Assembly: GCA_002049455.2 (NCBI GenBank)
Contig: KV918762.1
Coordinates: 620,001-684,000, forward strand
Direction of reading: 5' to 3'
Origin: Porphyra umbilicalis
Taxonomy: Eukaryota > Rhodophyta > Bangiophyceae > Bangiales > Bangiaceae
DNA: 64,000 bases
The position numbers and the translations under genes were made by a program. Below the pieces are notes generated by a model. That model worked only from the letters and a program-made list of their open reading frames with translations. It ran no database searches and was not told where the DNA came from. Positions 1 to 64,000 of the stretch are shown one piece after another. The stretch's first letter is position 1. The number at the start of each line of letters is the position of its first letter.

Positions 1-870
1 GTACGGCGGCGCAAGCGCGGGAGCGACGGCGGGCAGCGACAGCCGCGGGCCAGGAGACCGCAGCGCAAGCGCGGGGGCGACCGCGGCAGGCAACAGCCGC
101 GGGCGAGGGTACCGTGGCGCCGGCGGCGAAGTGAAGGCGGGCAGCAACATCCGCAGGCGAGGGGTCCGATCCGTCAGCGCGAGGGCGAACGCGGGTGGCG
201 ACAGCCACGAGCGAGGAGACCTGGGTGCAAGCGCGGAGTGTCCACAAACGGCAACATCCGCGGGCGAGGGAACCGCGGTTCCAGCGCGGGGGCGACGCCA
301 GGCGGCGACGATCGCAAGCGAGGAGACCGCGGCACAAGCGCGAGTGTGACCGCGGGAGGCAACATCCGCGGGCGAGGGAACCGCGGCGCCAGTGCCAGGC
401 AGACGGCGGGCGGCGACAGCTGCGAGCGAAGAGACTGCGGCACAAGCGCGGCGGTGTCCGCAAACGGCAACATTCGCAAGCGAGTGGACAGCGGCGCCAG
501 CGCCAGGGCGACGGCGGGCTGCGACCGCCGTGAGCGCGAAGACCGCAGCGCAAGCGCGGAGGCGACAGCGGGAGGCAACAGCCTCGGGCGAGGGGACCGC
601 GACGCAAGCTCGGGGGCGACGGCGGGCAGTAACAACCGCTGGCGAGCGGACCGCGGCGCCAGCGCAAGAGCGTCGGCGGGCAGCAACAGCCGCGGGCGCG
701 AGGACCGCGGCGCGAGCGCTGAGGCGACGGCGGGCCGCAACAGCCACGGCAGACGGGACCGTGGCGCCGGCGCAGAGGTTGCGGTGGGCTGCGACAGCCG
801 CGAGCGAGGATACCGTGGCGCAAGCGCGGGGGCGACGGCGGGGGGCAACGGGCGGGCAGCGGCAGACGCG
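1..870. repeat. 54-bp GC-rich minisatellite
   Basis: Tandem array with a period close to 54 bp, read through in all forward frames and in one reverse frame because stop codons are rare in it. In one forward frame the unit reads as an 18-residue Gly/Ala/Arg/Ser repeat of the type GDRGASAxATAGGNSRGR, about 16 copies, many degenerate. The array runs off the left edge. It could be the repeat region of a low-complexity protein, but there is no flanking non-repetitive coding sequence to support that. Confidence 0.75.
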
Positions 871-1924
871 GGCGAGCGTTGCTGCTCGGCGTGAGCCGCC
901 CGTCCCTTTGTCTCCGCAGGCTCGAGTTCGGAGCCGGAAGCCAACGTATGGCGAGCGGTGAGCGCCGAGTACATCTCGTCGAATGAACTCGGCCAGCATG
1001 ACAGTGCAACAAGACAATGAAAATAGTTCTTCCGAAAATGGCGTTGTATTTGGACTATGTGGGCATGTTCAAAATATGGGTCGCGTGACTGACTGTACAG
1101 CCCCTGTAAGACGTTCGTCTCGCGTTCTCAGAATTTGTGGCGCAAAAACACTTACATGTCCTGCGGGCCGTGCTTCGTATCTCAACGCCACCGCTCAAAA
1201 GGGACGAGAGGGCGCGGGGGATGTTCGCTTCCCCGCAGGCGGATCAGCACCGCGCGAGAGCCGCCCCTCCCACGACGATCCGCCGCACCCTCTCGCCTTC
1301 TACTCCACAATTGTCGCTCCGTACCTGCCGTATCGCCGCCAGGTTCGCGTCTAACCCCTTCTCCGCCCCGACGGCGGCGCCTACCGACGCGGTGCCGCTC
1401 TTTGCTACCGCAATGTTGCAGGCGGCGCCGGCGGCGGCGGGGCGGCAGCGCAACAGGGTGGCTGCGGCAGCGCCGGGGACCACGCTGCCGCGGTCGACAG
1501 CGGCGTGGGTCGTGGGCCGGCACTGGCCGCGCGGCGCGCCCGCTGCGCCGACCGCTGCCGGGCGGCCAGTGCGGCGAGAGCGCGGCGCAACCGCCTTTTC
1601 TACCCTCGCCGCCGCCGCTCCGACCGCGGCGCGGCGTCGACGCGCTCTGTGACGCAGCGGCCACGCTGGCTCCGGCGACACGGGAAGCGCGCCGCCGACG
1701 CTGTTGCCGGCGATGCGCGGCTGACACGACGGCGGCGGGTGGTCGGCGCCGTGTGCAGCGGCTGACGGCAACGGCAAGGGCCGCGGGTTGGTAGGGGGGG
1801 GGGCGTGGCGGCGGGGGGGGTGGGGGGTCTCTAGCACCGCCGCTGCCGCGCCGTGGCGCAGCGCGCACCCCTGCGCGTCGGCTATGGCGGCCGCGGCAGC
1901 ACAAGCGGCGCGCGGCCGACGCTC
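871..1924. other. GC-rich intergenic stretch, no gene seen
   Basis: Low-complexity, GC-rich sequence (CGG/CCG-type runs from about 1400). Long reading frames on both strands are Arg/Ala/Pro-rich in every phase, which is typical of base composition and not of coding. No RNA gene or transposon end was recognised. Confidence 0.5.
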
Positions 1925-2320
1925 TCAGCAGGGGGACACGGCGACGGCAAGGGGGGCGGGTCCCTGCGGCCAGACTGCCGTTGGCGACCACGGCGGCGAC
2001 GCGTTCGCCGCCCCTGCGGGGGCGACCGTCACGTCAACCGCTGTGGACGCAACGGTCTCCAACGCCGCGTGAGAGGTGGTGTACTCCTGCGCACTCTCGC
2101 GCACCAAGCGCCGGAATGCGAGCCTGCTGAAAATCAGCTCCCCCGACCGTTGGAATTTGCGAATGTCCCGCAGGGCGACCGTCCCAGGTCCGTAAAGGCG
2201 CTTGACTGCGACCTTGCCACCGGCCTTGGCCTTGGTTGCCCGCCTGACGGCAGCCCTGGCCAGAGAAGCCGGGGCCTTGCCGCCATTGGACCGCCGCGCC
2301 GTCTGCTTCGTCCACAGCAT
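1925..2320 (-). CDS. divergent histone H3-like reading frame, truncated
   Basis: The frame starts at the ATG at 2320. The first ~82 residues align by eye with histone H3: tail block TKQTAR-S-GGKAP, then [19 protein letters not shown] (alpha-N and the start of the histone fold) and [13 protein letters not shown] (alpha-1). Relative to canonical H3, positions 1-2 are changed, Lys9 is Arg, and the segment around residues 17-40 is divergent. After AQEYTT the sequence no longer resembles alpha-2/alpha-3 and drifts into Ala/Val/Pro-rich sequence, so the histone fold is incomplete. Either this is a truncated H3 (or centromeric-H3-like) pseudogene, or a first exon whose partner I cannot find in the GC-rich sequence downstream. 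A complete H3 needs about 135 residues. Family assignment of the N-terminal half is firm; function is doubtful. Confidence 0.6.
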
Positions 2321-2394
2321 GGCTTGACAGGCGCAGGGGTGGTAGCCGCCACGGGTGGAGGAGGAGAGGGGGGGAAGGAGGAGCGGAGTTGAGG

Positions 2395-3780
2395 CGGGGT
2401 GAGGGGGGGGACAGGTCCACGCCAGACAATTGTCGGCGCGGCCGGGCAAGGTCCCACCAACGGTAGAGGCTGGGGGCGCGGGGCCGGGGAGGGGGGCGGG
2501 GGGGACAGGTCAACCACAGACCACAGCCGGCGAGGCGGGGACAGGCCGCACCGCCGGTGGAGGTGGGCGCGGCGGGGGTGGGGAAGGGGGCGGGCAGAAG
2601 GGACGATACTGCCGGATGACGCCGAGAGGAGATGGCTGGAATGGGCTCCTCTATCTACCTGGAGTGGGTCTGCCCGGGGTGCGTTGAGTGACAGTCACGG
2701 CCACTGCCTGGCAGAGACCACCTGGGCAGCACCAAAAAGCCCTCTGCGACTCAGGTTGGATGCATCAGTGGGGACATTCCATCGCCTTTGTATTGGGCTC
2801 GCAGAGTCATCCGAATTCCCCGTCTCTATGACTGGGTTCAAGCGTGGATATGTACACTTCTTCTCATCTTCATCAGTGGGTGTCCAATTAAGTGCGAAAC
2901 GTATTGCCAGAGAAAGGAATGCTTGTCCGAAGTGCCGCGCCACCCGTACGCTGACGCCCTTCTCAATGCGGGATCTTTCACAACAGATCGCCTCAGCTGA
3001 TCGCCCCCCCCGGGAGCGATCTTCAGGTGACAAACCGCCTCCCCCCAGCTCTGTGCGGGTCCCGCTCTCGCCGCCGTAGATCTCATTCGCAGCCATCCAC
3101 TCGACGACGTCAAACATACCGCGTCACAGCAACCAACAGGGTGCACGGAAATGCTATTCACCAACGACACGGTTCAGAGCTGTGCAGTGTCAGATGTGTG
3201 CACGTGTTCTGATTTGTTCGTCATAAATGTACGTCGGAGACCGCGTGATGCTCTGACGTTCGCCCTCTGTGAGCATTGAAACAGCGCCGCGACAACCAAT
3301 GAAACGGCTTAGACATGCTGATCGAAAATGACGAGAGGGGCCAAGTCTTGCTATGTATGGTACATACGAGTGGTCTGATTGGATCTTGAAGTTCTGTAAG
3401 CAGGCACGTGAGCTGCTGGCGTCCGTCAACTGTCGGACATGAATCTTCGGGATCCATGATAACCAATGGGGTTACTGACGATTGTTAATCATCAAACATG
3501 TAGTTGAAAGCCTTGCATCGATATTAGATACAGGTGTTTTGATTGGTCATTGTCGTCATGTGAGGGATCGCATGACCTTCAGCACGTTCGGGACATGCGT
3601 ACCTTCTTTGAGTGAAGCCATTTCATTGCACTGTGTCATTGTCAGCACCTCATGTGGCAATGAGTTGCTTGTGCGGGATTTTCGTGGCGAGCGATATCGG
3701 CAGAAGCAAGTTTATTAAGACGGTCCATGGGCAGCGTGGCGAGCCACAATATCTTGCAAAGCTCGCACGCGCAATCATCT
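2395..3780. other. intergenic, no gene seen
   Basis: G-rich runs at about 2395-2600, then ordinary-composition sequence with only short unrelated frames. I see no transposon end, tRNA or conserved protein here. Confidence 0.4.
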
Positions 3781-4376
3781 TGTGTCCCTTCGCACGAGTG
3801 CCGCCCCACCGCAGGCCGCCCTGTCCAAGCTGCTGCGACCCGCAATCCTGCCCCGCCCGCGCTCCCGAGCCGCCACCGCCAGCAATATCTGTAGCCTGGT
3901 CGCCTGGAGCCGCTCCGCCGCCGCGGCGCGGGCGCTGCGTACCCTCGCGCCGCCGCACGTGCGCTCACCGCCAGCTGGACCGCGCACGCGCAGTGCGCGG
4001 CAACGCTGGCGGTCAACGGCGCCATGACCGGCGAAGGCGACGGCAGCAGCTGCGGCGCCGGCTGCACCGGCGGCTGCGACGGCGGCAGCGGCGACGGGCG
4101 CGGCGGCGGCGACGGCAGCGGCGGTGGTGGGGGTGGCGGCGACGGAGGCGGCGGCTGACCCGCGGCCGCTACCTGCCACCTCTGTGATGTCCTCCCCGGT
4201 AGCCGCCGCGGCGCAGCCGCCGCCTGCTTTCCCGCCGCCGCTTGTGAGCTCTCCGCCAGCCTCGACGCCGCCCAAGCGTAGTGGGCGGCGTCGGTCGCAC
4301 TCAACGGCGCCATGAGCGGCGACGGCGGCGGTTGTTGCCGCGGCTGCGGCGGCAGCGGCGATGGCGGGCGGCAGCA

Positions 4377-4417
<41 letters not shown>

Positions 4418-4870
4418 AGCGGTGGCAGCGGCGGCGGAGGCGGCGGCCGACGCCGCCGCTGCCGGTCACCACCGCGGACGACTCGGTCGCGCCCCCCGCC
4501 GCCGCTGCCGAGTCATGGTTTGCCGTCGGCACGGGCAGGCGCCGATGGATTCGCGCGGGGTGGCCGCGCCTGTGGCGCGGGGTCAGCAGCGCCGTCGGCG
4601 TCGACGGCGGAGTCGGCGACCCGCCCTCGGTTCGACTGCGGACGCTGCGCGGCCGCCGTTCTTGGAGGCGGGTGCGCCTTCGTTCTTGGAGGCGGGTGCG
4701 CCTTCGTCTTCAAGGGTCGCCACCGTAGGGACGCCGCCGCGGACCGGCGGGGGCGGCTTTCAGGAACGACCGCGGCTGACAAAGCCCCGGGCGATCCCCC
4801 GCCGTCCCCGTCGGCCAGCCGCTCGGGGCTACCGGCTCTGCGGGCATCCCACAGTGGACACGATCGTTAC
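3781..4870. repeat. GC-rich triplet-repeat region with (CGG)n tract
   Basis: CGG/GCG-type triplet repeats, with the purest run at about 4376-4420. Frames are open on both strands because of composition (poly-Gly/Ala/Arg/Pro). A duplicated GGAGGCGGGTGCGCCTTCGT-type unit lies near 4665-4705. No convincing protein. Confidence 0.6.
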
Positions 4871-6397
4871 CAGGGTGTGTAGGAAAAAAAAAACCCTGCC
4901 CAGTGGAAAAAAAGAACCTTTGTATATGGTCTACTACGCCCAACATCACGTCAGCCAATGTACGGCGCAAGCCGTTCCCCTCGGTCACGAAAAATGTCCG
5001 CAGTCAGGTCGGCTCGCAGGCGCTCGTTCTCCTCCACGTTCTGCGTCTCAGCCCAAGCATTAAAAACGGCAGCCATGCCGGCGGCAGGTGGGTGGGCGAC
5101 GAAATTCAGAGCAGGGGGCGCGTTGCCGACGGCATGAATGTTGTCCATTGCCGCAGCGACGCCGCCGACGCCACCGTCAGGTGCTGCAGCCCCGTTGGCA
5201 GCAATAACACCGCCGGCGCCACCGGCGCTGCGGCCGCCGGGTGCAAGTGCCCCGGCGGTAGCAGTGCCGCCAGTTGGTGCCCCACCGCTGTTTCCTTCCC
5301 CACCATCTGACCCGCCGCCAGCATCGCCACCTACGCCACAGTTAGTCTCATCATCACCCCCCGCCGCACGTCGACGGCGACTCAAAAGGTTGCTACGTCG
5401 ACTCTCCCCACACATGTTATGCAGAATGCAAACGGCCTTGTACGTCGTAACTAGCTCCGATACAGAGCGGTAGCGCCCAGGGTGGGGCGCAACATGAAAG
5501 CGCTTCATTAATACGCCAAACAGTCGCTCCCCGTCCTTCCGGATGGCCTCTTGGATGCGGTTGAACGTCATCTGCTCAACGGTGGACGGCTTGGGGTGCG
5601 GCGACATCAGAAAAGCGTAGCGCGGGTAAATCCAGTCTACAAGGTAGTAGGGTAGCGTGCGGGTGCGGCCATTGATAATAAAGGGCGTGCCACGCGGTGG
5701 CCACCGGCCGCCGGTGACGTCCAGGTACAGCGGCAACTACTGCATGACGTTGATGTCGTTCAGAATGACGGGGGCCCCTCAAAACAGGTGCCACACACAC
5801 AGCTCCTCGTCACAAACAGCTTCTACGACGATGCCCCTCTTGCCCTTGCGACTCTGGTACGCCCCCGCCATCACAGTAGGGCACTGGTGCCACTCCCAGT
5901 GGTAATAGTCGAGAAAGCCCATGCAGCCCGGCATCTTGCGCTCCTTGTTGCGCTCCATGATGGTGTTGAGCTCTTCTTGCTTCGGTGGTCGCAGGTAGGT
6001 AGGTCCCCATCGCTTGAAAACAAACTCCATCAGCAACTTGGTCGACTTGGCGATCACCGTCCGGGACAGGCTGACGTACTCTTCTGCTCGGCAGGCCGCC
6101 TCGCCGTAGGCGATCACGCAAAAAGCTGCGACAACCTTCTGCAGTGGATGCGCCTGTACCTTGCCCATCGCTTTAATGCGTTGTTGGAAGAAAGGCTTGT
6201 CCTTGACAGCCAAGTAGATACGCCGAAAGACGGTGCGGAGCACACGAAACCGCGTCTCAAAGTCCCGGTCATCTTGGATGGGAAGCAGCCCGCCAAAACC
6301 TAAGTCGTCTCGCAAAATGGCGTGCACACCAGCCGCACAGCCGCGGCGCTTGTTGCCACGGCACCTTGCAGTGGAGGAACGATAGAGCCATCGTCGG

Positions 6398-6944
6398 TGT
6401 AGCACCGCCGGGCGGGAATGGTGCTGGCAGCCCCCGACGGGGGCCGAAGGGACGCGGACCGCGGGTGGCAAGCAGCGGGACGCGCGGCACGGGCCACACG
6501 TCCACGCGGGGAGCGGCGGCGTCGACCCCGCGCCCAATCCCGGCGCCGCGCGCCGTGGCGGTTATGGGGCCCGCGCGCGCCACCGCGCGGCCTCCCCAGG
6601 GGCCGCCACGTCAGGCGCGCCCCGACAGCCGCGATCCCCCTCGTCTCTACTTATCGCATTGGGGGATTTGCCTCGTATTGTACTTAGTTGTATTGGTTGG
6701 TCGTTGGCGGGACCAAGTCCCGTTAGGGGAATTGGGCCCCCAGAACGGTTCCCGCCCGCTTTAGGACGAAGAATGACGACGGTGGGAGGCACCGTCGTCG
6801 CCAGCAAGTAAACCGTGCCTGTTGTCTTGTACCTTCGGCGGCCCCTCTTCCCGGATGGGGTGATCCTATATGGGGCAAGTTCTTTGGGCGGGCCGCGGTG
6901 GGTTGCTTCCCTCCCCGGGACCGTGGCTACGGGGTTGTGCTACA
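6398..6944 (+). repeat. left LTR of element A
   Basis: 547 bp, TG...CA ends, near-identical to 9556-10102. It carries the conserved hairpin at 6775-6799. Confidence 0.9.
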
Positions 6945-6946
6945 CA

Positions 6947-6964
6947 TGGCGCTGCGGGTGAGAC
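6947..6964 (+). other. putative primer-binding site of element A
   Basis: TGGCGCTGCGGGTGAGAC lies two bases inside the left LTR. The same sequence with one change follows the LTR at 22205-22677, so it is a shared feature of both LTR families, as expected of a tRNA primer-binding site. The primer tRNA was not identified. Confidence 0.65.
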
Positions 6965-7052
6965 CATTGGTCTTACGCCCGGTTGCACGACCCTCGGCCC
7001 CGATCTCGAGGTTGTACCGGCCCGTGGGAGGAACCGCCTCAAGGCTCGGGGT

Positions 7053-7854
7053 CATGGACCGCGTCGCTTCCTCTTTTTCTTCCCCGTCCCTCGCCGGGGG
7101 CGCTCCCCGCGCGGTCGTGAGCGACAGGGACGTCGCCGCGGTTGCCGGGGCCCGGCCGGACGGACGGGGCGGGCTGCCATGCTTGCCTGACCTCATCGCC
7201 CTGGGGCGACGGGGCCCGGCGGCGTCGACGGCGGGCGGTGGTTCGGTGGCGACGGTGCACGGCACGTCGCCCTCTGACCCCGACCACGCGCATCCCGCGG
7301 CGACCGACCGAGCCGTCGCCTCAGACCAGGGGCTGACGGGGATAACATCCCAACGGGGTCCGCAGGGGCCCGCGAACACCCCCCGGGACGTGGCGCGTCG
7401 GAGCGGCGTTTTCGCCCCGACGAGGCACCGGGACACAGGGGCGATTTCTGTACCCCCAGCGTCCGATACGCGCCGAGGGGCGGACGCGGAGACGACGGAA
7501 TTGGACACGACGGAGGTGGAGGAGACGTTCTCTGCATGGGCGGCGGCGCGCTACACGCGTCGCCGCGGGGCCTCGCCGCCGACGGATGGCAGCGCGGCCC
7601 AGATGGGGACTCGCTCGGGGCGCCGTGGTCATGCCACGCGTGGGTCCTGTCGGTCGGGCGGGCACCGCCTCGAGCCGGTCGCCGATACGACGCCACGCGA
7701 TGCGGCACCACCCGCGTCCAAAGGGGCGTCGGCGCTGCCCCCTTGGGGCTCCGACCGCGGGGACCGCGGCGGACCAGCCCCGCTGGCCCGACGGGGCTCG
7801 GCGGACGCCGCCAGGTGCGGAGCACCGTACCCGTCCCCGCCGGTGTCCTCGTAG
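7053..7854 (+). CDS. possible sense-strand gag-like frame of element A
   Basis: A forward frame starting after the primer-binding site and ending at 7854, rich in Arg/Ala/Pro/Ser with a short acidic stretch near its middle (TTELDTTEVEE). It has no recognisable gag motif. It is listed because it is where gag would be in the sense orientation. The reverse strand over the same DNA looks more protein-like, so this frame may be a composition artefact. Confidence 0.25.
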
Positions 7855-9518
7855 GGAAACTGCGGCGGCAAGTCCGCCTCGAGGGCGGCCTCCGTGCACC
7901 CCAACCCGGTCGGCGACGACGCGCAGGGCGCTACGCCCACACAGTGGCGCTCGGCGCTCATCATCGCCTTCCGGTGGGCGTAGGGGATGGTGGGGGGTGC
8001 CGTCCCCAGGGTGGTGTAAGGAAGGCGCTGGCGCACAAGGCGCCACGGGACGTGCGGCCACGCTGCCAGGATGAGGCGCAGCGTTGTGGCCCGCCGAGTG
8101 TCCCCTTGGGCGAGGGCCACCGGCCCAAAGCGGGTGAGCGCCCACGTCGCCGATGGCGGGGGCCGGAACAAGCGGCGGTCCAGCTCGTACGCACCAAGGA
8201 CGGCGCTCACCATCGCAAACGCCACCGCGAGGCGTGCTACGCCAAGGAGGGGATCCCTCGTCGCCGTAGCGACGCAGTACGCGTGATGGGTGAAGACCCG
8301 CGGCAAGAACCAAGGAGTCAGCCGCGGCGCGGCGAAAACGAAGTCCCAGTCGGAGGGAGCCGGCGGGAGGAGGAACGTCCGGTCGGCGGACTTACGCAGC
8401 GGCAGGCGCATCGCGCCATGACCCGCGCGAGCCACAGGCGCGAGCCGCCTCATCATGCGGGCGTCCCGCTCGTTGGCCCAGTTGTCCCCGGGGACCGGCA
8501 CGGAGGTGAGGAGGGGCTCACGCCCCACCTAAAACTCCAACCCGACGCTCACGTCCCCCAACGTCGTCTCCCTCAGCGTCGGCAGCTGGCGCTGTAGCGC
8601 CACCAGCCACGCGAACCCCGCGGCGCCGTCGATTCAGAACATCTCGGTGACGTCCGCCATCGGCTCCGGCAGGAGTACGGCGACCTCGTTTACCCGCAGA
8701 ATGCGGCGGAAGTACTCGGCGGCGAGCGGGCGGTCGACGGCGGCCAACGACTTCAAGACGTTCGGCGCCGCGTCCGGGGCCAAGTACCCGCCCGCCTCGC
8801 CCACGGTGAGCATACGGGTCCATGCCTCGTCGATGGCCGCCGTGTCGCCGGGCCCCGGCATGGCGCCCCCGGACGCGACGCGCACCGTCGGCCAAGGGCC
8901 CTCGTCGTCCACGTCGCAGGCGTCCGCGACCTCGATCGGCACCCCGTCTGGCAGCGGTGCCGGGGCCGCCGGCGGCTGGAGAACGACCGTGTTGGGGACT
9001 GGGTCCCGTAGTCCCGGCGGGAGCGTCCGAGGCGGCCGCGGCGTCGGTCGCAGATGGTCCCGGTCGGGCACCCGGGCCCATGTCGCCGTTCGGAGAAGAT
9101 TCTCCGCGAGCTTCGAGCGCGACCGCCCTCCGGACGCCGCCGACGACGCTGCCGGCGCACCCCGTCCCGCCGACACGGGACGCCGCCCCGCCGATCCGCC
9201 GCCCACGCGGCCGGCGGCCCCCGCCGCCGCGGCCGACGCCCCGCCTCCGGGCGTACCTCCGGCCGCCGCCACCGACGCGGCACCGCCCGGCACGGGAGGC
9301 GGCATCGTCGAGCCGGGGCGTTGCCCCGCCATGCCCGACGGACCCCGGGGCGCGGTGCCCGTCGTTTCCGCCGTCACCGACGCCGCGGTGATCCCCGGCG
9401 CTCGGCAACCGTCGGTGGCCGCACCGGCCGACACCGCTGACGCCGCGGCCACGACTCGGACGCGCCGCCCCACCGCCGTCCGCGTCACGGGTCCCCCGGG
9501 TCGAGCCGACCCCGCCAT
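7629..9518 (-). pseudogene. antisense ORF carried by LTR element A, function unknown
   Basis: The ATG at 9518 lies about 40 bp inside the right LTR boundary. The frame runs 294 residues to a stop at 8634, then continues in the same frame after that stop and another (about 8534) to 7629, giving roughly 630 codons in all. The N-terminal third is Gly/Ala/Pro-rich. The later parts have balanced composition (e.g. AIDEAWTRMLTVGEAGGYL, WALTRFGPVALAQGDTRR) and GC-ending codons that look truly coding. No family was recognised; it is not reverse transcriptase or integrase. The orientation is opposite to the LTR element. Some plant LTR elements (for example Grande) carry such antisense genes; whether this is one or a captured host gene is open. 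Confidence 0.55.
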
Positions 9519-9543
9519 GCGCCGCCGATGACGGCGGTCGCTT

Positions 9544-9555
9544 GAGAGGGGGTGA
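9544..9555 (+). other. polypurine tract of element A
   Basis: Purine-rich GAGAGGGGGTGA directly before the right LTR, the expected plus-strand priming site. It supports left-to-right orientation of the element. Confidence 0.7.
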
Positions 9556-10102
9556 TGTAGCACCACCGGGCGGGGGTGGTGCTGGCAGCCCCCGACGGGG
9601 GCCGAAGGGACGCGGACCGCGGGTGGCAAGCAGCGGGACGCGCGGCACGGGCCACACGGCCACGCGGGGAGCGGCGGCGTCGACCCCGCGCCCAATCCCG
9701 GCGCCGCGCGCCGTGGCGGTTATGGGGCCCGCGCGCGCCACCGCGCGGCCTCCCCAGGGGCCGCCACGTCAGGCGCGCCCCGACAGCCGCGATCCCCCTC
9801 GTCTCTACTTATCGCATTGGGGGATTTGCCTCGTATTGTACTTAGTTGTATTGGTTGGTCGTTGGCGGGACCAAGTCCCATTAAGGGAATTGGGCCCCCT
9901 GAACGGTTCCCGCCCGATTTAGGACGAAGGGCGACGATGGTGGGAGGAACCGTCGTCGCCAGAAAGTAAACCGTGCCTGTTGTCTTGTACCTTTGGCGGC
10001 CCCTCTTCCTGGATCGGGTGATCCTAGAGGGGGCACGTTCTTTAAGCGGGCCGCGGTGGGTTGCTGCCCTCCCCGGGACCGTGGCTACGGGGTTGTGCTT
10101 CA
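9556..10102 (+). repeat. right LTR of element A
   Basis: 547 bp, same length as the left LTR. Its last bases are TGCTTCA instead of TGCTACA. It is followed by GTCGG, the target duplication. Confidence 0.9.
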
Positions 10103-10247
10103 GTCGGGCGATGCGCTTGGCGCGCGCGCGTCGGCGCACCGCCATGAGCTCGTTGAAGTGCGCCTGCACCACAGCAGCAATGTCCGCGCCGTCGTCGTCG
10201 GCCAGCAATGCGGCGGTGGCCGAGACCTTCTCCTCCTCGACTTCCAT

Positions 10248-12658
10248 ACACAAAGAAGGGCCGCAGACGAACGGACCCCGTGGCGTGCGAGGTCGAAATG
10301 GGAAAGCACGGAAGGGGCGCCTGGTGCGTCGCGGAAAGTGAGGAGGGGGGGGGAGGGGGGAGGAGCGGTGCGAACAGCGCGCGTGCCCAGAAAGATAGGG
10401 GACGGAAGAAGAAGGGAGGGAGCCCAGCGGTGCGAGCGGAGCACGTGGCTGGCGCGTTGGAGGAGGGGTAACGTCGGACGTGCTCACGGGTGTGGTGGGT
10501 GGACATGAATCGGAAGCAGCGAAACGGGGGTGACGACGGCGGTTACAATCAGCGGGGGGCCCGTGCCGTCTTCCAAATGGCGTGTCCAGCCGACCACTGC
10601 GGACAGACACCCCAGCGCACCCCTCCCTCACTGATGCACGCTGGGATGCCCCACCACCCCCCCAGGCAGCGCCCGTGCGGGCGCCCCTGTCACTGAGGAA
10701 CGGTGGCCGGGCGGCCACCCCCCTCCAAACGGTGCCGATCGCGGCCCCCGCCATCCAGGCGCGATCGTTCAGGCAGCAGGACCCCCTCAGGCTCCTGTCA
10801 TGGCGTCCCAATGGCTGGGGCACAGAGACCGGCTTGATCTCGCCCCACCACGCGCCGCTGTCGACGGCCCGCGCCGCCCTCGCGCCACAGACTCCCTGCA
10901 CGTGGGCCCCCTGGGAGGCCCTACGCAGGCGCAGCACACCTGGGTCGACAGCCCCACCCCTCTCTGATTGTTCAGTGAGCGATGCGTGGGAGCCACGCAG
11001 ACAAAAAAAAATCCACCGCGTTTCCCTCTGTGCAGGCCGTAACCAAAATATCTCGCGAGAGCCGTGGTCCGCTTTCAAGAGGAGTGGTCCATATCGACAA
11101 TTTCTCGTTTCTGAATGATTGTGAAAAATCAAGGCTGATCGTGGGTCCACACGTTGCTCGCTCAAGCGTGCTATCTTTAGCGAAGCTTCTAGTAGGGATT
11201 CATTCGTGTTCTCAACGCTCAGGCAGCCACGTTGTATGGAATGGATGGCCCTAGTCGGATTGATGGTCACCCTCTAGGCCTTTTGATTGGATGGTCCCAT
11301 CTGCACGCCAAATCAAGAATATCCACGTTTCAGCATTCGATGGCTGACGATCGCTCTGGTCCAGATGGACTACACATGCAAGCGATTACAGATTCCGCCA
11401 AAAGCGTTTACAGATGCCTTCAGGGAACCCCCATTGTACAGTATATACTCCACAACAAGGCCTAGAAATGGTCAGCAGCGCGCCTCCTTGCGGCAGTGTC
11501 AGCACTGCCTCTCCGCTCTCTTCCGTCGTCTCGCCATCTTGTCATCTCGCCCTTCCGTCGGGCCTTTCACACCACCACTCCATCGTCATCACCGCCCCGC
11601 CATGCTCTCTCTTCGACGCGCGCGCCGCATCCACTCCTTCTTCGGGCCCGCGCTCCGCATCCGCCCCTTTTTTTGCCCCCCCCCCTCCCCCTTTCTTTGC
11701 GTTCGCGCGCCGCATCTGCCCCTTTCTTTGCCACCCTCCCTCCCCCCATCCGCACGCCATGCAAGTCGCGCTGTACTCACGTTCGTTTTTTTCCTCCATG
11801 CGTTCCACATCCTTCCCCGTCCCCCCCCCGGGCCCCTACCGGAGTGTTCACTCATCTCTTGTTCATTTCTTGAGGCATCTGGCGGCCTCCGCTGTCGACC
11901 TCCCCCTGCGTGTGGCGGCGCGCCGGGTGCTGTGCTTGTTTGCTTTGCAGTCCATTGCTTTATTCTGAGAACTATACGACAAAGATGAAGATATCAAATG
12001 GGGACCGACAATGGGGACGCGACAACTGGAGAAGAGAAAAAGACACAACGACAACTGGGTAAGAAAATAGGGACCCAACGCCATGGTCGTCAGAAGAGCA
12101 AAGGGACAGGACGACTAGCCGCCATTACAGTGACGAAGCTCGGAATTCTATGACAGCATCAAAAAGACACGCTCCCTCAATGTACAACACTTATGCTGAA
12201 TAATACATCACAATGCTAACTACTCTCCATCACCCCAGCAACATGACATTTCACACGAATCAGCTGCTTCACCCATTCTACACATTGTATAGACTGGGCG
12301 CAGCAGCTGGTTCGTGTGACGGGAACCAAATGGGGAAAATGCACACTGAGAACCACTGCACTGCGCAAATTTCCAGCTTGTGGGGGGTGGCGCTCCGGCC
12401 GTGGTGCGGACACTGTCTAGCTCACTCCTTCCTCGGCCGGGACCAGTGCTATGCCTCACAGGCAGTGAATGCTTTCCGTATGTCCGACACGAAACAGCAG
12501 AGCACGACAGGCCGAGAAAATGTGGCCATCCATTGAGTCCGTGGAAGAAGGCCACGGCGCGGCAACAAATGGACAATGCACGTTCTCCTTAGGGACGGAG
12601 ACGTCCGCATCATCCTGGATAGTGCAGAATCTCACCAATTGCTGGATGCTACGGAAGT
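10248..12658. other. intergenic, no gene seen
   Basis: Upstream flank of the Harbinger pseudogene. A C/T-rich and CCCC-rich stretch lies at about 11500-11900. Short frames only; no conserved protein, tRNA or element end was recognised. Confidence 0.4.
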
Positions 12659-12723
12659 GAGGAGCACATTGCATCATTTTTTTCTTCATTAAATGAAGAA
12701 AAAAATGATTCCGTGTGCTCCTC
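12659..12723. repeat. 65-bp near-perfect palindrome
   Basis: Outer arms GAGGAGCACA / TGTGCTCCTC, a 4-base mismatch on each side, then inner arms of 18 bp containing a T7/A7 run around a single central A. It could extrude a cruciform or form an RNA hairpin. It may be a tiny palindromic insertion; no target duplication is obvious. Confidence 0.8.
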
Positions 12724-13190
12724 ATAAAAAGGAAAACTTCCTTCGACGTCGACTGGGAAGAGCACCGTTTACAGTTGGTGGAAACAAAGTGCGAACTGGT
12801 CATTGCTGAAGTTCTCCGAACTGTGTGTCTGAGTTATCGACTGGATTTGCTAAATTTTCACGAGGAGCACGGCGTTTTGCTACCTCGCTGACTTCACGCG
12901 TTTCAGATGGTGTCAGCGCCGATGAGCGCGAAGAAGACGGTCGCCGTCCCGATCGCGACGACGAAGAGGTGGAAACAATCAATCTGACTTAAGGTACAAA
13001 TACTACCGAAACGATAAGTTTTGTTGGAGCATATCCAGCATCCGAGGTCATTCCGCAGCCGGCACCGCACATGGCGCGTGCCACGCCGCCCCGCATGGCG
13101 TGCCACGCTCGACAGGAATGGGGGCTACAGTTGGAAGGTCTTGAGCTAGGCAAAGAGACGATGCTGGCTTAATCACACCTTGAATCACCT

Positions 13191-13473
13191 CTAGTGTCCA
13201 TTTTACTGCTCCCGAGGCTCAAATGAGCCTCACATGAGGCTCCCTCTCATATGGCCTGGAAATGCGGCCTTTTTGGGGTGTCTGGGGCACCCCCTCCGAG
13301 TTTTCGTCGTACACAGCCGCCGAGTTGGCCCATAGGTAAGCGGACTGCGCTGAGTCTAGATCTCTTCTCAGAAAGAGCAGCCGAGGCCGGAACCTGGTCA
13401 CAGAGAGGCATCAAAAATAGGCTCAAATGAGCCTGAGAGGCTCAAATGAGGCGGTCAGTAGAATGGAGACTAG
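13191..13473. mobile_element. small inverted-repeat (MITE-like) element
   Basis: 283 bp with terminal inverted repeats starting CTAGTGTCCATTTTACTG on the left and, reversed, CTAGTCTCCATTCTACTG on the right. It contains the near-palindromes GGCTCAAATGAGCC just inside both ends. No coding capacity. The right terminal CTAG is shared with the next element, so the two abut. Confidence 0.55.
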
Positions 13474-13739
13474 CGTTGCCCAACTGGTATATCATAATTG
13501 GTTAAAACTGGTTTACATTGGGTAAAACTCGGACATCGCTAGTGAACTGGTTTTGGATGCGAAATATCGGTCGAACTGGTTTTTAAGTACGAGAGCGTTG
13601 CTGTCCTGTGACCGGAATTCCCTTCGTTCCTTGGCTTTAAGTGCGGGACCCGATCCAACTTGAGGACCTGTGCACGACCTGAACCGACGACTGGTGTCTT
13701 CGTCTCTCACACATCGCACACGAGTCGTATAACTACGTA

Positions 13740-13870
13740 CCGCACACGAGTCGTGTAACGAGAGGTATAACCAGAGGTATAACCACACCGCACACAAGTC
13801 GTGCAACCACACCGCACACAAGTTGTGCAACCGCACCGCACACATGTCGTGCAATCACACCACTCACGCC
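13740..13870. repeat. 24-bp minisatellite
   Basis: About five units of the form GCACACAAGTCGTGCAACCA, the first two spaced irregularly. Each unit contains a small self-complementary core. It lies within the 1.28-kb element. Confidence 0.7.
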
Positions 13871-14134
13871 CGCACAGGAAAGGGACGGTCACGTACGCAG
13901 CACGCAACCACGCGGGAAGAGTGAAGGTCCATGTACCTAGCATGTATGTACCTAGCAGCCTCGAGTAGATCTGGGAAAGAAAAGCAACGACGAGGACCAT
14001 TGCACACGCCAAAAACATATCATGCACACAGAAGCAGAAGAGAAGGAAGCGCCGCGCAGAGGAGACAGATGCTCGTGTCAGACGTGCTGTGCGCAAACAC
14101 AGAACGCACGCACACTGCCCTCCTCAGTTAAAGA

Positions 14135-14240
14135 CTCTACTGACTCTCCCACTGACTCCTCTGACTTTCCAACTGACTCCACTGACTCCATTGACTCTGC
14201 AACTGACTCCACTGACTCTCCGACTGACTCCACTGACCAT
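14135..14240. repeat. CTGACTCCA-type simple repeat
   Basis: About nine imperfect short units of the form CTGACTCCA or CTGACTCTC. No coding significance is apparent. Confidence 0.7.
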
Positions 14241-14988
14241 CATACATACTGGCAGTTCGACAGACGTCCACAATATCACCTACAGACATATCATTCACAG
14301 ATACACACCAGCATCTCCCCGTGTATCATGCCATGTGGGTCGACATGACGACGAGGGAAGATGTCACTGCCCAAAGCGGTGCAGTAGACGGATGCCTAGG
14401 ACAAGTCCAAGGCCAGCGTTGGTGCAGCACATGGCACCAAGGCGCCAATCGACGACAGAGCGTTCGGCGGGTGGGCGAGGAGGGAGGTAGAACTGCAACG
14501 GGCTCGCAAGGTGTGGCACTGAGAGCGACAGAGAAAATGGAACATGAAAGGGGGAGGGGGAGGAGTGTGGTGCAAGCGTCGGCAGGGACTGGGAGACCGA
14601 ATCGTCCTCGCCCGGGATGAGCCGCAGACCCCCAGTCTCATGTGCGGCTGGCGCTCGGCCGTGGTCCACCAACTAGTTTAAAAACTGGTTATTGGCCACT
14701 GAACACATTGGATGAACTTGTTCGGCCCCGCGAACCAATTGGGCAACCCTAGAATCACCTCAGCGGTCTCCAGCAAGCATTGAAGAAACGGCCTCGCCGG
14801 ACTGGATGGCCGCGTGTCACCGCTCGCTCCGGACTCAAAAGCCCATCCAAACCCATCGCCTCTGGGAAATGGGAGGGCGCCCAAAAGCGCCCATCCACGA
14901 TGGGATTGGATGTGGGATGGGGATGGATGGAGGTGAATGGGGCAGTCGGCGGGCCACGACGATACAGTCATTATTCGGTTAAATCCGT

Positions 14989-15019
14989 CCCGGTTATATC
15001 CACAGTGGATATAACCGGG
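14989..15019. repeat. 31-bp perfect palindrome next to the left TIR
   Basis: Two 15-bp arms starting CCCGGTTATATCCAC around one central A. It repeats the inner TIR motif in both orientations, so the left end has three copies of the likely transposase-binding motif. Confidence 0.85.
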
Positions 15020-15289
15020 CCGAAGAACGCACCACAGGCGCCGAGAGAACGGGGAATGTGGACTGCAAACGCATTTATGATCCACCTTTTGAATTTCTTC
15101 TAAGACCGGATCAACTGACACAAATCCATGGATGACTATATAACCCCTTCCCTTGGCGGTCGGATCAGAGCCGATCGACCACCGGTGCGCGCCTTGTCAC
15201 GGGCGATCCGCCCCCACTTTGCGCACCTCCGCTCCTCTTCCTACCCCCGCAACCACACCAACCGCACCTACCGCACTGTTCACATCACC

Positions 15290-16909
15290 ATGACGCTCGC
15301 AAAAGCCATTGACGCCGCCGCTGCGGCTGCTGAGGCTGTGTTGGCCGAGAGCAGCCAGGCGTTGGCAGCGGAGCACGGGGAGAGTCTACGTGCGGCTGCT
15401 CGGGCCGCCGCTGTGACGGCGAATGCTGTTTTGTCGTCACCCCCTGCTGCACGCGCTCCGGCTCGACATGTTGGAGGCGCGCGTCGGCGCCGTACGCCGA
15501 TGTCTGTGGACACAACGGTGCGCGTCATTGGCTGGCATGCAGCGGGGAAGAGCATCGACTCCATTAGCCGAAAGCTGAACCAGCAGTATGACCGCAGCGG
15601 GCTCTACAAGATCATCAAACAGAAGGACGCCCTGCTGGCCTGAGCCGCCGAAGGAGCGGCGGGCCGCGGTCTCACTTCCAAGACAAGCAACTACCCGGAC
15701 GTCGACATGAAGCTCCTAGAGTGGTTCCTGGCCGTGCGCGCGAGGGGCCGGAAGCGTGTGCCGCTGTCACTTGCCATCCTCCGGGCGAAGACCGTACAGA
15801 TTGCGGAGCACCTCGGTGTTACGGACTTCGCGGCGTCCAACGGCTTCATCCAGCGGTGGGCGCGGCGTCACGGCCTTTCGAACGTCGCGCTACATGAGTG
15901 CGGCGCGTCCGCCAATGTGGAGGAGGCGGCGGCGCGCATGGCTGCCATCTGGCAGCAACTGGAGAGCGTCGACTTGGACCTGATCTACAATGTGGACGAG
16001 ACCGGGCTACTATATCGGGGCCTACCATCGAGATCATACGGGCCTTCGGAGGAGCATCGAACGGCTCGGGGGTCTAAGGCGATAAAGAGCAAGGACCGCG
16101 TCACTCTCACGCTGTGCTGCAACTCTACTGGCTCCCACAAGCTGCCGGTGACGATGATTGGCAAGGCGGTGCAGCCGATGTGCTTCGCAGGCGAGGGCAA
16201 TGAGTGTCCCCTGCCCTACTTCTCGCAGAAGTCGGCCTGGACGGACGCGTCGGTCTTCAAGCGCTGGTTCGATGAAGTGTTCGTCCCAGCGGTGCGGGCG
16301 CGCACGAGACACCAAGTGTACCTGATCATAGACAACCTGGGCTGCCACAGCTCCATCGCCAACCCGAAAGTCACCATCATTGAGCTTCCGCTCAACACGA
16401 CAGCTGTTTTCCAGCCGCTGGACGCTGGCATCATCGCGACGCTGAAGATCCGATACAAGAAGCGGCTGCTGCACCGAGTCGTCTCCAACCTCGACGCCCT
16501 GCTGTCGAACGGAGCGCGCGACCCTCGAGTACCGGGGGGAGGGGGTCTCGAAGACGGGGGACATGCTCATCTCCTCGACGCGGCCAAGTTCATCCTGGAG
16601 GAGTGGAACGAGATGCCGCCCGAGCAGATTGTCCGCTGCTGGCTGAAGGCGGACTGCCTGCCCACCGAGGCCAACGCTGAGCTGAGGCGCCAGCTGGGTG
16701 ACATTCTGCCTGTCGCCGACAGCGAGCACATGGACGTGTCTTCTCTGGTGGCCATGATGGCCAACACGACGCTGGAGCACGAGTTTGAGGGCGTGAGCGG
16801 TCCGGACCAGGCGCAGGCGATGCGTCGCTGGCCGGTCGCTGAGACCGATGTTGAGGCCATCGATCAGACGGTTGACATGGTCCTGGCTGGGGCGGACGAT
16901 GACGAGTGA
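15290..16909 (+). pseudogene. Tigger-like DDE transposase, one in-frame stop
   Basis: ATG at 15290, end at 16909, about 540 codons with one TGA at 15641 in an otherwise unbroken frame. The order is an Ala-rich N-terminus, a helix-turn-helix region (TTVRVIGWHAAGKSIDSISR), a CENP-B-like second DNA-binding region before residue 200, and then a DDE_1 domain. NVDETGLLYR holds the first Asp, VYLIIDNLGCHSS the second and VFQPLDAGIIATLK the third, so all catalytic residues are present. The C-terminus is acidic. If the TGA is ignored the length suits Tigger transposases. Alternatively, translation could restart at the ATG at 15707, which would lose the DNA-binding region. Probably inactive. Confidence 0.9.
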
Positions 16910-17148
16910 TGGGGCATGGGGGAGGGATACGAGTGACGTTGACGCGCTATCAGGTTCTGCTAAGGCAAATAAATCTTGCATTTCATCCCGTCTGAGAACC
17001 CCATAAACGCTGCCTTCCATACTTCTTTTGCTGCCGAGTAGTATTGAAACACCTCATTGCAGCCGATCGCGAAGTCTCTCAAGGCGCTGATAACTTTTGT
17101 CAGCAACTGTAAAAAAAAATGGCGATGGATATAACCGAATAATGACTG

Positions 17149-18140
17149 TACCTGTATAAAGCAGCCCCGGCAGCAACTGCTGACGTGCAACGAACCGGAA
17201 GGGCTGAATCAGATGAGGTGCCCCCTATCATAGGGGCCGCAATGATTGCGGCAAGGGAGGGAGCGGTCCCGCAGCATTTTCGTTTGTGAACAGTCCTCGG
17301 CTGGGATCTCCTGACGCGACAGGCCACCACAGCGCAGCGGAATGACGGGGGGCTGTCCGCGAGGCAGATGTGGAGGGATGGGTTGCTGTGAAGGTTGACA
17401 GTGATGCGTTGATCGCGGCGACGGATGACAGTAGAGGCAACAATTGCATCGGGCAATTGATCGATGCGTGCATCCGACCGGGCTGGGTCTTGCATTGCTC
17501 ATCAGGAGCGATCCCGATTAAACGTGAGGCGGTGCCTGCGCCTTGAAGAACACGGCCCCAGGCGACCAAGATGTCCTGCTCTGGAAGGCCACACCTCGCG
17601 ACAATGCACGTCCAATGACTTGGGAAGACACGGCAAGCAGAGAGGGGGGTGAGGCCGATGTGTTTTGTGTCCAGACACCATTGACATGCGCACAACCACA
17701 CGGCAGTGCAATACGATGTGGATGGCGACGGAGGGTGGCCAGCGCGACTGCACCAAGCGACCACCCCAGCTGCCACCCAATCGTAAGCTGTAGCAGGACG
17801 CTTCCTCAGCGACATCCAGTACAGGACGCATGCGTACCCAACACGTGGTAGAGCTTCCCGCCGCCACTTCGAAGCCGCCCAGTCGAATGCCGTCGCTGGG
17901 CGGTCCGAGGTCCACCACTGCCGCCAAACCGATTGCTTTTTCCCGTTCCTCGTCGTGGCCCGGAGCCCCGCAGGTCCCCACACCGGCACCCCCCCCACCG
18001 CTAAAGCGGCGGCCACGCCCGCGCGGAGCCTCGCGCCGAGCCCAGTCCCCTAAGCGCCACGCCCGCCGTCGCCCCTCCTTTTCGTCCACTCGCACGTCCA
18101 CCGCCTGCCCCATCCTCCCCCCCCTACGCCGACGCCCGTC
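17149..18140. other. intergenic, no gene seen
   Basis: Downstream flank of the Tigger element. A reverse frame continues through this segment from the Ala-rich candidate to its right, but composition and lack of motifs do not support coding here. Confidence 0.35.
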
Positions 18141-19153
18141 ACAACCCCCCTCCCCCCCAGGCGTCGCCCCCCCCCCTCCCCCACCCCACTCGGCGGCGGC
18201 GGCCTCCACCACTGCCGCGGGCGAGCCAAAGCCCGCCGCCGCCCAGCCGTCGACCATGGCACGCGCCGCATCGCGCCACGCGCGCGCGTCGGCCAAATCC
18301 CCCACCAGCCCCGCGACGAGCGCGTCGGCGCCCTCGGCCGCTGCCTCGGTCGCCTGCTGACGGTCCGCCGCCGCCGCCGCCACGGGCAGTAGTAGCGCCG
18401 CGCGCAGCGCCGCAGCCGCGTCGACACCGTCGGACAAGCCCGCGACCGTCCCCGGGCGGCCGGGGTGGCCCGCCGCCGCCGCTGCCGCGGCCGACAGCGG
18501 CGCCGGCGCCGCCGCCGGCGTGGGCGCCGGCGCCGCCGCCGGCGTGGCGGCGGCGGCAGTGGCGCCCCCCAACCACGCCGGCCGCACGATCGACGCGTAC
18601 AAGCCCGCCACGCGCGGCGTACACACCGCCAGCGTATCGGCGAGCAGCTCCGCCGCCGCCGCCGCCGCCACCGCCTCGGCCTCATTAAGCCGCCCCGTGC
18701 CCGCGGCGAGCGCCTCGGCCGCTGCGCGCCCGTAGGCGGCGGCGCCGCCCAACTGCAACGACGCGCGATCGACGGCGGCCCAGGTGGCGGCCACCTCCTC
18801 CCCGACCGCCGCCACCGCCGCGGCCACGGCGCGGCCGCGGTCGAGCCGCGTCGCCGCCGCGGCGGTGGCGGTGGCGGCGCGGCCGAGCGCCGCACGGCTC
18901 GCCGCCGCCGCGTCGCGCACGCGCAGCGGCGCGCCGCTGTTGGGGGGGGGAGGGAAGGAGGGGGCCCGCCCGCCGACGCGGTCGGTCGGCGCCGTGACCG
19001 CGGCGTGGCGGTCGTGGGGGGGGCAGGGGGGTGTAGACACGACGCGCGGCGGCCGAGGCGGGGGGATGCGGGTGCGCCGGCGATGGGGACCCACGCGGCC
19101 GGGACCACGGCCGAGGGGGTGGGGGGCGCCATGCCGGCCGACGGCGGCTGCAT
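18141..19153 (-). CDS. possible Ala-rich host protein with transit-like N-terminus
   Basis: A candidate start is the ATG at 19153 (MQPPSAGMAPPTPS..., Pro/Ala/Ser/Arg-rich, transit-peptide-like). After a C/G run at about 18942-18951 a different reverse frame carries an Ala-rich, plausibly helical stretch of about 260 residues (e.g. AAVDRASLQLGGAAAYGR, RVAGLYASIVRPAWLGG, GADALVAGLVGDLADARAW). The frame change could be a homopolymer error or an intron: the C-rich tract ending in AACAG just before the Ala-rich part makes a good acceptor. No family recognised and the C-terminal end is uncertain. Composition alone keeps long frames open here, so it may be spurious. Confidence 0.35.
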
Positions 19154-20150
19154 TGTCTGGAACGGGGCAGAGGGGGGAGTGGATGGAGGGAGGGAGAGGG
19201 GCAGCGGCGCAGGGGCGGGAAGGTGAGAATGGGGGGAGGGAGAACAAGAGCGAGTGACACAGGGGAGAAGGCGACTCGTCACGGACTGGGGCACGCCCGA
19301 CCCGCCAGTCTAAAGCTCCGGGCGGCGCGCCGCCGACCTCGCCGCCGCCACCACCACCGCCGCCTTGACCCGGGCGACGCTGCCGGCGAGGCCACCGACG
19401 GCGCGCGCGACCTCCCGCCCCCCCTTCGGCACGGGCCCCGCCGCCGTGGCTGCCGCCACGCAGCCGTGCCAAAGGCCGCAAGAGGCGGCCGTGGAGTTTG
19501 AACCCGCGGGGGTGGAAGCGGAAACGTCAGCCGGCAGTCGCGCTCCCGGCCAACGTAGCAGAGGGGGCGGGGGAGGGGGCGTCCCCCGCCGTCACTCCTC
19601 CCCCGCGCGTGTCGCCACTCCCCCGAGCGGGCGCCCCGCCCCCACGCGGCTGCGTGGAGCCGCGGGGTGGCGGCCACCCAACGGCCGCCGTGGGCGGACG
19701 GCCCGCGCATACGGTGACGGCTGGCTGGCCGCCGCGGCGGGCGGGCGACGACGGGCGCGAGGGAGGCACCTCCCTCCACCGAGCCGACAGTTGCCGCACC
19801 GACACACGATGCAAGACGCCTGTCAAAGATCTTGCGTGTTCGAATGGTCCTGTCGGAGAGGCGTGGACTTGTTTCTTTGGAAACTTTGAACTGGAGAGTA
19901 TTTGTATATTTGAACGGTGAGCTTGTTGTTGAGATTATCGAACTACGGCACCACTCCTTGCGTTCTGCAATCGGTTCCCAGCTGTAAGGCAGCCTTCTGG
20001 TGATGCTATTTACACGAGCGAATTCGGACAGACACCGAAGAAGTATTCCAGGCACGTACGTGCAATACCCTGGCCTTCAGGGCGGTGGCGCGCTCGGCGA
20101 CGCATAGATGCCGGGTAAGCCGGCCGGCTCCATGGCCGCGAGCACGCACG
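19154..20150. other. GC-rich intergenic stretch, no gene seen
   Basis: Arg/Ala/Pro-rich frames on both strands without motifs. The last 110 bases (about 20040-20150) match, reversed, the short repeat copy at 35936-36060. Confidence 0.4.
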
Positions 20151-20746
20151 GGGGCACGTGCAGCCACGTTGCCGTGGCGGGGGGGGCGTGGGGCGGGGAA
20201 AGGGGTGCCGCCGCCGCCGCCGCGGCGGCGGCGGCCCGCCCGCGTGGTGCAACGCCTACGGGTGGGGCCGTCACCCCGCCGCGCAGCGCACCTGCGCGCG
20301 GCCGACAAGGCGCACGGACGGGTGGATGGGATCGACCACCGCGCGACGGGGCGCCTCTAACCGTGCCGCAAGATGGCGTTAAAATCCGCCGACGTGCCGC
20401 AGCAACAGAAGCCGGCGCGCAAGCACGATCACCCGCGGGTCATCGCGGGCGCGTCGAACCCCGGAAGTCGCTGCACGCGGTCGCCGCGCGCAACTCGGGG
20501 CGGTGGGGGGGGCAGGGGGGCAGGCGCCGTCTGGGCCCTGTGACCCTTGTGGCAGGACAGTTCTTCTCAGTCGCGTAACTCTATTCGCTTTTAGGGTCAT
20601 CGCGACCCTTCCAACGCTGGCACGCCCTCAAATCCCTGAGGACACGAATGCAGACTGCCACCTCTGAAACGGAGAGCAATTCCCTTGATCTAAGTATATA
20701 TGTGCATCACTACACTTTGAGAGCACCCTGTCCTAAAGGCCCGGGA
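20151..20746 (+). repeat. dispersed repeat R1, copy 1
   Basis: About 600 bp, repeated in inverted orientation at 34151-34754. Shared blocks include GAGCACCCTGTCCTAAAGG at one end and GGCAGACTGCCACCT-like sequence in the middle. GC-rich at its left end, ordinary composition at its right. No coding potential recognised; the nature of the element is unknown. Confidence 0.8.
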
Positions 20747-22204
20747 ACGAATGGGCCAATCACAGCCTCAGACGGAAACAGCTCTGATAGGAAAGTTTGA
20801 CCAGCGGTCGCCGGACTTGGCCATGTTTGAAGTGTATCTTACCCATTAATGCCAGTCGCTTCGAGCCGTTTTCAACCCCGACGAAGAAGGACTCAGACAG
20901 AACAAAAGAGAAACTGCTCGGTATCGGCATGTACCATCAAGTCGGTTCTCCAGAACAGGAACCGGATAGCGAAGCTTCTTTCACATCATGAGAGTTCTTT
21001 GAAGGCACTGCATGCAACGGTATGAAGAATTTTAGCCTCCGGCTGAAACTTTGTCATTCCAAAAAGTCATGGAGGCATGCAGCAAAGAAAGGGACTGTCT
21101 GACGACCAGCGTCTGGCGACGGCGCTGATTCTCACATTCTCTCCGGTGAAAGGGCTAGCCGGAAGTCAATTCGGTCAAACAATCGCGGACGGGTGGCGGC
21201 GCTGGTCCCACTGGGTGCTAGGAGTGGGATGTCGAGGTGTCCTGCAACTGCCCTGAAGCGCCACCATGCTTACCTAGATGGCACGTGAACAACGATAACG
21301 ATGGGGCCGAGGTTGCAGTCTCCACTTTTATTGGTCTTCTTCAGTATCCATACTGATTGCGGCCCGTTTTCAGTACCCATTTCGTTCGTGCTTCACGGAC
21401 AGTGCGGTGGGGCCTAGGGCGCCGACAACAAGATGGTGAGACATCGGCATATGAGACGTAGGCAGCAGCAAGGTACTTAAAAAAAGGAGGGACAGGAACA
21501 GAAGTGTGAAGAAAACAACAAGAAACAGCCATGGGATATGTTTGTGGAGCATGGGGGAGATGGGAGGATGACCCTACCGGTCCAAGATCATAGACGCGTG
21601 GAGAAAATCAATGGCGCGGGACGGAATACACACGATGACACACAAATCGCTCGAAAAGATACCTGTCCATGCGGGTGGGGTGGGTAGGGGCCCGGGACGG
21701 GGGGGGTGGGGGAGGAGAGTTGCTGCGACGCGGCACTAGCAGATGTCGACGGCTGATCGTGCTGGTGGCGGATGGGGTGGTGAGGGGAATGCCCGAGGAC
21801 TGGCCGATGTCTCGACGGCATTCCCTATCGACGGTTGAGATACGATGGCCAACAGAGGGCAACGAAAAGCGAGATTTCTATGGCCGTACATGCTTGCATT
21901 CCAGCCGTACAGTGATATAGAGCGTCTCTCAAGTTTTCGAAAGATGAGCCATGGCTCCCTGACAACCATGTACTAGCCAATTGTGTCTATCGTTTTGTGC
22001 CTCACGCAGAGAAATGGAGACTCTGAACACCTAACTCCCAAACCGTCGGTCCGCACCATCCCGGACGCTCATGCTGTCCCGAATTTCTCCTCCCTCTGCT
22101 CCCCGCGCGTCAGAGAACGCACCGATAGCCACGCCTATAATGACCCAATCCGCACCGGCGGAGCCGGTTGGCAAATGATCTGGCATCGAGCCCGTGTTGG
22201 CTAG
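20747..22204. other. intergenic, no gene seen
   Basis: Ordinary composition, only short frames. A G-rich stretch lies at about 21670-21715. No RNA gene or element end recognised. Confidence 0.4.
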
Positions 22205-22677
22205 TGAAGTACTACGCCAGAGCCGTTGTACTCGTGGCTGTGGGCGCTGGTGCGCGGAAGCCGGGTGGCCGGTGGTGTCTCGCCTTTGTGGCGTGCTGCT
22301 GCAGCTTGTGAGCGCCCGCGGCGCACGTGTCCGGGTGAGCTCGTCGGATTGTCCGGTACTGACAGCGGAGCGTGTCAATCCAGATTGGGTAGTGTCATGC
22401 ATTGGAGGGAATTATCTGCACCGTAGGTATTTGGCAGCGCGGGACCGGGCCAACTAGTGGCTCCGGTCCCCGCGCAGCGGTTTCCGCCCTTTAAGGACGA
22501 AGGGCGACGACGGTGGGAGGCACCATCGTCGCCGGCAAGTAAACCGTGCCTGTTTGTCTTGGCGTTTCCGTCGTCCTGACTTCCTGGACCTCGAGTCCCA
22601 TAGCGAGTGACGCTCGAGCGGCAAGGACGGCCGGTACTTCCCTCCTCTTCGAGGTGATCGAGATTCATTGTACTACA
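22205..22677 (+). repeat. LTR of family B (TGTAGTAC), 5' type
   Basis: 473 bp, starts TGAAGTACTACGCC (consensus TGTAGTAC) and ends TTGTACTACA, giving inverted TG...CA ends. It is directly followed by a primer-binding-like site, so this is a 5' LTR. It is about 90% similar by eye to the interrupted LTR at 47502-63560 and shares the hairpin (22506-22530) with family A. Confidence 0.85.
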
Positions 22678-23640
22678 TTTGGCGCTCCGGGTGAGACTCT
22701 GGCATTGCTAGCGCGGTGCCGGGGACGAACCACGTTGGTGCATCGATCGCGGGACCCCAGAAGGGTTGTCTTTGGTGCGAACTTGACGGTCGAGCGAGGA
22801 CGTCCCGAGGGACCGTGCTTCCTGTCGTCTTTTTGGATTGCGGATCTTCCTCTCCTTTCCCGCTCAACGATGTCGCGTGGTAGATCGACATGCCTGACAA
22901 GCATCAAGAGCAACCACGCCATCGGAGGGAGACGACGGCACGCTGGCGCGGCCAACCTGGGACTCGGGTCTTCGGCAGAGGGTCGGCCCCGGCTTGGCGG
23001 CGGTGGTACGGTGGTAGGTGAGTTGGACTCCCTGCCCGAGGACCCCGGCCACACGCCGTCCAACGGGACTCGTCCCCCCATCATCCGGAACGGGTGGCTG
23101 CGGGCAAGGTGTGCCGCGATGGCCGCCAGGGGGCCTCCAACCAACCCCTGGAATCAAAGCTCGCCGGGCTATGGGACGTTCGCCATTGCCCCATTGGGGT
23201 CGGGGTGACGTATAGCGGTGCTTGGCCTGTGAGCTGTGTCGGTCGTGGCGATGAATCTGACAAGTTCATCCCGACCGCGCCGCGGTACGATTGAGATGGC
23301 GTCCTCGGCGCTAAGCTACGTTACTGTGCCGGATTGGCGACCCGGACGGCGGCGGTGCTCAGCGTTGGAGCGCTCTCCCAGGAATTCCCGGCGGGGTTAT
23401 CGACGGAGGCGCGTGAGGCGGATGAAGACCAAGATTATTGGCGGGGTCGTCACCATCGGTGTCTTCCCCCGGCGTCGCCGGAACTGTGGGTGGGACTTGG
23501 CTCGTGGCAGCCCATCGTCGGCAGTCCTGCCCGAGTGCATTTCGTTGTTACTTTTCGGCGACTTCGTGGCAACACAAGGCGCTCGTAAGGCACCAGGAAG
23601 TCGCCAACGGGGGCTAATGTGAGACTGAGACGGTGGCACC
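22678..23640 (+). mobile_element. truncated interior of LTR element B
   Basis: Begins with the primer-binding-like TGGCGCTCCGGGTGAGAC at 22680. The following ~950 bp carries forward frames of mixed composition without recognisable gag or pol motifs. No 3' LTR follows, so the element is truncated. The right boundary is a guess. Confidence 0.5.
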
Positions 23641-24427
23641 AGAGTGGTACCATGCGCGACAAATATGCAGTCATGGTCCGAAATTGCTTGCTTGCCACGC
23701 TTCTCCGTCCAATTGGATTGTATCTCATGTAGTATCGGCGACTGTAAATCGGTGAATGCAATTCAGAAAGCACAGGGCAGATCGCACGATCAACCGGTGT
23801 CACGAGAGTGAGAAAGTCGATCACGCGACAGCGCCATGCACCAGCGACAAACCGAAACCACGGAGTCGCTCCGACCCCCTCGCCCGGCGCCGTGCCTCCG
23901 CCGCCCGCCACACCCGCCCCCCCCCCGACTGATCCCCTGGAGCCGGCGGCGCCGGGGTCAATTGCTACTCCAACCTTGTCACTCTCCCCAACCCCGCACC
24001 CCCCCCCGCACTTGAGACCGCGTTGTTCAACGCGCGCAGGTCCGTCGCGGACTAGCTAGAGAGGGCCAAATGTCGACCATTTCTGAGGCCCAGATGCGCT
24101 ACAGACGCGTCGCGCGGGCCCCCGTGGTACGAGAAGAAAGCTCATGCGACGTATGATTTTACCTCGCAGTTTCTTCTGCTGAGCATGCAATCCGAGTCGT
24201 GGGCGCAGAGAAAAGAAAATAGAACAGGGTTTCCTGTCATATTATTGTCGACCATCCGAATGGGCCTGTATCTGGTTTCGCAACAGGCAATTTCACTGGG
24301 TGAGGAGCCACATCTTGCCAAAGATCCCAAGGAAATTCCCATCGTCGCAACGCGTGTGTGTTCTGTCTCTATTGGCACCACAGACCAAGTCCCCCACCCC
24401 CCGCCCCCCCCGCCCAACCCGCCCATC
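23641..24427. other. intergenic, no gene seen
   Basis: Only short frames, with a C-rich stretch at 23880-24010. Nothing recognised. Confidence 0.35.
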
Positions 24428-26830
24428 TCACCCTCGCTGCCTATTCCTGCGCGTATCATGCTCCACCACGGCCCCACCCACGCACGTGTACGGGGCAACC
24501 TCCCCCATGGCGGCGCGCGGGCGCGCCGCCCGCGCCCGCAGGCTACGCTTGCGCTGTTGTAACTGGGGGCTGCTGCGCCGCGCCGCCGCCTCGGCCACCA
24601 AACGAGCGTTACGTTCGACAACGGCCGCCTCCTTGGCCGCCTTCGCCGCTTGCCCCGTGGCCTTGGCCGCCTGCTTCCGCGTGGCCTCGGCGTCCAGCTT
24701 GGCGAGCGCGGCCAGCACAGCGGGGGCGGTCGCCCCCAAGGCCAACCCCCGGGTGCTGACCGACCCAAAGGCCACCTGCGGCTGGCGCATGTCTCTGCGA
24801 GCCTCAGGGCCCAGGCGGGTAGCCAACAACTCCAGGTCCACCGTGCTCGCCCCGTTCCGCTTCCCCTTCCGCAATACCAGCCGGCCGACATTGATTATCG
24901 ATGGGCAAATGGGCCACGTCCCCGTATTTTTGAAGCCGTTGACGATGTTGACGGATGACAGGCCGTGGAAGGCCCCCTGCTTGTAGTACTACGGGGCTCC
25001 CTATGCGCCAGGGGGCCACCGCAGGGACGTCGGCGACGACGGGGGACGCGGTCCCCGACGGCAGGTGGCGACGCCAGCGGCGGTGGTGGCCGACGGGTCG
25101 GCGACGCGGGATGGCGGGGCGAGGGGGCGGCCGTGCTGCCCGGCTTGGGCCACCTGAGGCAGCGTACCCGATCCGTCGCGCCCGGCACGCGGGCCCCGCG
25201 GAAGGCCGGATTGGCGCGCCCGAGAGGGCGCTGGCGCGCCCGAGAGGGCGCGGCAGGCGACGGCCGACCGGGCGCCACGCGGCGGGTGCAGCGCGTTGCG
25301 CGCGGGACGGCTTCTCCCCCTCGTCTGTAATGATCGCCTCGGGGGACTTGACATGCATGGAGGGAAATATCTGCATTGGTTGGTGACGGCCCGGGTCAAT
25401 TCCCATTTGGGGAAATTGGGCCCGGGCGACGGTTTCCGCCCTTTCAGGACGAAGGGCGACGACGGTGGGAGGCACCGTCGTCGCCGGCAAGTAAACCGTG
25501 TCTTGATGTCTTGGCGTTTCGATCGGCCCGACTTCCCGGACCTCGAGTCCCATAGCGGGTGTCGCGCGAGCGGCGAAGACGGCCGTTACTTCCCTTCTTC
25601 TGAGGTAGCCCCCTAGATCGTGGTACTACACTGCTCAATCAACTTCATGAGGTTGGCGAGGTTGAACTTAGAATTGCGGGGCAGTGTAGGTAGCATTGCG
25701 CGCAGGGAGATGCGGGCGTACGCCTTGGTCTTCAAGAACGGGTCCTTGTCCAGCGCCTGGATGGAATGGGAGAGGTGGGAGGGGAACATTAGGACCACCA
25801 CCTTGACGGCATGGAGCACCTTCAAGACAACCACGGAGGCGTACACCTTGCACCCGTTCATCAACAACACCTTGCAGTCACCCGGGCACTTCCCGACAAC
25901 GTGCCGTGCCACGAAACCAGCGTACAACTCCCACAGGACACCGTAAAAGCCGGGCTTTCCGCGGCGGGGGACGTCTGCACCCTCTTCCAGGTAGGCGGCG
26001 AGCGGCACACGACGGGTGCTGCCGTTCCCACCGTCCTCCACGGCGTAGGGAAGGCGCCCGCCGCTGCCGGCAACGACCACGAAGAGTGGGAGGCGGGTAC
26101 CGTCCGCGCACACGGTAGCGACTAGGCTGGCCGCCTGGGCGCCGCTCTGCACGGTAGGAAACTCAATCTCGGGGACGGCCATCTCCGCGCCCGCCATGAC
26201 TATCGCGGGGGTAGTCTCCATCAGCTCTTGGGCATTCATCATGGACACGTCCGTATTCCACACCTGCGCAGCCCGAGTAATGCTAAAGTCACGACAAAGT
26301 AAGCGAAACGCAGCGAAAAACTTGGCCACTGTCTCGGGCGTTGAGGTATCAGCCCGGGTGCTCTCAATACCCATGGGTCTCACACGACGGAGCTGCGGGT
26401 GGCGCCCCAAAAATAAGTCGAAATACGACCGCCCAGGGAACCCACACACACCAAACCGACGCTCGGCGTCCTCCTTCCTCTCCATGTCCGTGATATACTG
26501 ACGCAAAAGGACGGCGGGCAACTCACAGGTTGAAAGGTCGCCGCCCTTCGTCCAGGCGGCCATGTACATGGCGAGCACGTCCTCCTCCTCAGAGGAGAAG
26601 AACGTGGGGCGCCCCAGCTTGATCGGAGCGCTCCGGATACGGTGCCAGGTCCGCACATTCGAGCAAGAAGCACCGATGGCGGTCATGAACTTCGCCACGC
26701 TGTCCGTTCCGAGCTCCCCCCGCGCCACTGCGAGCTTCTCACGCATTTTCGATGTCTTTCGGGTACCCCACTTGGAGCGCGCCGAGGTGACCTCGGTGGC
26801 GGTCGATCGAGTGGAAGACGAAGTCGCCAT
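24428..26830 (-). pseudogene. pogo-like DDE_1 transposase gene split by a solo LTR
   Basis: Start at the ATG at 26830 (MATSSSTRS), preferred over the in-frame ATG at 26908 because the family-like Lys/Arg-rich DNA-binding region follows it. The first part is 26830-25631; after the solo LTR the same frame resumes at 24981 and stops at 24428, about 582 codons in total. The nuclease region shows VWNTDVSMMNAQEL (first Asp), VLLMNGCKVYAS where DGH-type sequence is expected (second Asp replaced by Asn), and SHLSHSIQALDKDPF (third Asp). The C-terminal part is Ala/Lys/Arg-rich and coiled-coil-like. The LTR insertion breaks the gene, and the Asn would inactivate it independently. Parent-element TIRs were not found. 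Confidence 0.85.
24982..25630 (+). mobile_element. solo LTR, family B related, target duplication CTGCT
   Basis: 649 bp from TGTAGTACTACGG to TGGTACTACA, flanked by CTGCT on both sides (24977-24981 and 25631-25635). No interior remains, so it is a solo LTR left by LTR-LTR recombination. It is longer than other B copies, with a duplicated GGCGCGCCCGAGAGGGCGC unit near 25215-25250. It carries the shared hairpin at 25458-25482. Confidence 0.9.
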
Positions 26831-28600
26831 GACCGGGGGAGACTCAAAGAAAAGTGAGGGGGTGCCGAAGAGTTTCCGGATGGGATGTGGCACGAGAGGA
26901 TGGAACACGGGTTGAGGGAAAAGGTTGAAAGAAGGGACACGGGAGATCTACGGCGGCGAACACTGTCACCACAAAGTAAATCGCTGTTCTTCGCATTCAA
27001 CCTTGCGGTACGGTGGTCACTGTAAAGTGGTCGACATTTCTAAATCTGGTCGACATTTGGCCCCGACAAGCTACCGACACGCGCAACGTCCCCTCGCACA
27101 CGGACGCGAAGTTGTACATACTGTTGCACACCGCAGAAATCAATGCTGTCGGTGCGCTGCCCGCCAAGAGCACTGTCTGCGCGCCGCCCTCGCCGCCGCC
27201 ACCGGCTTGACCGGCGCGAAGCCGCGCGCGTTGCGCCGTCGCGCTACGGTTGAGGCGTTTGTGGGGGCAGCGCCGTGGCGGGCAACTTCGGCCGACTTTG
27301 GCCGCCGGCGGTGGCGGCTCTGCCGCTCTTGACAGCCCCATCGGGAACGCCAGCCGGGTCGCTGCTGCAACTCCTGCCCGCCGACGTGCCGGCGACGACG
27401 CGGGGGGGTGCCCCCCCGATGAAGCAGACGGGAAGACGTGCTTGGGCAGCGCCCCCCGTCGGCGCCGCGCCGCCGCTGCAGCCTGCCACCTTGCGGCCAG
27501 GCACCGCCGCCGTCACCCCGCCGTCGCCCGACGGCGGGCGGCCGCGCCGGGACACCGCCGCCGCGTCGCTGCCGCCGTCGGCCGCCGCTTCGCCGCCGTG
27601 CGCGGGGCGCCTGAAGCCTGAGGGCGCGTGAACTGCGGCCGCCGCCGCGGCGCCGCCACTTGCCGCCGCTGGCGCCCGCCCGCCGCCCGGGGTCGACGTG
27701 GCGGAGGCTACGCCGTCACGCCCTGCTAGCCGCACGCATCTCCTTGGCTGTCGCGCGACGGGGGGGTGGAGGGAGCGTGCCGCTCGCTCTTGCCGCCGCC
27801 TCGCCCGTTGCCGCAGCGGCGCCACCCAGCGAGCCCGCCGGCCGAGGCGCCGCCACCCTGCCCGGCGGCGGCAGGCTTCGGCGTCGCCGCGCGGTGACGG
27901 CGACAGCACCCCCCCCCCCCGCCTCTTGCGCCTCGTCGACCGGCGCGTGCGGGGGGTTCGGAGGTGCCTGCGCCACCTGACGGTGCCGCCGCCACGGCTG
28001 TCGTCGCGTCGTCGCCGCTTTCCCCGCCAAACAGCCGCAACCCAGCCACCCCGCCAGGCGAGGGTGGTCCGCGCCGGCGCCCTGTCGCGGCCTCACTGGC
28101 GCCGCCGGCCGCAACGGCGCAGCTGCACCCGCCGAGTTCGGCGCCCGAGGGGGCGCACGCCGCGGATTGCGCCGCGGTGCCGCCCCTCGCTGCCGCCGCA
28201 GCCCGAGCCACGCCCCCTCCTACATCCAAATGCAACTTCTCATTGGGCGACTGCCTTCATGTCAGTTATTTTCTATCGTCTGTTGAAAGGAAGCGTACTT
28301 ATTTCGCCAGATTGCGACGTGGCCAATCCCACCAGCGCTCAAGGACCAGCACGGGACGATGGCGAGCGAATCGCTTTCGGTCGTTGCGCGAATCTTGAAT
28401 AGGTCGCGTTGGAGGTTGGCACAACGGAATCGAGCTCGCACCAACGAGTGCCTGGCGCTCCGGCGGCAAAAATGGCATAGCTCCGCCCCTACTGTACCAT
28501 GTGAGCTCCTCTTGAGCTTCATACGCTGGGCTTCAACTCACGATACTATGCATGCGCACCACGCCGAAGAAAAGTGGCACACAAAAAAGATAACCGGAGA
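26831..28600. other. intergenic, GC-rich from about 27140 to 28230
   Basis: After the upstream flank of the DDE gene the sequence becomes a CG-rich block with Ala/Arg/Pro frames on both strands and no motif. I see no supportable gene. Confidence 0.4.
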
Positions 28601-28798
28601 GCCCCTGGCGCCCGTTTATCGGGCCATATGGGGTCGGCAAAGAGGGGCAACCTATGGAATACACTTTTTGAGGCCACATTCGTGCTCAGCGCCCATGCTT
28701 TACCCGGAGTTGCATAGGGGGAGGTCCCGAAACACCGACGGTCGGTGATAACGACCCCCTCCCCCCCCCCTGGTGCGATTTTGATAGGCCGCACGGGT
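28601..28798 (+). repeat. direct repeat R2, copy A
   Basis: Near-identical to 28935-29130, 334 bp downstream in the same orientation. Shared blocks include CGTTTATCGGGCCATATGG and GACGGTCGGTGATA. No coding content. Confidence 0.85.
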
Positions 28799-28934
28799 GC
28801 GAGGCAGGTCGTAACTCCTGCTGTGTTGGTCCGTTTGTGGGTTTTCTTAGCTCTATGCGTGCGTCTCAACACGCTCATGCTGACGATAGCAGAACCGCTG
28901 GTGCATTATGTCGCGCACGAAAGGTAGGCATGGT

Positions 28935-29130
28935 GCCCCGGACGCCCGTTTATCGGGCCATATGGGGTCGGCAAAGAGGGGCAACCTATGGAATACACTT
29001 TCTGAGGTCATATTCGTGCTCAGCGCACATGCTTTACCCGGCGTGGCATAGGGGGAGGTTTCAAAACACTGACGGTCGGTGATAGCGACCCCCGCCACGC
29101 TCAGGGCGCGATGTTCGTTGGCCGCACGAT
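28935..29130 (+). repeat. direct repeat R2, copy B
   Basis: Second copy of the 28601-28798 repeat, with about a dozen substitutions by eye. The pair could be LTR-like ends of a very short element or a segmental duplication. Confidence 0.85.
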
Positions 29131-29313
29131 CAAACAACGGGCCATGCCTCACACAGAGTTTTTCCATATGCGCGCTTGAGTAGCTTCTGGAATGGAGCTC
29201 CAGGGGCGTCTCGCAGGGTTCATACTGGCCGGCCAGTATAATGCTGAACACACGTGATCATCGGGGTGCCCCTTCGGTCTTGTTTCTGTTCAGGAAGACG
29301 TCTCATCCTTTAA

Positions 29314-32109
29314 TCATACACTCTGCTGACCAACACGCTTGAGATAGGCTCCTGCGGTCTTGGCAGCCTCCCCAGTAATGCCCACGGCCCACTTCAGCCG
29401 CTTCTTGGCCGCCTTCGCGCTCTCAGCGGCGCACTCCGGCAACGCCGGCTTGTTCTCTCGACGCCGTTTGTCGGTCGCCTACGTGGCTTTGCGGGCCCCA
29501 GCCGCGGCCGACCTCCGCGTCGCCACGTAGCGTGCGAGGACATCCGCACCCACCTCGCGCGCCGGAGCCATTGCCCTCATAAATCCTGCTGCCCGCTCCA
29601 ACTCCGCTGCGCCAGGAAACTTGACAGCATTCTGCCCGTACCTGCCATGCCATGCCTCCAGCCCCTGTTACCCGTAAAGACCAATGCTGCCCCACAGCTC
29701 CAGAAAGTCTGGAGCGAGGAACATCAAAATGTGGAGCTTTGGGGAAATGGAAAGCCAGCCAAAGCTCCCCTTCAGCACGGTGACCATGGCGGACGTATCC
29801 GCACGAAAGGCCACGACCTCCCCGGCAGAGATGATGGCGGCGCGGTTCAGGGTCTTGCGGACCCTGTTCCATAGCGACCAGGCCTTCTCGTACGCAGCCA
29901 GGTGCTCTGGCGAGACCTTGCCCACGAGAGCGGCACACACCAGGGCGCTATCGTCTCCGATGGTGTGGCAATCTCGTCCAATAAACAGCCCGCCATGGAA
30001 GTCGGTAGGACGTACGCGTACTCTCTCATGAAGCAGCCCAACCAGCTCCAGCGCAAAGTCGGCGCCCGTTTGCCGTCCGGCGGCAGCGCCGTCAGTCGCG
30101 CTCCGGTACACCATCACCGTCTCCACAGCAAGTCGAAGGACTCGGTGGTTAATTCCTTGCGTTGTGTGCAGAGGAATTGGTACAATTTGGCGGGGGTCAA
30201 TCCCAAGCAGGGGACTCCGCGCCACCAAGCAATGCTGATCCGGCGTGCCAGGCATGGCAATAGTCCGCGTCGCGTCGTCCATCACCATGCGGTCCGCAAA
30301 GTGCGTGCCCTCTCGCAGGTTCCCGCTGCCGCTTACATCTTGAAGCGTCCCGTGTGTGGCGTCCAGCAGCGCCTGCTTGACACTCGGCGACCGGGTGCGC
30401 TTACACATCAGACAGGGTTGCGTGGCGGTCGCTCCCTTGTGGCCAAGCAAACAGCACTGCGCGTCGTAGTCGCAGCAGAACATCAGCCGCACCGGACGTC
30501 GCGCACCATGCACCGTGACGCCGTCAAGCAGGAGGGCGTCAATTTGCGGCAGGTGCGTCTCCATCATGGCGGCCAGCGCTTCGTACTTGTCGTTGTCACA
30601 CAGGCAAACTCCGACCAGGATGGTGTTCGAGGGGCTATTCGGGTGCGCCTGGTTAATAATTGAAGCCACAATTTTCACCGACCCAGGATTTCCGCCCTTG
30701 TCCAGACCGACAACGATCTGCACGTCGGGTCCCGACGTGGCGGGCGAGCCAGGAAAGGCGACCGCTGCTGCGGCAACACCGGGTCCGGCAGTCGCCGCGT
30801 CGTTGAACGCCGCCGAGGCATTGGCCGGCCTCTCCACAAACAGTCCGCCGTCGCACAGGGCCGACAAGCGCTCCTGAATGGCCGCGGTAAGTGAAGCAAG
30901 ATGAGCCCCCGAGCCTGTCACGACCACTTTCTTGCCAGGCAGCGCGGACAGCTCGCGCCGCTGAGCACGCAGTATAGGCAGGCTGCAGAGGCCGCTGGCG
31001 GCCCCTCCGAGTGCCAATCTCCAGCGGTTTAACCCAACGTTGCTCATGGACAGAGCCGCCACAAGGCCCACCTGCTCGGTGACAGAGAGTTGGACGGCAC
31101 CACGCGAGGGCCGCGTCCTGCAGCGCTTGGTCTTCGCCACTCCAATCTGAGCCCCCCCCCCTTGCAGCCGACGCGCCGCCTCGCGGCGCTTGTTGGTCTG
31201 GCTCGTTTTGACCTGGGCCTTCCTCCTCGACAGCTGTCGTAGGTAGATGCGCACGCTTCCATTCTTGTGTCGGAGGCGGATCTCGGGGCGGTCACCACGC
31301 CACAGAATTGCACTTGCAATGTCCTCAAGTGTCGACTTGTCCTGCTCCCGGTCGTAATTCCCGGCCCTGAGACCATCAAAGAATTGCCGACAACTGGGAA
31401 GTGCCGGCAGCTTGGTCGCCGACGACGCTGGTGGTTGGATGGGCTCACTACTGAGCTCTCCACCAGATGCAAACAACAGCCGTTGACGCGCGTCGACTGG
31501 GAGCTCCTGCGGCTGTGCACCTTCCCCCACGTGTGTGGGGGAGACCACGCGGCGGCGCTGCCCCAGCGACTCCGCTCTTGCGGCTGCCTGCCGCTCCCCG
31601 CCCAAGCGGTCGACCGTCCCCGAGGAGGCGCCGTCTGGAAAGCCCGTCGAAACGCCCATGCTAGCCGACTGAGTGCCGACCGACAGTGCAGAGCCGAGCA
31701 AGACTTTGTGAGGCGTACAGGGGGAGGGGGGAGCTGGTGCTTGCCCGAGGTGGGGCAGCAGGCGCCGGGCGAGCGGAACGCCAGGGGTGGGTACGCCCGC
31801 GGTAAGGGAGCGGGGGGGCAGGGCAGTGGCCGACAGAGGGGGAGCCAGATCGCGACGTGCCGCCCTGTTGCGCCGAGCGCAGCACCTGTCGAAAAGACCG
31901 AGGGGGGCCCCTGTGCTGTGCACACCCAATGCCGCCGCACCACGCTTGCACGCGACGACTGGAAGGCGCGCAACGAGGTCTGCAGAGGAGCCACTAGGGC
32001 AGGTCTGGGCCCAGTCGCGCCAATCAGCCATTCCTGATGTAGGTTTCAGGAGAAGGCGCGCGCAGACGACGCAAAGGTACGCCCATATCGTGCCTCCAAA
32101 GGACTGCAC
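29314..32109 (-). pseudogene. large transposase-like protein of an uncertain family
   Basis: A frame of 813 codons (32109-29668) ends at TAA (29668) and continues in the same frame, past a TAG at about 29479, to a final stop at 29314. The N-terminus has WAYLCVVC (half of a zinc ribbon), then a Pro/Ser-rich linker. The C-terminal half carries LLGHKGATATQPCLMCKR (CxxC knuckle), PLHTTQGINHRVLRLAVE, a His/Asp-rich block GGLFIGRDCHTIGDD, and KLHILMFLAPDFLELWGSIG leading to LYG-stop-QGLEAWHGRYGQ. Motifs of this order occur in large transposon-encoded proteins of protists and invertebrates, with the last block resembling the end of an RNase-H-fold nuclease. This is my inference and I cannot name the superfamily. 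The start is uncertain; the stops suggest decay. A related N-terminus lies at 35281-35593. Confidence 0.6.
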
Positions 32110-34150
32110 GACGTCTACTGTGGTTGCCCCGTTTCCAATTCACAATAACCAGAAAAAAGGGGGGAGGGGTACGTAGATAGTACTCGGAAAATGTGAGTGT
32201 CTCTGTTGCAGTCTGCAGGACCCAGCCGCTCCCCCCCCCCTCCCCCCGCTCCGCTGCGGGCTGCTCCTCACAAAACGGTCGCACTTACATCCGGTCTCCA
32301 TCGTCGTCCGCCATATTGCACCCCTCCACAGCAGGAAGACAACCAGTCGGCAATCGTATGGGCTCGGGGGCCTCTGGAACGCCTGCAGGCGACCGGCGTG
32401 GAAATGAGCAGGCAAAAAATCGCGGGCAACACGTGATCCTGCGGATCACGGCTCGATCCATTGCTCATCCTCTCCGGTCAGCCACCCCTCCCACAGGGGC
32501 ATTGAAGGCCTATAAAATTGGGACGCGTCCCAAATCGCCCTCGACCAGTGGTATGTTAGCACGTCGCAGCTCTGTCGTGTGTAATGCTCAGACCCGTGAG
32601 AGTCACCTTAACTAGGCGTGGAGGGTGGACAGCATTGGAGAAAGAATGTACTAAGACGCGTACTAGGCTAAAGTTCATGTACTACAGGCCCGATTGCCTT
32701 ACTGGCATCAACTCGGAGCGGCGGCCGGGGGGGGGGGGCCGAATGCACGTCATCTGGGGGGGGGGGGGGGCAGAACGTGGGCTACAAGTCCCACGTGCTG
32801 GCCCCGTCGGGTGTACCAGGTAAATCGGGCCAGATTCGTGGGCGTGCAGCCCCTGCTGAAGCAGGCTACAAGTGACGCGCACACAGGAAATCGGGTGTGT
32901 CGTCGTCGTTTCGCAGCGTGCCAGGGCCAGTCAGGACGGTTTGTCACACATCAATCTGTGTCGGGCGTCCCTGGACTTCCAGAAGCCACCAGCGTTCAGC
33001 ACGTATCAAAACGAGCAACGAAGGTGGATACCGGTCAAATTTCCGTTCGAAAAGCTATCGTTGCCCAATCAGATACGTGCACACAGTTTGATGACGCAGC
33101 ATGGCTGTCGACAGCTGACAGGGAGGCTATCGCTGTGTTCCATGGAACGCATCACGTATGAGTCGCAAACGACAGCGCGCAGCTGCACACTGAGTCGGAA
33201 GAGGCTGGGCGGACCGCGCATAATGTGCCCTCTCGGTGCGTCTGAGAGGGTCGAAAAACAGTGCGCTCGCCTCATAAGAGCCAACGTGACCACGGGGGCG
33301 GCTTCTCTGAGGCTTTGCCACAGGTCGTCGAGTCGGGTCGAGACCGACGCCCTCGCCCACCCTCCTGGCGTCGTCCGACGCCCCGCCGGCGTCGCCGTCG
33401 TTCGCCACCCCCTCGATCCGTCTCCGATCCGCCGCAGGCTCCTCGGTACGTGCCGTGAGGCGGATGCTTGGTCGTGTCCCTGCTCAGAGTGATACAAATC
33501 AGTGGTGCGTTGTATCTGCGTACTTGGTGGGTGCCGGTGCGGGTCTCGCGGGCGTACTGAGTTTTTTTGTCATTGTACTGACGCACGTCTCGTGTTTCCG
33601 TGTTGCTCGTCGATCTCTTTGCTTCTCGTGATTGGTTACATGTTTATCTCTTTCTGGCTTTTCTGCGTTCGACGCTGGTCTACTCGTCTCTATTTCATTG
33701 ACGCGCTCAGCAGGGCACGTGGGGGTTCAGCATGCGATCAAGCCGGGGCGGTGTGATCTCTGCTTTAGTTCTTGTTCGTGGTCCTTTTTTCTGGCCTGGA
33801 CTCTGCTTGACATGTTATGTAGTGTTTGCAGAGGAAGCGCAGCCAAATAATAAACACATAAGACGAGGCATAGACGGCCCCCCTGCAGAGCAACAAACAG
33901 CCTCACGAGAGTCCGCAAGGGAAGCGTGATTGATCGCCGTTTGTAGATGCCGCGTGACGCTTCTTGATCGTGGGATGTCCTGCGAGTTCTACGTCTCCCC
34001 ACCCAGCGCCGGAAAGACCCCCGCGTACGCGATGCCTGAGAAGTGTCGGTGCCGTGGAGTGGCAGCCAGGCGCGTTGTGGGCGCAGTGTATTCCTATACT
34101 GGGCGCGTGCAGAGGAGCGCCGCGGTCTAAAACGCGAATATCGTTTCTAT
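32110..34150. other. intergenic, no gene seen
   Basis: Contains pure G runs at about 32727-32770 and otherwise short frames. A reverse frame at 32284-32024 overlaps the start of the transposase-like gene but has no motif. Confidence 0.4.
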
Positions 34151-34754
34151 TCCCTGGCCTTTAGGACAGGGTGCTCTCAAAGTGTAGTGATGCACACATA
34201 TACTTAGATCAAGGGACTTGCTCTCCATTTCAGAGGTGGCAGTCTGCATTCGTGTCCTCAGGGATCTAAGGGCGTGTCAGTGTTGGAAGGGTCGCGATGA
34301 CGCTAAAAGCGAATGGAGTTACGTGGCTGAGAAGGACTGTCCTGCCACCGGGGTCACAGGGCCCGGACGGCGCCTGCCCCCGTGCCCCCTCTACCGCCCC
34401 GAGTTGCGCGCGGTGACCACGCGCAGCGACTTCCGGGGCTTGACGCGCCCACGATCACCCGCGGACGATCGTGCTTGCGCGCCGTCTTCCGTTGCGGCGG
34501 CGTGTCGGCGGTTGCTGACGCCATCTAGCGGCACGGTTGCAGGCGCCTCATCACGCGGCGATCAGTCCCACCCGCCCGCCCGTGCGCCGTGTCGGCCGCC
34601 CTGCCCACCGTGCGCAGGTGCGCTGCGCAGCGGAGTGACGGCCTCGCCCGTGGGCGCCGCGCGACGCCGGCGGGCCGCTGCCGCTGCGGTGGCGGAGGCG
34701 GCACCCCTTTCCCCGACGCCCCCCCCACCACGGCAACGTGGCTGTACGTGCCCC
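34151..34754 (-). repeat. dispersed repeat R1, copy 2 (inverted)
   Basis: Reverse complement of 20151-20746, similar over its full length with scattered substitutions and small indels in the GC-rich part. Confidence 0.8.
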
Positions 34755-35280
34755 ACGCCTAGTCAAGGTGGCTCTTCTGGGTCGGGGCTTTACACAGCGA
34801 GTTCGAAAACTGAGATGCACCGTGCAAGATTCTGACTGGTCCAGATCCATTTGCTACGCGTAGCAAATGCGCACCCACCCGCATAGCCTGCTTGAGGGGG
34901 GTGCGCCACCACCAGCAATCAACCGTGGATGTTGATCCAATTGCGGAGCTCTCTTCTCGCCGGCTTCGGCTCGAAACGCGCGTTCCCTTGCCCTGCCCAG
35001 ATAGAGGGGTGCCGCTTTTTCGATGCCCCTGACCCGTAGCCGTTCTCCCTTGGAGGTTCGCCAAAGGGACGATACTGTTGGAAGCCAGACGTAAGCTGAT
35101 GATATCCAACTGAACGTGGCAGATGGAACTGAGCATTTGAGCGGGGTCCCCTCGCCTCAGCCGTAGTACTCTCATCCTTTTGGTTTGTCTGACCAGCATG
35201 ACCGACCGCTACATGCATGTCCTGAGAAACTTTTGTCTACGAATATTTGTGTCCATTCGTCCTTTTTCTCATCACAGGGC
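34755..35280. other. intergenic, no gene seen
   Basis: Ordinary-composition sequence between repeat R1 copy 2 and the transposase relic; only short frames. Confidence 0.35.
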
Positions 35281-35593
35281 TACTGCAGAAGATATTGCCG
35301 CCGCATTCGATGGGACGGTATGGGCCTACAAGTGTGTCGGTTGTAGCGGCTTTTTCCTAAAGCATTCCACAGGGATATCATTGTGGCGTGAGGTGGCGCA
35401 GCGGAGCGCGGTTGATACGCACCAGCAGCGCATTGCCTCTCTACCGGTCTCTCGACGCAGGCGCGACACGTGCAACTCCTGTTACTCCCGACGTCTGAGG
35501 GCGGCATATCCCGCGGACGGCGACCACATGTCGCCGACCAATGCGGTTTCTTCCCCACCCGCACCCTCTGGCCTTGGTGAGCAGTCTGGTTGA
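35281..35593 (+). pseudogene. relic of the N-terminal exon of the same transposase-like family
   Basis: A forward frame with AFDGTVWAYKCVGCSGFFLK, matching the WAYLCVVC start of the minus-strand gene at 29314-32109, then a Trp/Arg-containing segment and TCNSCYSRR. Together these give two CxxC pairs, a zinc-ribbon pattern; the second pair is missing from the larger copy. The downstream nuclease part is absent. It is in the opposite orientation to the larger copy. Confidence 0.55.
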
Positions 35594-36441
35594 CCAAGTG
35601 CTATAGCTATTCTCGGGTTGTGATGCACTGGTTTGTTGAGGGCACAGACATTGGCTGGGTAGGGTGCTATCCCGACCTGGTGCGAGAGCGGAGGGTCGGT
35701 CGGCACTCTGGGCAGAGGTCCGGCTCAGGCAAGCCCCCTCCCTCCCAAGGCACCTCTGGGGCAGTTGACATGTTCCACGTTGCGATTCCGGGTAAAGAAG
35801 AGAAGCTTTGAACACGATGAGGCACGAGGCTGACAAAAAATCGATTAGACCAATGGCAGGTCGCATTTGAAGACAGAACCCAATGGGACGTTGCAGCGGA
35901 GGCTCCGTCCCAGAAGAGCCGGAACACTGGGTCTTGACTAGGCGTGGCCCCCGTGCGCGTTCGCGGCCATAGAGCCGGCCGGCGTGCCCGGTGTCAATGC
36001 GTCGCCGAGCGCGCCACCGCCCTGAAGGCCAGGGTATTGCACGCACGTGCCTGGAATACTATATTGGACGTTTTGCAGTGTGGAGGGGGGTCGAATATGG
36101 CCTAGTACATGCCATTTCAGCCTGTACTGGACGCGTTCAGAGGCAATTTGAAAATTGTGGGTACCGGCGCCAGTACAGCAAACCAGCATGCGCCCCACTT
36201 TGCAGACGATCCAGGTTCGCCACCACACGTGTTTCGAACATGCGTCTTGGGGCTTTGGCAGGCGCAGCTCGCGCGGCAAGTCGGGCACCCGCCTGTGCTG
36301 CAAGGGTCTCCCGCCGTCAGTGCGTGCAAAAAAAAAACCATACGAAACCAACAGAGCACGTTTGCCATGCAGAGAAAGAACGAAACCCCCCCACGAAGCC
36401 AACCCCCTAGAAAAATAACTTCCCCTGGCCATAAACAGCCC
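35594..36441. other. intergenic with a short R1-related repeat
   Basis: No gene. 35936-36060 is a reversed match to 20040-20165 (block GCCGAGCGCGCCACCGCCCT). An A9-10 run lies at about 36330. Confidence 0.5.
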
Positions 36442-39000
36442 CTATGCCCCCACGTCAGTGCCATGCCCCCCCGTCGCCTCCCCTTGCGCGTCTGAAAACA
36501 TCACCTCCCCCATCGCCCGCAGCCCAAACTCGCCCCGCACCTCCACGTCAAAGTAGGGCACCTGCGTGACGGCCACACCTTTCTCCTTCACGGCGGTGCG
36601 AAGCTTCTCCAGGCACCCGGTTTGGCCCTTGACCAACCGCCGCACGAACGGTTCCGCGGCGTTTGCCGGGAGCACCAAGTTAACAATCACATTGGCGACG
36701 GCGACGTGGTCCGTGCGGAGGGCGGCGACGAGGCGCTCGCTCTCGGCTACTGCCAACGCCGTGGGGATGGTAACGACCGCAAATTGTGTCGCCTCCTGGT
36801 CCTGGATAACCGCCCGCAGCGCCGTCATGTTGCGGCGGAAGCGGTCCACCGCCGCAGACGCGGAGGTGAGGCTCGCGTCGGCCGCCTCCTCCCCCTTCTT
36901 GCCGCCACCAAAGAGGCCCTTGACCTTGTTGATGGCCCCGTCGAGGCGCGCCTTGAGCCGCAACACCCGCCCAAGGAAGGCGTCGATGAACTCGGGGAAG
37001 GCGAGCAACCGCAGCGTGTGGCCCGTCGGCGCCGTATCAATAACCACCCGGTCAAAGCCACCGGTGCGGACAAGGTCAATGACCTGCACCAGCGCGACGA
37101 GCTCGTCCACCCCTGGGGGCGTATTGTCGAGAATGTCGGCAAACTCCCCGACGCCGAGCTTACGCGCCAAGTCGCCACCAACGCCACCGCCGGTGCCCGT
37201 TGCGAGAGACTGAATGACAGAGCGGAACTGGGAGACCGCCGCCGCCGTGTCAATCTCCATTGCGTACAGCAGGTTGTTCGTTGCGTCGACGGCCAACGGC
37301 TTGCCACCCGACAGGTCCATGGTCAACGCGTCGCCGAGGGAGTGCGCCGGGTCCGTCGAGAGCACGAGCGTGCGGATGCCCGCGTCCGCGAGCTTGACCC
37401 CCATCGCCGCCGCGCAGCTGGTCTTGCCGACGCCGCCCTTGCCGCCGACAAACACAAACCGGGCAGCGGCACCGAGGCCCGATGCGTCCGCCTCGGCATC
37501 GTCAAGGACACTCGGCGCCGCCGGCTCCTCCTCGGGGTTCGAGCCAGACGAGACGGTCGCGTCAAAGAGGTCCCCCCACCGGTCGCCCAGCTGGTCATCC
37601 GGGTAGGCGACCGTCGACAGCGCGCGCAGGCCGTACACGCCACGCACTTCCGTGTCGAACCGGGGCACCTGCGTGAGATGGAGTGAGCCGAGCGCCTCGC
37701 TGTCGCGGATACGCTGGATTTGCACCTCCTGCCCGGTCGTCAGGCGCTTGACGTACGACGCCTCCCGGTCGGCGGGGACGATCTGGTTGGCGACCAAGTT
37801 CCGCACCCAGATGCCTTCCGACCAGAGTGCGTCCACGAGGCGTCGCGACTCGGCGACGGATAGCTCGGTCGGGATGGAGACAACGACAAACTCTGAGCGC
37901 GCCGGGTCGCGGAAGAGGTCGCTCAGCTCTGCCATCTGCTCCCGGTAGGCCGCGACGCGCTCTGCGGCAACCGCCGTCGCGCGTTGCACGTCCTTCTTGG
38001 ACGGCGTCGACCCGCCGCTGCCGCCCGCAACGGTGTTGAGGATGGACGACAGGTTGCCAGTGGCCGACAGCAAGCTGGACGCGCCGTCGAGGCGCGACCG
38101 CAGCGCCACGGCCTTGGCGAGGAAGGCGTCGAGAAAGTCGGGGAAGGACAAGAGCCGCAGCGTGTGGCCGGTCGGCGCCGTGTCAATGATGACCCGGTCA
38201 TAGTGCACCTTGGCGTCGGGCGCTTCGACCAGCCGCAGCACCTTGGTTAGCGCCACAAACTCATCGGCGCCAGGGGGGATGGTGTCGAGGACTTCTCCAA
38301 ACTCAGAGAGGCCCAATTGCTTGCCGAGCTTGCCCAGAAAGGCCGAGTTGCCACCGCCGCCTTCCTTGGTGACCTTCCCGTCGGCCCCGTCTTTGGCGCT
38401 CGCCTCCCCATCCTCAGAGGTGCCGCCCTTGACCGTTTGGAGGATGGCCTTGAATTCGGCGACCGCGTCCGCCGTGTCTGACTCGAGGGCGTCGAGCCCC
38501 GGCACGACGGGCGTCACTTTCCCCGACGTCAAGTCGACGGCGAGCGCGTCACCGAGCGAGTGCGCTGGGTCTGTCGACAGGACGAGCGTGCGGAGGCCCT
38601 CATCCGCACACCGCACGGCCAGGGCGGCGGCGGTCGATGTTTTGCCGACGCCGCCCTTGCCGCCGACAAAGATGTACCGCCGCGTGTGGCGGTCGTCCAG
38701 GAGCTTGCGCAGGGGGGCAGACGCCGACGCGGTGGCGGGGGCCGAAGCACCCCCGTCGGATGCCTCGACGACAGACGCAATGGGGGTCGGGGGGTGGAAC
38801 CGGCAGCGGCAGCGGGCGGCAGCGGCGGCCAGGCGGGGGTGGGGGGCGAGGAAGGCCGACCGTCTGGGAGGGGGGACCCCCGTCACCGCAGGCAAAGGGG
38901 GGATGGTGGTGGTTGGCAAGCGCGAGCCGGCGCCGACCACAAAGGCAGTGGCCGAAGCGCTGGCGCCAGCAGGGGTCGACGGCAGCGGGGGAGACGCCAT
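36442..39000 (-). CDS. plastid-type tandem GET3/ArsA ATPase
   Basis: 852 residues, ATG at 39000, no intron. The N-terminal ~100 residues are Ala/Ser/Pro/Arg-rich and poor in acidic residues, as in a plastid transit peptide. Two ArsA/GET3 ATPase domains follow in tandem. Domain 1 has P-loop FVGGKGGVGKTS at about 111-122 and IDTAPTGHTLRLL at about 270. Domain 2 has the same P-loop at about 515 and IDTAPTGHTLRLL at about 650. Each P-loop is followed by LVLSTDPAHSLGDAL. No CxxC zinc motif is present, which places it with organellar GET3B-type proteins and not cytosolic GET3A. GET3 proteins use ATP to chaperone or insert tail-anchored membrane proteins. Most eukaryotic GET3 are single-domain homodimers of about 350-400 residues, so this one carries both halves in one chain as bacterial ArsA does. 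It is divergent from the gene at 39840. Confidence 0.92.
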   Translation of the reverse strand: MASPPLPSTPAGASASATAFVVGAGSRLPTTTIPPLPAVTGVPPPRRSAFLAPHPRLAAAAARCRCRFHPPTPIASVVEASDGGASAPATASASAPLRKLLDDRHTRRYIFVGGKGGVGKTSTAAALAVRCADEGLRTLVLSTDPAHSLGDALAVDLTSGKVTPVVPGLDALESDTADAVAEFKAILQTVKGGTSEDGEASAKDGADGKVTKEGGGGNSAFLGKLGKQLGLSEFGEVLDTIPPGADEFVALTKVLRLVEAPDAKVHYDRVIIDTAPTGHTLRLLSFPDFLDAFLAKAVALRSRLDGASSLLSATGNLSSILNTVAGGSGGSTPSKKDVQRATAVAAERVAAYREQMAELSDLFRDPARSEFVVVSIPTELSVAESRRLVDALWSEGIWVRNLVANQIVPADREASYVKRLTTGQEVQIQRIRDSEALGSLHLTQVPRFDTEVRGVYGLRALSTVAYPDDQLGDRWGDLFDATVSSGSNPEEEPAAPSVLDDAEADASGLGAAARFVFVGGKGGVGKTSCAAAMGVKLADAGIRTLVLSTDPAHSLGDALTMDLSGGKPLAVDATNNLLYAMEIDTAAAVSQFRSVIQSLATGTGGGVGGDLARKLGVGEFADILDNTPPGVDELVALVQVIDLVRTGGFDRVVIDTAPTGHTLRLLAFPEFIDAFLGRVLRLKARLDGAINKVKGLFGGGKKGEEAADASLTSASAAVDRFRRNMTALRAVIQDQEATQFAVVTIPTALAVAESERLVAALRTDHVAVANVIVNLVLPANAAEPFVRRLVKGQTGCLEKLRTAVKEKGVAVTQVPYFDVEVRGEFGLRAMGEVMFSDAQGEATGGHGTDVGA

Positions 39001-39839
39001 GGCAGGAGTGGGTCGCAGGCAAGCGATGCCCGTGGCCAGGCGTCAGGGAGCTGGACAGGACCACAGGATGATGGCGGCTTCAAGGTTCTGTCGTACGTGC
39101 AGCCAGAGTGCGCCACCGCAGGATGCGCAGCTGAGAATAACCAGGCGATATCTCGGCGGCCACGTCCGCGCCACGGTAGTGGCAGCGACGTCCGAGAGAG
39201 ACGACACCAGCCACTTCGCCCTCGAGCTGCAGAGCCCCACCCCCGTCTCGATCGTCGACGATGCCGGATTGGCCACGCGCATCCCTCCAGTCCCCACTGC
39301 GCTGTCCGAGCCGGTAGGCGCTTCGAGAATCATGCCGCTGGGGGTGCCACATGCTGTTTTCGAGTGCATGCAATCCGCGGCTGTCGTGCTGCTGAAACAA
39401 GCACGTCTCATCGAAGAATTGATCCGGCTCTCGGACTTCTATCGAACTACACAGCCGAGATACTCCTCGCATCGCTTGACCAAAACCCTGCAGGTGCGTG
39501 AGGGTGCTGGAGGCATCCCCAAAATCCACCTCACACGCTCCACACAATGTGGCTGGCCGCTGCTGACCGCACGTCAGGCCCGTCGTGGTCGCCCCGCTAC
39601 GGGGCGCGGAGCGGGCCGCGTCCCCGCGCACACGCGTCCGCCGCCACGGCAGACGCGCGTCGCGGTCGGGCACCTGCGTCGCTTGGCGACCCCCATCGCA
39701 CCTCGCCCGCGGTGCACGTCGCGCCCCTCTGTCCTGTACCACACTGTAGTCGCGCACCTCGGCGCGTCTCTCCGTCGACGCGGCCACCCCCGTCGTGTCT
39801 CAACAGCGGGGTTGTGCGTGCCCGTCTACCCGACAAACA
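39001..39839. promoter_or_regulatory. shared upstream region of two divergent plastid-protein genes
   Basis: 839 bp between the start codons of GET3 (minus) and the DUF2358-like gene (plus). It must hold both promoters and 5' leaders. No TATA box or other element was confidently recognised. Forward and reverse frames here are shadows. Confidence 0.4.
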
Positions 39840-41029
39840 ATGACCATTCTCCTGCCCTGCGTGCCCGCTCGGACGGGTCCATCACCGAGCAGGGCGCCAC
39901 CAACCGCCGCTGCCGTTACCGTCGCCGTCCCCGCCGCCGCCCCATCCGCCCCCGCCGCCTGCGCAATGGCCGTGGCCCCTGCGGCGGCCTGCGGCGCCTT
40001 TGTCGGCGCCACCCTCCCCTCCCTCTCGTCCGCTTCGTCGCGTCGGGCGGCGACGCGGCGGGCGCGGCCGCCACCCCCTGCTGCTGCGGCTGGCCACCGG
40101 CGGCTCCTTGCGTCGGCGGCGCCTTCCCCCCCACCCCCCCCCCCGCGCAGCCGGTCTCGGCGACCGGCAGCACCACCGCTGGTAAAGGCAAGGGCGTTGG
40201 CGCGCACGCGCCAGCACCCGCGCCGACGCCAGAGGGTGCGTCGGCCCCCGGCGTGTATGGCGGCGGGCAGGTGCCAACGACGGAGGGCGGCCCGCCGCCG
40301 TCGCCCGACCCCGACCAACGCCCGCCCGAATACTATGCCAACGTCGGCAAGGTGGTGGAGACGCTCCGCGCCGACTATCCCGCCCTCCCCCACCGCACCC
40401 CCGACCTGTCCATCTACTCCCCCCGCGTTGCGTTTCACGCAAAGCACCCACCGGGGGGCGTGCGGATGCCCGCCCTCCGCGGCCTCGACGCGTATGGGGC
40501 GTTGTTGTGGGCGACGCGTGCGCACATCCGGGTGCTGCTTGTGTCTCCGAGCCTCCGCGTCCTGTCGCTTTACCACGACGCGGGCGCGGGGCGGTTGTAC
40601 TTGCGGTGGCGCCTGGCGGGCACCCCCCGCTACGTGGCCGTGGCGCGGCCGGGTGGGGAGGTGGCGACGAGCGGGCCCGCATGGATGTATGACGGCATGA
40701 GCGTGTACCAGCTGGGGAAGGACGGGTGGGTGGTGGCCCACGAGCTCGACCCAAACGTGTGGAACAAGCGCAAGCTCCGCTCCGTGCAGTCGGCGTTGGC
40801 TGTGGTGGGGGGGCGCCCGCTTGCACGCGCACGGCGACGCGGCATTGCAGCGGGCGTCGCCGGCTACCCGCAGCTGTGGTTTGAGGAGCTCGGGCTGAGT
40901 GGGGGGGAGGAGGACGAGGACGACGATGGCGGTGAGGAGGCAGCGGAGGAGGTTGTGGTTGCGGCGGACGACGCGGACCGGTTGGTACCTCCGAGGGGGG
41001 CGGACCTCAGTGGCGGCGCCGCCGTGTGA
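39840..41029 (+). CDS. DUF2358-like (NTF2-fold) plastid protein, apparent frame change at a C run
   Basis: ATG at 39840 opens an Ala/Ser/Pro/Arg-rich transit-like N-terminus of about 90-100 residues. The conserved part is in another forward frame, entered at the C run at about 40125-40146, so one base is probably miscounted there, or there is an intron. From about 40330: RPPEYYANVGKVVETLRADY, DLSIYSPRVAFHA, LRGLDAYGALLWATR, LRVLSLYHD, LYLRWRLAG, YDGMSVYQLGKDGWVVAHEL. This is the DUF2358 pattern: a small SnoaL/NTF2-like domain found in plastid-targeted plant and algal and in cyanobacterial proteins, function unknown. An acidic tail of about 45 residues ends the protein. Confidence 0.75.
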
Positions 41030-42461
41030 GCTGTGGAGGAGGCGGCGTCGCCTCTCATGTGCGGGGCGTCCGTGGGGGATTGCGCGACGGGAGAGGATGT
41101 GGTTGGGCTTCCAGCGGATTGGTTGTAGGCGGATGGCTGTCGGCGGCGCTTCTGCACGATGTTGTCGATCATTCTGGGTGCTGCTGGCCGGCGCGCCGTA
41201 GTGCGTGGGGGGACGGGAATTGCCGCTTGTGTTCGGGTGCATGGTCTACCTCTTGTGCTTTCCTTTCCTTTTGTTTCTTTCTCTCATACGCACTCCCACT
41301 GGAGGCTGCCGTCGCGGTCGACTCGGCCGGCCGTCTCATTTGGTGGGACGCTGGGTGCTTTCTTTTTTTTATTTTCTCCGTGGCGGCGGACGGCGGTACG
41401 CCGTCATAGCATGTACATAGTTTTCTTCCTTTATCTTGCTCACACGCGTTTCTTCTAGCACGTACCGCGCGCCGTCACGGTTGCCGCCGCCGCGCACAGC
41501 CCAGTGCGCGAAATGTGCCAGCCATGCCCTTGCCGTGAGAGCGGCGGTGGGTCCCCACCACGACGGGGGGTGGAAGCGATCGGTTGCACGGGGTTTGTCA
41601 GTTGGATTGGAAAAAGTTCAATCCCAGCACGGACCACCTCTCTCGAGGGGGGGACAACTCGGGGGAGGGGTGGGGCTGGCGGCTGCCCCGCCCGCCGGCC
41701 GCTCGTCGAGGGGAGCGGGGGGGAGGGAACCACCCAGCCGCCGCCGTCGACCATCCAAGACGAGACGCCGGGAGAGGGGGCAGGGGAGGGGAGGGGGGTG
41801 GGGAGCGGCGCACGAGGGGGGGAGGCGCACGAGCGGGGAGCGGTGCGCCCGGCCCCGACACCCGTGCTGCCACTCCCCCCACGGGGAGGCGGCGCCGGGG
41901 GCTCCCACCACCACCGCCCGCGCGGGAGGCGGCGGCGCGGCAGCGACGGCGCGGGCGAAGGCGGGGAGGAAAGGGCCCACACGACCGCCCCCGCCGCGGG
42001 CGCGACGGGCCCGTCGCGCGCCGCGGGGGGAACAGCACAGTACGGTAGTGGTGGCGGTGGCAGACCGACCAAATTCTGCTGCGACGTGGTACGGCCACCG
42101 CACCGGGCGCGCCCGCGGCTGCCGCGGCACGGTAACCGCCAGACGGGGGCGTCCCCGCCAGCGGCCGGCGCACCGACCAGTCGTCCCCCGCCGTCAACGT
42201 TGACAGCCGCCGCGCAGCATCACGGCGCAGCGAAGCGCCGTTGTTGCGCAAGACCAGACACACTCCCCGCTCCTGCCGCCGCGGAGCACGCCGCCAGCAC
42301 TGCGCCACGACGCTGCTCCCCCCCGCCCACTCTGCGGCCGCCACCACCCCCTCTGCTCCAACGCTGTCGGTCCACCCTCACCCAAGCGGGTCACGCCTTG
42401 GCCGCCGCCGCCGCCGCCGCCGCTGCCCGCGCCGTTGCGACAATGGCTGGCCCCGTCCGCG
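41030..42461. other. intergenic between convergent genes, no gene seen
   Basis: 3' flanks of the DUF2358-like gene (plus) and the SDR gene (minus). GC-rich frames from 41500 on lack motifs. Confidence 0.4.
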
Positions 42462-43422
42462 TCAGCACGCCGGTCCCCCCCCCCCCCCCTCCGCCGCCCC
42501 CCCCCCAAACACCGTTGCCTCAGCGTCGGCGACCATAGCCGCGGCCACGTCTTCCACCCTGACAGCGACAATGGCGGGCGCGCGAAAAAACCGGGCGACG
42601 GCCTGCGCCGCCCGCTCGGCTGGGCGGGAGTTGCCGCCCGCCAGACCCGCCCCATCTCGCACGTTTCCGGGCGTCAGCAACAGGGGCGGGCGGTACACGG
42701 CCGCCCGCGCCGGGGGGGATGCCCCAGCCGCGGCGGCGGTGACCGCCGCCTCCGTTTCCCCCTTGACCCGCGAGTAAAAGCCGGGGGAGGAGGGCGACGC
42801 GCCATAGGCGCTGACAAGGCCAATGTGCCGGCGGCTACCGGGGGGGGGGCAGCGGCAGCGCCACCGTCACCGCCGCTGCCGCCACCGCCGCCGCCGCCAC
42901 CGCCGCCGGGTGCGTCAGTGGTGCCAAGAAAGGCGGCCGCAAATGCGACGGCTAGGTCATAGTCGACCGCCCGGAAGGCGGCTTGGGAGCCCGCCGCCTT
43001 AATGGTTGTCCCGACGCAACAAAACGCAGCGTCGGCGGCGGGAAAAGCGGCAACCGTCGCCGCCGTCGACGCTGCCGTCGACGCTGCAGTCGACGCTGCC
43101 GGCACGGCGGCCGGTACATTCCCCGCCGCCACCGGTGTCAGCATGGATACGGGGGCGGTGGTGAGTTTCGGCGACGGCGACACGCCGACGAGCGGCCGCC
43201 GCGTCAGCGCCACGACCGACGCGCAGCGCGGGGCGGCGAGCAGCTGGCGCACAACGCAGGCGCCGACGGCGCCGGTGGCGCCAATGACGACTGCCCGGTA
43301 GGTGGGGGCCGCCGCTGCCGAGGTGGGGGGGGGGCGACGGCGCCGGTGGCAGCGCGCGTGGGAGCCGGCATGGCCGCAGGCGTGGCGACGGGCGTGGCGG
43401 CGGCACCGCGAGGGTCGGCCAT
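42462..43422 (-). CDS. atypical SDR, TIP30/HTATIP2-like NAD(P)-binding protein, frame changes at C/G runs
   Basis: The ATG at 43422 gives a short Ala/Pro-rich leader (possibly organelle targeting). After a C run at about 43327-43337 the frame must shift to read YRAVVIGATGAVGACVVRQL, a Rossmann start with the GxxGxxG pattern. That frame continues through FCCVGTTIKAAGSQAAFRAVDYDLA. After a Gly-rich insert and a second C/G run at about 42840-42850 it shifts again to HIGLVSAYGASPSSPGFYSR, with the Tyr-x3-Lys pair in FYSRVKGETEA, and ends at 42462. These blocks match the TIP30/HTATIP2-like family of atypical short-chain dehydrogenases. Substrate unknown. About 318 residues if the shifts are sequence errors. 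If the shifts are real it is a pseudogene. Confidence 0.72.
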
Positions 43423-43610
43423 GGCCGTGGCCGTGGGATAAAGGAAACGTGCAAGATGGCTACTTGGAGAGGAGCGAATGGGGGGGGCAACCACGAGGGG
43501 GGGAAGGTGGGACGGGCAAAGGAGGCAAAAGCGCGGCGAAGTGGTGTGGAGTGCGGCACGCTGCAACGCGCAGCACTTCTGCTTTGTGAGGGTGACTGTT
43601 GATGTTGGAC

Positions 43611-43614
43611 AAAA
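43611..43614 (-). terminator. pol III terminator of tRNA-Leu
   Basis: TTTT on the minus strand, four bases after the tRNA discriminator base. It suits RNA polymerase III termination. Confidence 0.7.
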
Positions 43615-43618
43615 GATA

Positions 43619-43718
43619 TGCTGCCACTGGGATTCGAACCCAGGAGACTTGCGTCAGCAGCTCTTGAGACTGCCGCCTTTGGTGCATCCTGCGGACTAAA
43701 CCTCTCGGCCATAGCAGC
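43619..43718 (-). tRNA. tRNA-Leu(CAA) with an extra ~18-nt segment in the D-loop
   Basis: A 100-nt cloverleaf. The acceptor stem GCTGCTA pairs with TGGCAGC over 7 bp (one G-T pair), with discriminator A. The D stem is GCC/GGC. The anticodon arm GCAGT-CTCAAGA-GCTGC gives anticodon CAA (43666-43664). The long variable arm has stem GAC/GTC (type II, as in Leu). The T arm is CTGGG-TTCGAAT-CCCAG. The D-loop is 29 nt and not about 11, and it contains a hairpin GTCC-GCA-GGAT. Removing about 18 nt restores a normal 82-nt tRNA-Leu. No canonical intron at 37/38. The A-box half of the D-arm precedes the insertion and is intact. Ectopic D-loop introns are known in a red alga. Confidence 0.9.
43681..43698 (-). 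other. putative ectopic D-loop intron
   Basis: The extra segment of the tRNA-Leu D-loop; exact ends are ambiguous by one or two bases. A 4-bp hairpin (GTCC/GGAT, loop GCA) stands between GGT and ACC, which can also pair. This gives a helix-bulge-helix shape broadly like the bulge-helix motif cut by tRNA-splicing endonuclease, though with unequal bulges. Confidence 0.6.
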
Positions 43719-44387
43719 TTGGTGACACAGTTGATCATCGTGTCCAATTTAAACACATTACTGTAAAATTGGCCCGATGTTCAATCGTGGTCGACCCTCC
43801 TTTTCTCTCCCCTATTCTCTCACCTTCTTCTGTTCAACGGCGAGAGGCGTACGAGATTGCGCTTCTTTTTTTCCTCTGATCCACCTGCTGCTGATTCGTT
43901 TTCTTTGTGTGGCAACCCAAGTCAGGCGCACCGCAGGTACGCGGTGGGGCGGCTCCATAGAAATGGCATCACCGATTTTCGCACGATGAAGCTGCATCCC
44001 TTCGAGATGTCTCACTCTTTTTGCGCTTTTGTTTTTTTCCTTCAGGTGTACACTCTCTGCCCGGGTGTTGGAGGAACGCAAGTCGCCATCTGGTAATACT
44101 GCGATATCGGCCACGAACTGAACAACAACATTTTCTCGGTGTGTTTATTGCTATCCAACTCGCTGCAGAGCTCTGCACACAGGCGTAGGTATGGCCTCGG
44201 AGTGGCACGGCCACCCCCGCCGACCATAAAAAAACCAGTGGCAGCTTGCGGTGACCAAGCCCCTTCGTTCTCCGAGTGATTCCTCTGGCGCGGAGGACCG
44301 CCCAATCGGACATCACGGTGCCACGCCGAACGCCCACGCCGCTCTCGCCAACGTGAGGAAGCGGCGACACAAGTACGCCGTCCCGCT
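43719..44387. other. intergenic, no gene seen
   Basis: Between tRNA-Leu and the secreted cysteine-repeat gene; only short frames. Confidence 0.4.
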
Positions 44388-44909
44388 CTAAGCCTTGCAT
44401 GTTCCGTGCTCGCACTGCAGCTTGGACCAGCAAATGTTGTTGGAGCCGCCGTCACACGGCTCGCCCGGGCCCACCCAGCGCTTGCAGCCGGAATGCTCAC
44501 GCGACAGCGATGTCCAGCATTGGTTGTTCGTCCCCCCGCCGCATTTGACGCCGGGCCCCACCCAGTTCTTGCACGTACCGTGCTCACACGTCAACCCCGT
44601 CCAGCAAATCGAGTTGGAGCCGCCCCCACACTGCGAGCCGGGACCAACCCAGCGCTTGCAACCAGAGTGCTCGCACGAAAGGGACGTCCAGCACTTGTTG
44701 TTGGTGTCGGGACCGCACTTGACGCCAGGGCCAACCCACTCCTTGCACGTCAGCGACGGATGGTCACAAGAGAGGCCCGCCGCGCAGCCCGTCGACTCGG
44801 AGCAGGGGGCGCCGGCGGTGGTGCCGGCCATCTGCATGGAGGCCGCCGGGGAGGTCGAAACGAGCGCGGCGACAAGCACAGCCGACGCGGCCACGCGCAG
44901 TGACACCAT
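44388..44909 (-). CDS. secreted protein of four-cysteine repeats
   Basis: 173 residues, ATG at 44909. Residues 1-23 form a typical signal peptide (hydrophobic core AASAVLVAALVST). A first half-module (CAAGLSCDHPSLTCKEWVGPG) is followed by four repeats of about 29 residues with spacing C-x7-C-x5-C-x4-C, each ending in CKxWVGPG except the last. The third repeat has Arg for its third Cys (LSREHSG), leaving that module one cysteine short. Alternate repeats resemble each other (EHSGCKR versus EHGTCKN), suggesting duplication of a two-module unit. QCGG and C-x5-C recall family 1 carbohydrate-binding modules, which occur in four copies in a Porphyra polysaccharide-binding protein, but the aromatic binding residues are not in the usual places. 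A cell-wall or extracellular role is likely; the family is uncertain. Confidence 0.85.
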   Translation of the reverse strand: MVSLRVAASAVLVAALVSTSPAASMQMAGTTAGAPCSESTGCAAGLSCDHPSLTCKEWVGPGVKCGPDTNNKCWTSLSCEHSGCKRWVGPGSQCGGGSNSICWTGLTCEHGTCKNWVGPGVKCGGGTNNQCWTSLSREHSGCKRWVGPGEPCDGGSNNICWSKLQCEHGTCKA

Positions 44910-46030
44910 CGTGAAGACGAAGAGGGGAGGGAGAGGGAGGCAGAGGGAGGGAGAGGGAAGAACCCAAGTGAAGGCAAAGGCAGATGTAGATGGCTGCCGG
45001 TGGCAGGGAGATGAAGGTGTGACGGCGTTGGAGAGGTGTTGAGGGCGGCGGCGGCGGTGATGAGTTGGTGGGGCGACCGGGTGGGCAAACCGACCGCCGG
45101 CCGGAGGCTTTCATATAGCCGGTCGGCGCGCGGCAGCCGCGGCACAAGGAGGCCGAACAAGGACGTGAAACTCGTCTGCATAGGCCAACGCGTGCCGCCT
45201 GCTCCCGGCGGATCTGCACATGCTCAGACTCTTGACATGCGAGCAGCAGCGGCACCCGCACACCGCTGTCTCGTCGCGATGCGCGCGACCCGCCGCACGG
45301 CGTGGTCCAAAAGTCGGCGCGCCTGCCCCCAACCGCGGCCCCATTCATTCCATCCCCGCCGCACCCGCCCGCCTTCCACGCCTGCCACGAATGTCCTCAG
45401 CGGGTCTAGAGTTCAAGCAGCGGCGGACCGGCCAGCCGGCCAAAGCCGCTGGCATCGAAATTCCGGGTGCGCACGCACACGGTGAGTGGTGGTCCTCGAC
45501 TACACGGGGTACGTCGGAGGCGGAGGGGTGATACACAAGCCTGGGACTTGGCCGTGTGAGCTTGGTTCTCGTTGTCTTTGCCGTTTGACAGGCCGTCCGA
45601 ACCGAATAATTGTGTTGCCAGATCCCTGACCGGCCATTCCAAGTCGTAGGCTGCGGCTTCCATGGGGCACCACACTGGGTCGCCCCCAACTCGCTTGAGA
45701 GTAATCAAAGAAGCGCGATGGCAGAGCCGCCCACGATCCCGGTGATGACGCCGTGTCAAGGTTCCCGGAGAACATCCGGCCCCACGCGGGGTACTCCGGC
45801 AGACAGTACTACGAAGGTGCGACAAGGACCGGGCCAGAAAAGACGCGACTAATATCGCGCAACGGGAGAGAGAGAGGAACAGGGGCGAGCGCAAGACACA
45901 AGGAGGGCTGCTGCGAGAACAACGACGAGCCATCAAGAATCGCAATACTGACTGCGACGACGGCACGTGGTCACCGGCGGCACCGCCGAAGTCGGATCCG
46001 CAGCCGTAGCAGGCGGTCATCGGCGTGGTC
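44910..46030. other. intergenic, no gene seen
   Basis: Upstream region of the secreted protein (probable promoter and leader, with an AGGGAGGGAGAG-rich stretch at 44925-44965), then sequence with only composition-driven frames. Confidence 0.4.
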
Positions 46031-46034
46031 GTCC

Positions 46035-46995
46035 CCTTGCCCAAGACACATGAGGGGCGGCGCCCGCGCCGGGCGTCGGCGAACGCGGCCTGTTTGTCCC
46101 CGTGTCGTGGAGACGACCGCGCGGGCAGAGGCGCGGCGCCGGGTGACGCCCCTGAGAGGTGTTGTCGCTCGTTGGCCACGCGGGGCATCCTTGACGACGG
46201 ATGGTCGTCGACGACGGCGGCGGCACGTCGGCGGCATCGACGACTGAGTCGCTGACGGCGACCGATCAAGGGCGTCGCCGACGCGATCGGATTCGGCTGC
46301 GCGACGGGCGGACATCGGCGCTGCTGTCCTCTTCCCCCGATCAGAGATTGGGCCGACGGAACCGTCCCCGCCGGCATGCATGCGTACGAAACGCCATTCT
46401 GGGGCGGGGTTCTGATTGGTGACCAGCACTCTGCCCCGGAGGTGGGAGTGCCGGATCGCAGCGATGCGTGGTGGGGCGACGGAGCCGCCACGGTCGGCCT
46501 TGTTGAGAAGGCGGAGCGGCGACGCCCGTGCCGGGAGTCGGCGCACGCGGCCTGTTTGTCTTCGTGTCGTGGCGACGACCGCGCGGGCAGAGGCGCAGCG
46601 CCGGGTGACGCCCCTGAGAGGGGTTGTCGCTCTTTGGCAACGCGGGGCATCCTTGAGGCCGGATGGTCGTCGACGACGGCGGCGGGACGTCGGCGGCATC
46701 GACGACTGAGTCGCTGACGGCGACCGATCAAGGGCGTCGTCGTCGCGATCGGATTCAACGGCGCGACTGGCGAACATCGGCGTCGCCGTCCTCTTCCCCC
46801 GACCAGAGATCAAGCCGACGGAACTGGCACGACCGGCACGCATGCCAAAATGCCGTTTCTTTGGGGCGGACTCTAATTGGCTGACAGCGCACCGCCCTCG
46901 AGGATGCCGTACGGCTCGGTGCGATGCGTGCTTGGAGAGGCAAAGCCGTGACGGTGGGCTACGTTGAGAAGGGGACGGGGGGCGTCGCCCATGAC
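46035..46995. repeat. ~462-bp tandem repeat, about two copies
   Basis: The block GCGGCCTGTTTGTC recurs at 46085 and 46547 and GCTGACGGCGACCGATCAAG at 46251 and 46713. A partial third unit near 46930-46990 keeps a 460-bp spacing. Long frames stay open through it on the minus strand. It is probably part of the interior of LTR element B. Confidence 0.8.
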
Positions 46996-47501
46996 GGTCG
47001 TCGACAAACTCGACAAGTCTGCCCTGCACCGTGGGACGGAGACTGAGTCGTGTCGTCGTCGACGCTGCCCGATTTGGGAAAATCTTGGTCGATCATCGTC
47101 GTCGTCGCCTTCCTTCTACCTGACATGGAACCGCACGTGGTGCAATTCTGACGCGGTCCGTGACGGACAGCCCCGCAGGGGCGGGCATTCAGTAGAACGG
47201 GCACCTGAACCAAAACGGGGGTATGCTCTGAGAATCAACGATGGTCCAGGGCGGCGCCGGGCTCAGCGGGCCGTATCGGTTGGGGAAAAGGCGGCACCTG
47301 TGTCCGGACCCTCCCATCGTCGGCTTTGGATGCCATTGGCCCGGGCGGGTGCGCCGCGGCTTGGCCGTCACTCCTGGGCTACGGGGATCTCGGCGGACGC
47401 CCCATCTGCGACGGTTTTCAGGTTACCCTGTCTCACGAGTCGATGTGGCGTGGGTTGCTGCCGTCATCCGGTGCGGAAGCCACGGTCTCCGATGAGGGAG
47501 A
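46996..47501 (+). mobile_element. 3' interior end of an LTR element of family B
   Basis: Ends in the purine tract GATGAGGGAGA (47491-47501) directly before the LTR start, so this is the 3' end of an interior. No coding motif recognised. Confidence 0.5.
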
Positions 47502-47576
47502 TGTAGTACTACGCCACAGGCGTTGTGCTCTTGGCTGTGAGCGCTGGTGCGCAGAAACCGGGTAGCCGGTGGTGTC

Positions 47577-48133
47577 TGTTGAGCCTTACTCGGCAAGTCC
47601 GCACGATCTGTTGTTCCTGTACTGCGGATACTTATCCGGCCATTGTGTATTTGTGGGTCATTGTATGTACTTGCTTCTCGGAGGTGACCCGTCTGTGGTG
47701 AGTCTCCGGGAAATTGACGAGGTGCTGGGTCAGGATTTGTTTGGTGCTGAGTGGCCTAGCTCGCCGCACATGGGGCGCTGACTGGCTGTGCGCACCGAGG
47801 GTGTGCTCTCCGATTGTGCAGACCCACTGCGTGCTTTGTGCACGCTCGATGGGCGAGGGGGCTCCCGGGGGTCGCTGGGCCCGGGAGTCGTCTGGGGCTG
47901 ATGAGGCGGTTTGTCTCGGGCCTGTGAACCACCCATCGTAAAACAACGCACCCACCCAAACACCTCCCACTTCACAGGCTATGGGCCCAGTGTCGCTGGT
48001 GGTCATCTTCGTCTTCCGCGCTGTATTTTGCGGGGTGCCGTTGGTCGGGCTGCTGTGTGTTCCGGCGTTGGGCAGGCGGGCTTAGCCTCCCACGTCGTCA
48101 GTGTTGAGCCTCGTCGCGCGGTTGGTCATCGTC
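47577..48133 (+). repeat. copia 5' LTR and leader
   Basis: Begins TGTTGAGCCTTACTCGGC, matched by TGTTGAGTCTTGCTCAGC at 63103. The inner LTR boundary and primer-binding site were not resolved. Confidence 0.6.
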
Positions 48134-49097
48134 ATGTCGGAGCATGGTCGCTACGTTGGCCCTCGCTTCGCGCAGCTGGACGACGACTAGAAGGTCTGGG
48201 CTGTGTACTGCCGTGCACAGCTCATCAAGGAGAAGTTGTAGTCGGCGGTCGTGACGGATCGCCCCGCGTCGGGGAGTGATGCCCAAGGCAACGTGGCGGC
48301 GGACGATTGGGACATCACCAACGAGTCGGCGTTGGCCACGATCCAGATGTCGGTACAGCCGGTTCATCTTCACTCGGTGACGGGGGTGAGTACTGCCAAG
48401 GAGGCGTGGGACGCGCTCAAGAACATCTTTGAGGCGCGTGACAACGCACGCGTTCTGCAGCTCATGCATGAGCTGAGAAATCTCAAAAAGGGCGGTGACG
48501 AGAACATCATCAAGTACACGTCCCTCGCCAAGGGCATCCGGCAAGAGCTCGCCATGCTGGGCAATCAGGTGGACGAGAACACGCTTGTGCTGCAAGTCCT
48601 GTCGGGTCTTCACGCAGAGTACGACATGATCAGGACCGTCCTAGAGAACATGGAAGGGAAGCGCAACCTCGCTGACGTGAGCGCCAAGCTGCTCACGGTG
48701 CAGCAGCGGGGCAGCAATGGGCGGTCGTCATCGACCACTGGGGTCAAGTCGCAAGCGTTTGCGGCGTCGGCGTTCAAGAAGCCGTGGGACAAGAAGTCGA
48801 TCGTGTCCTACTACTGCGACAAGAAAGGGCACATGTAGCGCTACTGCCTCAAGAAGAAGGCCGATGACGCCAAGGGCAGCAAGAAGCCGAACGGCGGGCG
48901 GCGAGGGGGTGGCGAGAGAGGCGGTGCTCCTCCTCGTGCCGCCCTGGCCTACGCCGCGTCTGCAGGGCAGGTCGGCTGCCATGAGGCTGGCGGTAGCACC
49001 AGCGGGTCGGCGACCGGCGTGCTCGACTCTGGCGCGACCAATCACATGGCCGCCGGAGACAATGGCTTCACCGTCAAGACGTCGGGGAGCGGGGCCT
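48134..49097 (+). pseudogene. copia gag and protease start
   Basis: ATG at 48134. The copia-type gag body is recognisable (TAKEAWDALKNIFEARDN, LMHELRNLKKG, VLSGLHAEYDMIRTVLEN). The zinc knuckle YYCDKKGHM-stop-RYC has lost its first Cys, and its aromatic position is a stop (TAG, 48836). Two further stops occur near 48188 and 48239. The protease active-site block LDSGATNHMA is at about 49024-49053. The frame ends near 49097 and the polyprotein continues in another frame. Confidence 0.85.
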
Positions 49098-49099
49098 AG

Positions 49100-51991
49100 G
49101 GCACACCTGCCGACGGCCATCAAGGGGAACAGCTTCGTCTCGATGGACGTGGGGAAGGGCAACACCAAGGCTCGCATGGTCCGCGGCGAGGCCATGCTTG
49201 TGCCGGATCTGACACACAACCTGCTGTCGGTCAGAGCGATCGATCGCAAAGGTGTCGCGGTGGTGTTTGTCGGCGATTCCTGCTTCATCCTCAGTGACGG
49301 GGAAGCGATACTCGCGAGCGGGTTGCTGAGCCAAGCGTATGTCGTCGGATCGGGCAACGAGGCCGAGAACTACGTGCTGAAGGTGACGCCGGTCAAAGCG
49401 TCTGCAAGTGCAGCGTGCACCCGTATGAACGGCGAGGCGAAGCTGTGGCACCGGCGGTTCAACCACTTGGGCTTCGAGAACCTCAAACGAGTGGCTGCGA
49501 TGGTTGATGGGATTCCATCGACGGTGGCTGACGCCAAGCGCGTACCTGGTACAGTGTGCGTGCCGTGCGTCGATGGCAAGATGGCGCGCTCTCCGCACCA
49601 TCGTTCGACAACGACATCCACGAAGTGCGAGTTGGTTCACACTGACGTTGATGGACCTTTGACGGAGTCCCTGGGCGGATCCGTCTCTTTCATGACGCTG
49701 CTTGAGGACTCTACCGGGGTTATCACGGCGACGCCGATCAAGACCAAGGGTATGGTTCTCGACGTGATCAAGGCCCGAATCAAGCAGGTGCGCCACGATG
49801 GCGCCAAGGAGTATGTCAGCAACGAACTCAAGGCGTGGTACGACGACAAGGGCATTCCTTCTGAGAAGACGGCGCCGTACTCATCGCAACAGAACGGTAC
49901 GGCCGAGCGCGCCAACCGTTACATCATGGAGCGGGATAGAGCGACACTCCTTGACGCTGGTGCCGAAGAAGAGCTGTGGACCGAGGCTTTGTCGTCAATC
50001 ATCTACGTGCTGTACCGGTCCCCAAGGGCGGGACAGGATGTGACGCCGGTGGAGGCGCTCACGGGGCGACGCCCCGACGTGAAAGGATTTCTCGTTTGCG
50101 GAAGCCGGGCCTGGGCTTTGAAGCCCAAGCATCAGCAGCGGAAGCTGGAGCCGAGGACGAATGTTGGCGGCTTCGTCGGCTACACCGTTGGAGGTAAGGC
50201 CTACCGCATCCTCGATGACGAGTCCCACAAGGTCCTCAAGCGACGAGATATGCTTATGGAGGAGACATCAAGCAAGGCCATCGACCAGACGTCTCCGTCT
50301 GGAACTGCTTGTAGTCCTTGCCTGACTGCGCAGACGGATGGCGACAAGGAAGATGGCGCGATGGACTTGCTGGACGCGGAGGGCCGAAGCGGGTACAAGT
50401 TCGAGCCGATGCCGTCGTCAGAGAGCGACGACGAGCAGGAAAAGGAGGTCAGCAGCGGCGAAGAAGACGACGATGACAATGCCGTCGGCGATGCCGCGGC
50501 GAAACAAGAATCGAGCCAAGAGCTTCTCTCCTCCCTTGCAGGTGACGGAGACGACGGGGCGGAAGCACCACGGCTGTCCAGGCGGAAGCCTGCACCTAGG
50601 GTCACTTGGTGGGAGAGCAATCCGAAGGCGTACCTGGTGGCGCGACCTGCCGCTGGGACGATACCGGACTTGGACCTCAGCAAACCACCGTCGAACGCGA
50701 AGGAGGCGCGTGCGCGGGCGGACTGGCCGCTGTGGAAGGAGGCCGAGAAGGAAGAGTACCTTGCGAACAAGAAGCTTGGAACCTGGTCCGAGACCAAGGC
50801 CAACAACAAGCGCCAGGCGGTGAAGACCCGCTTCGTCTACGATATCAAGCACGACGCGGAGGGCAACGTGACAAGATACAAGGCGCGACTCGCTGCACAA
50901 GGCTTCAATAAAGTGCCTGGGCGAGACTTTGACGAGACATGGGCACCTGTGCCTAACGCTGCAACCACACGCGTGCTCTTCTTTGTGGCGGCGGACAACG
51001 ACTGCAAGGTTCACCACGTTTACGTCAAGCAGCCCTCCTCAACGCCAAGATGGACAAGGAGATGTGCATCAAGCTCCCAGACGGCGCGGCCTAGGAGGAG
51101 GCTGGACAGGCCCACCGTCTCAACCTTGTCCTCTATGGGACTAAGCAGGCGGGGCGGTTGTGGCAAAAATAAGCTCGACAAGGAGCTCAACGATATGCGG
51201 GCCGCGCGGTCCAAGGTGGACCCGTGTCTCTACAAGTGGTGCCACCCTGTTCACGGAATCGTTTACATCCTTGTCTACGTTGACGACCTTATCGTGGCGG
51301 CCAAGAGCCTGGCGGGGGTCAAGGCAGCCAAGGCTTTTGTGGCCACCAAGTTCGACGTGCGCGACATGGACGAGGTCAAGGACTTCATCGGCATGAAGGT
51401 AATGCGCGACCGGGCAGCTAAAGTAATCACTTTGAGCAACCCTGGTCACTTGATGGCGCTCCTGGAGGCGTTCGGGATAGAGAACTCCACTCCCATCAAG
51501 ACACCAATGTTGTCCGGTGTCACGCTTTCCAGGATGGGGGAGCACCTGCTGCCGGAGGTCAACCGGTATGCCGTGCTCGTCAACTCCGTGCTCTACCTGT
51601 AGACCACGACGAGACCGGACATTGCCTTTGCCGTGGGGATTCTGTCGCGCTACATGTCTTGTCCAGAGGAGGAGCATATGCGATCGGCAAAGAGAGTGCT
51701 GCGCTACCTGCGCGGGACTACACGCCTCGGAGTGGTGTATGGCGGTGACGAGCCGCTACATGGTTGCGTCGACGCCGATTGGGCGGGCGACACTGACGGT
51801 CGTCGATCGACAACGGGCTTGGTCTTCACCCTTCACGGCGGGCCGTTCTCGTGGGCGAGCAAGCGCCAGTCGATGGTGGCGACGTCGACGGCCGAAGACG
51901 AGTACGTGGCCGGTGCGATGGCGACCAAGGAAGCGCTGTGGCTGCGCAAGCTGCTGTCGGACCTGGGCGTCGACGGTGGCGCCGTGCCGAT
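49100..51991 (+). pseudogene. copia pol, main part (integrase and reverse transcriptase)
   Basis: GAG-pre-integrase/HHCC zinc block LWHRRFNHLGF...CVPC at about 49440-49580. The integrase core includes HTDVDGPL and RHDGAKEYVS with a probable deletion of 15-20 residues between them, then PYSSQQNGTAERANR. An acidic linker lies at about 50400-50560. Reverse transcriptase starts near FVYDIKHDAEGN; its middle part changes frame at about 51025-51170, and the catalytic block ILVYVDDLIVAA is at about 51268. Stop at 51600, then TRPDIAFAVGILSRYM and RNase H with DADWAGD. The frame is cut at 51991 by the DNA transposon. Multiple lesions make it inactive. Confidence 0.88.
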
Positions 51992-52033
51992 CATCGGAGG
52001 TTGTCCCACGGCGTGTTACGCCGCAATACGCAT
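51992..52033 (+). repeat. left TIR of the 10.1-kb transposon
   Basis: Pairs with 62039-62080 reversed; shared core GTGTTACG and CGCAATAC. Confidence 0.85.
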
Positions 52034-52154
52034 GCAGATGACACGCATTGTGACGCACAAACACGCGTTTCAAAACGCCTTGCGGGATTAAATTGGCTAG
52101 AACACGACTTCGCACACTGCAATTTCGACAGATCCCCGTCGAGTCTCAGCTGAC

Positions 52155-52250
52155 CTCGGGCTTGGCGTCAGAATCGAGCAAGTCGGTGCCTGGATCAGCC
52201 GGTTTGCATCAGATTCGAGCAAGTCGGTGCCTGATCAACCGGTCCCTCTG
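52155..52250. repeat. ~50-bp tandem duplication
   Basis: Two units sharing CGAGCAAGTCGGTGCCTG, about 50 bp apart, just inside the left end of the transposon. Confidence 0.7.
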
Positions 52251-52991
52251 CCAAGTCCGAGGCAGACGATGTCTTCCTCGGCTCTACTCTGGACTCCGCC
52301 CAAGATGAGCACTTGCGTGGCCGCATCAGCCGTCCCAGACGTGATAGTACCGAGACAAGCCGCGCGTAGAGGGAACTACTGCCAAAGCAGCTCCGTTATG
52401 AACGCTGCAGCCTCCGCTGGAGCCAATGACAGCGATGAAACCGGCCAAGCCGCTGCTCTACCTGTGCGATGTCACCCGTTGACAGCGAAAAAGGAGATCG
52501 GGTCCGTGCTGCACCAATGACAACGCCACGAAGCGGCACCAATGACACTGCGTCCGAGAGAAAGCGACATCGATGTCTCTGTGCTTTACGAAAACGCCAC
52601 ACGCCTGCAGCAGGGATGTGCTGTTCCAATGGGATTGCGCTACCTCACATCTGCTAGCACTTGGGCCTTCTCGCATCAGGCCACGCACGCCTTAGCAGTG
52701 AAGTGGTCCAATGGGAATGAAGCATTGACGTGATGGACGCCCTCGTGAGTGGCGCGCGACGTGCCGGCAAGCCACGGTGTGAGACTGGCTCTCGAGAGCG
52801 ATATGTACCCCTCTGAGACCTATTGCTAGTTGCTCCTGCTTGATCCATCTCAACTTCCACACGCATGAGCGCATGAGGGCAGATATCTTGAACGCTTTAC
52901 ATAGTCCTTCGACGTGCTTCACATGTATGGCGCCATGTTACGGGGCAGGCACGTTGAACGGCAAACCGGCAAAGCAAGCCACCATTTGTCT
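52251..52991. other. left non-coding arm of the 10.1-kb transposon
   Basis: Between the tandem duplication and the 3' end of the transposase relic; only short frames, no motif. Confidence 0.45.
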
Positions 52992-55900
52992 TCATGCCGA
53001 TACAAACGCATTGACAAATATCCTGCGAGCTCTGTACTTTTCAGACGTGGTAGGAGTCGACGCCGGCATTCGCTCAAGGCCATGTCGGCATACCCAGTCT
53101 AACCAATCCAACTCGACACAGAGCACACTCTTGATGTCCTTGAGCTGTACGGCGTCCACCCTGGGGGCTTCAGCGCCGGGGGGAATGTCCCATCGCAGGC
53201 GCTCGCAGCCATAGGCACTGAAAGGGCAACCAGCAACCGGTGTGGCCTGCACGGCGCGCACCACAACGATGACGCGGTCCGCTACAGTGCTTGTGCCCAG
53301 GATGACAACTCTAGCCCGACCGTTGCGCTCGACTCCCTGGTGGTCCACGTACCGGATCCAGTCCCACCACGGACCTCCATAGAAGTCCTCCGCAGCTCTC
53401 ACAATTTGGCGGCGTCCGTCATGTCGTCTTGGCGCATGTGGGTGCAGGCGAGAGCCTACGCCGATTGCCAAGTCGGCCGTAGCGTCACAATCAAGCAACT
53501 CTGCCAGGCCTGGAAGATTGCGCTCCTCCGCCAACACGCCGACCTCCACCACATGACCGCGTGCGCGATCCCGAGTGCCCGGGCGTGGCATGGCCTCTTC
53601 CAACTCCCCTTCGTCGATGTTCTCGTCCCGAAGGAGTTGCGCCACCTGCTCAGCCAGCACCAACTGAAGGGTGTACTCGGACCGGCGGTGGTTTGTACGG
53701 AGCCATGCGAGCTTGAACGCCTTGTGTAGCGCCTCGTTGATGCCGGTGTTGCCGTCGTGTACGTTTCCCAGCAGCAAAATTTCGTCTGAGAGGTGGGCGA
53801 ACAAACGGTGTAGCTTTGTCACGTGCTTCTCTCCGAAGATGTTCTGGAAGTCAGATGACACCCACACGGACATGCGATGGCAAAGAGCTCGCGCCTCTGA
53901 CACGGTAGAGGACTTCATAGCAAACATATCGCGCGTGAGCGCGGCCAGCTCCCACAGGCTCCAGGTCATGACCGAATGGTTGCCACGACCAGAGGACGTG
54001 CCGACGGCGCCAGCAACGGAGAAAGGAAGGAAATGCACCACGGAGCGATGCTCGGCCCCACGCAATGTAGCCTGTACCGTGTCTGCCTCTACCAGGTACC
54101 TGTCGAGTCCACGCGGCCGGAGAATTCCGAGAATCAATGGATATCAAGGGCGGAGTGGGTGGGACCACATGAAAACAGAGTCAGGCAGTAAGTCCTGCAG
54201 TGGCACGCTTCGTTCGAGGTCCGCTCACGAGGTCAAGGTTCAGTCATTGCGACCTCCAAAATGGGAATACGTATCTGAGAATGCAATACATACCCTGGTT
54301 GTGCGGTAGGTACGCGATGCGTGCGACATGCGTACGAGAACCGCGTATTGCACCTCCGCATGGTGTCAATAACTGGGCCATGTACCAGATCACCACCGTC
54401 AGCTACCGTCTCCGCGGAAACTGGGATCTCATTGCTAATGGTTCGCATGAGCCCGACATCAAGCACCTGTTGGGCACCAGAAAAGGTAGACTTGCAGAGG
54501 ACAATGCTTCTAGAAGAGCGATTATGTTGTCAGAAACCTGTGTCAGACGGCTGTGGTTCGGTTGTGAGCAAGCAATAGCACAGCCATAATATGGGGTGCG
54601 ACAGAGTGTAGAAGAGTACAAGTGAAGCGAGGAGGGTACCTAATACGAGGCGGGCGAGTACGTACGGGGAGGCGATCGAAGCCAGGCAGTTTGCAGAGCA
54701 TGAAGCAGCCTGAGCCCAGACCTGCCCATCCCGCAAGAGCAGGAACGATATATCTGACACTGTAGTCCGTCTCCAAGTCCTCAATGGTGCGTCCCATGCC
54801 GTAAAATCCGCGTAAAATCTTTCCCCTCATCTGCGCCGTGACAGTTTTGAGCACGCTCCTTGCTCTGGGATGCTTCTCGCCGATGTTGGAGCTTGCCTCG
54901 GAGCAAGCCATGCACGGTGTACAATCATACGTGCTCCCATGCTGCTTCAGACCCAGCACAGCACGCTCTTCAGGCTGGTCACACGTACAGTAGGACGAGA
55001 GGGCTCACGATTACCTTCGTGCCGTCACGGAGGAGTAGCTCCGCACCGTAGTGGCTGGCAATCATGCAGCGGTAGCACACTATCGCCAGCGTGCGGTGCA
55101 AGAGCTCGGCTCGCGTCTGGGCGGCCTTCGCTTTCGACATGGGCTCATGCTTTCCAGCGACCGACGGCACGTATGCGATGGTGTGCCAGCCGACCTTCTT
55201 CGTGACGATGTTGATCACACGCATCCTGATCGGGTAAGCGCACACACCTGGGGAAACACACAATGGAACAAACATCCATATCAACAACCGCGAGGAAGGC
55301 CACGCAGCCTGAGAAATGAAGCGAGCATGCTGTCAGAAGGGGTCCACCAAGAAATCATGACCAATTGAGTGGGGTTTATGTCGTGGGCCGACGAAAGGCG
55401 AACATTGTTGGACAGGAAGAAGGAAAGGGCTCACCCCGTACCACCATAAGAGCTCAGTGTTGCACCGTCCGAGTACAGATACAGGCCGAGCATGCGGACG
55501 TTGTCGCCAAACATGCGGCGAACGTCGTCCCGTCGCGCCCTGAATGACTCGCCATCAGAAAAGTCGTGAAGAACGAGATTGTGGTGCTCGCTTCCTCCCG
55601 TGCGCACCGGTCTCCGCGGCAGGCCGCACGTGCATGGCCGTGTTGACAGTCCGACACGTGGAGCCACGCCGTCACCATGTGCTTTGCGCACATCGTCGGC
55701 GCATTGCGCCGCAATGCGTGCCACACACGCGAGGCCCGAGTCAGACACAGAGTCATCCAACACCGAGTCCATGTCTTCGGGCTCCTCTCCTTCGCCGCCC
55801 GCGCCCGGCACCATAGACTTTTGAGCATTGCAGGAGCAAAAAGGACTATTACATTCCCACTGCACGGTCAATGCGCGCCGTAGCTGGTACTGGATGGTGT

Positions 55901-56690
55901 CAAGGCGGTAGATGACCTCGTACATACGTCCACTAGTCGGCAACTCAGCCGTCTTCCAACCAAGACGGCACAGCATCCGACGCTTCTCAAGGCAAACGGC
56001 CATCTAAAATGAGTGCAAGGAGGGGAAGCGAGTTGTGAACGGGGGCCGCTCCACTCCAGTGGTACTCTCAAGCATCACCACCAGCTCGTACAGCTCCTCA
56101 TTTTGGATTCTCGAGAGACCCGCCCCCCCAGACGTACAAACATGCTTGAAAACTCTCCGCAAGCTCGGGTTGTCGAACTCTAGGCCTGCCTCCATGCGCT
56201 GTGCGGCGTCGTACACAGGTTTGCCGCGAGTCGCATCGTCGAGCTCCGCAAAGTGCTTGAGGACCGGTCCGCAAAGAGTGTCGCCCGCATTGCCAGGGAG
56301 CAACTTCGCGGGCTCGTCTTCGTCCTCAAAGTTGAACAGCTCTTCGACCTCTCCGAGATCGGTCGCATCGCCGACATCGCTGCTGAGCGCTTCGCTGCCA
56401 TAGTCAGTGTCGAGGTCGTCATCGCGCAGAAACAAGTCGTCATCAAGCTCAAGCAGGTCGTCAACTTCAGGACCAAGAGGCAAGTCATGGGAAGGTGTGT
56501 TCTTCCGCCTCGGTGGTGCGCCCGGTGGCGTCCAAAGTTCAGGAACAGAGGGGGGAGAGGAAGAAGATGACAAGGCGGCAGGCGACGGCGGACGCCCCAT
56601 CTCGGAGGGGTGATGAAAGCGCATGTGCCGGCCGACGTTCATGCGAAATGGGAACGACCGTTGGCACCCAGGATACAAGCAAGGGTGCAT
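52992..56690 (-). pseudogene. C2H2-finger Plavaka/KDZ-like transposase, decayed or multi-exon
   Basis: The ATG at 56690 starts with a C2H2 finger (HPCLYPGCQRSFPFRMNVGRH, C-x4-C-x12-H-x3-H), then a Pro/Ser segment and a strongly acidic region. An in-frame TAG at 56004 follows PPFTTRFPSLHSF. The next segment (to 55431) runs through DTIQYQLRRALTVQWEC to YSDGATLSSYGG. The third (55287-54979) has PIRMRVINIVTKKVGWHTIA and RCMIASHYG; the fourth (54959-54543) DCTPCMACSE. The last (54137-52992) has KLHRLFAHLSDEILLLGN, DGNTGINEALHKAFK and a C-terminal tail. Order and motifs resemble Plavaka/KDZ transposases of the CACTA-like group. Frames change between segments, so introns (GTGAGC at 55431, CCCCAG near 55257) or frameshifts, or both, are needed. 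Superfamily placement is by eye. Confidence 0.65.
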
Positions 56691-58362
56691 GGCAGCCGGA
56701 GTCCCACACCAGCGATCACAAAGAGCACGCAGTGGGCAACCAATGCGACACGTGTTGCACCTGGAGACACGCAACCCGTCGCGAACCGCAACACGGAATG
56801 CACACGGGGCGAACGCGAAAAAATAATAGGAGCAGCAAAAGCCACACAAGGTGCGGTCAGCCGGCGTGAGTCGCTGCACGTGTCAGCCCGGGCGTCCGTC
56901 CAAGCGGCTGACCTCATCACCGACCCCGTGTGTGAAGCGAAACCTTTGGAAGGACCGCTGCTGGTGTCCTCTCTGGTGGCCTACCTGTGGTGGAGAAGGT
57001 GGATGATCAAACGAGCCAATTATAACCCCGTATCTCCCTCGCCGTCACCAGAATCTCCAAATTGACGATTTGAAAGCGCCAGGGGACCGGTCCACTGTGG
57101 ATTTTCCAGGACCTGTCTCTCCGACGAAATATTGGTCCTCAATCGGGCATCCACCTGATGTGTTGCACCGACGTGACGCAAGGGACTCTCGCAGGTGATG
57201 AGCCGGGCCGCTCAATTGGAACCCCGGGCCTCGCTGAATGAGTAGGTGCGCGGGACGGTTGCTTCCGAACATGAGCCAGCGGGTCCGTTGTGGGAATTGA
57301 ATGGGCCCGACCTCAACAGGCCATCTGGGCCGCAACGAACGACGGCCAATTCCTGTGTGGGTTCTCCGTCGGCGGCCGAACGGCTTCTCTCAATGGACGT
57401 GTTGTATGACGCCACGGAATGCGCCGTGTCGTCTCCGCCGCCGCCGCCGGCTCTCAAGACGGCGCCCCGCTTCGTTGTCTCTCGTGCTCTACGGCGTGGA
57501 CCTGTTGCCCCACCGGTGGATTGGAGGACAACTTGCGTTGTGCCTTTTCCAGCGGCTCCTTCGCGGTTGACGGTCTGCGGCTGCTAGCCACTGCCACGCC
57601 CTGGCGGTCCGTGTCACGCCCGCTCCTGCTCTCGGAGGGAGACGCGGACGCGCGGGGTGGTGGGATTGGTCGTGCCGCAGATCCGTTGCAATCCGTCCTG
57701 CTGGCCACGAGAGCCGCAAAAACTGTTGAACAGCTGATCCACTTCGGCTTGCTCCACCCGGGTGCGCTCCCACCATCACTAACAGAGGCGATCATGGCGC
57801 CCAAGGTATGGCAGCGCGGGATCGGGTGTTGACCTCGAGAGTCAAGCGGCTCGTTCTTCATATTTGAACAGCATGGCAGCACTGATCGTTGTACCTATAA
57901 ATGCGCCTTGTTCAGCCACTAACGTGCGCACCTATCCGTTTGTGCTGGCTGCTGTGCACTCTTTCTTTGCTGACCATGAGTCTGCCATCCGCAGAGGACT
58001 CGGAGCACTTCGCCTGCAGCAACTTCCCCTAAGACTAGGCCCCCTACGCACCTGTCGTCGGGCAAAGCTCGCGAAAAAGTACGTACTGGCATATGCATTG
58101 CGTTTCTGTGATTTGCAATGCGTGCTCTGGCCCGCTCGGCGTGTGCAGATGCATTGTAACACATGCTTTTCATGCGTAGCGTGCGTGACGCGTGCGTCTT
58201 TCGTGCTTGAAGTCGTGACGTCGACACCCGCACCGCTTCTAACGCACTTGCATGATTGTCCGTATACTGCTGTCTTCTTGCTCCTTCTCTGATTTTCCAC
58301 TTCACTGTACGCAGCGGTGTGCTCGTTCGGGACCGCCCAAGCCTCTCTCCTCTCCGCCCCCT
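56691..58362. promoter_or_regulatory. divergent upstream region inside the 10.1-kb transposon
   Basis: Lies between the starts of the two divergent transposon genes and probably holds both promoters. Short frames only; 57250-57590 is GC-richer without a motif. Confidence 0.35.
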
Positions 58363-60488
58363 ATGCCCGCTTCAGACCCAAGTGCGGTTGATGTACAAAA
58401 AGCTACACTCCAGAACACCTCCTCGGGCGGCGTGCCGTTGATGGGCAGTGTGCGCTCCTCGAGGCCCCAGAGTGCCATTCCGTCCGCTGCTGCTCACCAG
58501 CGCGGCGCCCATCATAAGGGTGGCGGAGGTCCTGCTCGTGCAAGCAAAGCAGTGCGCAAGGTGCTTCCTGCTTCACCCTCTAGCTCAGAGTCCGAGGCGA
58601 GCCTGATAGCTGCGGAGGAGAAGGGTGACCAGGACGCTGTTCGGCAGCTCAAGCAGCGCATGGCGACGGCTGAGGAGGAGGCATCGGCCGCTGCGGCTGC
58701 TGTTATCGCTGAAGGGGACGGGTCTGAATGTTTTGCGCACCCCAACGGTCCTCTATTGCCTCCTCCTCCGCATCGTAGCCGACGCGCTGCCCAGCACGGT
58801 CCTGATGGCGGTGGCGGAGGTCCTACGGTCAAGCTGAGAACGACAGCCGGAACGGGCAAACGGCGCAAGATGAAAAGCAAGTCGGTCCAACGCTTTGCGC
58901 ACGCCTCGGACGCAAGGCGTACGGAATGCGTCCGTGCCAACATGACCGTGTCGGCGCCCGAGTCCAAGCATCTAGCTTCTTCTAAGGGCAAAAGCCGCTG
59001 ATTGTCGCGCTCCACATCAGAGAAGACCGGTGTGCAGCTGACTGACGTTATTCGAGAGGTGCTCAATGACAAGTTAATGATACTGATGCGGGAACCCGAA
59101 GTACCAGACGCCGTCTTTCTCTCGACGGGGGGGTCACGGGATTTATTCATCGGCGTCATCGTGGATTTTGCTACTGCGACGCTGGAGCGTGCCGAGGAGC
59201 TGGCTGAGACCACCGCCTTCGTACGACAAAAGGAGGCAAGGCCCCTCAGTAAGGAGGTCAAGCGCGCGGGCGCGCTCACCTCCTCATCCAAGACAAGAAG
59301 GACTCAGGACTTGCTGACCTTTTGTGGGTGCGCCCGCTCGTCGGAACGTTCGACGCTCGGGCGCTCTATTTGGACCGCGTGGTCGGCAGCCACTCGTTGC
59401 AACGAGTTCCCTGTCATCGACAACGATGTTGCCGAAGAAGAGCAAGCCCAGCATCGGGCTCTGTGGTGGTTGCACGGCCGCCGCTACATCAAGACGGACG
59501 CTGCACGCAGGGGCGTTTACGATGCCATGCTGTACTACTTCAGCCGCACGGGTGCCGGTAACAGCTGCCACACGAACAGCTACAAAAAGGGGCGGCTGGT
59601 GATCAAGGTCCATCTCAGCCAATTGGCTTCCGTGCTTACAAAGGTGAGTCCGGGCGCCACGAGCGCACTTCCTATTGCATCTCACGACATCTTAATGGTG
59701 CATTCCACACGCCACGGGTACGCAGTGTGTGATTGCAGCGCGCTGCAGGTTTTTGTAACGCATTGCTCTCGTATCCACGCACTGCGCAGAAACTGACGCC
59801 TCGAACTCTACTGTCACGTGTTGCGCTGCGTTATGCATGCATGACGACACCTGGTGAATCCACCCAGATCCGCAACCACCGGTGGCTTCAAGCCTACACC
59901 AAGGCCGTCATCTGCGCCATAAACTCAGGCGTGACACCTTCGCATCGCGCTGCTTGGTGCGAGGCGCTCGCGTGGCTGCGCGCGGAGGCCAAGAAGTAAC
60001 AGTGCATTTGGGTGCGTATGTTCAAGACGGACAAAGACGATGAGAACTACGCAACAGTTAACGACCCCGAATCTTCCGCAAGGCCCGCCCCCAAGGCGCG
60101 CAATGGACGGCAGCTGAAAAAGCGTGGTAGCGGCGCATCCAAGGGCACTCTGATGCAGGCTCTCGCCCTGATCCTTGACAAGTCCATTCAGGAGGAGGAC
60201 GAGGTGGACGACGATGACGTACGGATTGTGGTCGGCCACCCGCAAGCAAAGGGGCGCAGCGTCAGTGACGCATGTCGCGCTCGTCTGCGCGGCGCAATGG
60301 GCGGCGGGCCGTCCAGGACCGCTTCGAACAAGGCCCCGGGCAAAGGGTTTAAGAAGGAGAAGCGCAGCCGGAGCCCCAGCGTGGAGGCCGCGACCCCGTC
60401 CGACGTCGGCAGTGAATACGAGCACTCGAGCGCCGGAACTGGTGAAGACGATGAAGACAAGGCCCTACCATACGTATATCGTGAGTAG
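58363..60488 (+). pseudogene. partner gene of the 10.1-kb transposon, function unknown
   Basis: ATG at 58363. The first ~210 codons are Ser/Ala/Lys-rich with RQLKQRMATAEEEASAAAAA (coiled coil) and a basic GKRRKMKSKSVQR block, ending in an in-frame TGA (58999). The same frame continues (GVQLTDVIREVLNDKLMILM, DLFIGVIVDFATATLERAEE). After a frame change it reads RALWWLHGRRYIKTDAARRG up to a splice-donor-like AAAG-GTGAGT at about 59643. A later segment (59733-59998) reads CNALLSYPRTAQKL and NHRWLQAYTKAVICAINSG, then an in-frame TAA and an acidic/basic tail (KSIQEEDEVDDDDVRIV, FKKEKRSRS) to 60488. WLxAYTKxxxxxIN and RYIKxxxARRG blocks suggest an alpha-helical protein-binding region. No family recognised. 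Its place suggests a tnpA-like accessory protein (inference). Confidence 0.5.
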
Positions 60489-61789
60489 GTGTTTTTACAG
60501 GTGTAAGTGTCTGAATTCCCGGACCCGTAGGCAGCAAGGCGGCTGGCACCAACACCCAAATGAACAATTGAGTAGGTAGCCGTGGGTATCTATCAATTCC
60601 AAACGACAGCGGAGTTAAAGACAGAAGAGCGCGCCATTCGAATGGACGCATCGCATATTCCTGTGATGCATTACGTTCATCATTTCGCCACCGTTCTTGG
60701 ACCTGGGAGGAGCCCTGTCGTCTGTCGCCAGATTGGTCTTGCGTGTCTGGGGCGCCACGTGGCCCTCTAGTGGGCTCCTTGTCATTACGCGTCCCATACG
60801 TTCTTACCTCTCTCACGTCTTCTTGCGACTGGGCCTTGCACTTGCCTGTTGCCTCTGCTCCTGCTCTGTGCCGGCGGACCGTTGTACCTACAGTACAGAA
60901 CGCACTTTCACGCGGACTGTTCTTTCTGGTTGCTGACCGAGTGGCCCGCCTGACATTCTGCGGGAGGTACTTTCTCTGCGCTCCTTCGAGCTTGATTTGC
61001 TGCTGTGCTTCGCAGCGCAAGTTTCGTGTTATTCAAGTTTTTCTGCAATTGGAATAAGTCGGCAGTCATCCGGAAAGGGTGGTGATATTCGCTAGTCCCC
61101 CCCCATCTCTGCAAGCGCACGCGTTGGCCTCGCTGTACCCTTGTGCCTCACCTTGAGAATACGCGTGTAGAGTTTCGCACCCGTCCGACACCTTGCCGTA
61201 CCCCAAGCTCAATCTTACCATTCAGAATGTTTTGACACGGGGTCATGTAGAACGAAATATTCGTCACTCTTGCCAAGCTCGCCCACGCGTCGAAAACAAA
61301 CTGGGACTCGTTCATTCACATATCCGTCCGAAGTACTTCAGGCATGCGACACCCGAACTGAATCCTACTTCGCTTTCCGGAGATACACCTCCCAATCCAA
61401 ATATTTGGTTGCAATTCACTTGCACCGTCCACACCGACCAAACGTGCTGGCTTGGGCCACCTGCCCCATATCGCCGGCATACCCATTTGATTTTGTTAAT
61501 AACTGTAGACTTACAACGACGTTTACCGTCTAGGTCCAGAGATACGGTTCCCAATCCAAATATTGGGTTTCATTTCACTTGTACATTGCTTTCTAAAAAA
61601 ACAAACGTTCTCCTTGCTGCGCAGTTGGCGTCGTTGGCAACTTTGCTTGCCACTGCTTCCTGCGGCGCGGAAAGGACGAACGTCCTTGGTTTCGCCGTTG
61701 TCAGAGTAGAAGCAAGGGGGTGCTCTGCCTTCCCACGGCTTCTACACTGCTACAGCTGGTAAGATCCAGTAGATATAATAACCATATAC
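60489..61789. other. right non-coding arm of the 10.1-kb transposon
   Basis: Contains two imperfect copies of CCAATCCAAATATTTGGTT-like sequence about 160 bp apart (near 61392 and 61551). 61640-61789 directly precedes the 5.8S copy and may be ITS1-derived, but I cannot show it. Confidence 0.45.
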
Positions 61790-61946
61790 AACTCTTAACG
61801 GTGGGTATCTCGGTTCTCGTAACGATGAAGAACGAAGCAAACTGCGATACGTAATGCGAATTGCAGAACTTCGTGAATCATCAAATCTTTGAACGCAAGT
61901 TGCGCTCACAGCACATTTGCTGTGAGTGCCGGATAAATGGACGTAA
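61790..61946 (+). rRNA. 5.8S rRNA copy within a DNA transposon
   Basis: Starts AACTCTTAACGGTGGGTATC and contains the universal 5.8S blocks CGATGAAGAACG, TGCGATACGTAATGCGAATT, GCAGAACTTCGTGAATCATC and TTTGAACGCAAGTTGCGCTC. These are followed by a GC-clamp hairpin (CTCACAGCAC...GTGCTGTGAG type), matching the 3' helix of 5.8S. About 157 nt. Several conserved positions are changed (for example AACGAAGC for AACGCAGC), so it is probably a decayed or relict copy and not a working rDNA unit. No 18S or 28S is attached. Confidence 0.88.
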
Positions 61947-62038
61947 CACACATTGCAGAGCTTGGTATTGCGATTTATGTGTCACAGCACGCCTTGTGCA
62001 CGCCTCGTGCACGCATCCCTCATTGATTTTGCATGACG

Positions 62039-62080
62039 TGGGTATTGCGTCCGTAACACGTTGTGGCACAACCGCCGACG
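62039..62080 (-). repeat. right TIR of the 10.1-kb transposon
   Basis: Inverted match to 51992-52033. Just inside it, GCGTGCAC-type 11-bp direct repeats (61989-62015) look like subterminal transposase-binding sites. Confidence 0.85.
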
Positions 62081-62338
62081 ATAAAAGAAGACAACCAGGC
62101 ATGCCTAGCCCTGGTCAACAACCCCGAGGCCACGGGGCGCACCAAGCACGTTGATGTCGCCTACCACATGGCGCGCGACTATGTGGCGCGCGGGGAGGTC
62201 GCGTTCTACTTCCTTGCCGGCGCGGAGATGCCCGCGGATGGGCTGACCAAGCCACTGCCGTCCCCTACGTTTGCCAACTTCTGCAACGCTATGGGTGTTG
62301 GTGCCGACTTATGCGGGCCCGACCATCCGCGGTGTTAA
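62081..62338 (+). pseudogene. copia pol, C-terminal RNase H part after the insertion
   Basis: Resumes copia pol with KEDNQACLALVNNPEA, GRTKHVDVAYHMARDYV and MPADGLTKPLPSP, the usual end of copia RNase H, and stops at 62336-62338. It is in frame with the part ending at 51991. Confidence 0.88.
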
Positions 62339-62687
62339 CGCTAACTACGAGCCGGCGATCAACCCCCTCGCGGCGTGGTGGTCTTACTGCGACCGGGGCG
62401 GGTCGACTTGGCCGGCGGGGGCTGGCCTGGGGTCGCAGTATTGACACAGCGACAGGGAGGGGTTGAATTTGATCAGTGGCGGTCGGCTCGTGACACAGCG
62501 CTTACAACACGACAGGGCAGACTGTGATTTTGGTGAAATTCTGGGTTCGGACTCGGTCGGAACGATCGCTATAAACTTTCGATCGGATCGATCGTTTCGA
62601 GTATGACTGAACTCGGACTGCGGAAAAGGAGAATTTGGCTGAATTAGGTTTTCCGATTCAGCGCTGAGCAGTACTGCAGCAGATCGG
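62339..62687. other. copia 3' non-coding region
   Basis: Between the pol stop and the tandem repeat; no frame or motif recognised. Confidence 0.45.
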
Positions 62688-63030
62688 GGCCCGGTCCGCT
62701 GCTGCAGTACAGCGGACAGCTGCACTACAGCAGATCGGAGGCCGGTTCGCGGCTGCAGTACCGCCGACAGCGGGGGCGCGAGCGGCCCTGCAGCCGCTCG
62801 GCGCCCGGTCTGTGTCTGTGGTACCAGGGACGGCGGTACTGCAGCCTCTCAGGGCCTCGTCTGCGGCTGCAGTACCGCCGACAGCGGGGGCGCGAGTGGT
62901 ACCGCAGCCGCTCGGGGCCCGGTGTGTGGCTGCGGTATCGCGGACAGCGGGTGCGCGAGTGGTACTGCAGCAGCTCGGGGCCCAGTCTGTGGCTCCAGTA
63001 CCGCGGACGGCTGTACTGCAGTAGATCGGG
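62688..63030. repeat. tandem repeat between copia pol and 3' LTR
   Basis: Six to seven imperfect units of about 50-66 bp containing CTCGGGGCCCGGT and GGCTGCAGTACCGCCGACAG, with many CTGCAG sites. It expands the 3' untranslated part of copia. Confidence 0.75.
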
Positions 63031-63102
63031 CACCAGTTTTCAGCTGTACAGCAGAATGGAATTGGCTCGTGTACTTACTTACCGCTGCCGCCTTGCGGGG
63101 AG

Positions 63103-63161
63103 TGTTGAGTCTTGCTCAGCCAGTCCGCACGGTCTGTTTTTCTTGTATTGCACTCCACAAC
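63103..63161 (+). repeat. copia 3' LTR fragment
   Basis: TGTTGAGTCTTGCTCAGC..., like the start of the 5' LTR at 47577 for about 50 bp, then directly joined to family B LTR sequence. Confidence 0.65.
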
Positions 63162-63560
63162 ATTGCCTTTGTGGCGTGCCGGTGCGGCTTGAGAGCGCCC
63201 GCGGCGCATCTGTCCGGGTGAGCTCGTCGGATTGTCTGGAGCTGTAAGCGGATCGTGTCAATCCAGATTGGGTAGTTTCATGCAGTGGAGGGAATTTTGT
63301 GCATCGTATGTATTTGGCAGCGCGGGACCGGGCCAACTAGTGGTCCCAGCCCCCGCGCAGCGATTTCCGCCATTCAAGGACAAAGAGCGACGACGGTGGG
63401 AGACACCGTCGTCGCCGGCAAGTAAACCGTGCCTGTTTGTCTTGGCGTTTCGGTCGGCCTGACTTCCTGGACCTCGAGTCCGATATCGGGTGACGCACGA
63501 GCGGCTAGGTCGGCCGGTACTTCCCTCCTCTTAGAGGTGATCGCGATTTATGGTACAACA

Positions 63561-64000
63561 GTTAGGTCGGCCTTTGTGGCGGCCCAAGCAGCGCCTAAAA
63601 TGTTGGGTCTTGCACCGACTCGAGAGAGGCCCATGCCCCTAAGAGAAACCAGGGGTGTCGTTGAAGCGGTTTCTACTCACATCAGCAGAATGCATGCGCT
63701 CGAGCTGCCTTGTTGTCAATCACCTTGGACAGCAGGGCACACACTTCCCAGAAACGCCCACACGCCGCCGAACGCGGCTCGTGCAGCTCCACGTATGTGC
63801 TTTTCTTCTCCATGACCTGCCACTGCTGACAGCCCCACTTGAGCAAGCTGGTGAAGTACTAATTGAACGCCGCCCGAACGACTCAATGGGCAAAATTCAA
63901 ACAGCTGAAGGGGATGCACATGGCGTCGGCTATAAAAACGTTCACCTATCACAGGCAGTGGCGATGCCGCCAGTGTTTGAGCGACCGCATGCGAGTCGAC
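63561..64000. other. flank of the nested LTR, no gene seen
   Basis: Starts with GTTAG after the LTR end. Short frames only. Confidence 0.4.

Follow-up and report, generated by a model that had tools for sequence, protein, structure and literature searches.

Introns outside the canonical position 37/38 have been described in nuclear tRNA genes of the red alga Cyanidioschyzon merolae, where ectopic introns carry a bulge–helix–bulge (BHB) motif (Soma 2007, 2013, as summarized in passages of PMC3978253, PMC4090602, and PMC9602550). Those passages also describe a permuted C. merolae tRNA with its D-loop junction at 20/21. In the nucleomorph of Guillardia theta, introns of 3–24 nt occupy non-canonical D and T positions, and their excision was confirmed by RT-PCR (Kawach 2005, via passages of PMC4090602 and PMC3978253). 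Crenarchaeota have BHB introns at many sites, including 20/21 and 59/60 (in part of PMC4090602), a motif likewise seen here; the archaeal enzyme has a different subunit make-up, whereas the proteins encoded here are of the eukaryotic Sen2/Sen34 type. Canonical eukaryotic introns at 37/38 presumably rely on the same enzyme but occupy another position, and the tRNA-Leu(CAA) gene considered here has no intron at that site. Yeast tRNA-Leu(CAA) does have a 37/38 intron. Within the portions of the open-access PMC literature available to us, C. merolae is the only free-living red alga for which we found nuclear tRNA introns at ectopic sites reported.

We analysed a tRNA-Leu(CAA) gene in the window, by which we mean the whole 64-kb stretch of DNA (GC 0.63). 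The assembly searched comprises 83.8 Mb in 665 contigs, and its plastid contig encodes argB, trpA, and ilvB, which fits a red alga. The features of the gene are as follows.

43619..43718 (−): tRNA-Leu(CAA) gene, type II, 100 nt including discriminator A73 (43619); RF00005, 45.8 bits; three intact genomic copies
43697..43718 (−): exon 1, comprising the acceptor 5′ strand, T8-G9, D-stem GCC, and D-loop GAGAGGTTTA; read from the sequence, with GCCGAGCGGTCTAAGGC of Leu(CAG) for comparison
43679..43696 (−): putative D-loop intron, 18 nt, GTCCGCAGGATGCACCAA; registers tested, and ARAGORN reads the sequence without it as a clean tRNA-Leu(caa) of 82 nt
43619..43678 (−): exon 2, comprising A, D-stem 3′ strand GGC, anticodon arm, variable arm, T-arm, and acceptor 3′ strand; sequence and Infernal alignment
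43664..43666 (−): anticodon CAA in loop CTCAAGA, without a 37/38 intron; sequence, Infernal, and ARAGORN
43699..43702 (−): putative relaxed BHB central helix, exon strand GGUU; 3/4 pairs with the intron end
43681..43684 (−): putative relaxed BHB central helix, intron strand CACC (UACC in the other two copies); pairing test
43701..43711 (−): A-box TGGCCGAGAGG, not broken by the insert; pattern match
43630..43640 (−): B-box GGTTCGAATCC; pattern match
43611..43614 (−): TTTT, Pol III terminator-like (TTTTTT and TTTT at the other copies); sequence

The sequence-only reading had described a type II tRNA-Leu with all arms intact, an unbroken A-box core, a following TTTT, an uninterrupted anticodon loop, and a D-loop enlarged by about 18 nt, and each of these elements was recovered. 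With lax filters, Infernal placed a tRNA (RF00005) at 43619–43718 on the minus strand with 45.8 bits against a gathering cut-off of 29 (E 7.8e-9) and assigned the surplus letters to the D-loop. Between GCC and GGC, the D-loop measures 29 nt, compared with 11 nt (GCCGAGCGGTCTAAGGC) in four intronless Leu(CAG) paralogs (two each on C350 and C382). Removal of 18 nt yields GCCGAGAGGTTTAAGGC, called by ARAGORN as an 82-nt tRNA-Leu(caa) with no intron; the D-arm of this predicted mature form contains GGTTTAAGGC, has a fully paired stem, and matches intronless Leu(CAG) of the same genome in length and form. Shifting the intron register by one base, to 43680–43697, gives an identical spliced product. 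The insert in the Leu(CAA) D-loop is thus real, and it interrupts a nuclear tRNA gene that is intact in all other respects, at a site other than 37/38. The proposed small hairpin, GUCC-GCA-GGAU closed by GGU/ACC, appears in the minimum-energy fold. Taken over its full length, that fold shows no exceptional stability (z −0.95; as good a fold was reached by 36 of 200 shuffles), and fold stability was dropped as an argument for the insert.

Three intact copies of Leu(CAA) were found in the genome, on C2 (the window), C493, and C73, and all three have the insert. The C493 and C73 inserts differ from that of the window by one and two letters, and the other 81 letters by one each; among the three copies, 1–2 of 18 insert letters and 1–2 of 81 letters elsewhere differ. 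Within the small hairpin of the insert, one of these changes replaces G·U by G-C. Both boxes are intact in every copy apart from one B-box letter in C493, and the T-runs are present. In six comparisons of 80-nt flanks, the 3′ sides of C2 and C493 and the 5′ sides of C493 and C73 were alike beyond 500 shuffles, while the remaining four were not clearly alike, being matched by 21 to 327 of 500 shuffles. Since the gene and insert are kept while the flanks have mostly diverged yet remain partly alike, we regard the copies as old duplicates; and since two further loci have the same gene and insert, the insert is not a chance feature of one locus. A fourth copy (C96:80550–80650) is degenerate, although the greater part of the insert is still present in it. 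We also searched the genome for a normal tRNA-Leu(CAA) gene, which would have spoken against an intron: a DNA search and a pattern search using the usual boxes found no intronless Leu(CAA). That pattern search gave six matches, of which only the C2 and C73 copies are Leu(CAA); C493 was missed because its B-box differs by one letter.

The Leu(CAA) insert belongs to a larger group of predicted D-loop and T-loop introns found across the genome. Judged by inspection, D-loop inserts near position 20/20a/21 occur in 24 tRNA genes, which represent 12 anticodons: Val(CAC) (4), Leu(CAA), Arg(ACG), Trp(CCA), and Ser(AGA) (3 each), Tyr(GTA) (2), and Asn(GTT), Arg(TCG), Arg(CCG), Lys(CTT), Ser(CGA), and Ser(TGA) (1 each). 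T-loop inserts occur in seven genes (Ser(AGA), 3; Asn, Cys, Ser(TGA), and Leu(TAA), 1 each). Some genes combine several, such as the Tyr gene on C272 (D and 37/38) and the three Ser(AGA) genes (D and T), and canonical 37/38 introns were also seen by eye in Tyr, eMet, Gly, Lys(TTT), and Ser(CGA), among others. The count of 24 draws on a DNA search, pattern searches, RF00005, and short retrieved sequences; it was judged by eye, is non-exhaustive, and was not blind. Candidates at C11:445965 (L053), C27:103150 and C49:177288 (L102 and L103), C7:417123 (L115), and L054/L056 were neither assigned nor counted. The four pattern searches also catch repeats and chance matches (14, 124, 93, and 19 matches versus 0, 0, 25, and 20 for reversed-pattern controls), and only matches that read as cloverleaf tRNAs were used. 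The patterns were suited to tRNAs other than Asn and Cys, whose boxes differ, and the argument from necessity given below accordingly leaves these two aside.

Such genes are easily overlooked. The window gene was absent from the outputs of a fast-filter Rfam scan of the 64 kb and of ARAGORN, which makes no call on the unspliced gene unless its intron mode is on. It was also absent from a genome-wide RF00005 search in which 63 of 1261 candidates were scored; that search recovered the D-insert Asn and Arg(TCG) genes and missed all of the Leu(CAA), Trp, and Tyr genes found by other means. Standard tRNA annotation thus misses many insert-bearing genes of this kind.

Several tRNA-like sequences were noted alongside these surveys. 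The pattern search with 124 matches returned mostly two repeat families, about 100 of the 124 being matches listed. Most of the listed matches belong to a tRNA-like repeat, TAGCCTAGTGGGAAGTAGGCACC...GGTTCGAACCC, which occurs on many contigs (e.g., L068–L070, L079–L083, and L089–L092), forms rows with a spacing of about 4.8 kb in some places, and is possibly a tRNA-derived part of a transposon. Degenerate copies of a tRNA-like GACAATATAGTTCAGTTGGTCAGA... lie at L040, L043, L045, L048, and L049; some end at the T-arm, and they are perhaps organelle-derived or a short interspersed element. Arg(ACG) and Trp(CCA) genes (L055, L058, L060, L064, and L065) have in common TGGCAAAATTGG...CGCGC, so that once the insert is taken out the D-stem keeps only two clear pairs. 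Elsewhere in the window, a full-length 5.8S rRNA match (125 bits) lies at 61790–61943 on the plus strand; no SSU or LSU rRNA was detected around it (57000–64000), even at E 0.001. Sequence resembling the end of a copia-type polyprotein was seen by eye near 62200, 3′ of the match, which is perhaps a dispersed copy beside a retroelement.

Paralogs lacking the insert provide a direct comparison. A Lys(CTT) gene on C163 is identical to the intronless gene on C425 at 73 of 73 letters, save for a 15-nt D-loop insert in the former, and C216 has another two intronless copies, each with a single-letter difference. The 11-nt D insert of Ser(CGA) on C60 is absent from its sister genes on C53, C141, and C172. 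Paralog pairs with and without the segment therefore identify these segments as insertions and fix their splice points. The two Asn(GTT) genes found have only a D insert and only a T-loop insert, respectively.

Other sister copies share near-identical exons while their introns differ strongly, as in four Val(CAC) genes, three Ser(AGA) genes, and two kinds in Trp. In the Ser(AGA) genes L108, L109, and L110 (on C242, C260, and C290), both the D- and T-loop inserts differ from gene to gene, which suggests intron turnover. Some of this variety is divergence, because two of six Val(CAC) pairs and one of three Ser(AGA) pairs (the C260 and C290 D inserts) are still alike beyond shuffles, which counts against replacement of the introns.

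A splice signal was looked for at the predicted cleavage sites. We compared the four exon letters before the 5′ bulge with the four intron letters before the 3′ bulge, with cuts placed after the second bulge letter. The sample was the 19 of 24 D introns with a reference mature D-arm; the three Arg(ACG) genes and Arg(CCG) had no reference, and the second Trp copy on C147 is a duplicate. Mature references for Val, Tyr, Ser(AGA/TGA), and Leu came from related tRNAs and that for Arg(TCG) was set by pairing in the D-stem. If more than one register led to an identical product, the best-scoring register was used, both for the real introns and for the shuffles. At the set splice points, 12 of 19 introns form all four central pairs, compared with a mean of 1.49 in intron shuffles (0 of 20000 reached 12), although two of the 12, both Trp, are partly circular, as their mature forms were picked after the BHB scan had been inspected. 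At least three of four pairs form in 18 of 19 (shuffle mean 7.4; 0 of 20000). The signal vanishes when the 5′ site is shifted by 1–3 nt (0 of 19 at 4/4) and falls to 0–2 of 19 when the 3′ site is moved by −4 to +3. Pairing also follows the exon (TTGG/CCAA, GTGG/CCAC, GCGG/TCGC, GTCG/CGAT, and GTTG/CAAC): a gene's own strands pair fully in 12 of 19 cases, and strands swapped between genes with different exon strands in 11 of 280. Below 4/4 are Arg(TCG) at 2/4, and Asn, Ser(AGA) on C260, and Ser(TGA) at 3/4. All three Leu(CAA) copies, which share one intron, also form 3/4, with GGUU facing CACC or UACC and unpaired letters opposite the bulges. The sole strict 4-bp candidate in a scan of Leu(CAA) would give a non-tRNA D-arm and was rejected, leaving the relaxed form. 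T-loop introns give a weaker signal: three of seven pair at 4/4 (39 of 20000 shuffles) and six of seven at 3/4 or better (65 of 20000).

Three putative endonuclease subunits are encoded in the genome: a Sen34-like protein (Sen34 as best solved match, E 1.7e-16), a Sen2-like protein (best solved match Sen2, E 2.5e-10), and a Sen54-like protein (E 2.7e-13). A single profile search of the draft assembly, with only prokaryotes as control genomes, gave no match to Sen15. A query with Trp-gene DNA returned three Trp genes, each with a D insert, plus three Arg(ACG) genes; both Tyr genes found likewise have D inserts. We know of no alternative nuclear anticodon for the Trp and Tyr codons, so if the assembly and searches are near complete, their inserts must be removed or tolerated for life. 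With all three Trp genes found bearing the insert, splicing is probably required. UUG codons could also be read through wobble pairing by Leu(UAA), which means that the cell does not strictly depend on Leu(CAA); the necessity argument from Leu(CAA) is for this reason weak, and Trp and Tyr were used instead.

We consider the Leu(CAA) insert to be an 18-nt nuclear tRNA intron at about 20b/21 that would be cut by Sen2/Sen34 to give an 82-nt tRNA-Leu(CAA), with a probability of roughly 0.9. Pol III would transcribe the whole gene starting from the intact A-box, which stays whole because the D introns sit directly 3′ of G18-G19. In the precursor, the D-loop around G18-G19 would pair with the 3′ end of the intron to form a bulge–helix–bulge-like element, the Sen2/Sen34 endonuclease would cut both bulges, and exon ligation would produce a normal tRNA. 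Transcription, cutting, ligation, and the exact cut site in Leu(CAA) are what we infer from the DNA. The ectopic D-loop intron proposed in the sequence-only reading accordingly gains support from the paralogs, the 23 further D-insert genes, the BHB signal, and the Sen2, Sen34, and Sen54 genes. Its precedent, C. merolae, holds as a reported case, but not as the only one, given the G. theta nucleomorph.

If the insert were instead retained, the gene would make a tRNA of 100 nt whose D-loop is enlarged, unless these copies are dead. According to a passage of PMC4090602, a eukaryotic tRNA gene with a short insert in the D- or T-arm is usually deemed a pseudogene when it is one of many copies, and the Leu(CAA) BHB is of the relaxed kind. 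Against this, the insert is present in all three intact copies, whose boxes and T-runs are kept despite largely diverged flanks, every Trp, Tyr, and Asn gene found has a D or T insert, and the pairing peak falls on the splice points, which together make retention improbable. A different placement is suggested by ARAGORN, whose intron mode puts an intron of 19 nt into the anticodon stem (31/32) of all three copies, GCAG..GCAG words permitting this second parse. It would leave a C-T mismatch in the D-stem (GCC/GTC), a G·G at 31–39, and a D-arm unlike that of Leu(CAG), whereas the D-loop alternative pairs fully and matches the site used in other genes; the 31/32 intron was rejected on its D-stem and anticodon-stem mismatches and is very unlikely.

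The segment could also be a true D-loop intron that is removed by an activity other than Sen2/Sen34. In passages of PMC3978253, many Guillardia nucleomorph introns are said to lack a defined BHB, and PMC4090602, in part, describes the splicing route of those introns as unknown. In the present genome, 12 of 19 introns repeat the BHB geometry at bulge positions 2/3, and the catalytic subunits are encoded, so we give removal by another enzyme hardly any weight.

The closest parallel is C. merolae, with which this genome shares introns in the D-, anticodon-, and T-arms, some genes with several, and BHB or relaxed BHB motifs, as far as the available passages on that alga describe them. Sen2, Sen34, and Sen54 were found in both and Sen15 in neither (passages of PMC4090602 and PMC3978253). 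Unlike C. merolae as portrayed there, the genome studied here is much larger, with multi-copy tRNA genes and coexisting copies with and without introns. The D introns here lie near 20/20a/21, just outside a whole A-box, whereas the same partial sources place one at 12/13 in C. merolae Ile(UAU). With the G. theta nucleomorph, the shared traits in the passages at hand are short introns, non-canonical D and T sites, and red-algal origin; that system is a reduced endosymbiont nucleus in which many introns are described without a defined BHB, whereas here the nuclear genome is of full size and the BHB signal is clear.

Together, these findings concern a known type of intron, and their interest lies chiefly in its breadth, in the insert-free paralog pairs, and in the apparent intron turnover. 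The sequence comparisons indicate that ectopic tRNA introns are probably wider in red algae than C. merolae and a cryptophyte nucleomorph, and suggest that they are common in a probably multicellular red alga. The system makes it testable how the eukaryotic Sen enzyme recognizes sites far from 37/38 and whether the lack of Sen15 accompanies that freedom; coexisting copies with and without introns likewise make the age of ectopic introns, ancient or newly gained, accessible to testing. A broader proposal, which we hold tentatively and consider somewhat short of even odds, is that D-site introns are rapidly gained, replaced, or rewritten, as they differ among the Val, Ser(AGA), and Trp genes and occur in a single copy in Lys and Ser(CGA), and that Trp and Tyr codons, and perhaps those for Asn and Cys, would be unreadable without ectopic splicing. 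If this is true, the trait would not be peculiar to C. merolae but would trace back to the ancestor of red algae.
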